DNA from: Euzebyales bacterium
GTDB lineage: Bacteria > Actinomycetota > Nitriliruptoria > Euzebyales > JAHELV01
DNA: 64,000 nucleotides
Direction of reading: 5' to 3'
Assembly: GCA_036374135.1 (NCBI GenBank)
Contig: DASUUK010000088.1
Location: 1-64,000, forward strand
Shown here: positions 1 to 64,000 of the stretch, piece after piece
Position numbering within the stretch: the stretch's first letter is position 1
How the letters are laid out: each line of letters begins with the position of its first letter
Made by a program: the position numbers and the translations under genes
The notes under the pieces: model-generated
What the model saw: the letters and a program-made list of their open reading frames with translations, nothing else
What the model was told of the DNA's origin: nothing
The model's database searches: none

Positions 1-165
1 CGCCGCGATCGCGAGCGGATGGCGGCGCACGAGCGCGAGCGGCAGGGTCGCGGCCAGCGCGAGCAGCAGCGCGTCGGGCGGCGCGCCGTCCGCCCGCAAC
101 GCGGTCTCGACGGTCGCGATCGCGCCGAGCGCGACGGCTACCGGCAGCGGCTTCACGTCCGTCAT
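1..165 (-). CDS. N-terminus of a membrane protein, probably a sensor histidine kinase (partial)
   Basis: Only the first 55 codons are present; the gene runs off the left edge. Reading leftward from an ATG at 165 it begins MTDVKPLPVAVALGAIATVE and contains two hydrophobic stretches separated by an acidic, proline-containing turn, followed by LPLALVRRHPLAIAA. That arrangement (short membrane hairpin, then L-x-RR-x-PL) is what I associate with the N-terminal membrane domain of actinobacterial NarL-partner histidine kinases. The kinase core is not visible, so this is a family-resemblance call. It is divergent from the ABC transporter at 268; kinases of this kind often sit beside DrrAB-type exporters, which fits. 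Confidence 0.45.
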   Translation of the reverse strand, partial: MTDVKPLPVAVALGAIATVETALRADGAPPDALLLALAATLPLALVRRHPLAIAA

Positions 166-254
166 TGTCTCCGACCGCCGCACGCCTGGCGTCCCCCGCC
201 AGAGGGACCCGCAAGATCGCTCCGGCGCGGGACGACAGCGCGCCGCGCGGGCCG

Positions 255-260
255 TAGCGT
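255..260 (+). promoter_or_regulatory. Candidate -10 box (TAGCGT) for the ABC transporter operon
   Basis: TAGCGT ends 7 nt before the ATG at 268. With a usual 6-8 nt from -10 to the transcription start, the mRNA would begin at or next to the start codon, i.e. be leaderless. No Shine-Dalgarno sequence is visible in the 7 nt gap. No convincing -35 box is seen. The same geometry recurs at other genes in this window (11925, 29824, 32635, 38396, 38501, 51481). Confidence 0.3.
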
Positions 261-267
261 CCTGGCC

Positions 268-1173
268 ATGATCGAGGTGCGCGACCTGCGCAAGTCCTAC
301 GGCCCGGTCGAGGCCGTCCGCGGCATCTCCTTCGACGTGCGGCGAGGCGAGGTGTTCGGGCTGCTGGGGCCGAACGGCGCGGGCAAGACCACGACGGTCG
401 AGATCCTCGAGGGCCATCGCACCCGTACCAGCGGCCGCGTGGAGGTCCTCGGGGTCGATCCCGGGCACGGGGGTCGCGAGCTCCGCGAACGGATCGGCAT
501 CGTCCTGCAGGAGGCGGGCGTCGACGACGAGTTCACCGTCCGCGAGCTCGTCACGCTGTACCGCGGGATGTACCCGCGGCGGCGGGCGGTCGACGAGCTG
601 ATCGAGCTCGTCGGCCTGGCCGACAAGGCCGACGCGCGCGTCAAGACGCTGTCGGGCGGGCAGCGGCGCCGGCTCGACCTCGCGTTGGGGCTCGTCGGCG
701 ACCCCGAGCTCATCTTCCTCGACGAGCCGACGACCGGGTTCGACCCGTCGGCGCGCCGACGGGCGTGGGAACTGGTCGACAACCTCAAGACGCTCGGCAG
801 GACCATCCTGCTGACGACCCACTACATGGACGAGGCGCAGCACCTCGCCGACCGGGTCGCTGTGATGGCGAAGGGCCGGCTGGTCGCCCTCGGCACGCCC
901 GACGAGCTGCGCGACGCACAGTCCGCGGACGCGGTGATCAGCTTCCGGCTGCCGGCCGACGCGCGAGCGGCGGATCTGCCCACGCTCGGCGCCGTCGACG
1001 TACTGGTCGCCGGGACCCAGATCACCGCCCACACGCCGACGCCGACGGCCACGCTCGCGACGCTGACCGCCTGGGCCGCCACCCGGCGCGTGGAGCTCGA
1101 GTCCCTGCGCCTGGACCGCCCCACCCTCGAGGACGTCTACCTGCGACTGATCGGCGAGCAAAGTGGCGGTTGA
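268..1173 (+). CDS. ABC transporter ATP-binding protein, DrrA/CcmA type
   Basis: Predicted cytoplasmic ATPase of 301 residues that would power the fused permease encoded next to it. The Walker A motif GPNGAGKTT is near residues 37-45, the signature LSGGQ near 131, and Walker B LIFLDEP near 150, followed by the switch region TTHYMDE. The C-terminal 80 residues form the small extension common in drug and ABC-2 exporters. ATG at 268 is chosen because homology starts there (MIEVRDLRKSYG) and a -10-like box lies just upstream; the open frame continues further upstream but with non-coding-like composition. The stop overlaps the permease start by 11 nt, indicating an operon. Substrate is unknown; export of a drug, lipid or polysaccharide is possible. 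Confidence 0.93.
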   Translation: MIEVRDLRKSYGPVEAVRGISFDVRRGEVFGLLGPNGAGKTTTVEILEGHRTRTSGRVEVLGVDPGHGGRELRERIGIVLQEAGVDDEFTVRELVTLYRGMYPRRRAVDELIELVGLADKADARVKTLSGGQRRRLDLALGLVGDPELIFLDEPTTGFDPSARRRAWELVDNLKTLGRTILLTTHYMDEAQHLADRVAVMAKGRLVALGTPDELRDAQSADAVISFRLPADARAADLPTLGAVDVLVAGTQITAHTPTPTATLATLTAWAATRRVELESLRLDRPTLEDVYLRLIGEQSGG

Positions 1174-2839
1174 GGCGCGCCCCGGTGCGGCCGTCGCGAC
1201 CGGTCGCCCGTCGCCGGCCGCGATGGTGTGGACGTTCCTGCGCTACGAGAACAGCACCTTCTGGCGCTCCCCGATCGCGGCGTTCTTCACGCTCATCTTC
1301 CCGCTGGTGTTCCTCGTGCTGCTGTCGGCCCTGATCGGCAACGAGGAGGTGCCCGACAGCGGAGGCCTGCGCGTGGCGCAGTTCCTCACGCCGGCGGTCG
1401 CGGCGTTCGCGGCGACGACGGCGTCGTTCACGTCGCTGGCGATCGGCGTCGTGATCGAGCGGGACGACGGGATCCTCAAACGCGTGCGTGGCACGCCGCT
1501 GGCGCCGTGGATGTACCTCGTGGCGCGCATCGGCTCGACCGTGTGGGTCGCGGTGCTGTCGGTCGCGCTGATGGTCGCCGTGGGCGTCGCATTCTTCGGT
1601 GTCGAGTTGATCGCGCGCACCGCTCCGGCGGCGGTGCTGACCGTCATTGTCGGCATCGGCTGCTTCGCGGCCCTGGGTCTGGCCGTCGTCACGGTCGCAC
1701 CGTCCCAGGGCGCCACGCAGGCGTTGACCAACGCGATCATCCTGCCGCTGGCGTTCATCTCCGACATCTTCTCGATCGGCCCGTTGCCGACGTGGCTGGA
1801 ACGCCTCGGCTGGTTCTTCCCGCTCAAGCACTTCGCCAACGCGCTGGCCGACACCTTCGATCCCTTCTCGACCGGCCCCCAGTTCGGTTGGGACCACCTG
1901 GCGGTCATGACGGCGTGGGGGGTGGCCGGTGCGCTGATCGCGTTGCGCTTCTTCCGCTGGGAGCCGGCACGCGCGGGCCGGCGCGCCGGACGACGGACGC
2001 CGGCGCGGGCGGGGCCTGCGCCGACGCCTGATCCCGCGCTGGTGCTGCGACCCGTCGACCAAGGGTCGCAACCGGGTGTGATCGGTCTGATCGCGCAGCA
2101 GACCGGCTACGCCACACGTGCGTTCTGGCGCGACACCGCCTCGGCGTTCTTCACCGTCGGCTTCCCGGTCATGCTGCTGCTCCTGCTGCCCGTCGTGTTC
2201 GGCGACCAGGAGATCGAGGCGCGCGGCGGCGTGCCCCTCACCCAGTTCCTCGCGGGCGTGCTCGCCGTGTTCGGTGCTGCCACCGCAGCGTACGCCGACT
2301 TCGCCGAGCGCGTCGCGCGTGCGCGCGACACGGGTGTGCTCAAGCGCATCCACGGCACGCCGCTGCCGGTGTGGGCGTTCATGACGGGGCGCATGACGTC
2401 GGCGATCGTCGTGGCGTTCGTCAGCCTGACCGTCACGATCACCGTCGGCGTGCTCGTGCACGACGTCGAGCTGGTCCCCCGGGCACTGCCGGGCCTCGCG
2501 ACGTCGGTCATCGTGGGCATCGCGTGCTTCGCCGCGCTCGGCCTGGCACTCGCGGCCGCCGCGCCGACCGCCCGGGCGGTCCCGGCCATAGCCAACGCGA
2601 CCCTGCTGCCGCTGGCGTTCTTCTCCGACATCTTCCTGATCGGCGACCTGCCGCGGTGGATGGACATCGTCGGATGGATCTTTCCGTTGAAGCACTTCGC
2701 GAACGCCGTGGCGGACGGGGTCAACCCGACCGTCCCGGGCGCGGGATTCTTCCCCGATCACCTCGCCGTGATGGCGGTGTGGGCCGTGGCGGCGTTCGTG
2801 GTGGCCCGACGGCGATGGACGTGGGAGCCGCGCACCTGA
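1163..2839 (+). CDS. ABC-2 type permease, two permease domains fused in tandem
   Basis: This 558-residue protein contains two complete ABC-2 permease units, roughly residues 15-270 and 312-555, joined by an Arg/Ala/Pro-rich linker. Each unit has about six membrane segments and the same landmarks: an N-terminal F-W-R-x-(S/T) before the first helix, LKR(V/I)(R/H)GTPL in the cytoplasmic loop, GI(G/A)CFAALGLA, ISDIF or FSDIF, and FPLKHFANA(L/V)AD near the C-terminus. ABC-2 permeases normally carry one unit and dimerise, so this looks like a natural pseudo-dimer made by gene duplication and fusion. GTG at 1163 overlaps the ATPase gene by 11 nt, implying translational coupling. Together they would make an exporter with two ATPase subunits per fused permease. 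Confidence 0.92.
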   Translation: MAVEARPGAAVATGRPSPAAMVWTFLRYENSTFWRSPIAAFFTLIFPLVFLVLLSALIGNEEVPDSGGLRVAQFLTPAVAAFAATTASFTSLAIGVVIERDDGILKRVRGTPLAPWMYLVARIGSTVWVAVLSVALMVAVGVAFFGVELIARTAPAAVLTVIVGIGCFAALGLAVVTVAPSQGATQALTNAIILPLAFISDIFSIGPLPTWLERLGWFFPLKHFANALADTFDPFSTGPQFGWDHLAVMTAWGVAGALIALRFFRWEPARAGRRAGRRTPARAGPAPTPDPALVLRPVDQGSQPGVIGLIAQQTGYATRAFWRDTASAFFTVGFPVMLLLLLPVVFGDQEIEARGGVPLTQFLAGVLAVFGAATAAYADFAERVARARDTGVLKRIHGTPLPVWAFMTGRMTSAIVVAFVSLTVTITVGVLVHDVELVPRALPGLATSVIVGIACFAALGLALAAAAPTARAVPAIANATLLPLAFFSDIFLIGDLPRWMDIVGWIFPLKHFANAVADGVNPTVPGAGFFPDHLAVMAVWAVAAFVVARRRWTWEPRT

Positions 2840-2849
2840 CGTACCTGGG

Positions 2850-3491
2850 TCACGATGCGGGCACCAGGCCCGCGGCGATCGCGCGGGTGCGGGGTGCCGA
2901 CGCGAGCCAGCCGCCGGCCAGGGCGTGACGCAGGTCGCCGACGCGGTCGAGGTCGGGACGCGCCGTCATGACAGCCGAGCGCAGGCCCAGGCGCTCCGCC
3001 TCGGCCAGCGTGTCGACCGCCGTGTGCGGCGTGCTCATCGGCACCGCCGTGAACAGCGATGGCGCAGACGTGCGCGTGCCCGCCAGCGTGTAGCCGCCGT
3101 CATCGGCGGGGCCGAGCACGAGATCGTGGTCGTCGAGCAGCGCGCTCGCCGATCGCAGTGCGGCGGCGTCGAGCGTCGGGCAGTCCGCGCCGACCAGCAG
3201 GACCCGCTCCGCGCGACCGTGCAGGGTGGTGTGCGCGTGGGCGAGGCGGGCTCCCAGGCCCTCACCGACCTGCGCGAGCAACAGCACGCCGGCCGGTCGC
3301 AGCGCATCGAGCACCGCACGGTCCCCCGCGTACGACCACCACACCTGCGCGCCGGTCGCCTGCGCCGCGGCGGTGACGTCGGCGAGCATCGCAGCCGCGA
3401 GGTCGGCTGCCTGCGCGGCGCTCAGGACGGGCTGCATCCGCGTCTTCACGCGCCCCGGCACCGGTGCCTTGGCGACGACGGCGATCGCCAC
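2850..3491 (-). CDS. DUF2064 / TIGR04282-type glycosyltransferase-like protein
   Basis: A 213-residue protein with the GT-A-like nucleotide-binding fold of the DUF2064 family. It starts with VAKAPVPGRVKTRM, the sugar-nucleotide-binding motif, and has LLVGADCPTLD and LVLGPADDGGY, which give the metal-binding acidic positions. Biochemical function is not established for most members; transfer of a sugar or nucleotidyl group is inferred from fold. GTG at 3491 is picked because the conserved N-terminus starts directly after it; no ATG is close. It lies 20 nt downstream of the YfhO-like membrane protein on the same strand and probably shares its transcript. It converges on the ABC permease with 10 nt between the stops. 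Confidence 0.85.
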   Translation of the reverse strand: MAIAVVAKAPVPGRVKTRMQPVLSAAQAADLAAAMLADVTAAAQATGAQVWWSYAGDRAVLDALRPAGVLLLAQVGEGLGARLAHAHTTLHGRAERVLLVGADCPTLDAAALRSASALLDDHDLVLGPADDGGYTLAGTRTSAPSLFTAVPMSTPHTAVDTLAEAERLGLRSAVMTARPDLDRVGDLRHALAGGWLASAPRTRAIAAGLVPAS

Positions 3492-3511
3492 CTCACAGCC
3501 CGTCCCCCGGC

Positions 3512-5758
3512 TCACACGCGCCGTGCCCGGTGCGCCAGGTGGACGCCCGCGGCAGCGAGTGCGAGCGCGGTCGCCAGGGCGACTGCGAGGCCGACGTGCA
3601 GGACGGCGTCGTCGGTGTGCAGGACGATCCGGTGGAGCCCGGCCGGGACGGCGACGCCACGGAGCACGTCGTCGACCACGACCACGTCGGCGGGACGTCC
3701 GTCGATCGTCGCGCGCCACAGCGGGTGGTGGATCTCGGAGACGACGAGCAATGCGTCGCCGCTCGCGTCGACCGCGATGTCGAGGCTGTCGGTGGTCCTC
3801 CCGACGACCTCGGCGGTACCGCCCCCGTCGGGGTCCAACGGCGGTGGTGCGCCCGTCAGCAGCGCCGTCGTGCGCGGGTCGACGTCGCCCGCGGTGATCA
3901 GGTCGAGCGCGTCGCCGGGCGCGACGCGGCGCGCATCGTGGACCAGCCACGTGCGCGGCAGCGCGTCGGGGTTCTCGAGCACACGCACACGGCGGTCGGC
4001 GAACACCTGGGGCCATGTGGCCATCCGCTCTCCGACGAGGCCGGGGTCGCGATGGTCGATGCTGCGGTTGAGCACCACCCACCGTCCGTTGAGCAGATCG
4101 AAGGCGCCGCGGTCGAAGGCCACCGGGAACAGGTTGGCCACGTGGTGGTCCTGCCCGCGACCGTTGCCGGCCGTGATCAGGTCGTCGAAGCGCGCGACGT
4201 GGATCGGGTTGTAGCCCTGGACGTGCTCGAGACCGAGCAGCATGCCTTCGTTGTGGGCCTCGATCGCCTGCACGCTCGGGTACTGCCAGAAGAAGAAGTA
4301 CGACGCGGACACGACCGACCCGTCATCACGTGCGACCGGCGTGAACGCGGCGTACCGGCCGATCCGGCCGCGATCCCTCTCCCGCTGGAGGAACGCGCCG
4401 GCGGCGGACGGCTCGTAGAAGCTCGCGACATCGATGCGCCGGAGCAGATCCGGGTTGCGCTCCGCCTCGAGCGCGCGGCCGATCTCGAGCACGTTGGCGA
4501 TCGTGAGCTCTGCCGCGAGGACGGCGATGAGCGCGACCGCGACCATCCGGGGCGCGACCCGCGGCACCCGCAACCGGGCGACCGTCACGCCGACGAGCAA
4601 CGCGATGGTCGGATGGGCGATCAGCACCGCGCGTTGTGGGGCGTGCGTGAGCACCCGGTCGACGCCGGGCAACGCGAGCAGCGGCGCGTTGAGCGGCGTG
4701 ACCATAGGCAGGGTGAGGATCAGCGCGCCCGCGACGATGCCTCCGAGCAGCCAGGTCAGGCGGTCGCGGCGGGCGATGAACAGCGCGACCACCGCGAGTG
4801 CGAGTGGCAGTGCGCCCACGTGCCAGATGCCCGGTCGCACCAGCTCGATCCAGTCGGTCGGCGCCCATCCGCCGTGCCAGCTCGTGATGCTCTGGCCCGG
4901 GTACCCACCCGCGAGGTTGGTGGTGGGGTTGACCTGCAGGCGTGGCCACACGACGGGCGCCGACAGGCCAAGGCCGAGGAGCGTCAGCACGCCGGCGTTG
5001 AGCGCGAGCGTGCGCACCCGGTCGCGCCATGGCCGCTCGGCGAGCAGCGCGCGACCGGTCAGCCACGCGGTCGCCAGGATCAGGACGTACAGCGTCCCCT
5101 GGCCGAGCCATCCGCCGGCGATCTGGCTGAGCGCGACGCCGGCGACCGCCCACGCGCCGACACGACGGACACCGCGTGTGACCAGCGCGCGGTCCAGTCC
5201 GAGCAGCAGCCACGGGATCCACGCCTCGACGGAGACGAACGCCACGCAGCACATGTTGCGCTGGAAGACGAATCCGTTGAATGTCGCCGTGACGGCGGCC
5301 GCGACCGCTGCGGCCACCGGGAGCCGCAACGAACGCGCCAGCACGTAGGTTCCCACTGCGATCAGCAGCAACTGCGCGATGAGGTAGATGTGCACCGCGG
5401 GGGCGAGATCGAGGAGCCCGAACGGCAGCATCACCGGGAGGTAGCCCCAGCCCGACAGCGGATCGCCGGCCGACGGCATGCCGGCGAACACACTGGGGTT
5501 CCACTGCGGGATCGCCCCGGTCGCCAACTGCTCCCCCAGCCACCCGTACCAGGGGATGAACTGCGTCGCGACGTCCATGCCGACCAGCACGCCGTCACGG
5601 TGGGTCACCAGGTGGGCGGCCACCACCAGCAGGGCCAGGCCGGGCAGCGCCACGGCATCACGACGGTCGTCGAGCACGGCCCCGGGGCGATCATCACCAG
5701 GAGCGCGCGGGACCGCAGCGGGACCGCCGACGCGCCCGCGTAGAGGCGCGACGGTCAT
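3512..5758 (-). CDS. YfhO-family large membrane protein (putative glycosyltransferase, GT-C-like)
   Basis: A 748-residue integral membrane protein with about 12 helices in the first two thirds, then a soluble C-terminal part and a final membrane helix ending in an Arg-rich tail. Near the N-terminus, LVGMDVATQFIPWYGWLGEQL followed by IPQWNPSVFAGMP is the typical first extracellular loop of YfhO-like proteins, which carry an Asp in the GT-C catalytic position. Related proteins are implicated in glycosylating cell-wall polymers or lipids; the substrate here is unknown. ATG at 5758 is preceded by GGGAGG at good spacing, and upstream sequence lacks coding character. The gene heads a two-gene unit with the DUF2064 protein. 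Confidence 0.82.
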   Translation of the reverse strand: MTVAPLRGRVGGPAAVPRAPGDDRPGAVLDDRRDAVALPGLALLVVAAHLVTHRDGVLVGMDVATQFIPWYGWLGEQLATGAIPQWNPSVFAGMPSAGDPLSGWGYLPVMLPFGLLDLAPAVHIYLIAQLLLIAVGTYVLARSLRLPVAAAVAAAVTATFNGFVFQRNMCCVAFVSVEAWIPWLLLGLDRALVTRGVRRVGAWAVAGVALSQIAGGWLGQGTLYVLILATAWLTGRALLAERPWRDRVRTLALNAGVLTLLGLGLSAPVVWPRLQVNPTTNLAGGYPGQSITSWHGGWAPTDWIELVRPGIWHVGALPLALAVVALFIARRDRLTWLLGGIVAGALILTLPMVTPLNAPLLALPGVDRVLTHAPQRAVLIAHPTIALLVGVTVARLRVPRVAPRMVAVALIAVLAAELTIANVLEIGRALEAERNPDLLRRIDVASFYEPSAAGAFLQRERDRGRIGRYAAFTPVARDDGSVVSASYFFFWQYPSVQAIEAHNEGMLLGLEHVQGYNPIHVARFDDLITAGNGRGQDHHVANLFPVAFDRGAFDLLNGRWVVLNRSIDHRDPGLVGERMATWPQVFADRRVRVLENPDALPRTWLVHDARRVAPGDALDLITAGDVDPRTTALLTGAPPPLDPDGGGTAEVVGRTTDSLDIAVDASGDALLVVSEIHHPLWRATIDGRPADVVVVDDVLRGVAVPAGLHRIVLHTDDAVLHVGLAVALATALALAAAGVHLAHRARRV

Positions 5759-6001
5759 GCCGGGCGCCTCCCGTGCGCTCCTGCACCGAACCAGGGAAGC
5801 GCCCACGCCAACCGGCGGGTGAGCACCATGGCCGCGAGCGTAGCCCGGCACACGGTGCACGCGACGACGGCCCCCGGTGACCGTTCGCGAATCTTTCGAG
5901 ACCCGGCGTGGACCCGCATGTGCTCCACATCGCACTTCCGGCGGCGGCGTCGGCACGGTACTTTGGAGCTCGAAGGTCGGGACCAGCGCGAAGGAGCCCG
6001 C
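5759..6001. other. Divergent intergenic region between the YfhO gene and the small ORF
   Basis: This 243 bp stretch separates leftward and rightward units and probably contains promoters for both. On the plus strand TACTTT (5958-5963) is a possible -10 box with only a poor -35 (TTCCGG) 17 nt before it. The leftward ribosome site GGGAGG lies at its left end. I see no RNA gene or clear inverted repeat. Confidence 0.4.
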
Positions 6002-6154
6002 ATGGACCTCGGACGACCTGTCGCACGTCATCACATCCGTCGGCCGCACGAGCTGCGGGAGTTCGAGGAGATGGAGGAGATCCTCGTGGACACCGCGGCC
6101 GATGACGAGCCTGCGGACGACCAGCCCGTCGGCTCGGAGCCCTCGGAGCGCTAG
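6002..6154 (+). CDS. Small acidic hypothetical protein (50 residues)
   Basis: MDLGRPVARHHIRRP begins a 50-residue frame that turns acidic (EFEEMEEILVD, then DDEPADDQP) and stops at 6154. Support for it being real is AAGGAG five nt before the ATG, position as first gene of a rightward group, and a gap of only 18 nt to the next gene. A basic N-terminus followed by an acidic tail would suit a small regulatory or partner protein, but I recognise no family. Reading it as part of the leader of the downstream gene is the alternative. Confidence 0.5.
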   Translation: MDLGRPVARHHIRRPHELREFEEMEEILVDTAADDEPADDQPVGSEPSER

Positions 6155-6172
6155 ACCAACCGGCTACGCATC

Positions 6173-6904
6173 GTGGAGACGCTGTTCAGTCTGACGGTGC
6201 TGGCACTGCCCCTGCTCGCGCGCGGGCTGGCCGAGGCCGTGCAACGGCGCGCCCGGCGGGGCGCGTGGTCCGGCCACGACCCCACGGCCGGCCTCGATGC
6301 GTTCCGCGGACACAAGATCGCGCAGTTGATCGTCGGTCCGGGCGACGATGCATGGCTCGCCGGCGTGACGAGCCTGCGGTACGGCGTCGACGAGCTCGCG
6401 AACTGCCGTCGCCGCGGCTGTGCGCCACCGGGCCTCGACTGCCGCTGCGGCTTCTACGCCTTCGCCGACCGTGACCGTGCCGTGGAACTGCTCGGCCAGT
6501 TGGGCGCCCGGCACCCGGCGCGCAGCTACGTCCTGCTGACGGTCGACCTCGACGGCGACGTGCTCGAGTACGAGCTCGGCTACCGTGCGCAACGCCAGCG
6601 GGTGCTGCGCATCGAGATCCCCGACGTGTGCGCCCGCTGCCTGCGCGACGGCTACCTCCGCCCGCCGACGACGTTCGTGGCCCACCCCCACTTCCGGGGC
6701 GAGCAGCTGCTGTACGAACGCACGCTCGCGGCACGGATCGCGCTACCGCTGGGCAGCGCACCTGTGCGTCCAGTCTGCGACCAGCACCTGCCCGTGGGAC
6801 CGTCGCGGCGTTTCACGCTGCTCGAGCTGCGCGGTGTGCTGGGCACGGAGGTCACGCTGCTGCCCGACGCCGACCTGTCGGCACCCGGTGCGGCGGCCGC
6901 GTGA
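6173..6904 (+). CDS. Conserved hypothetical protein with a C-x-CGFYA cysteine motif
   Basis: A 243-residue protein starting at GTG 6173. An N-terminal hydrophobic stretch (about residues 4-17) is followed by a soluble domain. The most distinctive feature is a cysteine cluster near residues 78-95: ANCRRRGC, then DCRCGFYAF. A second pair, CARCL, lies near residue 148, and C-DQHLP further on. I recall an uncharacterised actinobacterial family with a CRCGxYA signature, but its role is unknown to me. Bound metal or a redox site is an inference from the cysteines only. It follows the small acidic ORF by 18 nt. No enzyme motif is recognised. Confidence 0.75.
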   Translation: METLFSLTVLALPLLARGLAEAVQRRARRGAWSGHDPTAGLDAFRGHKIAQLIVGPGDDAWLAGVTSLRYGVDELANCRRRGCAPPGLDCRCGFYAFADRDRAVELLGQLGARHPARSYVLLTVDLDGDVLEYELGYRAQRQRVLRIEIPDVCARCLRDGYLRPPTTFVAHPHFRGEQLLYERTLAARIALPLGSAPVRPVCDQHLPVGPSRRFTLLELRGVLGTEVTLLPDADLSAPGAAAA

Positions 6905-7092
6905 CCGCCTCGTCGCCGCCCGCCTCGGGCCTCACGAGCCCGCGACGGGCGTGCACACGCGCCGAAGCGACTACGCAGCGGATCGGCCGCGCTACGTGGT
7001 GAAGCGTGTCTTCTCAGTGCTCCCAGAAGGCGGTTACCATGCCGTTTCCCGCCGGGATCTGGAGCGGTACGAGATGGTGACGGGCTGAACAC

Positions 7093-8949
7093 GTGCAGGA
7101 GAGGGTCGAACCGAACACGCGACGATCCTGGCTGCTCCGGGGGGCGGTCGCCCTGTCGGCGATCGTGCTCGGTGTCCTGGTCGGCTTCGCGCTCGTCGGC
7201 TTCGACATCGTGGATCGCAGCGAGACCACGTCGACGGCCGAGGTCGGGTCGACCGCCTCGCAGTCGCCCGACGCATCGTGCCCGTCCGCGGAGCAAGCCG
7301 AACTGGTCGTCGCCGCCGCACCCGAGATCGCAGCTGCGGTGCGCAACATCGCCCGTGAGGCCGCGGAGCGGGCCTCGCTGCGCTGCGTCCAGATCGAGGT
7401 CCGTGGCGTCGCACCACCCACGGTGCGTGATGCGCTGAGTCGCGGATGGAACACGGAGAGCGACGGACCGGCGCCGCACGTATGGATCCCCACGACGTCG
7501 ACCGAGCTCGCGCTGGCGGCGGGCACGCGCGGCGTCGGCGACATGCTCGACGTGTCCGACGCGCCGTCGGTCGCGCGGTCGCCCTCCGTCATCGCGATGC
7601 CGCAGCCGATGGCCGACGAGCTGGGGTGGCCGGAGGCGGGCCTGTCGTGGGAGACTGTCGCGAACCTGTCGGCGGCCGACAACGCATGGGCGGAGCGGGA
7701 CCGCGAACAGTGGGGGGCGTTCCGCATCAGCCTGGTGGAGAACGTCGCGGCGGAACCGACGATCTCCGCCGTGTCCGCGCTGACGCGAGCGGTCGGCGCG
7801 CTGCCGACCGGCGACACGGAGCAGTCCGAGGAGGCCCGCTTCGAGGCGCAGGCGCAGCTCCTGCTCCTCGAGCGTCGCGTCGAGTACCTCGGGACCACGA
7901 CCAACGAGCAGCTCGAACAGCTACGTGCGGTGGACGAGAACGACGAGCTGCTGCGGACCGTGTCGGCGATCCCGCTGACCGAGCAGATGGTGTGGCTGTA
8001 CAACGGCGGAGGACGGAGCGCGGCCCCGGACACCCCGCTGGCCGTGTGGTACCCGGAGGACGGCGCGTCGGATGCCGACTACCCGTTCGCGCGGCTGCAG
8101 GTCCCTTGGGCCGACGAGGGGTCCGACGAAGCGGCGGCGGCGCTGCTCGAGGCGATGCAGGCCCCGGAGGGTGCCGAGCGCCTCGCCGCCGCCGGGTTCC
8201 GCGGCAGCTCGCGCGAGACGACCCCCGAGCTGATCGAGGCCGGCGGCATGCGCCCGGACCTGGCGCCACCGGAGCCCGAGCCGGTGCCCGCGCTGATCGT
8301 CGGTCCGTTGACCGAGGCGTGGCGCGGACTGAGCCAGACCGGCAACCTGCTCGCTGTCATCGACGTGTCGGGCTCGATGGTCACCGAGGTGCCGGGCACG
8401 GGCGCAAGTCGCCTGGAGCTGTCGGCGCAGGGCATGGCGGCCGGCATCCAGCTGCTCGACCCTGCCTCGTCGGCCGGCATCTGGGAGTTCTCGACCCGCC
8501 TGAACGGTGACCAGGACCATCGCGAGCTCGTGCCCCTCGGCCAGCTCAGCGATCAGTTCCGGGCCGGGACCCGTCAGCAGGCGGCGGTCGCGGCCATCCG
8601 GGGACTGCAGCCCCGTGAGGACACCGGCCTGTTCGACACGATCGCCGCGAGCTACGAGCACATGCTCGACAACTACGAGACCGGACGTCTCAACGCCGTG
8701 ATCTTCTTCACCGACGGCCAGAACGACGATGACGACGGCATCTCGCTCCAGCAGCTGCAGGCCCGGCTGCGGGATCTCGTGGACCCGCAACGGCCGGTGC
8801 TGTTCATCGGCGTCGGCTACGGACCGGAGGCCGACTTCGGGACCCTCGAGTCGGTCACCGCCATCACCGGCGGCAGGCTGTACGAGCTCGACCGGCCCGA
8901 GGACATCCGCAACGTGTTCATCGACGTGCAGACCGGCGACCTCGGCTGA
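7093..8949 (+). CDS. Membrane-anchored extracellular protein: solute-binding-like domain fused to a VWA domain
   Basis: A 618-residue protein with a single N-terminal membrane helix (about residues 13-37) and an outside domain in two parts. Residues about 60-395 resemble a periplasmic-binding-protein fold of the SBP_bac_11 kind. The C-terminal part is a von Willebrand factor A domain with a complete MIDAS start, DVSGS, at residues 424-428, and later FFTDGQND. VWA domains bind protein ligands through a metal, so a surface adhesion or assembly role is likely; the fusion itself is seen in other actinobacteria. GTG at 7093 is the first start after an in-frame stop, with a weak ribosome site. It converges on the exonuclease gene with 6 nt between stops. 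Confidence 0.85.
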   Translation: MQERVEPNTRRSWLLRGAVALSAIVLGVLVGFALVGFDIVDRSETTSTAEVGSTASQSPDASCPSAEQAELVVAAAPEIAAAVRNIAREAAERASLRCVQIEVRGVAPPTVRDALSRGWNTESDGPAPHVWIPTTSTELALAAGTRGVGDMLDVSDAPSVARSPSVIAMPQPMADELGWPEAGLSWETVANLSAADNAWAERDREQWGAFRISLVENVAAEPTISAVSALTRAVGALPTGDTEQSEEARFEAQAQLLLLERRVEYLGTTTNEQLEQLRAVDENDELLRTVSAIPLTEQMVWLYNGGGRSAAPDTPLAVWYPEDGASDADYPFARLQVPWADEGSDEAAAALLEAMQAPEGAERLAAAGFRGSSRETTPELIEAGGMRPDLAPPEPEPVPALIVGPLTEAWRGLSQTGNLLAVIDVSGSMVTEVPGTGASRLELSAQGMAAGIQLLDPASSAGIWEFSTRLNGDQDHRELVPLGQLSDQFRAGTRQQAAVAAIRGLQPREDTGLFDTIAASYEHMLDNYETGRLNAVIFFTDGQNDDDDGISLQQLQARLRDLVDPQRPVLFIGVGYGPEADFGTLESVTAITGGRLYELDRPEDIRNVFIDVQTGDLG

Positions 8950-8955
8950 CCGCTG

Positions 8956-9555
8956 TCAGGTCCGGCCCAGACGCAGCAGGTCGTCGACCGGGCAGCGGCC
9001 ACGGGCCCGTTCGAGACGCGTGGCGAGGACGACCAGCAGCAGGGCGGTGGTCAGCGCGTCACCGAACGCGTGGTGCGCGCGGAAGGGGGTCACGCCGAAG
9101 CGGCGCGCGGTCGCGTTCAGCGAGGCGGCGCGCGGCGCGCCGCCGTCGCGCTCGTCGAGACGGCGCACGATCGCCATCGTGTCGACCACACCGGCATGAC
9201 CGACGCCGAGGCGTCCCAGCAGGGCGTGCTCGATCCAGGCGCCGTGGGCGACGACGACCCGGTCACGCGCGACCTCGCGCAGGCGGTCGGCGACGTCGTC
9301 GAGCGATCCGCCGCCACTGAGGTCCGTCGGCAGCAACCCGTGGATCGGCAGGGCCGCGTGTGGGAGATGCCCGTCGTGGGCGACCAGACGGTACCCGGCA
9401 TCCGCCAGGTGCACGCGACCGTGGCGGACCGTCACCCAGCCGACCGACAGCGGCTCGGCCTCGCGCGGCTCACCGGTCGTCGTCTCGAAGTCCAGCGCCA
9501 GCAGTTCGACATCGCGCCAGTCCCGGTCGTCGCGACGCCTCAACCACGACCGCAT
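8956..9555 (-). CDS. DnaQ-like 3'-5' exonuclease
   Basis: A 199-residue protein of the DEDD exonuclease superfamily. Motif I is LLALDFETTT with D22 and E24; motif II lies around VVVAHGAWIEHALL; motif III is HAFGDALTTA, giving the HxxxD of the DEDDh subtype. It resembles stand-alone epsilon-subunit-like exonucleases and could take part in proofreading or nucleic-acid degradation in the cytoplasm; the precise substrate is not shown by sequence. ATG at 9555 follows the cupin stop by 10 nt on the same strand, so the two are probably co-transcribed. Confidence 0.85.
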   Translation of the reverse strand: MRSWLRRRDDRDWRDVELLALDFETTTGEPREAEPLSVGWVTVRHGRVHLADAGYRLVAHDGHLPHAALPIHGLLPTDLSGGGSLDDVADRLREVARDRVVVAHGAWIEHALLGRLGVGHAGVVDTMAIVRRLDERDGGAPRAASLNATARRFGVTPFRAHHAFGDALTTALLLVVLATRLERARGRCPVDDLLRLGRT

Positions 9556-9565
9556 GCCGACGGCC

Positions 9566-9958
9566 CTACAGCACGTGCAGGTTGACTACGATCGCCTCCT
9601 GCGTCGTACGGGCGATGACCACGACCGCCTCGATGTCCTGCGACGGGTTCTCCTCGATGTGCGGTACCTGCGGCGGCACGTAGACGTAGTCGCCTGGGGT
9701 CGTGGTCAACCGGACGAGTTCGCCGCGGTCGTCGCGATACGAGAAGACCGGCGTGCCGGCCACCACGTAGATCCCCGTCTCCGACCTGCCGTGGTGGTGG
9801 GGCTGGCTGGCCGTTCCCGGCGCGACCCGCGTCTCGCCCATCCACAACGCGCTGGCGCCGACCAGGTCGCCCGACACGGCGGCACGTCGCGTCATACCTC
9901 CCGACTGGGATGTCTCGTCCGACAGGTCACCGCCTCTGACGACCTTCAACTCGTTCAT
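9566..9958 (-). CDS. Single-domain cupin protein
   Basis: A 130-residue cupin. Metal-binding motif 1 is PHHHGRSETGIYVVAG and motif 2 is PGDYVYVPPQVPHIEEN, with all expected His and Glu ligands present, so it should bind a divalent metal. The pattern fits small cupins that act as sugar isomerases, dioxygenases or ligand sensors; sequence does not decide among them. The start at 9958 has AAGGAG five nt upstream. It lies between the CBS/DUF294 gene and the exonuclease gene on the same strand. Confidence 0.85.
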   Translation of the reverse strand: MNELKVVRGGDLSDETSQSGGMTRRAAVSGDLVGASALWMGETRVAPGTASQPHHHGRSETGIYVVAGTPVFSYRDDRGELVRLTTTPGDYVYVPPQVPHIEENPSQDIEAVVVIARTTQEAIVVNLHVL

Positions 9959-9996
9959 CGCAACTCCTTGTCGCCGTCCGCGATCGTGGCGCCGGC

Positions 9997-11790
9997 CTAG
10001 CCCAGCAGGCCGGTCTGGTAGCGGCTCTCGATGCTCTGCTGTGCGGTGCGGATCGCCTTGAACGTCGCCCGCAGCTGGGCGCGGACCAGAGCCTCGAGGT
10101 CATCGGGATCGAGCCAGTTGTCCAGCGGTTGATCCCTGTCATGCTGGCGGAGGTGGCGTCGCAACCGTAGCCCGGTCGCCAGCTCGTAGCCTGCGCGCAG
10201 CGTCGCCGCCAGATCGTCGGACAACTGCCCCGCCGCCGCGGCACCGGCCAGGCGGTCGTCGGTGGCGATGTCGGTGCTGCCGCGGACGAGCGCGTGCAGC
10301 CTGGCGATGTCGGTGATCGGCAGCATCACTCCTGCCTTGACGTCGAACGAGCCCTTGTGGTCGCCCGATCGCTCGACGGCGAAGCGCCCGAAGAAGCCGA
10401 GCGGCGGCCGGTGACCCGTCGCATCGCGGGCGAGCCGACCGAGGAAGATGCCGCGGTCGGCCACGGTGGCGATCACCGGTGCCATCAGCTCCCGGACCTG
10501 CAGGTCGCCGGCGACGGAGCGCAGGTCGAACGCGATGCTGGACTCCATCAGGTGGTACTCGCTGGGTCGGTCGATCCAGTCGCCGAACGCGGCGCGCCAT
10601 CCCGACACGTCGTGACGCCACGCGTCGTTGACCGCCATCACGCCGCCGTTGCAGCGGGGGTAGCCGCACCGCTCCAACGCGTCGACCATCCATCCTGCGA
10701 CCCGCTGCCACCAGCGATGGGCCTCGTCGTCGGTGCCGTCGGGCAGCACGAGGCCATGATCCTGATCGCTGTGGAGGGTCTGCTCGCGCCGCGCCTGGCT
10801 CCCGAACGCGATCCACCCGAACCCGCCTGGCGGGTCGCCGTGCTCCTCGAAGGCGAGCGCGAGCAGCCGCCGCTGGACGCGATCGGTCACCGTGGCGATG
10901 ACGCGTCCCACGTCGCCCGCCGTCGTGCCGGCGGCCAACAGCGCGCGGACGGTCTCCGGGAGGTTGCCCAGCACGTGCGCGACGCCGTCCACCGAGTCGG
11001 CGTGGTCGATCGCGGACCGCAGGTGCAACGGGCTGCGGGTTCCGAGTTCCAGGACGTCGTTGGAGTTGACAATCCCCACGAGGCGCCCGTCCTCGGTCAC
11101 CGGCAGGTGGTGGATGCCGGTGGCGAGCATCTCGATCAGCGCCTCGAACACGGGCGTGCGGGCGGTCACGGTGCGGACCGGCCAGGTCGCGATGTCTCCG
11201 ACCGGCGTCAACGGCGGGCGCTGCTGCGCCACCAGACGGGAACGCAGATCCCGATCGGTGACGATGCCGGCGCGTTCGTCGTCGAGCACCACGATCGACG
11301 AGATCCGCTCGGCGGTCATGCGGGCGGCGACGGCGGCGCACGACTCGTCGGCCGTCGCCGTGTGCACCGGTGCCCGCATCACGGTGCGGACCGACGCGGT
11401 CTGCAGGTCGATCGAGCGCGCCGGCCTGTCGAGCAGGCGCGCCAACTGGTCGGGCTGGGCGGACCAGGCGAGATCGATCGCGTGCTCAGGCAGCCACACC
11501 ACCATGGACGGTTCGACGGGATCGAGCCGCTCGCTGCCGGACGGGGCGCTGAACTCGCCCTGTCCGACCATGTCGACCGTGCGGTCGGCGTCGTCGCGCA
11601 CGACGAGTCCGCCGCGTTGGACGACCAGGGCGGGCAGCGTGGGCGCCGTGACCTCGTCGACGTAGGCGATCTCGGACTCGGCGGCCAGCGACGCGAGGCG
11701 GTCGCGGTGCACACCGACGAACGCCGGACAGGCGGCCAGCAGTTCGACGACGTCGTCGAGGACCTCTGCGGGCAGCGGATCGGTCGCCAT
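9997..11790 (-). CDS. CBS-domain / DUF294 putative nucleotidyltransferase, signal-transduction protein
   Basis: A 597-residue soluble protein with four parts: an N-terminal cNMP-binding-like region (about 15-125), two CBS domains (about 130-265), a DUF294 nucleotidyltransferase domain with GSQARREQ near residue 330 and S-D-Q-D at 341-344 giving the two catalytic aspartates, and a DUF294 C-terminal helical domain. This is the architecture of proteins related to GlnD-type uridylyltransferases and is thought to sense an adenine nucleotide through the CBS pair and modify a target. The target is unknown. ATG at 11790 has GAGG close upstream, and the gene is divergent from pgl. Confidence 0.88.
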   Translation of the reverse strand: MATDPLPAEVLDDVVELLAACPAFVGVHRDRLASLAAESEIAYVDEVTAPTLPALVVQRGGLVVRDDADRTVDMVGQGEFSAPSGSERLDPVEPSMVVWLPEHAIDLAWSAQPDQLARLLDRPARSIDLQTASVRTVMRAPVHTATADESCAAVAARMTAERISSIVVLDDERAGIVTDRDLRSRLVAQQRPPLTPVGDIATWPVRTVTARTPVFEALIEMLATGIHHLPVTEDGRLVGIVNSNDVLELGTRSPLHLRSAIDHADSVDGVAHVLGNLPETVRALLAAGTTAGDVGRVIATVTDRVQRRLLALAFEEHGDPPGGFGWIAFGSQARREQTLHSDQDHGLVLPDGTDDEAHRWWQRVAGWMVDALERCGYPRCNGGVMAVNDAWRHDVSGWRAAFGDWIDRPSEYHLMESSIAFDLRSVAGDLQVRELMAPVIATVADRGIFLGRLARDATGHRPPLGFFGRFAVERSGDHKGSFDVKAGVMLPITDIARLHALVRGSTDIATDDRLAGAAAAGQLSDDLAATLRAGYELATGLRLRRHLRQHDRDQPLDNWLDPDDLEALVRAQLRATFKAIRTAQQSIESRYQTGLLG

Positions 11791-11924
11791 GCCTCGACGA
11801 TGCCCCGGGCAGGCCCGGTTCACCCCGCCGCCGTCATGAGGTTCCCGTTCCCGTGCACCGCGACCGCGCGTCCGCCCCAACCGGCGTCCGGTCGGTGCCA
11901 CGGTTGCCGGCCGGCGGCGAGGGG

Positions 11925-11930
11925 CATCCT
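11925..11930 (+). promoter_or_regulatory. Candidate -10 box (CATCCT) for pgl
   Basis: CATCCT ends 7 nt before the ATG at 11938, the same spacing as the TAGNNT boxes elsewhere in this window and the same hexamer found before the GT-C/GT2 fusion gene (32635-32630). It deviates from TANNNT at the first base, and no -35 box is evident. There is no ribosome site in the 7 nt gap. Confidence 0.22.
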
Positions 11931-11937
11931 CGCCGCC

Positions 11938-12633
11938 ATGCGGATCGAGACCTTCGGAGACGAGGCGTCCGTGGCCGAGCGGACCGCCGAGATCATCGCC
12001 GAGGCGGCACGTGAGGGCGTCCGCACTCGCGGTCGCGCCGTGCTCGCGTTCAGCGGCGGTTCGACACCCGCGCCGATGCTCGAACGCCTCGGCGAGATGG
12101 ACGTCCGCTGGAACGCGACCCACATCATCCAGGTCGACGAGCGGGCGGCGCCCGACGGCCACCCCGACCGCAACTGGGGGATGATCACCGGAACGCTGCT
12201 GCGCAGCGCCGACATCCCCGATGCGCTGCTGCATCCCATGCCGGTGACCGACGAGGACCTGGACGAATCCGCCCGGTCCTACGCCAAGCGGCTCCAGCTC
12301 GTCTGTGGAGTGCCACCGATCGCGGACGTCGTGCACCTCGGGATCGGCGAGGATGGGCACACCGCGTCGCTCGTGCCCTCCGATCCCGTGCTGAAGGTCC
12401 GTGACCGCTCGGTGGCGATCGCAGGGCCCTACCAGGGCCGCATGCGCATGACCCTCACCTATCCGACCATCAACGCCGGCCGCCTGCTCGTGTGGCAGAT
12501 CACCGGCGCGGAGAAGGCCGCAGCGGTGCGGGCGGGGCTCCAGGGAACCGGCGTGCCCGCGTCCAAGATCCGCCGGCACGACGCCGTTGTCATCGCCACC
12601 CGGGAGGCCGCCGCAGAGCTCGACGACGCATGA
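11938..12633 (+). CDS. pgl: 6-phosphogluconolactonase
   Basis: A 231-residue enzyme expected to hydrolyse 6-phosphogluconolactone to 6-phosphogluconate, the step between Zwf and Gnd in the pentose phosphate pathway. Family landmarks are AFSGGSTP near residue 38, QVDERAAPDGHPDRNWGM near 64-81, and LGIGEDGHTASL near 139. The length is normal for bacterial Pgl/DevB. ATG at 11938 starts directly at the conserved region. Unlike many actinobacteria, pgl is not beside zwf here; zwf and gnd lie 9 kb to the right, so coordination would have to be in trans. Confidence 0.93.
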   Translation: MRIETFGDEASVAERTAEIIAEAAREGVRTRGRAVLAFSGGSTPAPMLERLGEMDVRWNATHIIQVDERAAPDGHPDRNWGMITGTLLRSADIPDALLHPMPVTDEDLDESARSYAKRLQLVCGVPPIADVVHLGIGEDGHTASLVPSDPVLKVRDRSVAIAGPYQGRMRMTLTYPTINAGRLLVWQITGAEKAAAVRAGLQGTGVPASKIRRHDAVVIATREAAAELDDA

Positions 12634-12743
12634 CCGGCGTCTGCCCGTACGTCACACGAACGGTCGACGCCGCAGGCGCGCCAGCGCACGACCAACGCCC
12701 CGGCGGCCGCAGCGCGCGTCGACGGCCACGGCCACCTCGCGCG

Positions 12744-13460
12744 TCAGCGCGCCGGTGTGGCCCCCCGCTCGCGGGACCCGGGACGCAGGATGAACGCGTG
12801 GCGCGCGAGGACCACCAGCATCCTGCCGGCGGTCTTCGTCGTCGCCCACGGGCGGCCCGTGACCTTCGACACGCCGGCCCGCACCCGGTACGCCACGTCG
12901 ACCTCGGTGACACGCAGTCCGGTGCGGGCGGCACGCAGCGCGAACTCCAGCGGCCAGCCGTACGTCCGGTCGCGGGCGTCGATGCATGCCACCGCGTCGC
13001 CGCGGACGACCTTGAACGGACCGATGTCGTGCAACGTCGTCCCGGCCAACCAACCGCACACGCGGCCCAGCACGGCGTTGGCGACGGCGACGTGCCACGG
13101 CATCGCGCCCGGCTCACGCCGGTGCGGCACGCGCCGTCCGAACACGACATCGGCCGCATCGGCCCGCAGCGGCGCGAGCATGGCGTGCAGGTCGGCCCAG
13201 TCGAACGTCGCGTCCGCGTCGAGGATCGCGATGTGGTCGGCGCCGGCCGCCGCCGCCAGCCCCCGCTGCACCGCGGCGCCGTAGCCGCGGAACGGCTCGT
13301 GCACGACACGCGCCCCGAGGGCGGCCGCGACGGCCGCGGTGCCGTCGGTCGACGCGTTGTCAACGACGACGAGCTCCACCCAGTCGGGCACCCCCGCCAA
13401 CGCGGCGGGCAGCGCGTCGGCCTCGTTCAACGCGGGCAGGACGGCGACGACCCGGTCCAT
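12744..13460 (-). CDS. Family 2 glycosyltransferase
   Basis: A 238-residue cytoplasmic or membrane-associated GT-A enzyme. It begins MDRVVAVLPALNEADALP, has VVVDNASTDGT for the nucleotide sugar and ILDADATFDW, where the DAD gives the metal-binding acidic motif. IGPFKVVRGD and YGWPLEFALRA match the acceptor-side region of the polyprenyl-phosphate sugar transferase branch. It likely transfers a sugar from a nucleotide donor to polyprenyl phosphate for envelope glycans, although the sugar is not predictable. The gene follows the epimerase gene by 4 nt, so the two probably act in the same pathway. Confidence 0.88.
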   Translation of the reverse strand: MDRVVAVLPALNEADALPAALAGVPDWVELVVVDNASTDGTAAVAAALGARVVHEPFRGYGAAVQRGLAAAAGADHIAILDADATFDWADLHAMLAPLRADAADVVFGRRVPHRREPGAMPWHVAVANAVLGRVCGWLAGTTLHDIGPFKVVRGDAVACIDARDRTYGWPLEFALRAARTGLRVTEVDVAYRVRAGVSKVTGRPWATTKTAGRMLVVLARHAFILRPGSRERGATPAR

Positions 13461-13464
13461 GCCG

Positions 13465-14529
13465 CTACCCCGAGACCAGCGGCGCGCGCAGCGGGACGCG
13501 CGCGAATTCGGCGACGCCATCCTCGAACGGCACCTCGGCGGCGAACCCGAGCTCGCGGCGCGCGCGACCAGGGTCGGCGAACACGTGGCGGACGTCACCG
13601 GCGCGCCACTCGCCGGTCACGACCGGATCGGCGGCCGCGCCGCCGAACCCGTCGCGCAGGGCCGTCGCGAGCTCGAGCACGGTGCGCGGTGCCCCGGTCG
13701 CCACGTTGATCGGCCCGTCGACCGCGCGGTCGACGGTCAGCGCACGGACCGTCGCCGCGGCGACGTCACGCACGTGGATGAAGTCCCGGAGCTGTCCGCC
13801 GTCCTCGAAGACGCGCGGCGCCCGGCTGTCCTCGTAGGCGCTGCGGAAGACCGACGCGACGCCCGCGTACGGGGTGGCGCGTGGCATCCGCGCCCCGTAC
13901 ACGTTGTGATAGCGCAGCAGGGTGACCGGCGCGCGCCGCTCGCGGCCGAACACGCGGCAAAGGTGCTCCTGGGCGACCTTGGTCACGGCGTAGGTGCTGC
14001 GCGGGTCGAGCGGCGCCGACTCGGGCACCGGCTCCGGCCGCAGGTCGCGGCCGGTGTGCGGATCGGTGGGCTCGAACCGGCCGGCGTCGAGGTCGGCCGG
14101 ACGGCGGGCGTCGGGCCGCACCGACCGGCCATCGGGCGCCCGGTACCGCCCTTCCCCGTAGACGACCATCGAGCTGGCGAGCACCACGCGTCCGGCGAAG
14201 TCCACGTCGGCGAGCGCGCGCAGCAGGACGGCGGTGCCCAGGTCGTTGTCGGCCACGTAGTCGGTGACATCGGAGAAGTCGCGGCCGATGCCCACGCGGG
14301 CAGCCAGGTGCGCGACGGCGTCGGCCCCCGCCACGACGCGATGGTCGCCTCCCAAGTCCGCCAGGTCCAGCTCGACGTAGTCGACGTCGTCACGCAGGTA
14401 CGAAGGACGCGCGGCGTGCGCCGCGTCGGTGAACCCGTCGAGCACCCGGACGCGGTGCCCGTCGCCGACCAGTGCATCGACGACGTGCGAGCCGATGAAG
14501 CCGGCGCCGCCGGTGACCAGTACCTGCAT
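13465..14529 (-). CDS. NAD-dependent sugar-nucleotide epimerase/dehydratase
   Basis: A 354-residue extended SDR. The dinucleotide site is VTGGAGFIGSHVVDAL at residues 5-20, and STYAVTKVAQEH around residue 175 carries the catalytic Tyr and Lys. RYHNVYGARMP and the later FIHVRDVA are typical of UDP-glucose 4-epimerase-like and dTDP-glucose dehydratase-like enzymes. Distinguishing between these needs a tree. ATG at 14529 is directly at the conserved start. It would supply or interconvert a nucleotide sugar, perhaps for the glycosyltransferase immediately downstream. Confidence 0.88.
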   Translation of the reverse strand: MQVLVTGGAGFIGSHVVDALVGDGHRVRVLDGFTDAAHAARPSYLRDDVDYVELDLADLGGDHRVVAGADAVAHLAARVGIGRDFSDVTDYVADNDLGTAVLLRALADVDFAGRVVLASSMVVYGEGRYRAPDGRSVRPDARRPADLDAGRFEPTDPHTGRDLRPEPVPESAPLDPRSTYAVTKVAQEHLCRVFGRERRAPVTLLRYHNVYGARMPRATPYAGVASVFRSAYEDSRAPRVFEDGGQLRDFIHVRDVAAATVRALTVDRAVDGPINVATGAPRTVLELATALRDGFGGAAADPVVTGEWRAGDVRHVFADPGRARRELGFAAEVPFEDGVAEFARVPLRAPLVSG

Positions 14530-14547
14530 GCCGCCTCCCGTCCGACG

Positions 14548-15051
14548 TCACCCGTGGGTGGCAGGGTCGCCCCGTCGCGCCGGTCGACCGCGTCGCCAGG
14601 CCCACAGGGCGCAGCCCAGCCAGATGACCGCGAGCAGCGCAAGATAGCCGACCGTGTAGTTCAGCGGTAGCCGACTGGGGTCACCACCGCGGACGCCGTA
14701 ACCGCGGATCAACGGATACGCCAGCAAGGTCACCAGCGCCGAGGCCGCGAGCCCGGCCTGCAGCGGTGCGCGCAGCGCCCGCGGCCGTACCCACCGCAGG
14801 CCGCGACCGACGGCGAGGACGAGTGGTACGAACACCAGATCGTGCACGATGATCGCCCCGACGACCCACGTCGCCATCTGCCGGACGCGCACGTCCAGGA
14901 TGCCGGTGCCCTGGAACCGCACGATGCCGTACAGGCCGAACCCCATGACGGCCAGACCGGCCAGCGTCAACCCCCAGAACAGCGGCGCCGGCACCGCCTC
15001 GACGTGCCGCTCGAGCCGGTCCTGTGGGGCGCGGTCGGAGTCGGACGTCAC
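14548..15051 (-). CDS. Small four-helix membrane protein coupled to the molybdopterin oxidoreductase
   Basis: A 167-residue integral membrane protein with about four helices (near residues 24-46, 59-83, 95-113 and 125-146) and a basic C-terminus. No known domain is recognised. Its GTG start at 15051 overlaps the stop of the upstream oxidoreductase gene in a GTGA arrangement, so translation should be coupled and the protein may be a membrane partner of that enzyme. A His pair or haem ligand set is not obvious. Starts other than the GTG would lose the overlap. Confidence 0.7.
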   Translation of the reverse strand: MTSDSDRAPQDRLERHVEAVPAPLFWGLTLAGLAVMGFGLYGIVRFQGTGILDVRVRQMATWVVGAIIVHDLVFVPLVLAVGRGLRWVRPRALRAPLQAGLAASALVTLLAYPLIRGYGVRGGDPSRLPLNYTVGYLALLAVIWLGCALWAWRRGRPARRGDPATHG

Positions 15052-16355
15052 AGGATCCGCACCTCCCCCACCCACTTCGTCTGCAGCACCCCAGGGTTGT
15101 TCGGGGCGATCAGGCGCACCGGGAATCCGTGATCCAGGTGGAGGTCCTCATCGCCCACCTTCAGCGCCAGCAGCGTGTCGGGGTGGGCCGCCAACTCCGG
15201 CGTGAGGTCGCTCGAACGGTAGAACCCGACCGACTGCAACGACACCACGCGCACCCGCGATCCCTGCCGCGCGCCGGCCCGCTCGAGCAGCGTCGCCACG
15301 CTCACGCCGCGCCAGCGCTTGACCGCCGACCAGCCCTCGACGCAGGCGATCGGCAGCACCGCGTCGCGCTGTGGCAGGTCCAGCAGGTCGCTGCGCGACA
15401 GGGTCAGCGGCTCGTCGGCGCCCGTGACCCGCAGGCGGTAGTCGTCGGCCGTCGCCGCGTCCTCCACCCGCGCCGAGGCGGCGGTCTTGTTGACCGGGAA
15501 CCCCTGCGGGCCGATGGTCGGGTTGCGGGCATTGAGCACCGCCAACGGGGCGAGTGGCCTGATCGTCCCGCCGACCGATGCGGCGACCGCGACGCCGGAG
15601 ACCGCCGCGGTCGCGGTCAGCACCGTGCGGCGGGTGAGGCCGCCGTCGGGCGGCAACGTGCGCACCGCGCCGGCCGGTGCCGTGGCCGGCGCGTCGGTGG
15701 CCGACCCGCGTGACTCACCGGCCGACCCTGCGGTCGGTGGTTCAGCCGCGGCGGTGGGCAGCCCCCGCCGCGCGACCGCGGCCGAGATGGACGCCTTCGC
15801 ACCGATGTGCGCGATGAGGGCGCCGGTCGTCACCCACGCCGCCCAGTAGTGACCGACGGGGAAGAAGAACCCCCACGGGTACCAGTACATGACGTTCTGC
15901 ACCCCGGTGAGCAGCATGAAGATGCTGCCGCCGATCAGCAGCGGCAGGCTCGCCCGCTCGACCGCATGGCGCACGCCGCGCACGGGCGGCCAGGTGAACA
16001 GCTGCGGGTACACGACGAACAGCTTGGCGAACAGCAGTGGGAAGGCGGCGATCCCGCTGGTCACGTGCAGGCCCTGCGTCACCCGGTACAGCTGCCCACC
16101 GGCGGTCGGCCACGCCCGCCAGCCTCCACCGCTGACCACGTCGTGCGCCACCAGGCTGCCGCCGCTCTGGATGAGGTGGGACAGCAGGCCGGTGACGAAG
16201 CAGATGCCGAACGCGACCCCGAGCGCGATGCCGAGCCAGGCCGCGGGTGCGGGGTCGTGGGTGCGGCTGCCGAACGAGCCGTCGCGGAAGGGGGGGAAGT
16301 CGGGAGGCGTCACGAGCCAGCGCAGCAGGCGGCGGGGCCCCGCCTGTGCGGTCAT
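15048..16355 (-). CDS. Molybdopterin-dependent oxidoreductase with an N-terminal cytochrome-b-like membrane domain
   Basis: A 435-residue protein with two modules. Residues 1-195 contain about four membrane helices with conserved His residues (LLSHLIQ, GLHVTSG, HIGAK) like a di-haem cytochrome b. The C-terminal module from about 265 is a sulfite-oxidase-type molybdopterin domain with the Mo-ligand cysteine in LPIACVEGWSAVKRWRGV and a final APNNPGVLQTKWV. A twin-Arg-like LTRRTVLTATAAVSG lies between them, marking the membrane crossing. It probably oxidises a small substrate outside the membrane and passes electrons to the b-type part. ATG at 16355 has GAGGAGG six nt upstream. Confidence 0.85.
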   Translation of the reverse strand: MTAQAGPRRLLRWLVTPPDFPPFRDGSFGSRTHDPAPAAWLGIALGVAFGICFVTGLLSHLIQSGGSLVAHDVVSGGGWRAWPTAGGQLYRVTQGLHVTSGIAAFPLLFAKLFVVYPQLFTWPPVRGVRHAVERASLPLLIGGSIFMLLTGVQNVMYWYPWGFFFPVGHYWAAWVTTGALIAHIGAKASISAAVARRGLPTAAAEPPTAGSAGESRGSATDAPATAPAGAVRTLPPDGGLTRRTVLTATAAVSGVAVAASVGGTIRPLAPLAVLNARNPTIGPQGFPVNKTAASARVEDAATADDYRLRVTGADEPLTLSRSDLLDLPQRDAVLPIACVEGWSAVKRWRGVSVATLLERAGARQGSRVRVVSLQSVGFYRSSDLTPELAAHPDTLLALKVGDEDLHLDHGFPVRLIAPNNPGVLQTKWVGEVRIL

Positions 16356-16375
16356 GTCCGACCTCCTCGGGACGG

Positions 16376-17647
16376 CTACGGCTTGGCGACGCTGCCGACG
16401 ATGTACAGCACGCTCAGCACGGCCAGCCCCGCACTCGAGGCCAGCGTCACGAGGCGGAACCACTCACCCCGCAGCCACACGGCGAGCGCCCAGACCAGCG
16501 GGACGGCGGTGAACACGAACCGCGGGCGTGGCCCCAGTGTGTGCGCGATCAGCGCGAGCCCGATCACACCGGCCGCGTACAGGACCAGCTCGGCCGGCGG
16601 CCGCCAACGCCACAGCGCCCAGCAGGCGACCACGACGGTGACGGCGCCCAGGCCGATGAGCACGGTGCCGGTGTCGGGAGCGTCCCACCGCACGAGCGCG
16701 CCGAGCCGATCCACGTTGCGCGCGCCGAGGTCGATGCGCTCCTCCCAGCCGTTGCGCTGGATGAGGTTCCACGCGTCGGGTTGCCCCGTCCACCACCACA
16801 GGTACCCATGGAACGCGACGACGCCCAGTGGCGCCAGCGCGGGCGCGACGAGGCTGGCCCACTCGCGCCGACGGCGTACTGCGACGACCGCCGCCCAGGC
16901 ACAGGCGCCGACCAGAGCGATCGCGTTCGGTCTGGTCGCCGTGGCCAGCGCCGCAGCCATCCCCGCCAGCACCCACCGGCGGTCCTGCAACGCCAGCAGG
17001 CACGCAACGACGAGGCAGAGCATCAGGGCCTCGGCGTAGGCGATGGACAGCACGAACGAGCCGGGGAACACGCAGACGAGCAGCGCGGCGCGATCAGCGG
17101 TCGTGCGGTCCGCCAGACGCGCGATCAGGACCCACGACCCGACGACGACGCCGAACCCCAGGACCGTGGCGAGCACGGTGGCACTGACCTCGAGCGAGAC
17201 GCCGGGCGGGTTGGTCGCGCGCACGAGCAGCGGCCACAGCGGGAAGAACGCGCCCCGCAGGACCCCCGGGTCGGCCTCGATGGCCGCCGGCGTCGCGGCC
17301 TGCGCCTCGTAGCCCAGGCGTGCGGTCTCGATGTACCAGCTCGCGTCCAGGCGGCGCAGCAGGGCCCGGAGCTCGAGCGCGGGCTGCAACGACCAACCGG
17401 CCAGGACGGCGGCACACACGATCCCGCGCGACAGGCCGTACCACGCGAGCAGCCGACGGAGCACCGCCCGGTCCGGGCGGCCGTGTCGGCGGATGCCGTC
17501 GCCGCGACCGCCCGGACCGGGACCGGTCGCGCCGAGGCCCGCTCCGCCGACATCAGCGCCGCTCGGATCGGCATGGCCGACCGTCGGCGTCGCGTCGATC
17601 GCCGGTCGTACCGGCGCCGCTGCGCTGACATCCCCCCGCGGCGCCAT
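16376..17647 (-). CDS. PIG-V-like membrane mannosyltransferase
   Basis: A 423-residue membrane protein with about ten helices after a long Gly/Arg-rich cytoplasmic N-terminus. The motif RRLDASWYIETARLGY followed by FFPLWPLLVRAT matches the first loop of PIG-V/GT-C mannosyltransferases, where the Asp is catalytic and the donor is a polyprenyl-phosphate sugar. A role in mannosylating a lipid or protein on the outer face is inferred. The start at 17647 overlaps the SAM hydrolase stop by 1 nt. The low-complexity N-terminus (about 60 residues) may mean that a downstream start is the real one. Confidence 0.82.
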   Translation of the reverse strand: MAPRGDVSAAAPVRPAIDATPTVGHADPSGADVGGAGLGATGPGPGGRGDGIRRHGRPDRAVLRRLLAWYGLSRGIVCAAVLAGWSLQPALELRALLRRLDASWYIETARLGYEAQAATPAAIEADPGVLRGAFFPLWPLLVRATNPPGVSLEVSATVLATVLGFGVVVGSWVLIARLADRTTADRAALLVCVFPGSFVLSIAYAEALMLCLVVACLLALQDRRWVLAGMAAALATATRPNAIALVGACAWAAVVAVRRRREWASLVAPALAPLGVVAFHGYLWWWTGQPDAWNLIQRNGWEERIDLGARNVDRLGALVRWDAPDTGTVLIGLGAVTVVVACWALWRWRPPAELVLYAAGVIGLALIAHTLGPRPRFVFTAVPLVWALAVWLRGEWFRLVTLASSAGLAVLSVLYIVGSVAKP

Positions 17648-18486
17648 CAGCCATCCCCCAGCCGGATCGCGTCGCCGGACCGCAGGTCGAGCCGCAGCGA
17701 CGCGTCCGCGCCGCCGGCCACGATCGCGAGCCAGCCGAACGAGTCCTCCACGATGCCGAGCTCACCGGCGGCGAGGTCTGAGAAGCTGCCGACCCGGCGC
17801 ACGTCGACGGTCTCGTGGTGCGTGCCGATCCGTACCGGACGTCCGCCGTCGAGTCCCGCACGGTGCAGGTCGCCCGTGGTGACGGTCATCTGGATGTTGC
17901 CATAGCAGTCGACGTGGCGGATGGATGCGGCGATCCGTCGGTCGCTGACGTCCGCAGCGCGGCCGGGCAACCGCTGCAGGTCGTCGACGGCCAGCTCGGG
18001 GCCGAACGCCGCTGGCTCCTCGCCACGCGCGAGGTGCGCCGCCACCGGCGCGAACACGTCGCGCCCGCGGAACACCGGCGAGACCGCATCGCGGTGCCAC
18101 CGCCGCTCCGTCAACCTGTGCGCCGACCGCGCGCCACCCAGCGCGTCGGCGGCCGGCGGCAACAGACCGTTGTCCGGGCCTACCAGCAACGCGTCCCCGG
18201 CGGTGAGCACCACGCCTGGGCGCGCCTGCTCGTCGGGGTCGACGACCGCCAGGTGCACGGCAGCCGGCGCCACGGTCACGCAGTCGGCCAGCGCCGTCGC
18301 GCCGCGCCCGATGTCGAGCGCCGGCACCGTGTGCATGAGGTCGACCACCGTGGCGGTCGGAGCGATGGCAGCGATCACAGCGCGACAGATACCCGTGTAC
18401 GGATCGGTCAGGCCGAAGTCCGACAGGAAGGTGATGACTGGCGGCACGGGCGTTGGCAACCTCGGTCGTGTGGCGCGGCGACCCAT
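17647..18486 (-). CDS. S-adenosyl-L-methionine hydrolase / SAM hydroxide adenosyltransferase (DUF62)
   Basis: A 279-residue member of the family that includes fluorinases, chlorinases and SAM hydrolases. ITFLSDFGLTDPYTG at residues 18-32 contains the SAM-binding Asp (D23), and GPDNGLLPP and RGRDVFAPVAAHLA follow. Most relatives instead have VVDPGVG and HGRD; here the corresponding segments read VVDPDEQAR and RGRD, so active-site details differ. The usual reaction in the non-halogenase branch is SAM plus water to adenosine and methionine. ATG at 18486 is chosen as the conserved start. The gene sits directly upstream of the mannosyltransferase gene with a 1 nt overlap. Confidence 0.85.
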   Translation of the reverse strand: MGRRATRPRLPTPVPPVITFLSDFGLTDPYTGICRAVIAAIAPTATVVDLMHTVPALDIGRGATALADCVTVAPAAVHLAVVDPDEQARPGVVLTAGDALLVGPDNGLLPPAADALGGARSAHRLTERRWHRDAVSPVFRGRDVFAPVAAHLARGEEPAAFGPELAVDDLQRLPGRAADVSDRRIAASIRHVDCYGNIQMTVTTGDLHRAGLDGGRPVRIGTHHETVDVRRVGSFSDLAAGELGIVEDSFGWLAIVAGGADASLRLDLRSGDAIRLGDG

Positions 18487-18573
18487 TGGGCTCCGCCGGG
18501 ACAGCAACGATAGTGACAGCGTGCGGTGCCACGGCGTGCGATCGTGATCCTCTCGCACGCGTTTCGGAATTGT

Positions 18574-20274
18574 TCAGCCCGGGTGGCCGGACGTGGCACG
18601 CGTCCAGTCGTCGACGAGCGACTGCAGCGTGCGCAGCGGCACGGGCCCGCATCCGAGCACGGCGTCGTGGAACGCGGCGATGTCGAAGCCCGGTCCCAGC
18701 GTCCGTCGCGCGTGATCGCGGAGCTCGACGATGCGCAGCCGCCCCGCCATGTAGGCCAGTGCCTGGCCGGGCCATCCGATGTAGCGGTCAACCTCGTTGG
18801 CGACGTTGTTCGCCGCAAGTGGGCTGTTGTCGAGCATGAACGCGATGGCCCGGTCCCGTGACCATCCCAGTGCGTGCATGCCGGTGTCGACCACCAGCCG
18901 GCACGCCCGCCACGAGTCGAACGACAACATCCCCAGGCGGTCCAGATCGCCCGAGTACAGACCCATCTCGTCGGCGAGCCGCTCGACGTACAGGCCCCAG
19001 CCCTCGGCGTAGGCCGTCAGGTAGCGCACGCGCCGCAACGTCGGCAGATCCAGCTCGAGCGCCGTCGCGATCTGCGTGTGGTGGCCGGGGACGCTCTCGT
19101 GGAACGCCAGGACCTCGGCCTCGAACCGGGGGCGCGTCGTGGGGTCGCTGGTGTTGACGTAGTAGGTGCCCGGGCGCGTGCCGTCCAGGGTCGGAGGCTG
19201 GTAGTACGCGATCGTCGACTCGGGCGCTTCGACGTCCGGGATCGGGCGGACCTCGCAGGCGATCGTGCCGACGTCGCCGAACCAGTCGGGCATCGCCTGC
19301 TGCGCGCGCCGCAGAGACGCCGCCGCGGTCGCGTGGATCTGGTCGGCGGAGACGAACCGCAGCGCAGGATCGTCGCGCAGACGGGCGAAGATCTCGTCGA
19401 GACGGGTGGTGCCCAGCACGCGACCCCCGAGGTCGCGGTACTCGTCGGCCAGGGCGGCGATCAGCTCGAGCCCCAGCTCGTGGTAGCGCTCGGGGGTTGT
19501 CGCGGTCGTCGTGTGGACCGCGACCGCGTCACGGTACAGCTCGTCACCGCCGGGCAGGTGCACGAGCCCCACCTCGGCGTCGCGCCGGGCGGCAGGCGCG
19601 ATTTCGTCGGCGAGCACGTCCCGGTGCCGGCGCAGGGCCGGGCGGATCCTGGTGTCGACGATGTCGGCGAGCGCGGCGCGCCATCGCCCGGGGTCGCCGG
19701 TCCCCCCCGACGGTGCCCGCCGCAGCGGGTCGTCGGAGATCGGCGTGCCCAGGTAGCGGTCGAGTTGCCGGATGGTCAGGGCGACCAGCCGGGCCGCCGG
19801 GACACAGCCCGTTGCGACACCCGACCGCAGCTGGGACTCGGTCGCCTCGAGCCAGTCGGGGATCCGCCCACATCGCGTCAGGTGGTCGCGCGCCTGCTCG
19901 GGATTGGTGAGCGCCACCTTCGGGAGGGTGGCCAGCAGCGCTGACACGGGGCTGCCGATCCCCGCGCCCGACGCGATCGGGCCCGCAGCGGTGCGTACGT
20001 ACCTGTCGTCCAGCTCGTGGCGGGCCTGGGCGATCGTGTGGCGCGCGACGTCGGCGGTGACCCGCTCGTCGCGTGTCAGCACCCGATCGTCCAGCGCCGC
20101 CACACGGTCGTCCAGCCGTCCGAGCGCTTCGCGCGCGGCCGCACGCCCGGCGGGTGACACGTCGGGGAGCATCGCGTCGAAGCGGCGATCACCGAGCACG
20201 CTCGCCTCCAACGGCGACAGCGCCATGACCGTGTCGTGGACCTCGTCGGCGAGCTGGTGCATCCCGGACGTCAT
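18574..20274 (-). CDS. DUF885 family protein, putative zinc metallohydrolase
   Basis: A 566-residue, mostly helical protein of the DUF885 family. The probable metal site is AFHESVPGHHTQ with H392-E393 and H398, the HExxPGH variant of a zinc-peptidase motif, and a further acidic ligand is likely in YAEGWGLYVE. Members have been linked to peptidase activity but few are characterised, so substrate is unknown. No signal peptide is visible, which suggests it is cytoplasmic. ATG at 20274 is at the conserved start; it lies 20 nt downstream of the second molybdopterin gene on the same strand. Confidence 0.85.
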   Translation of the reverse strand: MTSGMHQLADEVHDTVMALSPLEASVLGDRRFDAMLPDVSPAGRAAAREALGRLDDRVAALDDRVLTRDERVTADVARHTIAQARHELDDRYVRTAAGPIASGAGIGSPVSALLATLPKVALTNPEQARDHLTRCGRIPDWLEATESQLRSGVATGCVPAARLVALTIRQLDRYLGTPISDDPLRRAPSGGTGDPGRWRAALADIVDTRIRPALRRHRDVLADEIAPAARRDAEVGLVHLPGGDELYRDAVAVHTTTATTPERYHELGLELIAALADEYRDLGGRVLGTTRLDEIFARLRDDPALRFVSADQIHATAAASLRRAQQAMPDWFGDVGTIACEVRPIPDVEAPESTIAYYQPPTLDGTRPGTYYVNTSDPTTRPRFEAEVLAFHESVPGHHTQIATALELDLPTLRRVRYLTAYAEGWGLYVERLADEMGLYSGDLDRLGMLSFDSWRACRLVVDTGMHALGWSRDRAIAFMLDNSPLAANNVANEVDRYIGWPGQALAYMAGRLRIVELRDHARRTLGPGFDIAAFHDAVLGCGPVPLRTLQSLVDDWTRATSGHPG

Positions 20275-20294
20275 CGCAGGAGCATACGGGTCGC

Positions 20295-21293
20295 TCACTG
20301 CAGCGGGAACGGCGGTTGGCGCCACGGTGCGACGTCGTCGACGGTGATGGCCGAGACCCACTTGACCCACCAGAAGCCGCGGCGGCCCGGCGCGACCAAC
20401 CGCGCGGGCGCCCCATGTCCCGTCGACAGCGGAGCACCGGCCACCGCGACGGCCAGCAGCAGGTCGGCGGCGGCCGGGAGCGGGAACACCCGGCTGTAGC
20501 CGGTGGCCGACGTCACCACGATCCGCCGCCCCGGCCTGGGGTCGACGAGCGCGGTCAGCGGCACACCGGTCCAGGTCTGCTCGGCGTACCACCCGCCGGT
20601 GCAATCGAGCACGGCCCGGCGATCGACCTGGTCGTGTGCGCGCAACGCATCGAGCGTCAACCGGCGGACGGCGTGGTCCTGCGACACGGCCAGGGTCCAG
20701 CTCGATGGGTCGATGACCGGCACGTCGTCGAACAGCCACTGCGTGACCGGCATGCGCGCCGGGTCGTCCGTGCCCCGCTCGTGCGACCCGGTGAACCGCC
20801 GGACCGGCCGGTTGCCCAGCCGGTACAGGCCGTCGGCGGTCAGCCAGGTGGCGGCGGCCCCGACCGTAACCGTCCCGGCACGCAGCAGTGATCGGCGGTC
20901 GAGGTCGGTCCGTCGTGGCTGTACGGGGTGTGCCACGACGTGCCACACCACCAGCGGCAGTGCGGCCAGGGCTGCGCCGACGTGCACCTGCATGAACGTC
21001 AGACCGCCGGGTGGACGACCGCCCGCGGCATGCAGGACACCGGTTACGACCGTGACCACGATCACAATCGACAGGCCGACGCCCGGCCACCGTGAGATCC
21101 GGCGGCGGCGCAGGCCCCGGCGCGCGATTCGCTGCTTCCACGGCGTCAGCACCACCACCGCCAGGCCGGCCACGCCGTGCGCGATCACCACCGGACCCCC
21201 TGCGGCGCTGCCGATCGCGAACGCCGCCCACCCCGTCACCGTCGCCACGACGAGTGCGAGAAGGAGCCCGAGGTTCGTTCGGCGGCCGGACAT
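20295..21293 (-). CDS. Molybdopterin-dependent oxidoreductase with N-terminal membrane helices
   Basis: A 332-residue protein related in plan to the gene at 15048 but shorter. About four helices lie in residues 8-125, with His residues at HGVAG, HVGAAL and WHVVAHP suggestive of haem ligands, then the helix of LLRAGTVTVGAAATW. The C-terminal sulfite-oxidase-like module has the putative Mo-ligand cysteine in VLDCTGGWYAEQTW and ends with GRRGFWWVKWV. It may be an electron-transfer oxidoreductase facing outside. The ATG at 21293 has no strong ribosome site; 147 bp separate it from the divergent zwf gene. Confidence 0.8.
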   Translation of the reverse strand: MSGRRTNLGLLLALVVATVTGWAAFAIGSAAGGPVVIAHGVAGLAVVVLTPWKQRIARRGLRRRRISRWPGVGLSIVIVVTVVTGVLHAAGGRPPGGLTFMQVHVGAALAALPLVVWHVVAHPVQPRRTDLDRRSLLRAGTVTVGAAATWLTADGLYRLGNRPVRRFTGSHERGTDDPARMPVTQWLFDDVPVIDPSSWTLAVSQDHAVRRLTLDALRAHDQVDRRAVLDCTGGWYAEQTWTGVPLTALVDPRPGRRIVVTSATGYSRVFPLPAAADLLLAVAVAGAPLSTGHGAPARLVAPGRRGFWWVKWVSAITVDDVAPWRQPPFPLQ

Positions 21294-21440
21294 CGCTGTG
21301 GGACCGAGCCTATGGCCCCCAACCGATCGCAGGCACCCGCGGAACGCGTGTGTCAAGATTCGCGACCCGACCCGGGTCCGCATGTGGTGGTCGGCGATGC
21401 ACGCGGGTAGGAACGCCGTGCCCCTGTCGAAGAGGTCGCC

Positions 21441-22883
21441 ATGGATCAGCCACGCACGCCCCCTGACACGCTGCTGGTCGTCTTCGGAGCCAACGGAGAT
21501 CTGTCCAAGCGCAAGCTGTTGCCGGCGCTGTACAACCTGGACGCGGAGGGCCTGCTCCCGCGCGAGTGGCGCGTGCTGGGCACAGCGCGCAGCGAGGTCA
21601 GTGACGAGGACTTCCGCGAGATCGCCCGCGACGCGATCACCGAGCACGAGCGATGCTCGTTCGACGAGGACAGCTTCGCGCGGTTCGCCGACCGGCTGCA
21701 CTTCGTGTCGACGGACTTCCGACCTGGCGACACGCAGGTGCTGTCGGAGGCGATCGCCGACGTGGTGCGCCGGTTCAAGGACGATCCGCAGCCGCTGTTC
21801 TACCTGTCCACGCCGCCGAGCACGTTCGGACCGATCACCGCCGGCATCGGGGAGGCCGGCCTCGCCAAGGACGCCCGCGTCGTCTTCGAGAAGCCGTTCG
21901 GTACCGATCCCGCGAGCTTCAGCGAACTCGACGACACGGTGCGCAGCGTGCTGCGTGAGGACCAGGCGTACCGGATCGACCACTTCCTGGGCAAGGAGAT
22001 GGTGCAGAACCTGTTCGCGTTCCGCTTCGCCAACGGTGCGTTCGAGGCCATGTGGAACCGTGCGCACATCGATCACGTGCAGATCGACGTCCCCGAGGAC
22101 CTCGGCGTCGACAACCGCGTCGCGTTCTACGACCAGACTGGAGCGATCCGCGACATGGTGGTGACCCACCTGTTCCAGGTGCTGTCGATCGTCGCCATGG
22201 AACCGCCGGTCCGGCTGCGATCGGGCCCGCTGACGCACGAGAAGTTCAAGGTCTTCGACTCGATGCGGTCCGTGGCGGCCGACGACGTGGTGATCGGCCA
22301 GTACGACGGGTACCGGGATCTGGACGGCGTCGCCGAGCGGTCGGAGACCGACACCTTCGTGGCCGCGCGGATCCACATCGACAACTGGCGCTGGGACGGC
22401 GTGCCGTTCTTCCTGCGCACCGGCAAGGCCATGGCCGACAAGCAGCAACTGGTCACGTTGGCGTTCCGACGGCCGCCGGCCACGATGTTCCCAGAGGTGC
22501 CCGACAGCGGGCTCGAACGGGACCACCTCACGTTCGACCTGTCCGGCGGCGGCGCGGGCTTCAGCTTCCTCGCCAAGCTGCCCGGCCCGGCCCTCAAGCT
22601 CGGCCGCACCAACATGCGCTTCACCTACGGCGAGACCGGTACCCAGCTGATCGGGCCGTACGAACGACTGATCCACGACGCGCTGCTGGGTGACCGCACG
22701 TTGTTCACCCGCACCGACGGCATCGCCCGCACCTGGGAGCTCGTCGAGCCGATCCTGGACCTCGGCCACCCCGCGCCGTATCCCCAGGGCTCGTGGGGAC
22801 CGGAGGCCGCCAGCGAGCTGATCGCCCCACGCCTGTGGCACCTGCCGCAGGATCCCGAACGCTTCAGCCTGCCGGCCATCTGA
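21441..22883 (+). CDS. zwf: Glucose-6-phosphate 1-dehydrogenase
   Basis: A 480-residue cytoplasmic enzyme that oxidises glucose 6-phosphate to 6-phosphogluconolactone with NADP or NAD. The coenzyme loop GANGDLSKRKLLPAL is at residues 17-31, and RIDHFLGKE at 178-186 is the substrate-binding signature with catalytic His nearby. Length is typical. The ATG at 21441 is preceded by GAAGAGG within 15 nt. It leads an operon with a DoxX-like gene (6 nt gap) and gnd, giving two of the three oxidative pentose phosphate enzymes; pgl is at 11938. Confidence 0.96.
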   Translation: MDQPRTPPDTLLVVFGANGDLSKRKLLPALYNLDAEGLLPREWRVLGTARSEVSDEDFREIARDAITEHERCSFDEDSFARFADRLHFVSTDFRPGDTQVLSEAIADVVRRFKDDPQPLFYLSTPPSTFGPITAGIGEAGLAKDARVVFEKPFGTDPASFSELDDTVRSVLREDQAYRIDHFLGKEMVQNLFAFRFANGAFEAMWNRAHIDHVQIDVPEDLGVDNRVAFYDQTGAIRDMVVTHLFQVLSIVAMEPPVRLRSGPLTHEKFKVFDSMRSVAADDVVIGQYDGYRDLDGVAERSETDTFVAARIHIDNWRWDGVPFFLRTGKAMADKQQLVTLAFRRPPATMFPEVPDSGLERDHLTFDLSGGGAGFSFLAKLPGPALKLGRTNMRFTYGETGTQLIGPYERLIHDALLGDRTLFTRTDGIARTWELVEPILDLGHPAPYPQGSWGPEAASELIAPRLWHLPQDPERFSLPAI

Positions 22884-22889
22884 CCGCCC

Positions 22890-23294
22890 ATGGCCGCGAC
22901 CGGCACGTCGGACCGCTCCCGCCTGCTGCTGGCGGCGTTCCTCGCCGCGACCGGTGTCAGCCACATCGTGTGGCCGACACCGTTCGAGCGGCTGATCCCG
23001 CGGTGGTTGCCCGGCTCCCCGTTGGTGTGGAACCAGGTCGCGACCGCAGCGGAGCTGGGGTCCGCCGCCCTGCTGGCGTTCCGGCGGTCCGCAAGGCTCG
23101 GCGGCATCGCGGCCTTCGCCACGTTCGCCGGGGTGTGGGTCGCCAACATCCAGGCGGCACTCGACGGTGGCTACCGGGCCTTCCCCGACTGGCTGGGCAG
23201 CGAGGCCGTCGCCTGGGTACGTGTTCCCCTGCAGGTGCCACTGCTGTGGTGGGCGGCGAAGATCGCCCGCCGCCCCGACGAACCGGAGACGTGA
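22890..23294 (+). CDS. DoxX-like small membrane protein
   Basis: A 134-residue protein with about four helices (LLLAAFLAATGVSHIV, ATAAELGSAALLAF, GGIAAFATFAGVWVAN, VAWVRVPLQVPLLWW). The motif TGVSHIVWPTPFERLIPRWLP followed by an ELGSA helix fits the DoxX-like family of small redox-associated membrane proteins. Function is not known. It is squeezed between zwf and gnd with a 6 nt gap and a 1 nt overlap, so expression follows theirs; a link to redox state through NADPH is possible but not shown. Confidence 0.8.
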   Translation: MAATGTSDRSRLLLAAFLAATGVSHIVWPTPFERLIPRWLPGSPLVWNQVATAAELGSAALLAFRRSARLGGIAAFATFAGVWVANIQAALDGGYRAFPDWLGSEAVAWVRVPLQVPLLWWAAKIARRPDEPET

Positions 23295-24730
23295 TGACCG
23301 ACGCAGCGCAGATCGGCGTCATCGGCATGGCCGTGATGGGCCAGAACCTGGCGCGAAACATCGCCAGTCGCGACATCGGCGTGGCGGTGTACAACCGCAC
23401 GACCGAGCGGATGACGACGTTCGTCGAGGAGCACGGCGGCGAGGGCCCGATCGTCGGCGCCGAGACGATCGACGACCTGCTCGGCGCGGTCGAGCGACCA
23501 CGACGGCTGCTGCTCATGGTCAAGGCGGGGTCGGGAACCGATGCCGTCATCGACGAGCTGACACCACTGCTCGACGAAGGCGACATCGTCATCGACGGTG
23601 GCAATGCGCACTTCGCGGACACGCGCCGTCGGGAGCGCGATCTGACGGAGCGCGGCCTGCGCTTCATCGGCACGGGCATCTCCGGCGGGGAGGAGGGCGC
23701 GCTGCACGGCCCGAGCATCATGCCCGGCGGACGCGCCGACGCATACGACGAGGTCGGTGGCATCCTCGAGACGATCGCGGCGCAGGTCGACGGCACGCCG
23801 TGCTGCACGTACCTGGGACCCGACGGCGCCGGTCACTACGTCAAGATGGTGCACAACGGCATCGAGTACGCCGACATGCAGCTGATCGCCGAGTGCTACG
23901 ACCTGCTGCGACACGGCGCCGGCATGGGCACCGACGAGCTCGCCCAGGTGTTCACGGAGTGGAACGCGGGCGATCTCGAGTCCTTCCTGATCGAGATCAC
24001 GGCCGACATCCTGGGTACGGTGGACCCGCGCACCGGCGAGCCGATGGTCGACGTGATCCTCGACGAGGCCGCGCAGAAGGGCACGGGCCGGTGGACCGCC
24101 CAGCTGGCGCTCGAGCTGGGTGTGCCGTCCACAGCCATCACCGAGGCCGTGTACTCACGGGTCGTGTCGTCGCGCAAGGACGAGCGCAGCGCGGCGTCGG
24201 CGATCCTCTCGGGTCCGACGCCGGGCGGCGGCATCGCGCGCGACGGGCTGGTGGACGATGTCCGCGCCGCGCTGTACGCCGCGAAGATCGTCGCGTACGC
24301 GCAGGGCTTCGAGCAGCTCGCCGCCGCGTCGGCCGAGTACGACTGGGAGCTCGACCTCGGCGACATCGCGACCATCTGGCGGGGCGGCTGCATCATCCGG
24401 GCGAAGTTCCTGGACCGCATCAAGCAGGCGTTCGACGAGGACACCGGCCTGGACAACCTGTTGCTCGCCGACTACTTCCGTGACGGGGTCGCCGAGGGGC
24501 AGGCCGCCTGGCGGCGCGTCGTGACGGCCGCGCTCGACCATGGCCTCGCGGTGCCGGCGTTGGCGTCGGCGCTCAGCTACTACGACGGCGTGCGCCGCGA
24601 GCGGCTCCCGGCCAACCTGATCCAGGCGCAGCGGGACTACTTCGGCGCCCACACCTACCGCCGCACCGACGACGACGGGTCCTACCACCTGCGCTGGACC
24701 GGCGACGGGTCCGAAGAGTCCAGGCCCTGA
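23294..24730 (+). CDS. gnd: 6-phosphogluconate dehydrogenase (decarboxylating)
   Basis: A 478-residue enzyme converting 6-phosphogluconate to ribulose 5-phosphate with CO2 and NADPH. The coenzyme motif IGVIGMAVMGQNLARN is at residues 7-22; GTGISGGEEGALHGPSIMPG, VKMVHNGIEYADMQ with the catalytic Lys, and the C-terminal NLIQAQRDYFGAHTY are all intact. Its length matches long-form Gnd rather than the short NAD-type. The ATG at 23294 overlaps the upstream stop by 1 nt. A potential hairpin begins at the stop codon. Confidence 0.96.
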   Translation: MTDAAQIGVIGMAVMGQNLARNIASRDIGVAVYNRTTERMTTFVEEHGGEGPIVGAETIDDLLGAVERPRRLLLMVKAGSGTDAVIDELTPLLDEGDIVIDGGNAHFADTRRRERDLTERGLRFIGTGISGGEEGALHGPSIMPGGRADAYDEVGGILETIAAQVDGTPCCTYLGPDGAGHYVKMVHNGIEYADMQLIAECYDLLRHGAGMGTDELAQVFTEWNAGDLESFLIEITADILGTVDPRTGEPMVDVILDEAAQKGTGRWTAQLALELGVPSTAITEAVYSRVVSSRKDERSAASAILSGPTPGGGIARDGLVDDVRAALYAAKIVAYAQGFEQLAAASAEYDWELDLGDIATIWRGGCIIRAKFLDRIKQAFDEDTGLDNLLLADYFRDGVAEGQAAWRRVVTAALDHGLAVPALASALSYYDGVRRERLPANLIQAQRDYFGAHTYRRTDDDGSYHLRWTGDGSEESRP

Positions 24731-24923
24731 CGCCACCGGCAACGTCCGGGACGGCGTCGCCCCGGTGCCCGAGCGGCGCGCAACCGTCGGCGCCGACGAC
24801 CGCGTCCGGCCCGAACCCGACCACGTGCGCCCAGTCGGCGAGCAGCGCGTTGCTCCTGCGCCCACCGATGTGCAGCGCGGCTGTAGACCGGTGTGCCGAC
24901 ACCTCGGTGAACCGCAGCGTCAC
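24573..24923 (-). CDS. Possible hypothetical ORF, tail overlapping gnd
   Basis: A frame starting at GTG 24923 (VTLRFTEVSAHRSTAAL) has coding-like codon use for its first 68 codons, then becomes Arg-rich where it runs antisense to the end of gnd, stopping at 24573. The GTG overlaps the stop of a 15-codon ORF in a GTGA arrangement. Either it is a coupled second ORF, or the two belong to one gene broken by a frameshift. I recognise no family; the overlap with gnd is a reason for caution. Confidence 0.3.
   Translation of the reverse strand: MTLRFTEVSAHRSTAALHIGGRRSNALLADWAHVVGFGPDAVVGADGCAPLGHRGDAVPDVAGGVRAWTLRTRRRSSAGGRTRRRRCGGRCGRRSSPAAPGSGWPGAARGARRRSS
24729..24758 (+). terminator. Possible stem-loop at the end of the zwf-gnd operon
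   Basis: GACGCC (24729-24734) and GGCGTC (24753-24758) are perfect complements separated by 18 nt that can fold further (CCGG repeats). There is no U-run, so intrinsic termination would be inefficient by enterobacterial rules, though actinobacterial terminators often lack one. It also overlaps the 3' part of the possible leftward ORF. Confidence 0.25.
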
Positions 24924-24967
24924 TCGGACGTCTCCAGCTGGGCCCGGAACGCCTCGACCCAGTCCAT
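24920..24967 (-). CDS. Possible 15-residue ORF (MDWVEAFRAQLETSE)
   Basis: ATG at 24967 has GGGAG upstream and opens a very short frame with strong G/C third positions that ends in TGA at 24920-24922, overlapping a GTG start. This could be a leader peptide, or the N-terminus of the next frame joined by a -1 shift at GAG-TGA. No similarity is recognised. Confidence 0.25.
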   Translation of the reverse strand: MDWVEAFRAQLETSE

Positions 24968-25255
24968 GCTCGCTCCCGGGCGCGACGGGCTCACGACAAA
25001 CGTTACCGACCCGGACCACGGTCCCGCCAGGGGCAACTCGCTCCGGACGGTCCGACGCGACCACCCGAAAAGCTGGCCATCCGGACATCGGCCTGCGCTG
25101 ACAGGCGGCTGACCTGCAGATTCGCGACACCCGCCGCCGACGCCGTGCGGCGCACGCGGATGAATCACGGACCGACTTCCCGCTCGGACAGGCCCGGCGA
25201 CCGCCTGCGCGGGGCACCCGGCGCCATGCTTGTCCGACGACGCCGGTCCCCGACC
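24968..25255. other. Non-coding stretch upstream of the CAP-domain gene
   Basis: No convincing gene is seen. It contains imperfect inverted repeats (GGACC-AC-GGTCC around 25015; CCGGACGGTCCG around 25052) and AT-richer spots near 25000 and 25068 that could be promoter elements for the divergent units. No clear -35/-10 pair can be named. Confidence 0.3.
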
Positions 25256-25789
25256 ATGAGGGCGACGATGATCCAGCAGTCACGTCGACGCCGCGCCCGC
25301 GCCGCGGGCGTGCTGCTCGGCGTGCTCGTGGTCGTCGCGGTGATCGTCGTCCGCGAGAGCGCACCTGCCGGACCCGGTGGTCGCGCTCGCGCGGCGACAT
25401 CGGCCGGTGACGCCGCGACCTCGCTGGACCCACGCACCGAGCCGATCTTCGTGGCGCTCAACGCCGACCGCGCGGACGCGGGACTCGCAGAGCTGACGCT
25501 CGACGCGGAGCTGTCGACGACAGCCGCAACCGACGCCTGCGCGATCGCTCGTGGCGACGTGCCGCTCAGCGGTGACGAGCACCGGATGGCGACGGCCGGC
25601 GCCGACAGCGAGAACACGGGACTGATGATCGACGACGACATCGCATCGGGCGCGCAGCGGATGCACGAGTGGTGGGCCACCACCAGGCGCCACCGGATCA
25701 TCCGCATGGATCCCGCCGTGGTCCGATACGGCGTCGGTGCATGCGCCGGGGTGGATCGCACATATTACGTGGAGCGGTTCGCGCAGTAG
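25256..25789 (+). CDS. Secreted CAP/SCP-domain protein
   Basis: A 177-residue protein with a basic N-terminus and a single hydrophobic segment (AAGVLLGVLVVVAVIVV, about residues 17-33), so it is exported or membrane-anchored. The mature part has CAP-domain traits: FVALNADRADAGLAELTLDAEL, an ENTG like the GEN motif, and MHEWWATTRRHRIIR where the HR lies in the last conserved block; YGVGACAG follows. CAP proteins in bacteria are extracellular and of mostly unknown function. ATG at 25256 was chosen to give a normal signal anchor; ATG at 25268 is possible. Confidence 0.8.
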   Translation: MRATMIQQSRRRRARAAGVLLGVLVVVAVIVVRESAPAGPGGRARAATSAGDAATSLDPRTEPIFVALNADRADAGLAELTLDAELSTTAATDACAIARGDVPLSGDEHRMATAGADSENTGLMIDDDIASGAQRMHEWWATTRRHRIIRMDPAVVRYGVGACAGVDRTYYVERFAQ

Positions 25790-25814
25790 CAACGCATCGA
25801 GCAAGGGGTCACGG

Positions 25815-26552
25815 TTGGCCGACGGCCACGCCTACGTCCTGGTCCACAGCCCGGTCGCCGGCCCGTCGACCTGGGCGCCGGTGGCGGGGGAGCTCGATCG
25901 CCGCGGCATCGCCGTCGCGGTGCCGGAGGTGACCGACGACGGGTCGCCGCCGTTCTGGCGTCAGCACGTCCGGTGCGTCGTGCGCACCATCGCCGAGGAC
26001 GTGCCCCCGGGCGTGCCGCTGTCGCTGGCGGCCCACAGTGGTGCCGGGCAACTGCTCGGCGTGCTGGGCCCGGTGCTGCGCGACGCCGGCTACGACATCG
26101 CCGCCGAGATCCTCGCCGACGCGGGCACGCCACCCGACGGCCGCAGTCGCCTCGACCAGATCGACGAGCAGGCGCCCGAGGTGGGCGAGCACATCCGGGC
26201 GGCGCTGACGGACGGCGGCGGGTACCCGATGTGGCGGGACGGTGACCTGAAGGATCCCATCCCCGACGACGATCGCCGGCGTCGGCTGTCCGGAGAACTG
26301 CGTGCGCTGCCGGCCGCGTTCTGGCTGGAGGAGATCCCGACCGCAGTCGACTGGCCGGACGCGCCGGTTGGCGTGCTCGTCTTCAGCGACGCCTGCACCT
26401 GGGTGGCCGACGTGGCCGGTGCGCGCGCGTGGACCACCCGCACGATCGGCGTCGACAACCACTTCCTGCCCATGGTCGACGAGGCCCGCGTGGCCGACGC
26501 GCTGATCGCGCTGACCGGCGACCTGATGGATGCGGGTCACGCATCGCCATGA
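25815..26552 (+). CDS. Alpha/beta hydrolase-like protein
   Basis: A 245-residue protein with alpha/beta hydrolase pattern: early strand YVLVHSPVAGPSTW with an oxyanion-hole-like HS, LSLAAHSGAGQ carrying the likely nucleophile Ser in the A-x-S-x-A-G elbow, and a C-terminal VDNHFLPM with the likely catalytic His. The small-residue elbow differs from the usual GxSxG. Substrate is unknown. A TTG at 25815 preceded by AAGGGG is preferred; ATG 25737 would overlap the CAP gene by about 50 nt. The sulfotransferase-like gene follows 57 nt on. Confidence 0.68.
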   Translation: MADGHAYVLVHSPVAGPSTWAPVAGELDRRGIAVAVPEVTDDGSPPFWRQHVRCVVRTIAEDVPPGVPLSLAAHSGAGQLLGVLGPVLRDAGYDIAAEILADAGTPPDGRSRLDQIDEQAPEVGEHIRAALTDGGGYPMWRDGDLKDPIPDDDRRRRLSGELRALPAAFWLEEIPTAVDWPDAPVGVLVFSDACTWVADVAGARAWTTRTIGVDNHFLPMVDEARVADALIALTGDLMDAGHASP

Positions 26553-26575
26553 CCGTCTGACCCCACCGCGCGACG

Positions 26576-26581
26576 TAGCAT
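26576..26581 (+). promoter_or_regulatory. Candidate -10 box (TAGCAT) before the sulfotransferase/aminotransferase pair
   Basis: TAGCATCA lies 28 nt before the GTG at 26610, with GAGGAGG in between, so the transcript would be leadered. The 8-mer TAGCATCA recurs before GtrA (29824) and deoD (45859). No -35 is evident. Confidence 0.3.
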
Positions 26582-26609
26582 CACGGTCCGACGAGAGGAG
26601 GCGGCGCCA

Positions 26610-27353
26610 GTGGCCGACGACGGCGTACGCATCGCCATGTGGTCCGGCCCCCGCAACCTGTCGACCGCGCTGATGCGCTCGTGGGGCAACCGCCCGGACA
26701 CCGTGGTCAGCGACGAGCCCCTCTACGCCCACTTCCTGCGTGTCACTGGGCGCCACCATCCCGCGCGGGATGCGGTCCTCGCGTCGCTGGACGACGACTG
26801 GCGGCGGGTCACCGCGCGGCTGACCGGGCCGGTCCCGGACGGCCATGAGATCTGGTACCAGAAGCACATGACCCACCACGTCACCGATGACGTCGATCTC
26901 GCGTGGCTGGACGGGCTGCGCAACTGCTTCCTCATCCGTGCGCCCGACGAGGTGATCGCCAGCTACCTCAAGCTGCGCGACGAGCCGACGCTCGACGATC
27001 TGGGCCTGCCGCAGCAGTGGCGCCTGTTCGCCCACGTGGCCGACGCCGGCACGAGCCCACCGGTGATCGACGCCGCAGACGTGCTGCGCGACCCCCGCGG
27101 CGTGCTGACCACGACGTGCGAGGCGCTCGGCGTCCCGTTCAGCGACCGCATGCTGTGGTGGCCGCCGGGACGACGGGCGACGGACGGCGTGTGGGCCGAC
27201 CACTGGTACGGCTCGGTCGAACGGTCGACGGGCTTCGCCCCGTACCGCCCTGCCACCGTCGACCTCGACGACCGCCACGCCGAACTGCTCGCCGCGGCGC
27301 AGGAGATCTACGAGCGGCTGGCGACCCACCGGCTGGTGACCGTCGGCCCCTGA
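26610..27353 (+). CDS. Sulfotransferase-like P-loop protein paired with an aminotransferase
   Basis: A 247-residue protein that begins with a P-loop of the sulfotransferase type: MWSGPRNLSTALMRSW, residues 10-25, placed like the 5'-phosphosulfate loop of PAPS-dependent enzymes. IWYQKHMTHH and FLIRAPDEVIASYLKL (3'-phosphate-binding RxPxxxxxSY) follow. It is thus likely to bind PAPS, although members of this branch are uncharacterised and some may be kinases or non-enzymatic. GTG at 26610 has GAGGAGG upstream. It precedes a class IV aminotransferase by 61 nt. I recall plant proteins in which the same two domains form one polypeptide, which suggests a functional pair. Confidence 0.82.
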   Translation: MADDGVRIAMWSGPRNLSTALMRSWGNRPDTVVSDEPLYAHFLRVTGRHHPARDAVLASLDDDWRRVTARLTGPVPDGHEIWYQKHMTHHVTDDVDLAWLDGLRNCFLIRAPDEVIASYLKLRDEPTLDDLGLPQQWRLFAHVADAGTSPPVIDAADVLRDPRGVLTTTCEALGVPFSDRMLWWPPGRRATDGVWADHWYGSVERSTGFAPYRPATVDLDDRHAELLAAAQEIYERLATHRLVTVGP

Positions 27354-27414
27354 GCCCGCGGTCCGGTGTGGCGGCCGGCAGCGGACGGCGTACAACCCGA
27401 TCGGAAGGACGAAG

Positions 27415-28332
27415 GTGCGACAGCGCTTCGATGAACGCAACCGTGATCTGCTGATCAACATCAACGGGCACCTGACCCACCGCGACGACGCCGGCATCAG
27501 CCCGTTCGACTCCGCCGTCCAGGGCGGCGACGCGGTGTGGGAGGGCCTGCGCGTCTACGACGGCCGGGTGTTCCGCCTGACCGAGCACCTCGACCGGTTG
27601 CGCGCGTCGGCGCTGGCGATGGCGTTCGACGACATCCCCGACCGCGACGTGATCGTCCGCGAGATCGCACGGACGTTGGCCGCGAACACGATGATCGACG
27701 ACGTCCACATCCGGCTGACGCTGACGCGGGGCGTCAAGTACACAAGCGGCATGGACCCGCGGTTGAACACCGCGGGACCGACGTTGATCGTGCTGGCCGA
27801 GCACAAGCCGCCGGTCTACGACCGGACCGGTGTCCGGCTGATCACGTCGGGCATCCGGCGCATCCCGCCAGACTGCGTGGATCAGAACATCCACTCGTGC
27901 AACCTGATCAACTCGATCCTGGCCAAGACCCAGGCGAACGCGGCCGGGGTGGACGACGCGCTGATGCTCGACCTGCACGGCGCCGTGGCCGAGACGAATG
28001 CGACGCACGTCTTCGTGGTGCACCGTGGCACGGTCGCGACCCCGCGCACCACCGCGTGTCCCGAAGGCATCACCCGGGGCGCGGTCCTGGAGCTCTGCGC
28101 CGATCACGACATACGCGCCACCGAGCGCGACCTGTCGTTGACCGACGTCTACCGCGCCGACGAGATGTTCTGCTCGGGGACGATGGGCGAGCTGGTGCCC
28201 GTGGTCGAGGTCGACGGCCGCACGATCGGCGGGGGTGACGAGGGCCCGGTGACGGCGCGCCTGCGTGACCTGTTCACGACGCTGGCCCGCACGACGGCCA
28301 CCCCGCTGCCGACACCACCCCGAGGTTCGTGA
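27415..28332 (+). CDS. Class IV (branched-chain type) PLP aminotransferase
   Basis: A 305-residue fold-type IV aminotransferase. Landmarks are NINGHLTHRDDAGISPFDSAVQGGDAVWEG near the start, R-L-T-x-H-L-D-R-L, SCNLINSILAKTQAN with the PLP lysine at K171, and EMFCSGTMGELVPVVEVDGR. It belongs with branched-chain amino acid or D-amino acid aminotransferases, and the exact substrate cannot be read off. GTG at 27415 has AAGGACGAAGG directly upstream. Pairing with a sulfotransferase-like gene hints at a sulfur-containing or unusual amino donor. Confidence 0.88.
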   Translation: MRQRFDERNRDLLININGHLTHRDDAGISPFDSAVQGGDAVWEGLRVYDGRVFRLTEHLDRLRASALAMAFDDIPDRDVIVREIARTLAANTMIDDVHIRLTLTRGVKYTSGMDPRLNTAGPTLIVLAEHKPPVYDRTGVRLITSGIRRIPPDCVDQNIHSCNLINSILAKTQANAAGVDDALMLDLHGAVAETNATHVFVVHRGTVATPRTTACPEGITRGAVLELCADHDIRATERDLSLTDVYRADEMFCSGTMGELVPVVEVDGRTIGGGDEGPVTARLRDLFTTLARTTATPLPTPPRGS

Positions 28333-28440
28333 CGCCACCCTCGGGCGGCGATGCGCCGGGTGCGCCGCGGCGGGTCCGGGATCGGCGCCGTGACAGCCGT
28401 CGGGACCACGCGACGGTGGCGCCCGACCGGGTCCGATCGA

Positions 28441-29613
28441 TCAGTCGTGCCGGGCGGAGCGTGGGCTCGTGGTCGCGCGCCAGTTGACGGTCGGCCGCAG
28501 CGCCTGGGCGTCGATGCGGTCGCGGTTGGCCTCGACCACACGGAACAGCGACTCGATCAACGTGTCGGCCAGCAGGTGCGGCTCCAGGCCGAGCTCGACC
28601 AGACGCGTGTGCCTGACGTTGTAGTAGTGCGTGTCGGCCTCGACGCGGGGGTTGTCGAGGAACTCGATCTGCGCGTCCTTGGCGTACGTCTCGGCGACCG
28701 TCTTGGCGAGCTCGGCCACCGACTTGCTCTCGGTCATCTGATTGAACACACGGAACTCGCCGGCGTCGGCGGGGTTCTCCGCCGCCAACCGCACGCACGC
28801 GGCGGTGTCGCGGATGTCGATGAGTCCCCGGGTCTGACCGCCGGAGCCGTACACGGTCAGAGGGTGACCGATGACCGCCTGGATAATGAAGCGGTTGAGG
28901 ACGGTGCCGAACACCGCGTCATAGTCGAAGCGGGTGGCCAGGCGCGGATCCTGTGCCATCTCGGGCGTCTCGCAGCCGTACACGATGCCCTGGTTCAGAT
29001 CGGTCGCGCGCAGGCCCCAGATGCGGCACGCGAACTCGATGTTGTGGCTGTCGTGCACCTTGGACAGGTGATAGAACGACCCCGGTCGCTTGGGGAACAG
29101 CATCCGGTCGGTCCGGCCGTTGTGGGTGACGTCGAGCCACCCCTCCTCGATGTCGATCTCGGGCGTGCCGTACTCGCCCATCGTGCCGAGCTTCACGAGG
29201 TGGATGTTGCGGTCGATCTCGCCGATCGCGAACAGCACGTTGAGCGTGCCGACCACGTTGTTGACCTGCGTGTACACCGCGTGGGACCGGTCGATCATCG
29301 AGTACGGGGCGGCGCGCTGCTCACCGAAGTGGACGATGGTGTCCGGACGGAACGTCCGGATCATCTCGATCGTGAACTCCGGGTCGGTCAGGTCGCCGAC
29401 GAACGGGACGATCCTGCGGCCGCACACCTCGTCCCAGACACGGACGCGCGTCTGGAGCGTCTCGATCGGCACCAGGCTCCCGACACCGAGCTCGTAATCG
29501 TACTGGCGACGAGCGAAGTTGTCCGCGACGGCAACGTCGTGGCCCGCCTGTGACAGGTGCAGGGCGGTCGGCCACCCCAGGTAACCGTCTCCGCCGAGAA
29601 CCAGCGTGCGCAT
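28441..29613 (-). CDS. sqdB: UDP-sulfoquinovose synthase (SQD1/SqdB family)
   Basis: A 390-residue extended SDR with strong SQD1 resemblance: VLGGDGYLGWPTALHLS at residues 5-21, HFGEQRAAPYSMID, KLGTMGEYGTPEIDIEEG, and FPKRPGSFYHLSKVHDSHN with catalytic Tyr/Lys. The family combines UDP-glucose and sulfite to give UDP-sulfoquinovose, head-group donor for the sulfolipid SQDG or for sulfoquinovose-bearing glycans. Its length and N-terminus match. No obvious SqdX/SqdD glycosyltransferase is beside it, though GtrA, a GT-C/GT2 fusion and an epimerase lie to the right. It converges on the aminotransferase with 108 nt between stops. Confidence 0.9.
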   Translation of the reverse strand: MRTLVLGGDGYLGWPTALHLSQAGHDVAVADNFARRQYDYELGVGSLVPIETLQTRVRVWDEVCGRRIVPFVGDLTDPEFTIEMIRTFRPDTIVHFGEQRAAPYSMIDRSHAVYTQVNNVVGTLNVLFAIGEIDRNIHLVKLGTMGEYGTPEIDIEEGWLDVTHNGRTDRMLFPKRPGSFYHLSKVHDSHNIEFACRIWGLRATDLNQGIVYGCETPEMAQDPRLATRFDYDAVFGTVLNRFIIQAVIGHPLTVYGSGGQTRGLIDIRDTAACVRLAAENPADAGEFRVFNQMTESKSVAELAKTVAETYAKDAQIEFLDNPRVEADTHYYNVRHTRLVELGLEPHLLADTLIESLFRVVEANRDRIDAQALRPTVNWRATTSPRSARHD

Positions 29614-29823
29614 GAGGGTCCTTTACGCCTTGGTGACCGGGGGCGTCCCTGGAGCCGGCTCCACGGGACGCACCACGCCCGGCTGTGCCGGGTGAACGCT
29701 ACTACAGAGGTCGCACACTTCCAACCTGGTCAGATGGGGCGGCCACGCCGCCGCACGGTCACCATGGCGGGGACGCATGAACCCGTCTCCGGTGAGCTGT
29801 GGGCGACACGCCGCTGGAAACCG

Positions 29824-29829
29824 TAGCAT
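29824..29829 (+). promoter_or_regulatory. Candidate -10 box (TAGCAT) for GtrA, implying a leaderless mRNA
   Basis: TAGCAT ends 8 nt before the ATG at 29838 and is followed by CA, as in two other upstream regions of this window. The intervening eight bases hold no ribosome site. No clear -35 box is visible. Confidence 0.33.
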
Positions 29830-29837
29830 CAGGCGCG

Positions 29838-30377
29838 ATGACCTCAACTCGCGACCCCGAGGGATCGGCCGCCACCGCGCCGCCGAGCGGGCGTGCGCGC
29901 GCCCTTGCGCAACGCCCCGGAGTGCGCCGGTTCTCGAGGTACGCGGTCGGGTCGGTCGTCGCGTTCGGCGCCAGCAACGTGGCGTTCCTGCTGCTGTACG
30001 GACTCGGCCTCACGTCACCACAGGTCGCGTCGGTGCTCGCGTTCGCCGCGGGCATCCCGGTCAACTACGTGCTGAACCGGCGCTGGGCGTGGCAACGCCG
30101 GGGACGCCCGGGGCTGCGCGACGAACTGCTGCCCTACGCCGCCGTCGTCGCCACGAGCGTGATCGGCTCGGCGGTGGGCACGTGGGCCGCCGACCGCTGG
30201 GTGCAGTCGGCCGACCTGCCGCGCGCGCTGGAGGTCGGCGTCGTCGACGCCGCCTTCGTGGCGATCAACGGCACGCTGTTCCTGGTCAAGTACGTGCTGC
30301 TCGATCGCGTGGTGTTCCGCGAGCGGACCGCCACGGCGACGCCTACGGACGGCCGCGCCGTCGAGCGCGTTCCCTGA
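29838..30377 (+). CDS. GtrA-family membrane protein
   Basis: A 179-residue protein with four helices and the GtrA signature: RFSRYAVGSVVAFGASNVAF, then GIPVNYVLNRRWAW, and a last helix with LFLVKYVLLDRVVFRE. GtrA-like proteins are thought to help translocate polyprenyl-phosphate sugars or support adjacent glycosyltransferases. The adjoining, convergent gene encodes a GT2 domain of just that type. The two genes overlap at their 3' ends by 35 nt (30343-30377). The start at 29838 is set by the conserved N-terminus and the upstream -10-like box. Confidence 0.87.
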   Translation: MTSTRDPEGSAATAPPSGRARALAQRPGVRRFSRYAVGSVVAFGASNVAFLLLYGLGLTSPQVASVLAFAAGIPVNYVLNRRWAWQRRGRPGLRDELLPYAAVVATSVIGSAVGTWAADRWVQSADLPRALEVGVVDAAFVAINGTLFLVKYVLLDRVVFRERTATATPTDGRAVERVP

Positions 30378-32622
30378 GCCACGTCCCGACGACCACCCGG
30401 CCGTACCGCAGGCCGTACAGCAGGTTGTGGCCCTTCTTGGACTCGCCGGCCGACCGCTGACGCATGGTCGTCGGGACCTCGACGACGCGGAAGCCGTGCG
30501 CCAGCGTGCCGATCAGCAGCTCGGAGGACTGGTACTGGGGCTGGCGCAGGTGCACCGTCTCGGTGACCTCGGCGCGCATGGCGCGCAGCCCGAAGGACGT
30601 GTCGGTGATCCGCTGACGCGTGAGCGCGGTGACGAGCCACGCGTAGAAGCGGACGCCCGCCTTGCGGAACCCGTCCGTCGTCTCCTCCGTCCCCAGGCGG
30701 CGCGATCCGGTGACGAAGTCGGCCTCGTCCCGCAGCACCGGCTGCAGGACCGACCGCAGTTCCGCCGGGTCGTACTGCCCGTCGGCGTCGAGCGTCGCGA
30801 TCCACCTCGCGCCGGTCTCCCGCGCGATCCGGTACCCGAGACGCAGCGCTGCGCCCTGGCCACGGTTCACATTCGGCTCGACGACGTAGGCGTCGTGGCG
30901 TCGGGCGATGTCGGCGGTGGCGTCGGCCGAACCGTCGTCGACGACGATCACGCTGACCGTGTGCGACTCGATCGTCGAGGGGATCTCGGTCAGCACGCCA
31001 CCGATGGCGTCCTGCTCGTCGTACGCGGCGATGACGACGGCGATCGGGCCCAGCCGCGGGTGATCGTAGGCCTCGGCGAACCTCGCGACGGCGGCGTCGT
31101 CCACCGACGCGGGCGCGGAGCGCGTGGTCGGCGCGACGGCGCCGTCGGTCGTTTGCGACGGCTGGCCGGCGGTCGCGGTCATCGGGCGGTTCCTATCCGT
31201 GAGCGCCGTGACGCCGAGTGCGCCGGCGACGGGCATCATCACGAGCGCGGGCAGCATATAGCGCCAGGAGAACTCGTACACAGCCGGCAGCAGTGCCAGG
31301 ATGCCGGCGGTCACCGCCCACAGGAGCGCGGGCGCGCGCAGCGGTGAGCGCCGGGCGCGTCCGACGCCCAGCCCGCCGACCAGCCCGGCGAGCAGTGCGA
31401 CGAGCAGCACCGGGCCGGGCGTGTAGCCCACGCTCAACTGGTAGGAGCGCAGGAACGACGCCAGATCCCGTGAGATCCGGGCACGCGCGTCGAAGGCGGC
31501 GAGCACCTCTGCGTACTGGCCGTACCGCGGGTAGACGTCCTGGAACTGCCAGCGACCGACGTCGACGTCACCTTCGAACTGGGCCCTGGTGGGCCAGAAC
31601 ATCTTGCCCATGTCGATCAGCACGGCCCGGGTGACGTCCCACGGCTGCTGGCGCACGACGCCCAGGGCGAAGTCCTGCAGTGACTGGTCGAGGCTGACGC
31701 CGGGCGGCGGGACGTGCCGGTTGACCGGCGACTCGCGGTTCCACACGTAGTTGTCGATCTTGGCCCGCTGACCGAGCGGCTCGTCGGGGCACAGGTCGCG
31801 CTGGTCGGCCGGGATGTCGATGCGGTCGCAGTCGACCAGCACCGCGACGCGGCCGTACATCATCTTCCCGCCGATCGGTGTCAGCGTGAAGTCGCCGGTC
31901 CACGACCGGTAGTACGCCATGTACGACAGCACCGGCACCGCGAACACGGCGGCGAACAGCACGGCGGCCATCAGACGTCGTGGCCAGTCGCGGCCGCGCT
32001 CGGTCACCAGGTACACGACCGCGGGCACGGCGACGAACTGCCCGATCAGGCGGACCGGCACGGCCAGGCCGAACACCAGGGCCGACAGCGCCGCGGTGAT
32101 CAACCGACGACGGGTCGACCGTGCGCGGCCGATGCCGTCGACCAGCAGCACCGTGCCGACCAGGATCATGACCTCGAACAGCGTCTCTGACAGCACGTTC
32201 TGCTCGATCTGCAACTGGTAGGCGTCGAGCAGGACGGGCGCCGTCGCGAGTGCGGCGAGCCAGCGGCGGACCCCCGCACGCAACAGCAGCACGTAGATGC
32301 CGACCGCCATCCCCAGGCCCATGAAGTGCTGCACGAGCGGGACGACGCGCAGATCGCCGAAGGCGACCAGCGGACGGAGAAAGACCGAGTAGCCGATCGG
32401 GCGCGAACCCGATGGACGCAGCGGCCCGATGTTGACGAGGTACGACAGCGAATCGATGTAGATCAGCGCCGGGCGGTACGCGAAGAACGTCAGCGCGCGC
32501 AGGACGGCACCCAGCGAGAGCAGCGCGACGAAGATCCAGTGCGTGCGCAGCAGACCGGCCGACGGCGGCGCGGTCGTGCGCGCGTCGGTCGTCGGTGGTG
32601 CGGCGGGGGTGGCGGTCGCCAT
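30343..32622 (-). CDS. Fusion: GT-C-like membrane glycosyltransferase plus C-terminal GT2 polyprenyl-phosphate sugar transferase
   Basis: A single 759-residue frame with two enzymes. Residues 1-480 form a polytopic membrane protein of GT-C type: PALIYIDSLSYLVNIGPL puts a catalytic-like acidic residue in the first outer loop, and about ten helices follow. Residues 481-759, beginning MTATAGQPSQTTD, form a GT2 domain: VVIAAYDEQDAIGGVL, VVDDGSADATADIA, TLDADGQYDPAEL with the metal-binding DAD, and a QRSAGESKKG tail typical of dolichol-phosphate-mannose-synthase-like enzymes. The cytoplasmic GT2 part would make the lipid-linked sugar which the GT-C part could then use. The join has no stop, but Met481 could allow separate translation. 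Confidence 0.85.
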   Translation of the reverse strand: MATATPAAPPTTDARTTAPPSAGLLRTHWIFVALLSLGAVLRALTFFAYRPALIYIDSLSYLVNIGPLRPSGSRPIGYSVFLRPLVAFGDLRVVPLVQHFMGLGMAVGIYVLLLRAGVRRWLAALATAPVLLDAYQLQIEQNVLSETLFEVMILVGTVLLVDGIGRARSTRRRLITAALSALVFGLAVPVRLIGQFVAVPAVVYLVTERGRDWPRRLMAAVLFAAVFAVPVLSYMAYYRSWTGDFTLTPIGGKMMYGRVAVLVDCDRIDIPADQRDLCPDEPLGQRAKIDNYVWNRESPVNRHVPPPGVSLDQSLQDFALGVVRQQPWDVTRAVLIDMGKMFWPTRAQFEGDVDVGRWQFQDVYPRYGQYAEVLAAFDARARISRDLASFLRSYQLSVGYTPGPVLLVALLAGLVGGLGVGRARRSPLRAPALLWAVTAGILALLPAVYEFSWRYMLPALVMMPVAGALGVTALTDRNRPMTATAGQPSQTTDGAVAPTTRSAPASVDDAAVARFAEAYDHPRLGPIAVVIAAYDEQDAIGGVLTEIPSTIESHTVSVIVVDDGSADATADIARRHDAYVVEPNVNRGQGAALRLGYRIARETGARWIATLDADGQYDPAELRSVLQPVLRDEADFVTGSRRLGTEETTDGFRKAGVRFYAWLVTALTRQRITDTSFGLRAMRAEVTETVHLRQPQYQSSELLIGTLAHGFRVVEVPTTMRQRSAGESKKGHNLLYGLRYGRVVVGTWLRERARRRGRP

Positions 32623-32629
32623 GGCGCCC

Positions 32630-32635
32630 AGGATG
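32630..32635 (-). promoter_or_regulatory. Candidate -10 box (CATCCT) for the glycosyltransferase fusion
   Basis: On the minus strand CATCCT ends 7 nt before the ATG at 32622, the same hexamer and spacing as before pgl. It could be the -10 of a leaderless transcript or chance; the epimerase gene upstream is also on this strand, 20 nt away, so read-through is likely too. Confidence 0.2.
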
Positions 32636-32642
32636 CCGGGCG

Positions 32643-33554
32643 CTACGTCCCGGTGTCGAACTCGGCCCAGACGGCCCGCAACCCGTCGGCGAGGTCGACC
32701 CGCGGCCGGTAACCGAGCCCGCTCGCACGGTCGATCGACACCACCACGGCGCGCATCTCGCCGGGCTTGGCCTCCACGTGCTTGGCCGGCAGTTCGCGTC
32801 CGGTCGCGGTGCGTGCGGCGTCGACGAGGTCGAGCACGCTGGTCGAGGACCCCGAGCCGACGATCAGCGGGCCGGTGGCACCGCGCTCCCATACCAGCCG
32901 GAACGCACGGCAGACGTCCTCGGCATGGACCAGGTCGCGCCGCTGCTCGCCGTCGCCGTACACCTGGATGTACTCGCCGGACCGGGCGGCCCGCATGAGG
33001 CGGGGCACGAAGCTGTCCTTGCGTCCCATCCCCGGGCCGTACACGTTCGTCAGGCGCAACGAGCACGTCTGCATGTCATACGACTCGCCGTAGCCGGACA
33101 GCAGCATCTCGCAGGCCGCCTTGGTGGCCCCGTACGGCGTCAGTGGTCGCAGCGGCATCTGCTCGGTGATCGTCGTCGTGCCGACGTCGCCGGTCACGGC
33201 GTTCGTCGACGCGAACAGGAACCTTCCCACGCCCTCGCTCCGCGCCCGCTCGAGCAACGCGGCGGTGACGACGACGTTCTCGTCGGTGGTCTCGCTGGGA
33301 TGCCGCACCGACTCGAGCACCGACGTGCGTGCGGCGAGGTGGATGACGCCGTCGAGATCGTTGGTGACCGCACGGTCCACGACGCCGGGGTCACGCAGGT
33401 CGCCGAGGACGGTCGGCACGTCGCCGGCCGGCGGCCGCCGATCGACGTTGCGGACCTCGGCGCCCGCCTCCTTCAGGGACGCGATGACCGAACCACCGAT
33501 GAAGCCGGAGCCTCCGGTGACGAGGATTCGCGCGCCGTCGAGCGGAGCTGCCAT
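32643..33554 (-). CDS. NAD-dependent epimerase/dehydratase
   Basis: A 303-residue extended SDR with ILVTGGSGFIGGSVIASL at residues 9-26, HLAARTSVLES, the active-site region LTPYGATKAACEML with Tyr and Lys, and RLTNVYGPGM. It fits UDP-glucose 4-epimerase-like or related sugar-nucleotide modifying enzymes. The SDR lies 20 nt upstream of the glycosyltransferase fusion gene and likely shares its transcript, so it may prepare the sugar donor. ATG at 33554 is favoured; GGAGG is 12 nt or more upstream. Confidence 0.87.
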   Translation of the reverse strand: MAAPLDGARILVTGGSGFIGGSVIASLKEAGAEVRNVDRRPPAGDVPTVLGDLRDPGVVDRAVTNDLDGVIHLAARTSVLESVRHPSETTDENVVVTAALLERARSEGVGRFLFASTNAVTGDVGTTTITEQMPLRPLTPYGATKAACEMLLSGYGESYDMQTCSLRLTNVYGPGMGRKDSFVPRLMRAARSGEYIQVYGDGEQRRDLVHAEDVCRAFRLVWERGATGPLIVGSGSSTSVLDLVDAARTATGRELPAKHVEAKPGEMRAVVVSIDRASGLGYRPRVDLADGLRAVWAEFDTGT

Positions 33555-33716
33555 GGTGATGACCGACCTGCCTCCGCCGGACGCGATCGCGCCCGGCCCT
33601 CGGGAACGTGGCACTGCGGCGGCATCGGCCCGGCCCACGCACGTCCTGTCCTGTGTCGGCCGCCGCCGCACACGAAACTACCGCTGTCGAAGGTGCGGCG
33701 CCGACCGCGCCCTCGG

Positions 33717-35312
33717 TCAGCCGACCACAACCGCCGCGTCGGGTCCGAGCCGGATCGTCGCCTCGTGCGGATCGACATCGACGGCACCGGTCCGGGCGAG
33801 CACACGTGGTGGAGCACCGCTGACCTCGACGGCGATCACGCGGGCGGTGTCGGCGAAGTTGCAGGCCACGGCGACCACATCGTCGCCGTCGCCACGCCGG
33901 TACACCAGACAGCCGTCGGGTGCTCCACGGACCCGGCGGTAGGGCCCCGTCGCCAGCTCCGGCCGCTCGCGCCGCAGCGTCAGCAACCGCCGGACCAGGT
34001 GCAGCGTGGAGGCCGGATCCTCCCGTGCGATCCGGACGTTGACCGCGTCGCGGTCGGCGCCGACGGGCAGCCACGGCTCGACGTCGGACGGGCAGAAGCC
34101 CGCCGTGGGACCGTCGTCCCACTGCATGGGTGTGCGGAACGAATCGCGGGTCACGCCGCCGACAGAGGTCGACCAGGGGTCATCACGGCGTTCGGGGGGC
34201 ACCTCCACGTTCGCCATGCCGATCTCGTCGCCGTAGTAGACGAAGGGCGTGCCACGCACGGTCAGCAGCAGCACGAGCGCCATGCGGGCGGCGGCGTCGC
34301 CGCGCAGGGTGGGGCGTGGCGTGTCGTGGTTCGACAGGCACCAGTTCGGCCAGACACCCCGGTCGGCCGCCGCGCGGTCGTAGGTGTCGATGAGATCGGC
34401 GATCGCATCGTGCTCGAAGGGCCGGGTGATGAGCCCGAAGTTGGTCGGCAGGTCGATGCCGGCGTCCGCGGCGTAGTCGACCAGCGTGTCGATCGTCGCC
34501 TCGTAGGTCATCTCGCCGATCAGCAGGCGGTCCGGGTAGGCATCGACGACGGCCCGCATCTCGCGGAGATGGGCGACCGTCTCGGGTCGGTTGAAGTGGT
34601 ACCGGGCGTCGTGGACGTACCCGGAGCCGTCGCCCTGCGGCAGGTCGGTCTCGTCACGGAACTCCTCGTCCTTCGCGAGGAAGCTGACCATGTCGATCCG
34701 GAAGCCGTCGACACCGCGGTCCAGCCAGAACCGCAGCACGTCGGCCATCGCGGCGCGCACCTCGCGGTTGGCCCAGTTGAGGTCGGGCTGGACCGGCGAG
34801 AACGTGGCCAGGTACCACTGTCCCGTCGCCTCGTCGTGGTTCCATCCCGTGCCGGGCCGGTCGTCGGTGACGTTGCGCCAATTGGTCGGTGGCCCGCCGT
34901 CACCGGTGCCGTCCCGCCAGATGTACCAGTCCCGCCGGGGGGCGTCGCGCGAGCTGCGGGACTCGACGAACCACGGGTGCTGGTGCGACGTGTGGTTCGG
35001 CACGAAGTCGAGGATGACCCGCAGCCCGAGGTCGTGGGCGCGCGCGACCAGCGCGTCGAAGTCGTCGAGCGTGCCGAACATCTCATCGACGGCCGTGTAG
35101 TCGCTGACGTCGTAGCCGCCGTCCTCCATCGGCGAGGCGAAGATCGGCGACAACCACACCGCGTCCACGCCGAGCCAGGCGAGGTGGTCGAGCCGCGACG
35201 TGATGCCCTGCAGGTCGCCGATGCCGTCGCCATTGCCGTCCTGGTACGACCGCGGGTAGATCTGGTAGATCACACCCCGCTGCCACCACGCCGACCCGTC
35301 CCGTGACGTCAT
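33717..35312 (-). CDS. GH13 alpha-glucosidase (oligo-1,6-glucosidase-like)
   Basis: A 531-residue cytoplasmic glycoside hydrolase of family 13. Catalytic residues are all present: nucleophile D207 in DGFRIDMVSF, acid/base E267 in IGEM, and D330 in SNHD. The early WWQRGVIYQIYPRSYQDGNGDGIGDL is the hallmark of the oligo-1,6-glucosidase/trehalulose-synthase subfamily, with the calcium-binding-like DGNGDG loop. It would hydrolyse short alpha-glucans or disaccharides. ATG at 35312 has GAGAGG upstream, and TAGGGT (35351-35346) provides a likely -10. Confidence 0.93.
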   Translation of the reverse strand: MTSRDGSAWWQRGVIYQIYPRSYQDGNGDGIGDLQGITSRLDHLAWLGVDAVWLSPIFASPMEDGGYDVSDYTAVDEMFGTLDDFDALVARAHDLGLRVILDFVPNHTSHQHPWFVESRSSRDAPRRDWYIWRDGTGDGGPPTNWRNVTDDRPGTGWNHDEATGQWYLATFSPVQPDLNWANREVRAAMADVLRFWLDRGVDGFRIDMVSFLAKDEEFRDETDLPQGDGSGYVHDARYHFNRPETVAHLREMRAVVDAYPDRLLIGEMTYEATIDTLVDYAADAGIDLPTNFGLITRPFEHDAIADLIDTYDRAAADRGVWPNWCLSNHDTPRPTLRGDAAARMALVLLLTVRGTPFVYYGDEIGMANVEVPPERRDDPWSTSVGGVTRDSFRTPMQWDDGPTAGFCPSDVEPWLPVGADRDAVNVRIAREDPASTLHLVRRLLTLRRERPELATGPYRRVRGAPDGCLVYRRGDGDDVVAVACNFADTARVIAVEVSGAPPRVLARTGAVDVDPHEATIRLGPDAAVVVG

Positions 35313-35345
35313 CGTCGCCTCTCACCCGAGCGTTCGTCCCAGGGC

Positions 35346-35351
35346 ACCCTA
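35346..35351 (-). promoter_or_regulatory. Candidate -10 box (TAGGGT) for the GH13 gene
   Basis: On the minus strand TAGGGT lies 33 nt before the ATG at 35312 in the 63 bp divergent gap with the YbaK-like gene. The -35 position holds no clear TTG. Its sequence matches the TAGNNT series seen elsewhere. Confidence 0.28.
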
Positions 35352-35375
35352 TCGGCCGAGAGGATCACACAACGC

Positions 35376-35885
35376 ATGGATCGCATCGACGACGTCACGC
35401 TCGAAAGGCGCGTACTGGCGGCCGTGCAGCGGTGCGACCCCGACGCCGAGCAGATCTGGATCGACCCGCAGCTGGCTGACACTGCGCTGTTCTGCGAGCG
35501 CTACGGCCACACCCTCGAGGAGTCGGGCAACTGCATCCTCGTGCGTTCGAGGACCGGCGAGGTCCGGCACGCGGCGTGCATCGTGCAGGCGCACCGACGC
35601 CTCGACCTCAACCGGCACTCGCGTCTGCTGGTCGGCGCCCGCAAGGCGTCCTTCGCCTCCGCCGACGACACGGTCGCGCAGACAGGGATGGTCCCCGGCG
35701 GCGTCACGCCGTTCGGGCTGCCGGACGACGTGCCGGTGTTCGTCGACGCGCCGATCCTCGAGCTCGACCGGGTGATCGTCGGCGGTGGCAGCCGCCGGCT
35801 CAAGCTCCGGGTCCGCCCGGAGGCGCTGGCGGGCCTCGACGGCGTCACGGTCGCTGACATCGGCCGCGACGCCCCGTCCGGCTGA
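35376..35885 (+). CDS. YbaK/EbsC-type aminoacyl-tRNA deacylase domain protein
   Basis: A 169-residue stand-alone editing domain. KASFASADDTVAQTGMVPGG carries the invariant lysine and GGVTPFG of YbaK/ProX-type deacylases, which hydrolyse mischarged tRNA (for example Cys-tRNAPro). Here CIVQAHRRLDLN sits before it as the substrate-binding strand. Function could be tRNA proofreading. ATG at 35376 is the first of the conserved region. It is divergent from the GH13 gene. Confidence 0.85.
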   Translation: MDRIDDVTLERRVLAAVQRCDPDAEQIWIDPQLADTALFCERYGHTLEESGNCILVRSRTGEVRHAACIVQAHRRLDLNRHSRLLVGARKASFASADDTVAQTGMVPGGVTPFGLPDDVPVFVDAPILELDRVIVGGGSRRLKLRVRPEALAGLDGVTVADIGRDAPSG

Positions 35886-35950
35886 GCGTGTCGGGCTGGT
35901 TGGTCGGGTGACCGGGATCGACCAACGCGCGCGTATGCAGGCGGGTGACC

Positions 35951-36298
35951 TCAGCGACGGTCGGAGTCCGGATCGTCGGCGATGCGCCAGTCCTGTGCGT
36001 CGATCGCGCGGCGGTCGCGCACGCGTCGCTGCACCGGATCCACCTGACCGGCGGGTTCGAGCTGGTCGAGGACGTAGCGGACCGCGGCCGCCAGCACGGC
36101 GAGATCGTCGAGGAACCCGACCGGGAACAGGGTGTCGGGGAGGATGTCGACCGGCGACAGCAGCCACACGATCGCGCCGGCCACGGCCAGCTTGGCCTTC
36201 GTCGGAACGCGCCGACCCCGCAGCACGCCGCGGATCGCCACGATCATCAGGACGATCGTCGCGATTACGATCAGCAGCACCATCTGCCACCCGTCCAT
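35951..36298 (-). CDS. YkvA/DUF1232 family small membrane protein
   Basis: A 115-residue protein with an N-terminal helix and the DUF1232 core, VWLLSPVDILPDTLFPVGFLDDLAVLAAAVRYV, where the S-P-x-D-(L/I)-(L/I)-P-D signature is intact. The family's function is not known. ATG at 36298 is preferred over 36316 because AAGGGGG lies five nt upstream of it. The C-terminal 40 residues are hydrophilic. It follows azlD by about 50 nt on the same strand. Confidence 0.85.
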   Translation of the reverse strand: MDGWQMVLLIVIATIVLMIVAIRGVLRGRRVPTKAKLAVAGAIVWLLSPVDILPDTLFPVGFLDDLAVLAAAVRYVLDQLEPAGQVDPVQRRVRDRRAIDAQDWRIADDPDSDRR

Positions 36299-36346
36299 CC
36301 GAACCCCCTTGCGCATCCAGGCTATCGCCGCGCAGGGGTCGCGGCG

Positions 36347-36679
36347 TCACGAACCGATGCCCAGTGCGGTCAGCGCCGCCAGCGCCAGGCCCCCGGCGAG
36401 GAGGGTGGCGACGACGTTGCGCGAGCGCCAGGCGACCGCGGCAGCCAGCAGCCCGGCGAGCGGGCGGGGGTGCCACACCAGCAGCGGTCCGTCGGGGCGC
36501 AGGACTGCCGGCGCGACGAGTGCCGCGAGCGCGGCCGGCGGGATCATCCGCAGACCATCGCGGACCCGGGGCGGAAGGTCGCGCGCGTGGTGCGCGAGTG
36601 CGAGCAGCGTGGCGCGGGTGATGTACGTCACGACGCCGCCCGAGAGGATGACCAGCCAGATTGTCGCGGAGCCGCTCAC
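36347..36679 (-). CDS. azlD: AzlD-type branched-chain amino acid exporter subunit
   Basis: A 110-residue membrane protein with four helices and the AzlD-type segment GVVTYITRATLLAL followed by RMIPPAALAALVAPAVL. With AzlC it forms a bacterial exporter for branched-chain or other amino acids. The GTG start at 36679 overlaps the azlC stop in a GTGA, so the two subunits are coupled. Length is normal for AzlD. Confidence 0.88.
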   Translation of the reverse strand: MSGSATIWLVILSGGVVTYITRATLLALAHHARDLPPRVRDGLRMIPPAALAALVAPAVLRPDGPLLVWHPRPLAGLLAAAVAWRSRNVVATLLAGGLALAALTALGIGS

Positions 36680-37356
36680 CGAGCGGCCAGCAGCACGCCG
36701 GTCGCGATCCCGCCGCCGGCGCCGAGCAGCAGTCCCGTCCCGGCCGGCAGGCCCGCGCCGAGCACGGCGACCACACCTCCGACGACGGCCGCGGCCGCGG
36801 TCGGCCGGTCCTCGATCGCCGGTATCAGCAGCACCATGAACACCAGCGGCAGCGCGAAGTCGAGCGGCGCGCCGTCCGGCAGTGCCCCGCCGATCAGCAC
36901 GCCGGCGGCGGTCGCCGCCTGCCACGACAGCCACATCACGCACGCCGCCGCCAGGTAGAACGCCAGCCGCGCCCGGGGTGTGAGCGCCCGCCGCCCGTAC
37001 GCCGTGACGGAGACGGCGAACGCCTGGTCGGTCAGCACGTACGCGGCACCGAGTCGGGGCGCCAGTCCGACGTCGCTCAGGTGCGGCGCGAGCGCGGCCG
37101 AGTACATGACGAACCGCAGGTTGACGATCGCGATGGTGCCGATGGCCACCAGTGGTGGTGCGTCACGCCCGAGGACCTCGAGTGCGGCGAGCTGCGACGC
37201 GCCCGCGTACAGCAGCGTCGAGAAGCCGAACGCGCCTCCCGGGCCGAGCCCGCTGTCGACGGTGGCCACGCTGGCGACGATGCCGAACGGCACGACGCCG
37301 ATCAGCAGCGGCGCGATCGCGCGCACACCGTCCCACGCGGCGTTGCGCATGGTCAT
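36676..37356 (-). CDS. azlC: AzlC-type branched-chain amino acid exporter subunit
   Basis: A 226-residue inner-membrane protein with about six to seven helices. Landmarks are APLLIGVVPFGIVASV, GFSTLLYAGASQLAALEVL, the NLRFVMYSAALAPHL segment and VLTDQAFAVS. This matches AzlC/YgaZ, the large subunit of the amino-acid exporter. ATG at 37356 has GGAGG five nt upstream. It is translationally coupled to azlD. Confidence 0.92.
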   Translation of the reverse strand: MTMRNAAWDGVRAIAPLLIGVVPFGIVASVATVDSGLGPGGAFGFSTLLYAGASQLAALEVLGRDAPPLVAIGTIAIVNLRFVMYSAALAPHLSDVGLAPRLGAAYVLTDQAFAVSVTAYGRRALTPRARLAFYLAAACVMWLSWQAATAAGVLIGGALPDGAPLDFALPLVFMVLLIPAIEDRPTAAAAVVGGVVAVLGAGLPAGTGLLLGAGGGIATGVLLAAR

Positions 37357-37432
37357 CTCCGCCTCCCGTCGGCGTCGCCATCGAACGTAGCCGTGGGGCA
37401 GGCCGGTGCATGGCTGTCGCCGGCCGGCACAC

Positions 37433-37460
37433 GACCGCGCGCGGTCGGGCTGACGCCCGA
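37433..37460 (-). terminator. Palindromic GC-rich hairpins downstream of the MarR-GNAT gene
   Basis: A perfect 14 bp palindrome (GACCGCGCGCGGTC, 37433-37446) abuts a second hairpin, TCGGGC-TGAC-GCCCGA (37445-37460). They lie just past the MarR-GNAT stop, in the 133 bp before azlC. Transcription terminator is the simplest reading, though no U-run follows; an operator is the alternative. Confidence 0.28.
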
Positions 37461-37489
37461 CCTGGATCCCGCGGCGGTCCGCAGCCGCC

Positions 37490-38383
37490 TCAACCGTCGT
37501 CGGCCAGACGCTTCTCGAAGAACAGGTCCGGATACGGGTTGTTGTTGTAGCGCGGGATCTGCCGATAACCCGCGCGTCCGTACATCGCGACCGCGGCGGT
37601 CAGTACGCTGTTGGTGTCCAGCCGCACGATCGCGCAGCCCAGGTCGGACGCGTGTGCCTCGAGCGCGCGGAGCAGGCGTCCGCCCAGCCCGGTGCCGCGC
37701 ACCTGAGGGCTGACCCACATGCGCTTGATCTCGGCCGCCCCGTCGTCGAGCACCTGCACACCACCGCATCCGACGGCGCGACCGTCGACCTGCGCGAGCA
37801 CGAAGCGGCCGGCCGGTGCGGTGAGCGCATGGAGCTCCGCGTCGACCTCCATGTCGGCGTCGAAGCCACCCGGGAAGCGCTCGTCCAGCTCGGCTGCGTA
37901 CCGTCGGACCGCGTCGCGTGCCGCATCGGTGCGCGGATCGACGACCTCGAGTCGTGCATGCGCCGCGGTCAGGAGCTGGTCCGCCTCGGTCAGCGCGGCG
38001 CTCAGGCGCTCGCGGTGGCGCGGTGCCAGACCGTCGAGCACCCGCGCCGCGAGCCGGTCCGACCGTTCGTCGAGGCGCCGCCACTCGGCCCGACCCGCCG
38101 CTGTCACCCGAACCCGGCGCTGCCGCGCGTCGGCGGGATCGGTGAAGACGTCGACCAGTCCATCGGTCTCCAGTGCCCGCAGGATCCGACTGAGATAGCC
38201 CGAGTCCAGATCGAGCCCGGTGCGCAGGTCGCGCACAGCCGCCGGACCGTCGGCCCGGCCGATCTCGAACAGGATCCGAGCGTGTCCCAGCGGCCGGTCG
38301 AACCCGAGGAAGCGGTCCTCGAGCACGCCGACGCGCGCCGTGAACGAGCGGTTGAAGCGGCGGAGCACCGCGACGTGGTCCAT
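37490..38383 (-). CDS. MarR-type regulator fused to a GNAT acetyltransferase
   Basis: A 297-residue fusion. Residues 1-140 are a winged-helix MarR domain (LGHARILFEIGRADGPAAV, DSGYLSRILRALETDGLVD is the recognition helix and wing). Residues 150-297 are a GNAT domain with the acetyl-CoA loop VSPQVRGTGLGGRLLRALE and IPRYNNNPYPDLFFEK at the end. Such proteins acetylate a small molecule or protein and could sense the same molecule through the MarR part. The start at 38383 is preferred over 38392 because the promoter geometry gives a leaderless mRNA from there. A perfect inverted repeat overlapping the -35 box suggests autoregulation. Confidence 0.87.
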   Translation of the reverse strand: MDHVAVLRRFNRSFTARVGVLEDRFLGFDRPLGHARILFEIGRADGPAAVRDLRTGLDLDSGYLSRILRALETDGLVDVFTDPADARQRRVRVTAAGRAEWRRLDERSDRLAARVLDGLAPRHRERLSAALTEADQLLTAAHARLEVVDPRTDAARDAVRRYAAELDERFPGGFDADMEVDAELHALTAPAGRFVLAQVDGRAVGCGGVQVLDDGAAEIKRMWVSPQVRGTGLGGRLLRALEAHASDLGCAIVRLDTNSVLTAAVAMYGRAGYRQIPRYNNNPYPDLFFEKRLADDG

Positions 38384-38390
38384 TGGCGCC

Positions 38391-38420
38391 ATCGTACACG
38401 ATTGTCTGACCGAGGTCAGA
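38391..38420 (-). promoter_or_regulatory. Promoter with overlapping 16 bp palindromic operator of the MarR-GNAT gene
   Basis: On the minus strand CTGACC (38419-38414) and TACGAT (38396-38391) are spaced by exactly 17 nt, and the -10 ends 7 nt before the ATG at 38383. A perfect inverted repeat, TCTGACC-2 nt-GGTCAGA (38405-38420), covers the -35 box. That is the expected layout of a MarR-family autorepressor site. Confidence 0.5.
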
Positions 38421-38500
38421 GATCTGGGCGTGCGCGTTGCGTCGGGTGGTCGCTCCCGGGTTTGCAGCGTTTGACGTGCACGGCGCCGGCAGGGTCGCTC

Positions 38501-38506
38501 TAGGGT
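38501..38506 (+). promoter_or_regulatory. Candidate -10 box (TAGGGT) for the DUF4395 gene, leaderless geometry
   Basis: TAGGGT ends 8 nt before the ATG at 38515. TTGACG lies upstream at 38471-38476 but at a spacing of 24 nt, too long for a normal pair. No ribosome site is present in the gap. Confidence 0.28.
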
Positions 38507-38514
38507 GGCGCCCC

Positions 38515-39015
38515 ATGCGTACGCTGTTCCGCTTCCCCGATCCCGTGAACGAGGCTTCGGCCCGCCTGGTAGCGGCCGGGGTGGTCCTGATGTGTGCGCT
38601 GGTGCTCGCCGGCCGGACATGGGTGCTCGCTGCGCTGGCGTACGGCTTCGTCGCGCGCGTGGCGACCGGTCCGACGCTCAGCCCGCTCGGTCAGCTCGTG
38701 ACTCGGTGGATCACCCCGAACCTGTCCGTTGCCGAACGGCTGGTCCCCGGCAGCCCCAAGCGCTTCGCCCAGGGCATCGGCGCGGCGCTGTCGGTCAGCG
38801 CGGCGGTGCTGCACTTCGGGTTCGCCGCCACAACACCCGCGCTCGTCCTGGTCGGGGCCATCGCCGCGGCCGCCACGCTCGAGGCGGCCTTCGGATTCTG
38901 CCTCGGTTGCTGGCTGTTCGCGCGACTGATCGCGCTCGGCGTCCTGCCCGAGCGGACGTGCGCCGCGTGCGACGACCTGCGGCTGCGGCACCCGTCGTCG
39001 GCGTGGACGAGCTGA
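38515..39015 (+). CDS. DUF4395 family membrane protein
   Basis: A 166-residue protein with about four helices. FRFPDPVNEASARLVAAGVV at the start and GFCLGCWLFARL with a CxxC inside the last helix are the DUF4395 hallmarks; CAACDDL near the C-terminus adds another CxxC. The family is often associated with thiol or rhodanese chemistry, and its role remains unproven. ATG at 38515 fits the conserved N-terminus. Confidence 0.85.
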   Translation: MRTLFRFPDPVNEASARLVAAGVVLMCALVLAGRTWVLAALAYGFVARVATGPTLSPLGQLVTRWITPNLSVAERLVPGSPKRFAQGIGAALSVSAAVLHFGFAATTPALVLVGAIAAAATLEAAFGFCLGCWLFARLIALGVLPERTCAACDDLRLRHPSSAWTS

Positions 39016-39254
39016 CGGTCCACCGCCCGGCGGCCTTCACCACCGGCCGCCGGCGGCAACGCCGCGGGCGCCGTCGACACGGACGACCCGCTGGGCGACC
39101 CATGTCGGCACCCCTGGTCGATGCGCACGGTCGCGGATGGGTCGCCCGTCCCTGCCGACGGCCGGCATCCCCGCCGGTGACAGTGGCATCGCCGTGACCG
39201 GCAGGGCTGTGCACATCGTCGAGGCGTAGCCGCGCGCGCAACCACCGCGATGCG

Positions 39255-39260
39255 TAGGAT
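39255..39260 (+). promoter_or_regulatory. Candidate -10 box (TAGGAT) for the TspO-like gene
   Basis: TAGGAT lies 30 nt before the GTG at 39291, with a GGAG ribosome site between. It lies in a 275 bp gap (39016-39290) in which I see no gene. Confidence 0.28.
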
Positions 39261-39290
39261 CGGTGGCGACCCCTGTACCGGAGCGACGCC

Positions 39291-40070
39291 GTGGCAACGT
39301 TGATCGTCGAGCGCTCGCTGCGTCCCGTGTGGCGCCAGGGCCTCAACGTCGGGGCCTACGTCGCTGTCATCACGGTCAACGCGCTGGCCAACGCCCTTCC
39401 GATCAACGGCATCACCAGCGGCGCCGTCTCCGATCGCTTTCCGACCTTCGTCACCCCGGCCGGCTACGTCTTCGCGATCTGGGGACTGATCTACGCCCTG
39501 CTGGCCGTGTTCGTCGGCTACCAGGCGCTCCCGTCGCAGCGCGACGAGCCGGCGTTGCGCGACCTGGGACTTGCGTTCGTCGCGAGCTGCGCGTGCAACG
39601 CGGCATGGCTGTTCGCCTGGCACCACCTCCAGATCGCGCTGGCCTGGGCGCTGATCGTCGCGCTGCTGCTCACGCTGATCGTGTGCTACGAACGGCTGCG
39701 GGCCGCGGACGACACGCGGGCGCACCGCCTGGCCGTGCGGCTGCCCTTCAGCGTGTACCTCGGCTGGGTCACGGTCGCCACGGTCGCCAACACCGCGATC
39801 CTGCTCGTGGACGCGGGCGTCGACGGAGGTGCGGCCGCCCCGGCGTGGGGCACCGTGGCGCTGCTGGCGGCGACCGGCATCGGGCTGACGATGCTGGTGC
39901 GACGCCATGACGTCGCCTTCGCCCTCGTGGTCACGTGGGCACTGGTGGGCATCGCGGTCGCACAGGCGGACCGCAGCACGCTCATCGTCATCGTCGCCGG
40001 TGGCGCCGCCGCCGTGCTCGCCGTCGCCGCCGGCGTGACCGCTGCACGTCTCGTCCGCACCGGTGCATGA
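39291..40070 (+). CDS. TspO/MBR-like membrane protein
   Basis: A 259-residue protein with about seven to eight helices. PTFVTPAGYVFAIWGLIYALL and the ACNAAWLFAWH helix resemble the TspO/MBR fold (which has FxPPxxxFxxxW), but the protein is longer than the usual 160 residues. It may bind tetrapyrroles or sterol-like ligands by analogy, although this long subfamily is uncharacterised. GTG at 39291 has GGAG upstream and lies at the conserved start. Confidence 0.7.
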   Translation: MATLIVERSLRPVWRQGLNVGAYVAVITVNALANALPINGITSGAVSDRFPTFVTPAGYVFAIWGLIYALLAVFVGYQALPSQRDEPALRDLGLAFVASCACNAAWLFAWHHLQIALAWALIVALLLTLIVCYERLRAADDTRAHRLAVRLPFSVYLGWVTVATVANTAILLVDAGVDGGAAAPAWGTVALLAATGIGLTMLVRRHDVAFALVVTWALVGIAVAQADRSTLIVIVAGGAAAVLAVAAGVTAARLVRTGA

Positions 40071-40175
40071 GACCGTGATGCGCAGACGACACTCGATGGC
40101 CATGTCCGCACAGCTCAGTTCTTCGTCGATGCCGTCGGTGATGCGGCCGGCCGCGGCCGCGACCGCGCGACGCCG

Positions 40176-41519
40176 ATGACCGTCGCCTGGGCACTGCTCG
40201 CACTTGCCGGCGTCATGCTGCTGGCCAACGCGCTGTTCGTCGCGGCGGAGTTCAGCCTGGTCACCGTCGACCGCTCCCGCGTCGCAGATGCCGCGAAGGG
40301 TGGCGACGAGACGGCCGCCGGCGTCCTGACGGCGCTGCGCAGCCTGTCGACGCAGCTGTCGAGCGCACAGCTGGGCATCACGGTGACGTCGCTGATCGTC
40401 GGCTATCTGGCGGAACCCTCGCTGGCGACGTTGCTGCGCGGCCCGTTGGCCGACCTGGGTCTCTCCGAGCGCGTCGCCGCCGGCATCGCGGTCACGATCG
40501 CACTCGTCGTGGCGACCGGCCTGCAGATGGTGCTGGGTGAGCTGGTGCCCAAGAACCTCGCGATCGCGCGTCCATGGGACGTGGCGATGCGCGTCACCCG
40601 GCCGCAACGGGCCTTCACACAGCTGGCGGGCTGGCTGATCCGCCTGTTGAACGGCAACGCCAACGCGATCGTGCGCATGTTCGGTCTCGAACCGCAGGAG
40701 GAGCTGGCGTCGGCGCGCGCGCCGCAGGAGCTGCAGTCGCTCGTGCGACGCTCGGCCGAGCTCGGCACCCTGCCGCGGTCCACCGCGGCGCTGCTGGCGC
40801 GCGGCCTCGAGTTCGGCGCGCGCTCGGCCGCCGACGTCATGACGCCGCGGGTGCGGGTCCACTTCGTGCAGGCCGAGACGTCCGTCGCCGGGGTGCTCGC
40901 CCAGGCCTGCCACAGCGGACTGTCACGCTTCCCGGTGACCGGCGAGGGCGGGTCCGACGACATCGTCGGCATCGTCGACGTGCGGCATGCACTCCGGGTG
41001 CCGCGTGCCGAGCGTTCGTCGACCCCCGCGCAGGATGTGGCGGGCGAGTCCGTGTTCGTGCCGGAGGCCATCGAGCTGGACACGTTGCTGCGTGAGCTGC
41101 GCGGCGCCGACAGCAACCTGGCGATCGTGGTCGACGAGTACGGGGGAACCGCGGGGATCGTGACCCTCGAGGACCTGGTCGAGGAGCTCGTCGGCGAGGT
41201 GGCGGACGAGCACGATCCGCCGGTCTCTCGGGTGCGGCTCAGCCGCGACGGCACCTACGTGGTCACCGGCCTGCTGCGACCCGACGAGATCCGCGACCTG
41301 GGCGTCGAGGTACCCGACGACGACGACTACGACACGATCGCCGGGTTCATGGCTGACGTCCTCGACCGCCTTCCGGGCGACGGTGACGAGGTCGAGGTCG
41401 GCGACTGGACCATGCGGGTCGTGCGCATGGACGGTCTGCGCGTCGACCGCGTCAAGTTGACGCCGGTCATCCGTGAGGTCGTCGACGACGGCACCGGGGC
41501 GGACGCACCACATGGGTGA
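40176..41519 (+). CDS. CNNM/CorC (HlyC/CorC family) transporter-like protein with CBS domains, copy 1
   Basis: A 447-residue protein of the CNNM/CorB family: DUF21 membrane domain (residues about 1-195, with LFVAAEFSLVTVDRSRV and the VLGELVPKNLAIARP motif), a CBS pair (about 215-335, with DVMTPRVRVHFV, GTAGIVTLEDLVEELVGEV) and a CorC_HlyC C-terminal domain. Members export magnesium or other divalent cations. It overlaps the second copy by 8 nt, and both lie upstream of an envelope protein. ATG at 40176 has a poor ribosome site. Confidence 0.9.
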   Translation: MTVAWALLALAGVMLLANALFVAAEFSLVTVDRSRVADAAKGGDETAAGVLTALRSLSTQLSSAQLGITVTSLIVGYLAEPSLATLLRGPLADLGLSERVAAGIAVTIALVVATGLQMVLGELVPKNLAIARPWDVAMRVTRPQRAFTQLAGWLIRLLNGNANAIVRMFGLEPQEELASARAPQELQSLVRRSAELGTLPRSTAALLARGLEFGARSAADVMTPRVRVHFVQAETSVAGVLAQACHSGLSRFPVTGEGGSDDIVGIVDVRHALRVPRAERSSTPAQDVAGESVFVPEAIELDTLLRELRGADSNLAIVVDEYGGTAGIVTLEDLVEELVGEVADEHDPPVSRVRLSRDGTYVVTGLLRPDEIRDLGVEVPDDDDYDTIAGFMADVLDRLPGDGDEVEVGDWTMRVVRMDGLRVDRVKLTPVIREVVDDGTGADAPHG

Positions 41520-42549
41520 CGCGACCGCACTGTGGCTCACGCTCGGCCTGCTGGCAGGCAACGCGTTCTTCGTCGGTGCCGAGTTCGCACTCATCTCGGC
41601 CCGCCGCAGCCAGATCGAGCCGCTGGCCACCCACGGGGGACGACGTGCGCGTACGACGCTGTGGGCGATGGAGCACGTCTCGCTGATGCTCGCGGGCGCG
41701 CAGCTGGGGATCACCGTGTGCTCGCTCGGGCTGGGTGCCGTCGGCGAGCCGGCGATCGCCCATCTGCTGGAGGGACCCTTCGAGGCCGTCGGCATGCCGC
41801 CGTCGTTGCTGCATCCCGTGGCGTTCGCGGTGGCGCTGAGCATCGTCGTGTACCTGCACATGGTGCTCGGTGAGATGGTCCCCAAGAACGTCGCGCTGTC
41901 GGTGCCAGAGCGCTCGGCGCTGTGGCTCGGCCCACCGTTGGCCACGATCGTGCGGTTGACCAAGCCGATCATCTGGCTGCTCAACGCCAGCGCCAACGGC
42001 GTGCTCCGCCTCATGCGGGTCGAACCCCGCGACGAGGTCTCTTCGGCGTTCACCGCCGACGAGGTCGCCGCGATGCTGGCCGAGTCCCGCCGCGAGGGCC
42101 TGCTGGACCACGAGGAGCACGAACTGCTCACGGGTGCGTTGCAGTACGAGCAGGTCAAGGCGGGTGACCTGCTGATCGGCACGGAGGACCTCATCTCGAT
42201 CGATCCCGACGTCACGGCTGAGGAGATCGAGGAGCTCGTCGCGCGCACGGGGTTCTCGCGTATCCCTATCCGCGACGATGATGCGGGGCCGCGCTCCTAT
42301 CTGCACGTCAAGGACGTGCTCGACCTCGAGCCCGACCAGCAGGTGCCGCGCGAGCGCTTCAGGGAACTGCCGCAGATCCCGGCGGGCGCGACCGTCGACG
42401 AGATCGTCGAACAGCTGCAACGTACGGGTAGTCACCTCGGTCTGGTGTCAGACGGTGCCACCGTGCTCGGCGTCGTCGCGCTCGAGGACGCGATCGAGGC
42501 ACTGATCGGTGAGGTCGTCGACGCCGCCCACACCGGCGCGGCAGAGTGA
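41512..42549 (+). CDS. CNNM/CorC family transporter-like protein with CBS domains, copy 2
   Basis: A 345-residue paralogue of the preceding gene. The DUF21 part has FFVGAEFALISARRSQI and VVYLHMVLGEMVPKNVALS; the CBS pair includes TGFSRIPIRDD and VLGVVALEDAIEALIGEVVD. The third, CorC_HlyC domain is missing, so it is about 100 residues shorter than the first. Tandem genes of this kind probably form a hetero-oligomeric transporter. The ATG at 41512 overlaps copy 1 by 8 nt; GTGA at 42546-42549 couples it to the next gene. Confidence 0.9.
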   Translation: MGDATALWLTLGLLAGNAFFVGAEFALISARRSQIEPLATHGGRRARTTLWAMEHVSLMLAGAQLGITVCSLGLGAVGEPAIAHLLEGPFEAVGMPPSLLHPVAFAVALSIVVYLHMVLGEMVPKNVALSVPERSALWLGPPLATIVRLTKPIIWLLNASANGVLRLMRVEPRDEVSSAFTADEVAAMLAESRREGLLDHEEHELLTGALQYEQVKAGDLLIGTEDLISIDPDVTAEEIEELVARTGFSRIPIRDDDAGPRSYLHVKDVLDLEPDQQVPRERFRELPQIPAGATVDEIVEQLQRTGSHLGLVSDGATVLGVVALEDAIEALIGEVVDAAHTGAAE

Positions 42550-44291
42550 CCGGCCCACCCCCACTCTCCAGATCGGGGTTCGACTCACTCGTGGCTGCAC
42601 GCAGATACTGGATCGTCATCGCCGTCATCGCCGCGGCAGTCCTTGGTGCCTTGGCGGTCAGCGTGCTGCGCGACCCCGCGCCGGAGACCCGCCGTGCGGC
42701 CGGAGCCTCCGAGGAACCGTTCGTGGCCCCGCAGCCGGCGGCGCTACGCCGATCGGTGACCCGTGTCGCGCACGACCCGACGGCGCCGGAACCGTTGTCC
42801 ATCGTCTCGCGGTCACACACCGCGGTGGTGTCCGCGGCGCACACGGACCGGCTCGTCGCTGCGCAGGTCGCGTTGGCGCTCGGAGCACCGCTGGTCGTCG
42901 TACCGGCACGTGGCCCCGGCGATGGCGCGTCCGCCTCTGAGCCCACCGCGGAGCCCGCCTCAGACGGCGCTGTCGCCGACCTCCAGCGCCTCGGCGTCGT
43001 CCGAGCGGTGACCGTCAGCCGCGACGACGACGTCGATGCGGTCCTGCAACGGGCGGCCCGCGACGGCGGTGCCCGCGATGTCGTCAGGCTGCGTCCGACC
43101 GGCGGGAGCCCCCCGACCGAGCGCACGGTGCTCCGCGACGCGGTGCGTGGCGATTCCGACGGGGATCCCGCGGTGGACCCCGCTGCGCTCCGCGATCTCG
43201 AGGCGACCGGCCCGCCGACCGCCGAACCGACAGGTACCGCGGTCATCACGCGTCCGCGCGGTGCGTCCGCGTTGCAGCTCGCCGTGGCCGCACGCGCTGT
43301 CGGCCACACGGTCATCACCACCGTGGCCTCTGACCTGCGTGGCGACCGGGTGGCCATCCGGCAGCTGGCCGAGATGACCGACGGTCCGGCCCCGGAGGTG
43401 ATCGTCGGTACGGGGACCCTTGCGCGGCAGTCACGCCAGAACCTCGCGCTGCAGGTCGCCGTCGCCTCCACCGGCATGCAGCTGCCGGGTGGCGGTCAGC
43501 TCGTGATCGACCCCCGGCGCCCCCACGCGCGCCGCTACATCACCCTGTACGGCGTGCCGCAGTCGCCGGCGCTCGGCGTTCTGGGTGAGCAGTCGGTCGA
43601 CGAATCGGTCGTCCGTGCACGGGAGATGCGCCGGCGCTACCGACGGGCCGTCGACGACGGCGTGGAGGTGGTCGGGGGCTTCGAGATCATCGCGACGGTC
43701 GCCTCGAGCTCCGCGGGACGCGACGGGAACTTCGCCAACGAGCTCAGGGTGGCCGAGCTGGAACCATCCGTGCGGGCGGCCCGCCGGGCGGGCTTGTACG
43801 TGCTGCTCGACATCCAGCCCGGCCGCAGTGACTTCCTCACGCTCGCCCGGCGCTACCGCAAGCTGCTCCGGCAACCTCACGTCGGTCTGGCACTCGATCC
43901 CGAGTGGCGCCTGGCCCCCGGCGAACGGCATCTGGAACAGATCGGCTCGGTCGGCATCGACGAGGTCAACGCGGTCGCTGACTGGCTCGCCGAGCTGACC
44001 CGCCGCAACCGCCTGCCACAGAAGATGCTCCTGCTGCACCAGTTCCGTTTGTCGATGATCCGTGAGCGCGCAGGGCTGGACACCAGCCATCCCGAGCTCG
44101 CCTACGTCGTCCAGATGGACGGTCAGGGCCCGCAGCACACCAAGCTGGAGACGTGGGCGGCGGTGACAGCCAACGCCCCGACACGCGTGCAGTTCGGCTG
44201 GAAGAACTTCTACGACGAGGACACGCCGCTGCGCAGCCCGGAGGCGACGATGGCATTGGAGCCGCCGCCGGTGTTCGTGTCGTACCAGTGA
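42546..44291 (+). CDS. Conserved undescribed membrane-anchored envelope protein (possible TIM-barrel domain)
   Basis: A 581-residue protein with one N-terminal helix (YWIVIAVIAAAVLGALAV, about residues 21-38), then an outside part. Residues about 85-290 resemble two cell-wall-binding (CWB2-like) units: AAHTDRLVAAQVALALGAPL and RPRGASALQLAVAARAVGH. The C-terminal half (about 325-581) has YITLYGVPQSPALGVLGEQ, LLDIQPGRSDFLTLARRY, LALDPEWRL, LLHQFRLSMI and FGWKNFYDED, ending PPPVFVSYQ. I recall this half as a widespread but unnamed actinobacterial domain; acid-rich loops suggest a TIM-barrel hydrolase. The function is unknown. GTG at 42546 overlaps the second CNNM stop. Confidence 0.78.
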   Translation: MTGPPPLSRSGFDSLVAARRYWIVIAVIAAAVLGALAVSVLRDPAPETRRAAGASEEPFVAPQPAALRRSVTRVAHDPTAPEPLSIVSRSHTAVVSAAHTDRLVAAQVALALGAPLVVVPARGPGDGASASEPTAEPASDGAVADLQRLGVVRAVTVSRDDDVDAVLQRAARDGGARDVVRLRPTGGSPPTERTVLRDAVRGDSDGDPAVDPAALRDLEATGPPTAEPTGTAVITRPRGASALQLAVAARAVGHTVITTVASDLRGDRVAIRQLAEMTDGPAPEVIVGTGTLARQSRQNLALQVAVASTGMQLPGGGQLVIDPRRPHARRYITLYGVPQSPALGVLGEQSVDESVVRAREMRRRYRRAVDDGVEVVGGFEIIATVASSSAGRDGNFANELRVAELEPSVRAARRAGLYVLLDIQPGRSDFLTLARRYRKLLRQPHVGLALDPEWRLAPGERHLEQIGSVGIDEVNAVADWLAELTRRNRLPQKMLLLHQFRLSMIRERAGLDTSHPELAYVVQMDGQGPQHTKLETWAAVTANAPTRVQFGWKNFYDEDTPLRSPEATMALEPPPVFVSYQ

Positions 44292-44300
44292 CGTCGACGG

Positions 44301-44732
44301 TCAGCCGGTGGGTGGGCCCACGACCCGCCTGCCGGTGGCGCCGTCGATCGTAAGCGAGACGAGCTGTTCGTCCTCGCCGGCCGCCCACGACTCCAGCTGC
44401 GCGTCGGCGGCAGCGATGACGCCACGATCGCGGACGACGGCCAGCGCGCCCCGCGCGAGGACGCTCCATCCCTCGCGCCACGACTCGTCGACGTGGTCGA
44501 CCTCGAACGCGACACGCTGGTGCCGCAGCGCCGCGTACAACTTGGACCCCTCGAACGTGCGGAAGTACACGACGCCGTCGATGTAGGCGTAGTTGACCGG
44601 CAGAACCGTCGGCCAGTCGGCGTCGCCGCCCTCGGCGAACGCGACCCGCCCGAGCCGGGACGGGTGGGAGGAGATGAGCCGAAGGCATGTGTCGCCGTCG
44701 AGCACGATGATCCGGTGCTTGTTGCGCGTCAT
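44301..44732 (-). CDS. Pyridoxamine-phosphate-oxidase-like (PPOX) FMN-binding protein
   Basis: A 143-residue split-barrel flavoprotein. LISSHPSRLGRVAFAEGGDADWPTVLPVNYAYIDG followed by VYFRTFEGSKLYAAL and VAFEVDHVDES is typical of the small PPOX/F420-binding group. It may bind FMN or F420 and reduce small molecules; actinobacteria have many. The ATG at 44732 is used as the first conserved Met. It converges on the envelope gene with 9 nt between. Confidence 0.85.
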   Translation of the reverse strand: MTRNKHRIIVLDGDTCLRLISSHPSRLGRVAFAEGGDADWPTVLPVNYAYIDGVVYFRTFEGSKLYAALRHQRVAFEVDHVDESWREGWSVLARGALAVVRDRGVIAAADAQLESWAAGEDEQLVSLTIDGATGRRVVGPPTG

Positions 44733-44817
44733 GGGGTGGCTCCCGAGATCGTCTCTGCGTCACGATACGACCCCGCGTCCCGCTGCGGTCGGGACCATCG
44801 TCTGCGACCGCCGCCGG

Positions 44818-45807
44818 TCATCCGCCGCGGGGCAGGATGACCAGCTTGCCGACCGCACCGCGACCGTCCATGAGCCGCAGCGCGTCGACGGCGTCGTCGA
44901 GCGTGTAGGTCCGCGACACGAGCGGGTCGATCCGGCCGTCCAGCCACCAGCGTCCAAGGGTGTCAAGGTTCCGGCGGTTGCGGTCCGGTTCGGTGCGCGC
45001 GAACCGCCCCCAGAACACGCCGACGACAGCGCAGCTCTTGAGCAGCGGCAGGTTGGCGGGAATGGCCGGGATGTCGCCGGACGCGAAGCCGACGATCAGC
45101 AGGCGCCCGCCGTAGGCGGTCGACCGCAGCGCCGCCTCGGTGGCGTCGCCACCCACCGGATCGAACACGACGTCGACGCCTCCAGGGGCGAGTTGGCGCA
45201 ACGCGTCGCGGAGCGGCGTGCGGTCATACCGCACGACGTCGTCAGCGCCAGCGTCCCGGACAGCGTCCTCCTTCTCCTCCGAGCTGACGGCGCCGATCAC
45301 GCGCGCCCCGACCGCAGCCCCGACCTCCGTGGCGGCGAGCCCGACACCGCCGGCGGCGCCGAGCACGAGCAGGGACTGCCCTTCGCGGAGCTCACCACGG
45401 TCGATCAACGCGTGATAGGCGGTGCCGTACGCCAGAGGCAGCGTCGTGGCGATCTCGTCGGGCATGTCCTCGGGGACATGGACGACCGCGGCGGCGTCGG
45501 CCACGACCTCCTCGGCGAAACCACCGTGGCCGACCCATGCGTACACGCGATCGCCCGGCTCGACGCCGCCCACGTCGTCCGCGACCTCGACGACATCGCC
45601 GGCGACCTCAGCCCCCGGCGCGAACGGCAGGTCGGGTCGGTCCTGGTACATGCCGCGGATGATCAGCAGGTCGGGGAAGTTCACCGCCGCGGCGCCGACG
45701 CTGATGCGCACCGCGCCGGGGCGCAGTTCGGGAGCATCCAACTCGCCGACCGCCACACCATCGAATCCGTCGAGCGACGAGCACACCAGCGCGCGCATCG
45801 CGGTCAT
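44818..45807 (-). CDS. Zinc-independent medium-chain NADPH:quinone oxidoreductase
   Basis: A 329-residue MDR enzyme of the quinone-oxidoreductase branch. VNFPDLLIIRGMYQ, LPFAPGAEVAGDVVEVADDV, LVLGAAGGVGLAATEVGAAVGA (coenzyme site) and VGGDATEAALRST are intact; no zinc-ligand Cys cluster is visible. It should reduce quinones or enones with NADPH. ATG at 45807 (or Met4) is plausible; TAGGGT at 45843-45838 is a likely -10 box. Confidence 0.9.
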   Translation of the reverse strand: MTAMRALVCSSLDGFDGVAVGELDAPELRPGAVRISVGAAAVNFPDLLIIRGMYQDRPDLPFAPGAEVAGDVVEVADDVGGVEPGDRVYAWVGHGGFAEEVVADAAAVVHVPEDMPDEIATTLPLAYGTAYHALIDRGELREGQSLLVLGAAGGVGLAATEVGAAVGARVIGAVSSEEKEDAVRDAGADDVVRYDRTPLRDALRQLAPGGVDVVFDPVGGDATEAALRSTAYGGRLLIVGFASGDIPAIPANLPLLKSCAVVGVFWGRFARTEPDRNRRNLDTLGRWWLDGRIDPLVSRTYTLDDAVDALRLMDGRGAVGKLVILPRGG

Positions 45808-45837
45808 GCGTCCACCCCCGGACTCGTCCGTGGCGGC

Positions 45838-45864
45838 ACCCTACCCCATACCGTCGGGTAGCAT
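45838..45864. promoter_or_regulatory. Overlapping divergent -10 boxes with inverted repeat, quinone reductase / deoD
   Basis: In the 93 bp between two divergent starts, minus-strand TAGGGT (45843-45838) and plus-strand TAGCAT (45859-45864) face apart. CTACCC and GGGTAG (around 45841-45861) form an inverted repeat with 9 nt between arms, so a regulator could control both promoters. Neither has a clear -35. Confidence 0.35.
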
Positions 45865-45900
45865 CACCGCCGCATCGCTCGAGCCAAGCCGGGACGTCCC

Positions 45901-46623
45901 ATGCCCACCCCCCACATCGCCGCCGGCGACGACGCGTTCGCCGAGGCGGTCCTGCTGCCCGGGGATCCGTTGCGGGCACAGCACATCGCCGACACGTTCC
46001 TGGAGGACGCGACCAGGGTCACCGCGGTGCGCAGCATGTTCGGCTTCACGGGCACCTACGAGCAGATGCCCGTGTCGGTCATGGGCACCGGCATGGGCAT
46101 CCCGTCCTCGCTGATCTACGCCACCGAGCTCATCCAGACGTACGGGTGCCGGCGCCTGATCCGGGTCGGGTCATGCGGTGCGGTGCAACCCGACGTCGCC
46201 CTGCGCGACGTGGTCGTCGGCATCGGCGCATGCACCGACAGCGCCGTCAACCGCACGCGCTACGGCGGGTGGGACTTCGCCGCCACCAGTGACTTCGATC
46301 TCGCCCGCGCAGCGGTCGACGCCGCCCACGAGCGTGACCTGGCGGTGCACACCGGCAACCTGCACTCGGCTGACCTCTTCTACAACCCCGACGACGGCGT
46401 GATCAGCACCATGCAGCGCATGGGGGTGCTCGCCGTCGAGATGGAGGCGGCCGGCCTGTACGGCATCGCGGCGCAGACCGGCGCGCGTGCGCTGGCGATC
46501 TGCACCGTCAGCGACCAGCTCGTCACCGGCGAGGTGGCCTCCTCCGCCGATCGACAGCGCACATTCGACGACATGGTCGTCATCGCGCTGGACGCGCTAC
46601 GACGGGACCGCGCGGCGGACTGA
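45901..46623 (+). CDS. deoD: Purine nucleoside phosphorylase, DeoD type
   Basis: A 240-residue PNP of the hexameric DeoD family. [15 protein letters not shown] holds the phosphate-binding region, [17 protein letters not shown] follows, [10 protein letters not shown] is the catalytic motif, and [17 protein letters not shown] is the substrate-binding Glu/Met patch. It splits purine nucleosides into base and (deoxy)ribose 1-phosphate for salvage. ATG at 45901 with GGGACG upstream. Confidence 0.95.
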
Positions 46624-46657
46624 TCGCTCCGCCCAGGTCGTGGCAGAGGCGGGCCAC

Positions 46658-46743
46658 CGACCTGGCAGCTGGCGCGACGTCGGTGGCCCACGCCCGGCGA
46701 GGCCGGCGACCTGGCAGCTGGCGCGACGTCGGTGACCCACGCC
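46658..46743. repeat. 49-bp-period imperfect direct repeat at the decayed symporter end
   Basis: Two near-identical 37 bp copies (46658-46694 and 46707-46743) differ by one base and are 49 bp apart. The second includes the last recognisable codons of the symporter remnant (VTDV region), and the other lies just outside. It looks like a recent local duplication. Confidence 0.75.
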
Positions 46744-47429
46744 GCGATGACGCCGGGGATGACGAAGATGAACAGCGGCAGCACCTCGAGGTAGCCGGCG
46801 AAGATCGTGCCACGGCGCGCCTCGGTGATGTTGCGGGCCGCGCGTCCGCTGGACGATCACCTGGTCGGTGCACCAGTACCAGACGGCGAGGATCGGCGCG
46901 CCGAACACGATGCCGGTCCAGGGAACGCGGGGATCCCTGATCGGCTTCCACCGACATGAAGCCCGGCTCGACCGCAGCGGTCATCCCGCCCAGCCACCGA
47001 CCGCCTGGAGGCCGAGGATCGCGACCAGACCCGCGCCGAAGATCAGCACGATCATCTGCATCATGTCGGTGTGGACGACCGCGCGGAGCCCGCCGAAGAT
47101 CGTTGTAGAGGCCGGTGAATCCGACGGTGATCGCTGCGCACGTAGAACGGCACGAACACCAGCCCAGCAGCAGGATCAGCGACGCAGGATCTCGAACTGC
47201 GCGACCGCGACCCGGAGTCGGCGCCGATGCCCGACAGGCCCACGAGGTGCTCGGACCCGATGTTCGACACGAACAGGGATGCCCGACAACGAACCAGCCG
47301 ACGTTGCGCCCACCCCAGGAAGTACCCGGCTGCGGAGTCGTCGCCACGCTCCTGCATGTACGACCAGAGCGCGACGCCGAACACTCCGGCGAACTAGATC
47401 GCGATGACGACCCAGTCGAGCCCTTCCAT
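46735..47429 (-). pseudogene. Decayed sodium:solute symporter (SSS/SGLT-like), several frameshifts, a stop and an internal deletion
   Basis: From ATG 47429 the minus strand reads MEGLDWVVIAI then a TAG stop and FAGVFGVALWSYMQ. After shifts, recognisable pieces continue: [121 protein letters not shown]. These are in order and match a Na+/sugar symporter. About 70 residues after FYVRS are missing, and the C-terminal half is absent. At least five frame changes are needed. Sequencing error could explain some shifts but not the deletion and truncation. Confidence 0.75.
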
Positions 47430-47533
47430 GGCCTGCCTTTCTTTGGTCTGGGCGGAACCCAACCCCACACTGACGACGGTGTCCAGGCTGAAGCGATCCT
47501 CTTCCGGAGAGGGGAGCCGCACCGTGCGCCGCG

Positions 47534-48898
47534 TCAGTCAGCCAGCGTCCCGGCGTCCAGCTCGCCGGGCGTCCCGCCACCGAGCGCACGGTTGACGAAC
47601 CAGAGGGCCACCCCGACTGCGAGCAGGATGCCCGCCCGCAGGTAGATGCCAGCCGTGTGCTGCGTCAGCATCCCGAGGCTGACCAGTGCTCCGAGCACCG
47701 GGATCAACGTCGGTGCCACGTAGTGGTCGTGGTCGACGTGGTCCGATCGGAGGACGAGCACGGCGACGTTGACGATCGCGAACACCGCCAGCAGCAGCAC
47801 GACGGTCGTGTTCGCCAGCGCATCGAGGTCGCCCGTCAGCACGAGCGCGGCGGCGAGGATCGTGGTGAACACGATCGCCGGGAACGGCGTCTGCCGCCGG
47901 GGCGACACCCGGCCCAGTACCGACGGCACGATACGCTCTTCGGCCATGCCGTAGACCAGCCGCGAGGCCATGATCATGTTGATCAACGCCCCGTTGAACA
48001 GCGCGAACAGCGCGATCGCCGAGAACAGGGTGGTCGGCACCGACAGCGAGCCCTGCTTGACGACCTCGAGCAGCGGACCGTCGGAGTCCGCGAGCTGTTG
48101 GGTCGGCACCACCGCCGACGCCGTCATCGTGACCAGGGTGTAGATGACCGCGGCGGCGAGGAGCCCCCCGAGCAGCGCGATCGGGTACGACTTCGCCGGG
48201 TGTCGGACCTCCTCGGCCACGTTGACCGAGTCCTCGAAGCCGATCAGGGCGTAGAACGCCAGCGATGCTCCTCCGATGATCAGCAGCAGCGGCGAGCCGT
48301 CGCCTGAGAACCGGAAGTTGCGCGAGAAGTCGAACTGCTCCGCACCCACCGAAGCGAGTCCGATCACCACGATCAGCAGCAGCCCGAACACCTCGATGCA
48401 CGTGAACACCGCGTTCATCCTGACCGACTCGGAGATGCCGATCGCGTTGATCACGGCGATGACGGCGATGAAGCCGAGCGACACCACCACGATGGGCAGG
48501 GCGATGAACTCCTTGAAGTAGTCGCCTGAGAACGCGATCGCGAGCGCTCCCGCCGATGTGATGCCCGAGCACATGACGGCGTAGGCGACGACGAACGTGA
48601 AGAACGGCTGCTTGAAGGCGCGGTTGACGTACAACGCCGCGCCGGCGGCGCGCGGGTACTTGGAGGCGAGCTCCACATAGGCGAATGCCGTCAGCGACGC
48701 CAGCACGAAGGCGGCGAGGAACGCCGTCCAGATGGCACCGCCGACCTCGGCGCCGACCTCGCCGACCAGCGCGTAGATGCCTCCGCCGAGCATGTCCCCG
48801 AGGATGAAGAAGAACAGCAACAGCGGGCCGATCACCCGCTTCAGCTGTGTCCTGTCGGTGTCGGATGCCGTCTCGCGATGCCGTGTGCCCTCAGCCAT
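47534..48898 (-). CDS. APC-family amino acid permease
   Basis: A 454-residue inner-membrane protein with about 12 helices. FFILGDMLGGGIYALVGEVGAEVG holds the substrate-site GxGIY-like motif of helix 1, ALYVNRAFKQPFFTFVVAY and GFEDSVNVAEEVRHPAKSYP (the helix 6-7 loop) are typical. It probably imports an amino acid or amine by proton symport; substrate is unknown. The next-door decayed symporter is on the same strand. ATG 48898 starts a plausible hydrophilic N-terminus. Confidence 0.87.
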   Translation of the reverse strand: MAEGTRHRETASDTDRTQLKRVIGPLLLFFFILGDMLGGGIYALVGEVGAEVGGAIWTAFLAAFVLASLTAFAYVELASKYPRAAGAALYVNRAFKQPFFTFVVAYAVMCSGITSAGALAIAFSGDYFKEFIALPIVVVSLGFIAVIAVINAIGISESVRMNAVFTCIEVFGLLLIVVIGLASVGAEQFDFSRNFRFSGDGSPLLLIIGGASLAFYALIGFEDSVNVAEEVRHPAKSYPIALLGGLLAAAVIYTLVTMTASAVVPTQQLADSDGPLLEVVKQGSLSVPTTLFSAIALFALFNGALINMIMASRLVYGMAEERIVPSVLGRVSPRRQTPFPAIVFTTILAAALVLTGDLDALANTTVVLLLAVFAIVNVAVLVLRSDHVDHDHYVAPTLIPVLGALVSLGMLTQHTAGIYLRAGILLAVGVALWFVNRALGGGTPGELDAGTLAD

Positions 48899-49219
48899 GA
48901 GCCGACCGATCTGCCGATGTCACGTTCGACAACGGGCTGGCGATGACCGGGGACAGGGGCTACGTCAGGACGTTGTTGCGCGGCAGTAAATCACATGCGG
49001 TCGCGCGACACGAGACTTGACCGCATGCGCTCGTACCGCGTCGGATCAGTGCGTCCGACCCGGCCGTCGGCGTGCGACCAGCACGTTCGTCGTCGCCCGC
49101 GGGTGGCGGGCGTGGCCGTTGGTCAGGTTGTGGGCCGGTCCCGGGCGGGCATACTTTTGTGGGCCTGGTTGTACGAGACGCTCGGGCGGACCGGCTCCGC
49201 CGGACAGGAAGCACCTGGC
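48899..49219. other. 321 bp intergenic region, permease / DUF3039
   Basis: No gene or RNA seen. TTGTGG (49128-49133) and TACTTT (49152-49157), 18 nt apart, could be the promoter of the DUF3039 gene, giving a leader of about 60 nt. An AT-rich patch (AGTAAATCACA, about 48985) may belong to the leftward promoter. Confidence 0.35.
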
Positions 49220-49462
49220 ATGACCAGCACCACGACCGCAACGCCGACGCCCCGCGTCCGGCCGCGCACCTCAGACGGCGACGACAAACGCTACGCCCAC
49301 ATCATCCGCGCACCGAACGCCGACGCGGTGATCACCGAGGCGATGGTCACCGGGACACCCGTCGTGGCGCTGTGTGGGAAGAAGTGGGTGCCCAGCCGCG
49401 ACCCTTCACGCTATCCGGTGTGCCCTGTGTGCAAAGAGGTTCGCGCCCGCATGCTCAGCTAG
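49220..49462 (+). CDS. DUF3039 small protein
   Basis: An 80-residue protein matching DUF3039: RYAHIIRAPNADAVITEAMV, then GTPVVALCGKKWVPSRDPSRYPVCPVCKEV with three Cys (C-x16-C-x2-C) that may bind zinc. The family is known to me only from actinobacteria; its function is unknown. ATG at 49220 is chosen because the conserved part starts about 20 residues later and the longer frame upstream has non-coding composition. Confidence 0.85.
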   Translation: MTSTTTATPTPRVRPRTSDGDDKRYAHIIRAPNADAVITEAMVTGTPVVALCGKKWVPSRDPSRYPVCPVCKEVRARMLS

Positions 49463-49604
49463 TGCCGGACGCCCCGTCAGCCGGTCGCGCCACCGTCCCG
49501 GTCGGCCGGCCGCGGCGCGGACCCGTCGGTTGTCGCGCCACCCTCCGCGGCGCGACCCGGACGACCCCCGTGGGCCACCGGCGACCCACGATGTGGCGCA
49601 CGGC

Positions 49605-50102
49605 GTGAAGATCCGGTTGCGCAAGGTGCGACCTGGCGACGGCCGCGACCTCGCACAGGCGTGGCGCGACCAGGCGGCGGTGTACGCCGACCTCGACCAC
49701 GAAGCGTTCACGGTGCCGGAAGCCGACGGGCTGGGCTCATGGCTGGTCGAGAGCCTGGAGGCGCAGGCCGATCCGGACCGCCGACTCGTGCTCGTCGCGG
49801 ACGTCGACGGTCGCGCGGTGGGCTTCGTCGTAGCCGCGGTCGTCGCAGCCCATCCGCAACCCGACCGTCAGATGCAGCGCGATCTGCGACAGCGCCGCGT
49901 CGGCATCGAGGCGCTCGCCGTACGCCGGGACGCCTGGCGACACGGCGTGGGCTCCAGGCTGGTCACGGCGGTCGAGGACTGGGCACGCAACCGCGGTGCC
50001 GCCACCGTGAGCGCACAGGCCTGGATGGGCGGCCCGGCCTCCGACTTCCTCGCGGCCCGTGGCTACACGCCGCGCGCGACGCTGCACGCGAAGGCGCTGT
50101 GA
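49605..50102 (+). CDS. GNAT-family N-acetyltransferase
   Basis: A 165-residue GNAT. LRKVRPGDGRDLAQAWRDQA begins the fold, LVLVADVDGRAVGFVVAAV is the central strand and VRRDAWRHGVGSRLVTAVEDWA carries the acetyl-CoA loop (H-G-V-G-S). Substrate unknown. GTG at 49605 precedes the homology by two residues. It converges with the next GNAT gene. Confidence 0.85.
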   Translation: MKIRLRKVRPGDGRDLAQAWRDQAAVYADLDHEAFTVPEADGLGSWLVESLEAQADPDRRLVLVADVDGRAVGFVVAAVVAAHPQPDRQMQRDLRQRRVGIEALAVRRDAWRHGVGSRLVTAVEDWARNRGAATVSAQAWMGGPASDFLAARGYTPRATLHAKAL

Positions 50103-50160
50103 GGGCAGACGCAGCGACCGACACCGCGGGCGTCCACCGCGGACCCGTGGCGGTGCGGCG

Positions 50161-50862
50161 TCACCCCGCTGCGGGCGTGCCGTCGAACAGGCCGTAGACC
50201 GTCCAGCCCCTGTCCGGGAACCCGACGGCATCGGCGACGCGTGCCGATGCCTCGTTGCGGCGGTCGTGCAGGTAGGTGGGCAGGCCGTCCTCGTCAAGGA
50301 TGCGCCGGCCCGCCTGCGCGACGAGCCGCCGAGCGAGTCCGCGACCCTGCAGCCGCGCGGTCGTGACGACGGCGAGCTCATGACCGATCGGGTCGTGGCG
50401 CTTGATGCCCACGCCGGCGCCGTACGCGCCGTCCTCGTCCCAGGCGATCAACACCTGCGGGTAGTTGAACGGTCGCAGCCAGCCGGGCACCCGGGCGTCG
50501 TCGCGGTCGACCCACTCACCGGCATCGGGCAGCGCCGACGCCGTCGCGACGGTCTCCGACCAGCGGAACACGCCACGTCCGAGGATCTTGTCGTCGGCGC
50601 CGACCGCGCGCACGATCGCGCTCCTGACGCTGCGGTCGTCGAGCGGGCCGACCACGGCCGTGACCGCGGACGCCCGATCGGGTGGCACCGACAGCAGGGC
50701 CCGGTCCGGTGTCCCGACGCCGACGAGCCGGGCGACCGTCCCGTCCCAACCGGGCCGGTCACGCACGTCGGTTCCGACCACGTCGACCGTGCCGCCCGGC
50801 GGCCATGCCCCCAGCCACCCTCGGAGGTGCGCGACGAGCAGCGCGCTGTGGGCCTCGGTCAT
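50161..50862 (-). CDS. GNAT-like acetyltransferase with N-terminal extension
   Basis: A 233-residue protein. The C-terminal half is GNAT-like (AYGAGVGIKRHDPIGHELAVVTTARLQGRGLARRLVAQAG, with the acetyl-CoA loop QGRGLA, and VADAVGFPDRGWTVYG at the end). The N-terminal 100 residues look like a degenerate copy of the fold, and double-GNAT proteins exist. Start at 50862 is chosen for the ATG MTEAHSALL. Convergent with the GNAT gene at 49605. Confidence 0.75.
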   Translation of the reverse strand: MTEAHSALLVAHLRGWLGAWPPGGTVDVVGTDVRDRPGWDGTVARLVGVGTPDRALLSVPPDRASAVTAVVGPLDDRSVRSAIVRAVGADDKILGRGVFRWSETVATASALPDAGEWVDRDDARVPGWLRPFNYPQVLIAWDEDGAYGAGVGIKRHDPIGHELAVVTTARLQGRGLARRLVAQAGRRILDEDGLPTYLHDRRNEASARVADAVGFPDRGWTVYGLFDGTPAAG

Positions 50863-51003
50863 CGCGCCGATGCTACGCGCCGGACGTGGGCGCGCGGCCG
50901 GGGCGCGGGGCGGCGCGGGCGGCGCGGGCGGCGCGGGGCGGTTGTCGACGACCGGCATGCACGGGACAATGACCGCCATGCGGCGGGCGGCGAGGAGTGC
51001 ACC

Positions 51004-51402
51004 GTGACGGTCGAACGGCACAGCCCCGGTGGGCGCACGGCTGGCCCGGGCTATGCTGAGATGGCGATCACCACAGGGGTGCGGCTCGCCTGGATGGCCG
51101 GGCAGTGCCCGCTGGACGAGGCCGGCGCACTGGTCGCCGCGGGCGACGTGGCGGGCCAGACCCGGCAGGTGGTGGCGAACCTGCGGGCATGCATGATCGA
51201 CGTCGGTGCGCGCCCAGAGCACGTCGTCCGCACGACGGTCTACGTCGTCGGAGAGCGGGGCGCACTCGCGACGGCGTGGAGTGTGTTCCGCGACTCCGGC
51301 ATCAGCGGCCGGCCGATGGCGCCGGCCACGCTCCTGGGCGTCCAGCGCCTCGGCCACGAGGGCCAACTGGTCGAGATCGACGCGATCGTGTTGTTGGACT
51401 GA
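51004..51402 (+). CDS. RidA/YjgF-family protein
   Basis: A 132-residue RidA-like protein with AGPGYAEMAIT, AWMAGQCPLDEAGALV, GDVAGQTRQVVANLRACM and HVVRTTVYVV followed by the final VEIDAIVLLD. Typical RidA proteins deaminate enamine/imine intermediates from PLP enzymes; the key arginine position (here L-G-V-Q-R-L) is shifted, so activity is not certain. GTG at 51004 has GAGGAG nine nt upstream. Confidence 0.85.
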   Translation: MTVERHSPGGRTAGPGYAEMAITTGVRLAWMAGQCPLDEAGALVAAGDVAGQTRQVVANLRACMIDVGARPEHVVRTTVYVVGERGALATAWSVFRDSGISGRPMAPATLLGVQRLGHEGQLVEIDAIVLLD

Positions 51403-51440
51403 GACGGCCCCGCAGCGTTCAGCGCCACGCGGTGGCATCA

Positions 51441-51486
51441 TTGAACTACCGAGCGCTACGCTGTAGTGGCGAGATGGCACTAGTCT
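51441..51486 (+). promoter_or_regulatory. Candidate promoters before the helical-repeat protein gene
   Basis: TTGAAC (51441-51446), 17 nt, TAGTGG (51464-51469) is a plausible promoter. A second -10-like TAGTCT (51481-51486) ends 6 nt before the ATG at 51493, which would give a leaderless mRNA, but it lacks a -35. Confidence 0.35.
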
Positions 51487-51492
51487 TGTCGG

Positions 51493-53142
51493 ATGGGGTC
51501 AGACATGGCGTGGAGCGACGCCGGACGGTCCGGGCACATCGGCACCACACACGACGGCATGTCGTTCGCGGAGACCACCCCATGGGTCTTTCCCTTCGAC
51601 CGCACGCGTCACGAGCGCGCCCGCGCCCGGCTGGGCCCCGATCGCGCCGCCGAGTTCACACGGCCCGCAACCACGACGGACGTCATCGAGCTGTACGCCC
51701 GCGAGCTCGACGAAGCATGCGCGGGGATCGGACGGGACCCGTGGTCCGATGCGACCGTGCCGGCGGACGTGCTCGACGTGCAGGTTCGGCTCGCCGACGT
51801 CGAGGAACGCCATCTCGTCCTCGTCGGCCGCGAGCCCACGCACGACACGCTCACCCTGGCCGAACTGGCGGTCGCACACCGGCGCCAGCTCGTACGGCAC
51901 CTGTCCACGCAGCGTCCGCTGCTTGCCCTCGCCCTCGTGCTGCTGACCCACCAGCTCCACGCCGCGGGGCGCATCGGTGACGCCGTGGCCGCGGGGCGGG
52001 AGGCCGTCGAGATCCTGACCGATGCCGGGACCGACACGGGTGACGACAGCCGCGCCGCACTCGTGCTCGCGCTCGACGTGTCGCTCATGAGCCGCCTCGC
52101 CAGTGGCAGCCACGACGAGGCGGTCGGCGACCTCGTGCGCGCCACCCGCACGCTCGACGACCTGGCGCGCGACGAACCGGCGTTCGAGGCGGACCTGGTC
52201 GATCATCTGGAAGTGCTCGCGATGACCGGTGGACATGGCGCGGGGGCGCTCGACGGCGGCAACGATCGGCTCGAGCGTTCGGTGTGGGAGTCCGGACCGC
52301 ACGGGCTGCAGACCACGCGAACACACGCCGACGAGCTGTACGACGAGGCCGTGCGGCTCGCGACGTCCGACGGCGACGGGCCTGCGGCCGCGGTGGCGGC
52401 TGGAGCCGCCGTCTCGGCCTACCGCCGGCTGCTCGCGGCCCAACCCGCCGAGCACTGGTACGCGGCGCTGCGGCGTCTCGCCCGCGCACTGTGGCGCCAC
52501 GCCATCGTGCTCAACGAGCTGCTGGGCCGGCCGCGCGACGCGACGGGACCCGGACGCGAGGCGCTGCTGCTGACCCGACGCGCGTTGCGCGTCGTCGAAC
52601 ACGCAGACGAGTTCGACAGCCTGGTCGGCGAGTTGGGCATCCGGCTCCACGACCTCAGCCACATCGCCCACTGCGCCGGCCTGATCGGCGAACACGACCA
52701 GCTCGCCGAGGAGGCGAGGCGCCTGGCCGTCGACAGCGTCGGCGCCGAGGCGATGCGTGCGCTGGGCGTCGCGCTGCACGACCGCGCGGCGGAGGCGTGC
52801 GAGACAGCGGTGGTGCTGGCTGAGCACGGGCGCGACATCAGCCCTACCGTGGCGGCCGGGCTCGGCAACAGCCGTGCAGCGGTCGCAGCGCGGCGAGCCG
52901 TCCTCACGGGCGATCCGATGTCGCGATGGGAGTTGGCGAACTCGCAGCTGGCCAGCGGGCACTTGTGGTGCCTCAACGGCGATGGCCAGCGCGGCGCGCA
53001 GGCCATGGCCGACGCGCACGACACGGTCCGCGCACTACCCGGGCAGGCCGGGCAGACGATGCGCGAGGCAGCCGAGGCCGCACTGATGGCGGCGTGCTCG
53101 GCGTACCCGGACATCGTCCCGCACGACGACTGGCTGCGCTGA
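51493..53142 (+). CDS. Large helical-repeat (TPR-like) hypothetical protein
   Basis: A 549-residue soluble protein dominated by Ala/Leu/Arg-rich helices in repeating pairs (for example LAVAHRRQLVRHLSTQRPLLALALVLL; GAAVSAYRRLLAAQPAEHWYAALRRLARAL; ALRVVEHADEFDSLVGELGI). The spacing resembles TPR or other alpha-solenoid repeats, yet no catalytic motif is evident. Proteins of this style act as scaffolds or as sensor parts of regulators. No family is recognised. The start at 51493 (MGSDMAWSD) is near a -10-like box; Met5 is possible. Confidence 0.75.
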   Translation: MGSDMAWSDAGRSGHIGTTHDGMSFAETTPWVFPFDRTRHERARARLGPDRAAEFTRPATTTDVIELYARELDEACAGIGRDPWSDATVPADVLDVQVRLADVEERHLVLVGREPTHDTLTLAELAVAHRRQLVRHLSTQRPLLALALVLLTHQLHAAGRIGDAVAAGREAVEILTDAGTDTGDDSRAALVLALDVSLMSRLASGSHDEAVGDLVRATRTLDDLARDEPAFEADLVDHLEVLAMTGGHGAGALDGGNDRLERSVWESGPHGLQTTRTHADELYDEAVRLATSDGDGPAAAVAAGAAVSAYRRLLAAQPAEHWYAALRRLARALWRHAIVLNELLGRPRDATGPGREALLLTRRALRVVEHADEFDSLVGELGIRLHDLSHIAHCAGLIGEHDQLAEEARRLAVDSVGAEAMRALGVALHDRAAEACETAVVLAEHGRDISPTVAAGLGNSRAAVAARRAVLTGDPMSRWELANSQLASGHLWCLNGDGQRGAQAMADAHDTVRALPGQAGQTMREAAEAALMAACSAYPDIVPHDDWLR

Positions 53143-53164
53143 GCCGATCACCCGTCCCTGCGGC

Positions 53165-53170
53165 TAGGAT
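53165..53170 (+). promoter_or_regulatory. Candidate -10 box (TAGGAT) for the Bax-inhibitor-1 gene
   Basis: TAGGAT 44 nt before the ATG at 53215, in the 72 bp gap behind the helical-repeat gene. No -35 is evident, and read-through from the upstream gene is also possible. Confidence 0.28.
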
Positions 53171-53214
53171 CGCGTCACACAGCCACCGTTGACCGACCTG
53201 AGGATCTCCCAGCG

Positions 53215-53910
53215 ATGACCGACGCCGCCACCCTCCGCTATGCGACGCCCGTCGCGCAGGAGTCCACATCCGTCCGCGCGCAGTTCCTCCGTCGGGTGTA
53301 CGTCCACCTCGGCGCCGCCGTCGCGGCCTTCATCATGCTCGAGCTCGCGTTGTTCTCGACCGGGCTCGCGGAAGCGATCACCGTGTTCGTCATCAACACG
53401 AGCTGGCTGCTGATCCTGGGCGGCTTCGTGTTGATCTCGTGGCTGTCGAGCAGCGTCGCCTTCCGCGCGTCCACGCCGACAGCGCAGTATGCGGGTTATG
53501 GCGCGCTGATCGTGGCCGAGGCGCTGATCTTCGCGCCGCTGCTCTTCATCGCGTCGCTGCAGGCGCCCGGCGCCATAACCCAGGCGGCCATGCTGTCGGT
53601 CGTCGGCTTTGCCGGGCTGACCCTGATCGGTCTGACGTCGGGACGTGACTTCTCGGCGCTGGGGGCGCTGCTGAAGTGGGGTGGGATCGTCGCGCTGATG
53701 GCGATCGTGGCGGCGGTCCTGTTCGGCTTCGGTCTGGGGACGTGGTTCAGCGTCGCGATGATCGGCTACGCGGGCGGCGCGATCCTGTTCGAGACGTCGA
53801 GGGTTCTGCTGTCCTATCCGGCCGACCGGCATGTGGCCGCGTCGATGCAGCTGTTCGCCAGCCTCGCGCTGCTCTTCTGGTACGTCCTGCGTCTGCTCTC
53901 ACGGAACTGA
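53215..53910 (+). CDS. Bax-inhibitor-1/YccA-like membrane protein
   Basis: A 231-residue protein with seven hydrophobic segments. RAQFLRRVYVHLGAAVAAF at the start, then ISWLSSSVAFRASTPTAQYAGYGAL, GAITQAAMLSVVGFAGLTLIG and FETSRVLLSYPADRHVAASMQLFASLALLF match the BI-1 (UPF0005) family, which in E. coli includes YccA and in general forms pH-sensitive calcium leak channels. ATG at 53215 fits; this is the last gene before the ileS leader. Confidence 0.88.
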   Translation: MTDAATLRYATPVAQESTSVRAQFLRRVYVHLGAAVAAFIMLELALFSTGLAEAITVFVINTSWLLILGGFVLISWLSSSVAFRASTPTAQYAGYGALIVAEALIFAPLLFIASLQAPGAITQAAMLSVVGFAGLTLIGLTSGRDFSALGALLKWGGIVALMAIVAAVLFGFGLGTWFSVAMIGYAGGAILFETSRVLLSYPADRHVAASMQLFASLALLFWYVLRLLSRN

Positions 53911-54281
53911 GCGGGCGCCTGCGCGTCCGCACCCGCCGTCAAGGTCGGCACCGGCCCGTGTAGCAGTTCCGGTGCAACTCGGTGAACCCGCCTGACGTGC
54001 ACAGGCGCAGCACCGCGTCGGTGATCCCGACCCCGCCCCGTAGTCGTGTGGCGCCCAACCACCCTGCGGATCGACAACCACCATGCGGCACGGATCACGA
54101 GGTGGTTGGCGAACGACGCGAATATCAGGTGCTTTGACATCCACCCCGACACACCGCCACCCACCTCGTGCGACGGCGACCACCCCTCGGGATCAGGCAG
54201 CCCGATCCCGAGGTGGTCGTCACAACGCGAGGTGGTCGTTACAACGCGAGGTGGATGTCGTATGGCGGGTGGCCAGGAGGG
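53911..54281. other. 370 bp non-coding stretch with short repeats
   Basis: No intact gene. A minus-strand fragment (GITDAVLRLCTSGGFTELHR) looks like coding remains, perhaps of a lost gene, but I cannot name a family. The right part carries the 19 bp repeats (54209-54265). No terminator, RNA or promoter is clear until 54282. Confidence 0.35.
54209..54265. repeat. Tandem 19 bp repeat (two full copies and one partial)
   Basis: CGAGGTGGTCGTCACAACG (54209-54227) is followed by a copy with one change (54228-54246) and a diverged third (54247-54265). The core CGAGGTGG also occurs inverted or direct at about 54101 and 54167 and in the T-box itself (54447). Its role is unknown. Confidence 0.7.
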
Positions 54282-54311
54282 TTGGGCGGTGGCGCCGCCC
54301 GGGGCTAGGCT
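54282..54311 (+). promoter_or_regulatory. Probable ileS promoter (TTGGGC-18-TAGGCT)
   Basis: TTGGGC (54282-54287) and TAGGCT (54306-54311) are 18 nt apart and sit just before the T-box leader, so transcription should start near 54318. The spacing and -35 quality are among the best in this window. Confidence 0.5.
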
Positions 54312-54317
54312 GGGTGC

Positions 54318-54539
54318 ACAGGCGTCGACCCGGCCATCACCGGCGAGCCTCCGGAAGAACCGGCCGCGCGCGGCCCAAGTAGAACCGGACGGGACCGGCC
54401 CGTCACAGCCGGCAACGAAGCGGATCCTGCTCCGGCAGGGTCAAGCGAGGTGGTACCGCGGGTGTCCCCGGCCGACACGGCCCGGCGTCCGTCCTCGCAC
54501 ACGGCAACGACCACGATGTGTGCGAGGGAGACCGACCGC
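54318..54539 (+). promoter_or_regulatory. Translational (class II) T-box riboswitch controlling ileS
   Basis: The leader contains the exact T-box core GAGGTGGTACCGCGGG (54447-54462) and the stem II-like element AAGTAGAACCGG at about 54377. The probable specifier is ATC (Ile) at 54336-54338, followed by CACCGGCGAGCCTCCGG. Two exclusive helices are visible: GCGAGG (54445-54450) with CCTCGC (54493-54498) as antisequestrator, and CCTCGCACAC (54493-54502) with GTGTGCGAGG (54518-54527) as sequestrator, which covers the GAGGGAG ribosome site (54524-54530). Uncharged tRNAIle should favour the first and open translation; charged tRNA the second. This is the known actinobacterial mode for ileS. Confidence 0.9.
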
Positions 54540-57500
54540 ATGGCGTACCCCATCGACGACCCCACCCGTGACGTCTCGGCGGCCGCGAGTTGGCCTGCGA
54601 TCGAACGCCGCATCCTCGAGCACTGGGCGACCGACGGCACGTTCGAGGCGTCCGTGGAGCAGCGCCCCGCCGGCGAGCACGGCAGCAACGAGTACGTCTT
54701 CTACGACGGTCCCCCGTTCGCCAACGGCCTGCCGCACTACGGGCACCTGCTGACCGGCTACGTCAAGGATGTCGTGCCGCGCTACCGCACGATGCGGGGC
54801 GAGCGCGTCGAGCGCCGGTTCGGCTGGGACTGCCACGGTCTGCCCGCCGAGGTCAAGGCCGAACGAGACCTGGGGATCACGACCAAGGCCGAGGTGCTCG
54901 ACCTGGGCATCGCGCGGTTCAACAACGCATGCCGCACGTCGGTCCTGCAGTACACGCAGGACTGGGAGGCCTACGTCACGCGGCAGGCGCGCTGGGTCGA
55001 CTTCGACAACGACTACAAGACGCTCGACCTGGACTACATGGAAAGCGTCATGTGGGCGTTCAAGACGCTCTACGACAAGGGGCTGATCTACGAGGGCTTC
55101 CGGGTCCTGCCCTACTGCTGGCGGTGCGAGACGCCGCTGAGCAACACCGAGACGCGCATGGACGACGTCTACCGGCCCCGCCAGGACCCCGCGATCACGG
55201 TCGCGATCACGCTCGACACCGGCGAGAAGCTGCTGGTCTGGACGACCACCCCTTGGACGCTGCCCAGCAACCTGGCCGTGGCGGTCGGACCCGACATCGA
55301 CTACGCCGTCGTCGAACGTGACGGCACCCGCTACATCGTCGGTGAGGCGCGCCTCGCCGCATACGAGCGGGAGCTGGGCGAGGCCGAGGTCGTCGAACGA
55401 CGCAAGGGCAGCACGCTGGTCGGCCACCGCTACACGCCGCTGTTCGACTTCTTGGACGACACGCCCAACGCCTACCAGGTGCTTGCCGGCGACTTCGTGT
55501 CGACCGACGAGGGCACCGGCATCGTCCACATGGCGCCCGCCTACGGCGAAGACGACCAGACAGCGTGCGCAGAAGCCGGCATCCCCGTGCGGGTCACCGT
55601 CGACGACCACACACGTTTCACGTCGGTCGTGCCCGACTACGAGGGCCTACAGGTCTTCGAGGCCAACCCGCAGATCATCCGCGACCTGCACGAGGCGGGC
55701 GTGCTGCTGCGCCACGACAGCTATGAGCACCCGTATCCGCACTGCTGGCGGTGCGACACGCCGCTTGTCTACAAGGCGGTGTCGAGCTGGTTCGTCGAGG
55801 TCACGAAGTTCCGCGACCGCATGGTCGAGCTCAACCAGCAGATCACCTGGGTGCCCGAGCACGTGCGCGACGGCTCCATGGGCAGGTGGCTCGAGAACGC
55901 GCGGGACTGGTCGATCAGCCGCAACCGCTTCTGGGGTTCACCCATCCCCGTGTGGCGGTCCGACGATCCCGCGTACCCGCGCGTCGACGTGTACGGCTCG
56001 CTCGACGAGATCGAGCGCGACTTCGGCGTGCGCCCCACCGATCTGCACCGTCCGGTCGTCGACGATCTGGTGCGCCCCAACCCGGACGATCCGACGGGGC
56101 GGTCGATGATGCGCCGGGTCCCCGAGGTGCTCGACTGCTGGTTCGAGTCGGGGTCCATGCCATTCGCGCAGGTCCACCACCCATTCGAGAACGCCGACTG
56201 GTTCGAGCACCACTATCCCGGGGACTTCATCGTCGAGTCCATCGGGCAGACGCGCGGGTGGTTCTACACGCTGCACGTGCTGGCGACGGCGCTGTTCGAT
56301 CGCCCGGCGTTCCGCACCTGCGTGACCCACGGCATCGTGCTCGGCAGCGACGGCCGCAAGATGAGCAAGTCGCTGGGCAACTACCCGGACGTCTACGAGA
56401 TGTTCGACAGCTACGGCGCCGACGCCATGCGGTGGTTCCTGATGGCGTCGCCGATCCTGCGCGGCGGCGACCTCATCGTCACCGAGCAGGGCATCCGCGA
56501 CAGCGTACGACAGGTGCTCAATCCGCTGTGGAGTGCGTACAACTTCTTCACGCTGTACGCCAACGCCGAGGACTACACCGCCACGCGGCGGACGGACTCC
56601 ACGCACGTGCTGGACCGCTACGTCCTCGCCAAGTTGCATGCGCTGGTCACCGACGTGACGATGGCGATGGACGTCTACGAGATCTCCGGTGCGTGCGCGC
56701 TGGTCCGAGGTTTCTTCGACGCGTTGACCAACTGGTACATCCGCCGCTCGCGGGACCGGTTCTGGGCAGGGGACCACGATGCGTTCGACACGCTGTACAC
56801 CGTGCTGGAGACGGTGTGCCGCGCCGCCGCGCCGCTGCTGCCGATGGTGACCGAGGACATGTGGCGCGGGCTCACCGGCGGGCGGTCGGTGCACATGACC
56901 GACTGGCCCGAGGCCGACGCGCTGCCGACCGACGACGGGCTGGTCGCGACGATGGACCGGGTGCGCGACGTGTGCTCGGCGGCGCTGTCGCTGCGCGAGG
57001 CGAGGCGGCTGCGGGTACGCCTGCCGCTTGCGTCGCTGACCGTGGCGACACAGGACGCGAAGCAGCTCGAGGCGTTCACCGATCTGATCGCCGACGAGGT
57101 GAACGTCAAGGAGGTCGTGCTGAGCGACGACGTGGACGGGGCGTGCTCGACGGTGCTGACGGTCAACCCACGCGCCGCCGGACCGCGGTTGGGCGGCGAC
57201 GTGCAGCGAGTGATCCGTGCGACGAAGTCCGGGGACTGGACGGTCGACGGTGATGCGGTCACCGCGGGCGGCATCGAACTGCGCCCCGACGAGTACGACC
57301 TGCGGCTGGTGCCGGCCGAACCGGACCGTTCAGCACCGCTGCCCGGCAACGTCGGCGTCGTCGTCCTCGACACCGAGGTGACGCCCGCGTTCGCGGCCGA
57401 GGGACGCGCCCGCGACGTCGTCCGGGTCGTCCAGCAGGCGCGGCGCGACGCCGGGTTGAACGTCTCGGATCGGATCGAACTGCACGTCGACGGCGACGAT

Positions 57501-57656
57501 GCCGTGGTCGACGCGGTCCGCGAGCACGAGGCGTTCGTCGCGGGCGAGGTGCTGGCGGCGACGGTGGCGTACGGCTCGCTCGGGGCCGAAGGTCACGTCG
57601 CGGAGGGCACCGTCGGCGACGACGAGGCGGTGCGTGTGTCGGTCGTCCGCGCCTGA
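54540..57656 (+). CDS. ileS: Isoleucyl-tRNA synthetase, type 2 (eukaryote-like)
   Basis: A 1038-residue class I synthetase that charges tRNAIle. HYGH at residues 66-69 is the HIGH motif, and KMSKS at 607-611 is intact. [20 protein letters not shown] and the large editing insert (about 190-390, with [20 protein letters not shown]) are present. The sequence [11 protein letters not shown] and the C-terminal tail fit the type-2 enzymes, which are known for resistance to mupirocin; that is a family inference. ATG at 54540 is set by the ribosome site in the T-box sequestrator. The VOC gene overlaps the stop by 1 nt. Confidence 0.96.
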
Positions 57657-58129
57657 TGGCGAGCGACACAGCCCCGCCGGCGCCCGTGACGACGCCGCAA
57701 CTGCAGCTCGTCATCGACTGCGCGGACCCCGACCGGCTCGCGCGGTTCTGGGCCGCGGCGCTCGGCTACGTGCCGCCGCCCCCGCCGGACGGCCACGACT
57801 CGTGGGCCGACTGGTACCGCAGCGTCGGGGTGCCCGAGGACGAGATCGACGACGGCGTCGACCGGCTGGTCGATCCCACCGGCACCGGGCCGTCGGTGTG
57901 GTTCCAGCCCGTGCCGGAAGCCAAGTCGGTCAAGAACCGCCTGCACCTCGACCTGCTCGTTGCCGGGCGCGGCACACCCATCGCAGAACGACGCCGCATC
58001 GTCGACGCGGAGGTCGAGCGGCTCGTCGGCCTCGGGGCGACGATCGTGCGCGTGGTCGACGGCGATGTCCGCGACCATTACGCCGTGACGCTGGGCGACC
58101 CCGAGGGCAACGAGTTCTGCGTCGGGTGA
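57656..58129 (+). CDS. VOC (glyoxalase/bleomycin-resistance-like) family protein
   Basis: A 157-residue protein with the VOC fold: LQLVIDCADPDRLARFWAAALGY at the start, VKNRLHLDLLV in the middle and TLGDPEGNEFCVG at the end carry the usual strand-helix pattern and C-terminal ligand residues. It may be a dioxygenase, lyase or drug-binding protein. Start overlaps ileS stop (TGATG). It is expressed with ileS. Confidence 0.85.
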   Translation: MASDTAPPAPVTTPQLQLVIDCADPDRLARFWAAALGYVPPPPPDGHDSWADWYRSVGVPEDEIDDGVDRLVDPTGTGPSVWFQPVPEAKSVKNRLHLDLLVAGRGTPIAERRRIVDAEVERLVGLGATIVRVVDGDVRDHYAVTLGDPEGNEFCVG

Positions 58130-58373
58130 CCTGACCGCCATCCCCCCGCCTGTCGACACCGTCTGGGCACTGTTCGTCGCATCCGCCGGGCCGACGTCCG
58201 ATGACCGCCCGCGGTGGGAGCAGCGCATCGGACGCGATGACGCGCGTGCGGGTGGCGCGCCCGCTTCGGGCCGCAGTCGGGTGCCGGGCTGTCGGCCGGC
58301 GATGGCGACAGCCGGTGGTGGCTCGTGTGGAGGGTCCGGCGTGCCAGTGGCCGCCGACCGATGTGGTGCTAGG
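58130..58373. other. 244 bp intergenic region behind the VOC gene
   Basis: I see no gene, RNA or clear terminator. The sequence is GC-rich without long repeats. The zinc-ribbon gene converges here. Confidence 0.3.
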
Positions 58374-58592
58374 TCAGCCGCACTCGGGGCACGACAGTTC
58401 GAGGCACAACGAGGGCAGGTACACCCCGCCGCGACCTCCGCAGCGGGCGCAGTCCACGCCCGTGTCGGCCATGCTCGCGCCGGCCGGCAGACCGTCAGCG
58501 ACCATGCTGACGGACGGCTGTCCGAGCGACGGGAGCCCGAGCGGGCCTGCGGAATGCGGTTCGGCGACCTCTGAGACAGAGCCAGCGGGCAT
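58374..58592 (-). CDS. Small zinc-ribbon protein (72 residues)
   Basis: Starting at ATG 58592, 5 nt after AGGAGG (the strongest ribosome site in this part), it encodes MPAGSVSEVAEPHS and ends with CARCGGRGGVYLP, then SCPECG. The two CxxC pairs would make a zinc ribbon. The N-terminal 45 residues are Ser/Pro/Gly-rich and lack structure. It could be a nucleic-acid or protein-binding small protein; no family is recognised. It is divergent from the SDR gene. Confidence 0.65.
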   Translation of the reverse strand: MPAGSVSEVAEPHSAGPLGLPSLGQPSVSMVADGLPAGASMADTGVDCARCGGRGGVYLPSLCLELSCPECG

Positions 58593-58749
58593 CTGGGCCT
58601 CCTGACGCAGTAGCGTCACGTCTGGCGTCGCGTCGCCCCGCCGCCTCGGCCGGAACGGACGCGGCGCGTACGGATCACCCGGAAGCGTAACCGATCATTC
58701 GACTGCGCGACACTGGCAATTCGCCCGGATCACGAGAAGGTGGACGCCC

Positions 58750-59514
58750 ATGGAGCTCGACGGACGCGTGGTCGTCGTCACCGGGGCGGGTCGCGGCATC
58801 GGTGCAGCCCTGGCCCGCCGGTTCGCGAGCGAGGGCGCGCGCGTCGTGGTGAACGATCTCGACGTCGACGCCACGGCCGAGGTCGCCGCAGACATCGACG
58901 GCCACGCCGTCCCTGGCGACGCCACCCGCGCCGACGGTGCCGCCCGCCTGGTCGAGCAGGCCGTCGACCATCTCGGACCGATCGACATCTTCTGCGCGAA
59001 CGCGGGCATCGCCGTCGCCGGTGGACCCGACGCGTCCGAGGACACGTGGGCACGGTCGTGGGAGGTCAATGTGATGGGCCACGTCCGCGCAGCGCGCGCA
59101 CTGCTGCCGGGTTGGCTCGAACGCGGTCGCGGCCATTTCCTCGCGACCGTGTCCGCGGCTGGACTGCTGAGCCAGATCGGGTCCGCTCCGTACGCCGTCA
59201 CCAAGCACGGCGCCCTGGCGTTCGCCGAGTGGATGGCGATCACGTACGGCGACCGCGGGATCACGGTGCAGGCACTGTGCCCGCAGGGCGTGCGCACCGA
59301 TCTGCTGGAGCGGGCCGACGAGCGCATCCGCGCGCTGCTGGAACCGTCGGCGATCGGCGTCGAGCAGGTTGCCGACGTGGTGATGGAGGCACTGGCCGAC
59401 GGCCGCTTCCTGATCCTGCCCCATCCTGAGGTCGGCGGCTACACGGTGCAGCGCGCGGCCGACCACGACCGCTGGCTCGCCGGCATGCGTCGACTGCAGT
59501 CGCGGCTGGGCTGA
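58750..59514 (+). CDS. Short-chain dehydrogenase/reductase
   Basis: A 254-residue classical SDR. The coenzyme motif VVVTGAGRGIGAAL is at residues 8-21, ANAGIAV is the NAG motif, and the catalytic Ser, Tyr and Lys are S135, Y148 and K152 in YAVTK. N-terminal acidic D37-like position suggests NAD. Substrate unknown; its neighbours (thiolase, AidB-like dehydrogenase) suggest an acyl-CoA or alcohol substrate. ATG at 58750, with GAGAAGGTGG upstream. Confidence 0.9.
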   Translation: MELDGRVVVVTGAGRGIGAALARRFASEGARVVVNDLDVDATAEVAADIDGHAVPGDATRADGAARLVEQAVDHLGPIDIFCANAGIAVAGGPDASEDTWARSWEVNVMGHVRAARALLPGWLERGRGHFLATVSAAGLLSQIGSAPYAVTKHGALAFAEWMAITYGDRGITVQALCPQGVRTDLLERADERIRALLEPSAIGVEQVADVVMEALADGRFLILPHPEVGGYTVQRAADHDRWLAGMRRLQSRLG

Positions 59515-59671
59515 CCGGTCATGGCTGGGACGACGCGCACCGGTTGCACATCGCGAGCGACAGCGGCCGGTTCGCGTCGGCTCGGGCGCGGGTTGGGCCG
59601 AGAGGTCGAGGCCCCGGATCGCGCGGCCACAATGGGGGTAGATCTGCCGCGCAATCGTCGAGGGAGTCGCC

Positions 59672-60892
59672 ATGTCGGAAGCCGTGATCGTCGCCACCGC
59701 CCGTTCGCCGATCGGACGTGCCAACAAGGGGTCGCTGACCGGTCTGCGGCCCGATGACCTGACCGCCACGATCGTCCGGGCTGCCCTCGACAAGGTGCCC
59801 GAACTCGACCCGACCGAGATCGATGACCTGCTGCTGGGCTGTGGCCTGCCGGGCGGTGAGCAGGGCTACAACATGGGTCGCGTCGTCGCCGTGCTGCTGG
59901 GGCTCGACGGGGTGCCGGGCACGACGGTCACGCGCTACTGCTCCTCGAGTCTGCAGACCACCCGCATGGCGTTCCACGCGATCGCCGCAGGCGAGGGCGA
60001 CGTGTTCATCTCCGCCGGTGTCGAGATGGTCAGCCGATTCACGAAGGGCACCAGCGACGGCCTGCCGGACACCCAGAACCCGGCGTTCGCCGACGCACAG
60101 GACCGCACGGCCAAGCGCGCGGAGCAGGGCGCGGAGTCGTGGGAGGACCCCCGCGACCACGGTGACATGCCCGACATCTACATCGCGATGGGCCAGACCG
60201 CCGAGAACGTGGCCGCGCTCCGTGGGATCAGCCGCACCGAGCAGGACGAGTTCGCGTGCCGGTCGCAGAACCGGGCCGAGGGGGCGCTCGACAACGGCTT
60301 CTGGGAGCGCGAGATCACACCCGTCACGACGCCGGACGGCGCCGAGATCGCCACGGACGACGGCATCCGGCGCGGCACGACGATGGACAAGCTGGCCGGG
60401 CTCGACCCTGTGTTCCGCCCCGACGGCACCGTGACCGCCGGCAACGCGTGCCCGCTGAACGACGGCGCCGCGGCGGTGGTCGTGATGCGCGAGTCGAAGG
60501 CGCGCGAGCTGGGCATCCAGCCGCTGGCGCGCGTGCTCGCCACCGGCGTGACGGGCCTGTCGCCGGAGATCATGGGCCTTGGACCGGTGGGCGCGACCCG
60601 TCAGGCGCTCGACCACGCCGGCATGACCATCGACGACATCGACCTGGTCGAGATCAACGAAGCGTTCGCGGCGCAGGTGATCCCGTCGTACCGCGAGCTG
60701 GACATCGACATCGATCGCCTGAACGTCAACGGCGGGGCGATCGCGGTCGGACACCCGTTCGGCATGACCGGCGCACGGATCACGACCACGCTGCTCAACA
60801 GCCTTGCGTACCACGACAGGACGATCGGGCTCGAGACCATGTGCGTCGGCGGCGGTCAGGGCATGGCGGTCATCTACGAGCGCCTGACCTGA
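59672..60892 (+). CDS. Thiolase (acetyl-CoA C-acyltransferase)
   Basis: A 406-residue thiolase. Active sites are C90 in TRYCSSSLQT, H361 in GHPFGMTGAR and C391 in MCVGGGQGMA, all present. It would split 3-ketoacyl-CoA or condense acetyl-CoA. ATG 59672 begins SEAVIVATARSPIGRANKG. It lies 157 nt behind the SDR on the same strand and 20 nt ahead of the MBL gene, which makes an operon for acyl-CoA metabolism likely. Confidence 0.94.
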   Translation: MSEAVIVATARSPIGRANKGSLTGLRPDDLTATIVRAALDKVPELDPTEIDDLLLGCGLPGGEQGYNMGRVVAVLLGLDGVPGTTVTRYCSSSLQTTRMAFHAIAAGEGDVFISAGVEMVSRFTKGTSDGLPDTQNPAFADAQDRTAKRAEQGAESWEDPRDHGDMPDIYIAMGQTAENVAALRGISRTEQDEFACRSQNRAEGALDNGFWEREITPVTTPDGAEIATDDGIRRGTTMDKLAGLDPVFRPDGTVTAGNACPLNDGAAAVVVMRESKARELGIQPLARVLATGVTGLSPEIMGLGPVGATRQALDHAGMTIDDIDLVEINEAFAAQVIPSYRELDIDIDRLNVNGGAIAVGHPFGMTGARITTTLLNSLAYHDRTIGLETMCVGGGQGMAVIYERLT

Positions 60893-60912
60893 CCGGTCCC
60901 GGCAGCGCGGCG

Positions 60913-61722
60913 ATGGAGCTCGACGCCCCGGTCTGCGCCACCTGCGCGGTCCAGCAGCAACCGGGCGCGCCCCAGGACGTCTGCCCGATCTGCGAGGACG
61001 AGCGTCAGTGGGTGCCGGCCGACGGGCAACGTTGGACCAGCCTGCGCGAGCTCGCCGGGGACGGCCACCGCATCGAGGTGCGCGGGATCGAGCCCGGCGT
61101 GCACGGCGTCGGGGTCATCCCGTCCCTCGGCATCGGCCAGCGCGCATGCCTGATCCGTACCGACGCCGGCAACCTGCTGTGGGACTGCGTCGGCTACATC
61201 GACGACGACGCGGTCACCGCAGTGGGCGACCGCGGCGGCATCGCCGGGATCGCATGCTCGCACCCCCACTTCTACGGCGCGATGGTCGAGTGGAGCCACG
61301 CATTCGACGACGCACCGTTGTGGCTGCCGACCGCCGATAGCGCATGGGTGCAGCGCAATGACACCGCGATCCGGTGGTGGGACGACGAGGCCGAGCCGCT
61401 GCCCGGCATCCACCTCGTGCAGTGCGGTGGCCACTTCGACGGGAGCGCGGTCGCGGTCTGGGACGAGGGCGCGGACGGGGCGGGCGCCGTCTTCGTCGGC
61501 GACACCGCGACGGTCGTCAAGGACCGCACCGTCAGCTTCATGCGCTCCTATCCGAACCTGATCCCCCTGCCCGCGGCGACAGTCCGCGAGGTTGCCGACC
61601 GCGTGACGCGCCACCCGTTCGCGCGCATCTACGGCGGCTGGTGGGACACGGTGATTGCCGCCGACAACGGGCTCGTCGAGCGTTCGGCCGAGCGCTACGT
61701 CCGGTGGATCGAGGGCGGCTGA
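60913..61722 (+). CDS. MBL-fold metallohydrolase with N-terminal zinc ribbon
   Basis: A 269-residue protein. CATCAVQQ and CPICEDERQWV (residues 8-37) make an N-terminal zinc ribbon, followed by an MBL-like fold: IGQRACLIRTDAGNLLWDCVGYID, then GIACSHPHFYGAMVEWSHAF where HPHF replaces the classic HxHxDH, and VQCGGHFDGSAV with VGDTATVV. The variant ligands suggest an atypical metal site. The substrate is unknown; it sits 20 nt behind the thiolase. ATG 60913. Confidence 0.83.
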   Translation: MELDAPVCATCAVQQQPGAPQDVCPICEDERQWVPADGQRWTSLRELAGDGHRIEVRGIEPGVHGVGVIPSLGIGQRACLIRTDAGNLLWDCVGYIDDDAVTAVGDRGGIAGIACSHPHFYGAMVEWSHAFDDAPLWLPTADSAWVQRNDTAIRWWDDEAEPLPGIHLVQCGGHFDGSAVAVWDEGADGAGAVFVGDTATVVKDRTVSFMRSYPNLIPLPAATVREVADRVTRHPFARIYGGWWDTVIAADNGLVERSAERYVRWIEGG

Positions 61723-61808
61723 CCGACCGCAGGACGGCCCGTCGGCAGACGTCAGCCAGTATGGCCCCGCGTGCCGTGGCGGTCGAATGTCGAGCCTGCC
61801 GGCCAGGA

Positions 61809-62063
61809 CTAGGAGCTGCGCTCGAACAAGGTGGCCGCCAGCTCCAACGCGAACGCGACAGCTATGTAGATCACGACGGCGACGACCACGCTCTTCGCGA
61901 ACGATGACAAGGTGCGCCTTCTGAAGGCGGCCACTGCTCCCACCAGCGCGGCGATGAGCAGCAGCGCGAGGATGACGAGCACGATCAGCCCCCACTTACG
62001 GGGGCACGCCGCAGCCGGCCGCGGAGTCGACAGGATCTCGAGCGATACACCACGCGCGGTCAA
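61809..62063 (-). CDS. Small two-helix membrane protein coupled to the acyl-CoA dehydrogenase
   Basis: An 84-residue protein with two hydrophobic helices (WGLIVLVILALLLIAALVGAVAAF and SVVVAVVIYIAVAFALELAATL) joined by a basic turn. A TTG start at 62063 overlaps the acyl-CoA dehydrogenase stop as TTGA, which supports a coupled gene. No better start exists; GTG and ATG starts would be internal or antisense-like. Function unknown. Confidence 0.55.
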   Translation of the reverse strand: MTARGVSLEILSTPRPAAACPRKWGLIVLVILALLLIAALVGAVAAFRRRTLSSFAKSVVVAVVIYIAVAFALELAATLFERSS

Positions 62064-63745
62064 CCCGTGCGCGGCGTCGCCCGGTCGATGATGGGCTCCA
62101 GGTCGAGGCCGGTCGGCAAGGTGCCGTAGAACGCGTGACCACCGGACAAGCGGGTGGCGCACCAGGCATCGGCGACGGCGGTCGGGGCGTGGCGCACCAG
62201 CAACGCCCCCTGCACGACGGCGGCCATGAGCCCGCTCATGCGCCGCGCGCGGTGCTCGACGGCGTCACGGTCCGCCAACTCGGCACGCAACTCCGCAGCG
62301 GCGGCGTCGAGGCGGGCGTCAGCACCGGACGCCGCGTCGACCTCGTCGAGCACCGCGTCGACGGCCTCGGGCGTACGCGCGACGGCCCGCGGCACGTCGA
62401 GCGCCTGGACGTTGCCCGCGCCCTCCCAGATCGAGTACAGCGGGGCCTCGCGGTACAGCCGCGGCATCCCCGATTCCTCGACGTAGCCGTTGCCCCCCAG
62501 GCACTCCAGCGCTTCGGCGACGGCGGTGACCGACCGCTTGGTCGTCGCGTACTTGGCTGCCGGGACGGCCAGGCGCGTGAGCATCCGGTCGTGCTCATCG
62601 CCCGCGGCAGCCCGCCCGAACGCGGCCGCCAGACGCACGGCGACCGCGGTCATCGCCTCCGCCTCGACGGCCAGGTCGGCCAGCACCGCCGTCATCGCCG
62701 GCTGGTCGACGAGCCGGCGCCCGAACGCCCGCCGGTGGCTCACGTGGTGGGCGGCCTGCGCGACGGCGTGACGGGTGGTCAGCGCGGCGCCGATCACGCA
62801 GTCGACCCGTGTCGCCACGACCATCTCGATGATGGTGGCGACCCCGCGGCCCTGCTCACCCACGCGCCACGCGACCGCGTCGGCCAACTCGATCTCGCTG
62901 GACGCGTTCGCCCGGTTGCCCAGCTTGTCCTTCAGCCGTTGCAGTCGGACAGCGTTGCGCGTGCCGTCGGGCAGCACCCGGGGCAACAGGAAGCAGGTCA
63001 ACCCGTCGGGTGCCTGCGCGAGCACGAGGAAGGCGTCGCTCATCGGCGCCGAGCAGAACCACTTGTGCCCGGTCAGCCGCCAGGTGCCATCGGCGGTGGA
63101 ACGCGCGGTCGTGGAGTTGGCACGGACGTCACTGCCGCCCTGCTTCTCGGTCATCGCCATGCCGGCGGTCAGCCCCGGTTTGTCGCCGGGCGCGCGCAGG
63201 TCCGGGTCGTAGTGACGCGACACCAGACCGGGCTCCCACATGGCGGCCAGCTCCGGTTCCCGGCGCAGCGCCGGGACGATCGCATGGGTCATCGACACCG
63301 GGCAACCGTGCCCCAGCTCGGTGTGGCACCAGACGTAGAACCCGGCGGCCCGTGCGGCGTGCTCTGAGCCGGCGGGCACCGATGCGGCTGCCATGTCGCC
63401 GGCCCACGGTCCGCCGGTCAGTCCCGCGTCGACCGCGACCCGCATCAGCTCGTGGTACGCGGCGTGGTAGTCGACCTCGTCGAGACGGTGGCCGTACCGG
63501 TCGTGGGTCCGCAGGCGGGGCGGATTGGCGTCGGCGTCCTGTGCCCACCGTTGCGCGCGGGTGCCGCCGGCCAGCCGTCCGAGCTCGTGCAGATCGTCGA
63601 GGTACCAGGCGGCGCCTTCGCGCTCGACCGCCTCCAGCAGCGGCGGGTAGGCGGCGACGTCCCAGTCGATCAGCGGCGGCGGCTGGTTGCGCACCTCGTG
63701 GGTCGCCCACCCCGGTGGGGTCGCGACGTGTTGATCCGTCGTCAT
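62060..63745 (-). CDS. AidB-like acyl-CoA dehydrogenase
   Basis: A 561-residue FAD enzyme of the AidB branch of acyl-CoA dehydrogenases. AMTEKQGGSDVRANSTTA and HKWFCSAPMSDAFLVLA mark this subfamily, and LECLGGNGYVEESGMPRLYREAPLYSIWEGAGNVQ near residue 420-455 is the C-terminal FAD domain. E. coli AidB is about 540 residues and is linked to alkylation resistance and DNA binding; whether this one is an enzyme, a repair protein or both is not shown. ATG 63745 has GGGAG upstream. Confidence 0.9.
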   Translation of the reverse strand: MTTDQHVATPPGWATHEVRNQPPPLIDWDVAAYPPLLEAVEREGAAWYLDDLHELGRLAGGTRAQRWAQDADANPPRLRTHDRYGHRLDEVDYHAAYHELMRVAVDAGLTGGPWAGDMAAASVPAGSEHAARAAGFYVWCHTELGHGCPVSMTHAIVPALRREPELAAMWEPGLVSRHYDPDLRAPGDKPGLTAGMAMTEKQGGSDVRANSTTARSTADGTWRLTGHKWFCSAPMSDAFLVLAQAPDGLTCFLLPRVLPDGTRNAVRLQRLKDKLGNRANASSEIELADAVAWRVGEQGRGVATIIEMVVATRVDCVIGAALTTRHAVAQAAHHVSHRRAFGRRLVDQPAMTAVLADLAVEAEAMTAVAVRLAAAFGRAAAGDEHDRMLTRLAVPAAKYATTKRSVTAVAEALECLGGNGYVEESGMPRLYREAPLYSIWEGAGNVQALDVPRAVARTPEAVDAVLDEVDAASGADARLDAAAAELRAELADRDAVEHRARRMSGLMAAVVQGALLVRHAPTAVADAWCATRLSGGHAFYGTLPTGLDLEPIIDRATPRTG

Positions 63746-63917
63746 CGGAGCGCTCCCTCGCGTCGGCTCAGTGACGTTCGCCACGGGGCCAGTCTCGCGG
63801 GTGCGGCGTAATCTCACCATGCCGGCCCGCTGGTCGAGGCGTGCGCAGGTCCGCTGCACAACACGCACCCCCGCTCAGTCCCCTCGATGGAGCCGACGCG
63901 TTCCGGCGATCAGAGGA

Positions 63918-64000
63918 TCAGCCGCGGCAGAGCACTTCGCCGTGCACGATCGTCAGCCAGCCGTCGTCGCGGGCGGCCCACCGGTGCCAGGCCTCGGCGA
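63918..64000 (-). CDS. C-terminus of a probable SAM-dependent methyltransferase (partial)
   Basis: Only the last 26 codons are inside the window, ending at 63918 with RWAARDDGWLTIVHGEVLCRG. I recall this W-A-A-R-D/P-D-x-W-x-x-x-x-H-G-E-(V/I)-L ending from class I methyltransferases in actinobacteria, a resemblance that needs confirmation. The rest lies beyond the right edge. Confidence 0.4.
   Translation of the reverse strand, partial: AEAWHRWAARDDGWLTIVHGEVLCRG

Follow-up and report, generated by a model that had tools for sequence, protein, structure and literature searches.

An asymmetric CNNM/CorC gene pair beside a gene for an envelope protein with an unnamed barrel domain in a Euzebyales bacterium

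Described relatives and layout of the locus

MtCorB-type transporters of the CNNM/CorB family combine a CNNM transmembrane domain (PF01595) with a CBS pair and a CorC_HlyC domain. MtCorB itself transports Mg2+ and was crystallised as a homodimer; its residues Thr207, Thr313 and Asp316 contact the ribose of ATP, and Glu111 coordinates Mg2+ (PMC8242095). PaeA, a relative, exports polyamines (PMC12421838). On the side of the cell wall, the CWB2 repeats of Clostridioides difficile bind PSII, an anionic wall polymer (PMC4973711), and Cwp19 of the same organism joins CWB2 to a TIM-barrel peptidoglycan hydrolase (PMC5765458).

The window analysed here, a stretch of 64,000 nt on contig C88 of an incomplete 4.0-Mb metagenome-assembled genome of a Euzebyales bacterium, contains three same-strand genes, C1, C2 and P3, which span positions 40176–44291 and are all genuine reading frames. 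C1 and C2 code for CNNM proteins and P3 for an exported, membrane-anchored envelope protein. A scan of the locus for promoters and terminators came back empty. A TspO/MBR-family gene (39291–40070, forward strand) lies directly upstream of the CNNM pair, and positions 37490–38620 carry, on the reverse strand, a GNAT acetyltransferase fused to a MarR-type regulator. In an earlier note on this DNA, the three genes had been viewed as one cassette, with P3 as a possible partner, on the outside, of a metal transporter or as a possible wall hydrolase dependent on the metal. The explanation favoured here, with somewhat better than even confidence, is that two independent units adjoin: a standard asymmetric CNNM pair constituting a heteromeric exporter, and a separate envelope enzyme, P3.

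The CNNM pair

C1 (40176..41519, forward strand) is a complete CNNM/CorC protein of 447 aa, in which Pfam recognized all domains of the MtCorB-type transporters: CNNM (2.3e-35), CorC_HlyC (4.5e-19) and the CBS pair (2e-10). C2 (41512..42549, forward strand, ATG start) is a short CNNM partner of 345 aa, for which Pfam returned CNNM (1.6e-46) and a CBS pair (2.5e-11) but no CorC_HlyC domain; its short relatives likewise do not have the length to accommodate one. Both the absence of CorC_HlyC from C2 and the 8-nt overlap of the two paralogous genes (41512..41519, ATGGGTGA) had been described correctly in the earlier note. The overlap is an ordinary feature throughout the phylum, amounting, by choice of starts, to 1–8 nt in all 19 actinobacterial pairs that could be tested. 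These 19 are the loci with upstream DNA present among 20 short-C2 loci inspected in Actinomycetota, and in every one of them (19/19) the short C2 gene directly follows a full-length gene of the C1 type.

Motif comparison revealed that C2, like C1, retained the GE-x-x-PK motif of the pi-helix/Mg2+ site common to CNNM/CorB transporters. In contrast, the threonine of MTPR and the DEYGG motif were missing in 21 of 21 C2 sequences, and the threonine of GIVTLED was substituted in most of them. Judged by motif spacing, the MTPR threonine and the threonine and aspartate of GIVTLED should correspond to Thr207, Thr313 and Asp316 of MtCorB. C2 would thus lack the consensus ATP-ribose contacts equivalent to Thr207 and Thr313.

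In the phylogenetic tree, the window C1 joined the full-length first members of actinobacterial short-C2 pairs (a group of six, support 0.95), and C2 fell into a clade of 24 proteins, 23 of which are short C2 proteins (support 1.0). The nearest relatives of the window C2 (about 55–57%) are short C2 proteins from other actinobacterial families. The full-length/short arrangement is standard across Actinomycetota, with the window pair an ordinary member, and truncation of C2 as an oddity of this genome was rejected because it is phylum-wide. Rv1842c–Rv1841c of M. tuberculosis is presumably another such tandem. The window pair agrees with this type in gene order, lengths, overlap and loss of CorC_HlyC from the second gene, and no difference from it was found. 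Within the class, tandem CNNM pairs are nearly universal, usually with both members full length. The genus also has a second pair of this class type, both members being full length (L135, L136 and L137), from which the window C1–C2 pair is distinct; in the incomplete genome that the window comes from, the full-length pair was not seen.

Because C2 is consistently degenerate and is always found beside a complete C1, a C1–C2 heteromer is the best, and a likely, explanation of the sequence pattern. The hetero-oligomer proposed in the earlier note is thereby supported by the 19 pairs and the degeneration of C2, but as a general actinobacterial trait and not as anything particular to this locus. 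Such a pair would be asymmetric, in contrast to the solved CNNM/CorB structures, which are homodimers (PMC8242095). That precedent, together with the fact that the other tandem CNNM pair in the class has two full-length members, would be in line with C1 and C2 forming separate homodimers that have different jobs and are merely co-expressed. This is considered unlikely, since the same sensing features were lost in C2 wherever it was examined, and since no testable locus had a C2 without an adjacent full-length C1, as would be expected of an obligate partner. In the preferred heteromer, ATP would be sensed by the canonical CBS pair of C1, which would also bring in CorC_HlyC; C2 would complete the transmembrane part with a second half and add a CBS pair that is degenerate, so that one sensing subunit would be combined with a non-sensing one. 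The complex would most likely export Mg2+, another divalent cation or a polyamine, the last being exported by relatives such as PaeA. No paper on an actinobacterial CNNM heterodimer was found in the literature collection searched. From a phylum-wide asymmetric pair with a consistently degenerate second member, an Mg2+ exporter would be expected that is heteromeric and senses ATP with one of its halves.

Start and neighbourhood of P3

P3 (42546..44291, forward strand) was initially delimited by a GTG codon at 42546, which overlaps the C2 stop codon and gives a frame of 581 aa. In the three congeners (L026, L027 and L028), the first plausible P3 starts lie 56–72 nt past the C2 stop and are preceded by purine-rich, Shine-Dalgarno-like sequences (AAGGGG, AGGGAG and GAGGGGG), with further GTG codons at −13 and +20 in L026. 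The start in the window that matches those of the congeners is GTG 42591 (+42). Since the congener starts are located downstream in this way, the true P3 probably begins at GTG 42591 and comprises 566 aa, and the GTGA overlap with C2 is probably incidental. Translational coupling through GTGA, on which the cassette had partly been built, was consequently rejected as a cassette feature, since the three congeners do not share it, and the length of 581 residues given in the earlier note should probably be shortened. Residue numbers nevertheless refer to the 581-aa frame throughout.

Whether P3 belongs functionally to the CNNM pair was assessed from the company the two keep elsewhere. Searches with the P3 C-terminal domain were positive in 23 of 66 genomes of the class and in 47 of 296 genomes of the phylum, and at least 544 relatives were confirmed on GTDB contigs, 80 of which were kept. 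A single cassette of C1, C2 and P3, with P3 serving the CNNM transporter as a partner outside the cell or hydrolysing the wall under the control of the exported metal, is suggested by the same order and strand of the three genes in all four genomes of the genus, where P3 is single-copy. Beyond the genus, the triplet was absent: CNNM genes were found near P3 at none of 119 loci (for 95 of which 3 kb or more of flanking DNA was present on either side), a set that may include near relatives of one another, and a P3 match was lacking from all 19 CNNM-pair loci inspected across the phylum. Rarity of such neighbours in other genomes, which according to the earlier note would refute the cassette, is thus borne out for P3. 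Five genomes (G123, G157, G193, G261 and G328) possess both P3 and C2-type genes, in each case non-adjacent. With the coupling of C2 to P3 not being conserved either, the single cassette, and with it the role of P3 as a partner of the transporter, is very improbable. P3 is linked to Mg2+ export by genus-level adjacency only, and there is no evidence beyond it for a metal-transport/wall cassette. Two independent units thus remain the favoured explanation, although conservation in four of four genomes leaves room for a functional link specific to the genus, which counts against it. P3 would have landed downstream of C1–C2 in this genus only, where it is perhaps on the same transcript but uses its own ribosome-binding site. 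The window locus itself is ordinary; the unnamed envelope barrel described below is of interest, but separately from it.

Clustering of the genes neighbouring P3 yielded no partner common to most loci. The commonest clusters, one of them an rpiB-type gene located upstream in 21 loci, comprised 20–23 of 101 loci, and relatedness of the taxa accounts for them. A DUF4015 (GHL10) gene adjoins the barrel gene in two of 124 P3-type loci (L157:7123-8959 and L160:7160-9279), once in convergent and once in the same orientation. At L165:5719-7482 (reverse strand), the gene preceding the barrel gene resembles, judging from its sequence, an L,D-transpeptidase with a peptidoglycan-binding domain.

Domains of P3 and the nature of its barrel

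Near its N-terminus, P3 contains a hydrophobic run (YWIVIAVIAAAVLGALAVSV, residues ∼21–40, 42606..42665, forward strand), which conforms to the membrane anchor proposed in the earlier note. Outside the genus, 52 of 93 family members have a lipobox-like pattern; the window P3 has the transmembrane segment instead. The region that follows (42723..43496, forward strand) is predicted to consist of degenerate CWB2-type alpha/beta units. Pfam found no CWB2 (PF04122) in the window protein, the units being too degenerate, but three relatives from the class (L044, L045 and L046) combine the same C-terminal domain with three CWB2 repeats (E about 1e-44 to 1e-47). When compared with this triple-CWB2 region, the profile of the other N-terminal regions of the P3 family, including the window protein, gave an hhalign probability of 98.5%, and a profile confined to the genus gave 94%. 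The label "CWB2-like" used in the earlier note thus holds by homology via these relatives, but not as a Pfam match in the window protein. AF2 modelled the region as a confident alpha/beta structure (pLDDT 87), for which Foldseek returned no significant PDB match and no CWB2 structure among the top 50. Because a membrane segment or lipobox is combined with a CWB2-type N-terminal region, the C-terminal domain should be located outside the cell; the degenerate CWB2 modules may serve to hold or orient the membrane-anchored protein against a wall polymer. On one contig (C2) of genome G045, two barrel genes (L032 and L046) are situated about 18 kb apart, one with the canonical triple CWB2 and the other with degenerate N-terminal units.

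The C-terminal domain (43452..44288, forward strand) is, as the earlier note had noticed, strongly conserved and unnamed; neither Pfam and NCBIfam nor the sequences of the PDB yielded a match to P3. AF2, applied to an alignment of 21 barrel sequences, predicted a (beta-alpha)8 barrel with high confidence (pLDDT 93, pTM 0.92), in which eight strands follow in order, alternating with helices. Across an alignment of 112 sequences, which takes in members from Gemmatimonadota and Pantoea, residues Q424, D451, E453, H498, D525, K533, K553 and D559 round to fully invariant, D422 is conserved at 99%, and position 581 is Q or E. In the model, strands 3 to 8 carry nearly all of the invariant polar residues at their C-terminal ends or immediately beyond. 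In a TIM barrel this is the catalytic face, and such clustering on the predicted fold is typical of an enzyme, not of a passive binding module.

What kind of enzyme this might be was addressed by structure and profile comparison. All Foldseek matches of the barrel were weak (TM about 0.5 or less) and included dihydropteroate synthases, D-psicose epimerases, aldolase barrels and many glycosidases of the endo-H/GH18, GH84 and GH20 types; carbohydrate-active barrels (endo-H, ChiC, O-GlcNAcase and EngBF) were frequent among the best. A search with the barrel against a viral fold library retrieved generic TIM barrels only. With the GH18 chitinases and endo-H, which are among the better Foldseek matches, P3 has in common the TIM barrel and an acidic D-x-E at the end of beta4, but profile–profile similarity is lacking and the TM score is at most about 0.5. 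Assignment to GH18 was rejected (profile–profile probability 1.3%), as was assignment to DUF4015/GHL10 (0.8%), and no PDB sequence relative was found. Cwp19, whose CWB2 repeats are joined to a GHL10 TIM barrel, resembles P3 in connecting CWB2-type modules with an exported TIM barrel. It differs in that the barrel of P3 is C-terminal, is preceded by degenerate, N-terminal CWB2 units and a membrane anchor, and has no profile similarity to DUF4015/GHL10.

The main rival to a carbohydrate-active enzyme is a metal-dependent enzyme related to the xylose-isomerase-like superfamily, for which D422, D451, H498 and D525 would be the ligands, or another non-glycosidase barrel. AP_endonuc_2 matched 10 of the 21 barrel members weakly and below cut-off (best 7.6e-4, in L166), hhalign aligned the segment beta2–beta4 with this family, and psicose epimerases were, as mentioned, among the structural matches. 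The score, however, was 19.7 bits against a Pfam cut-off of 31.1, the profile–profile probability was a faint 17.8%, and the order of the ligand strands would presumably have to shift by two. This rival is regarded as the less likely of the two. Because of the envelope location and the fusion to CWB2, the barrel is most likely carbohydrate-active and would represent an unnamed TIM-barrel family, with a glycan of the wall or the cell surface as the probable target of hydrolysis or remodelling. The wall hydrolase considered in the earlier note is accordingly plausible for an exported, CWB2-type TIM-barrel protein with enzyme-like invariant residues.

Actinomycetota thus widely possess an exported TIM barrel, named in neither Pfam nor NCBIfam, whose active-site face of acidic, His and Lys residues is near-invariant. 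It is tentatively proposed that it founds a new family of envelope enzymes, glycan-active or else metal-dependent, which extends throughout Actinomycetota, reaches Gemmatimonadota, is tethered by lipid or membrane anchors together with CWB2-type modules, and acts on an actinobacterial wall polymer for which no enzyme is known. Such a substrate would supply a missing piece in the biology of the actinobacterial envelope.

No relatives of the P3 C-terminal domain were detected on viral contigs. Three plasmid records contain it, including a Gemmatirosa megaplasmid and a plasmid of Pantoea stewartii, pDSJ09. On the latter, a divergent barrel gene (L175:4848-5774) is situated between IS66 and IS630 elements, which suggests horizontal transfer.
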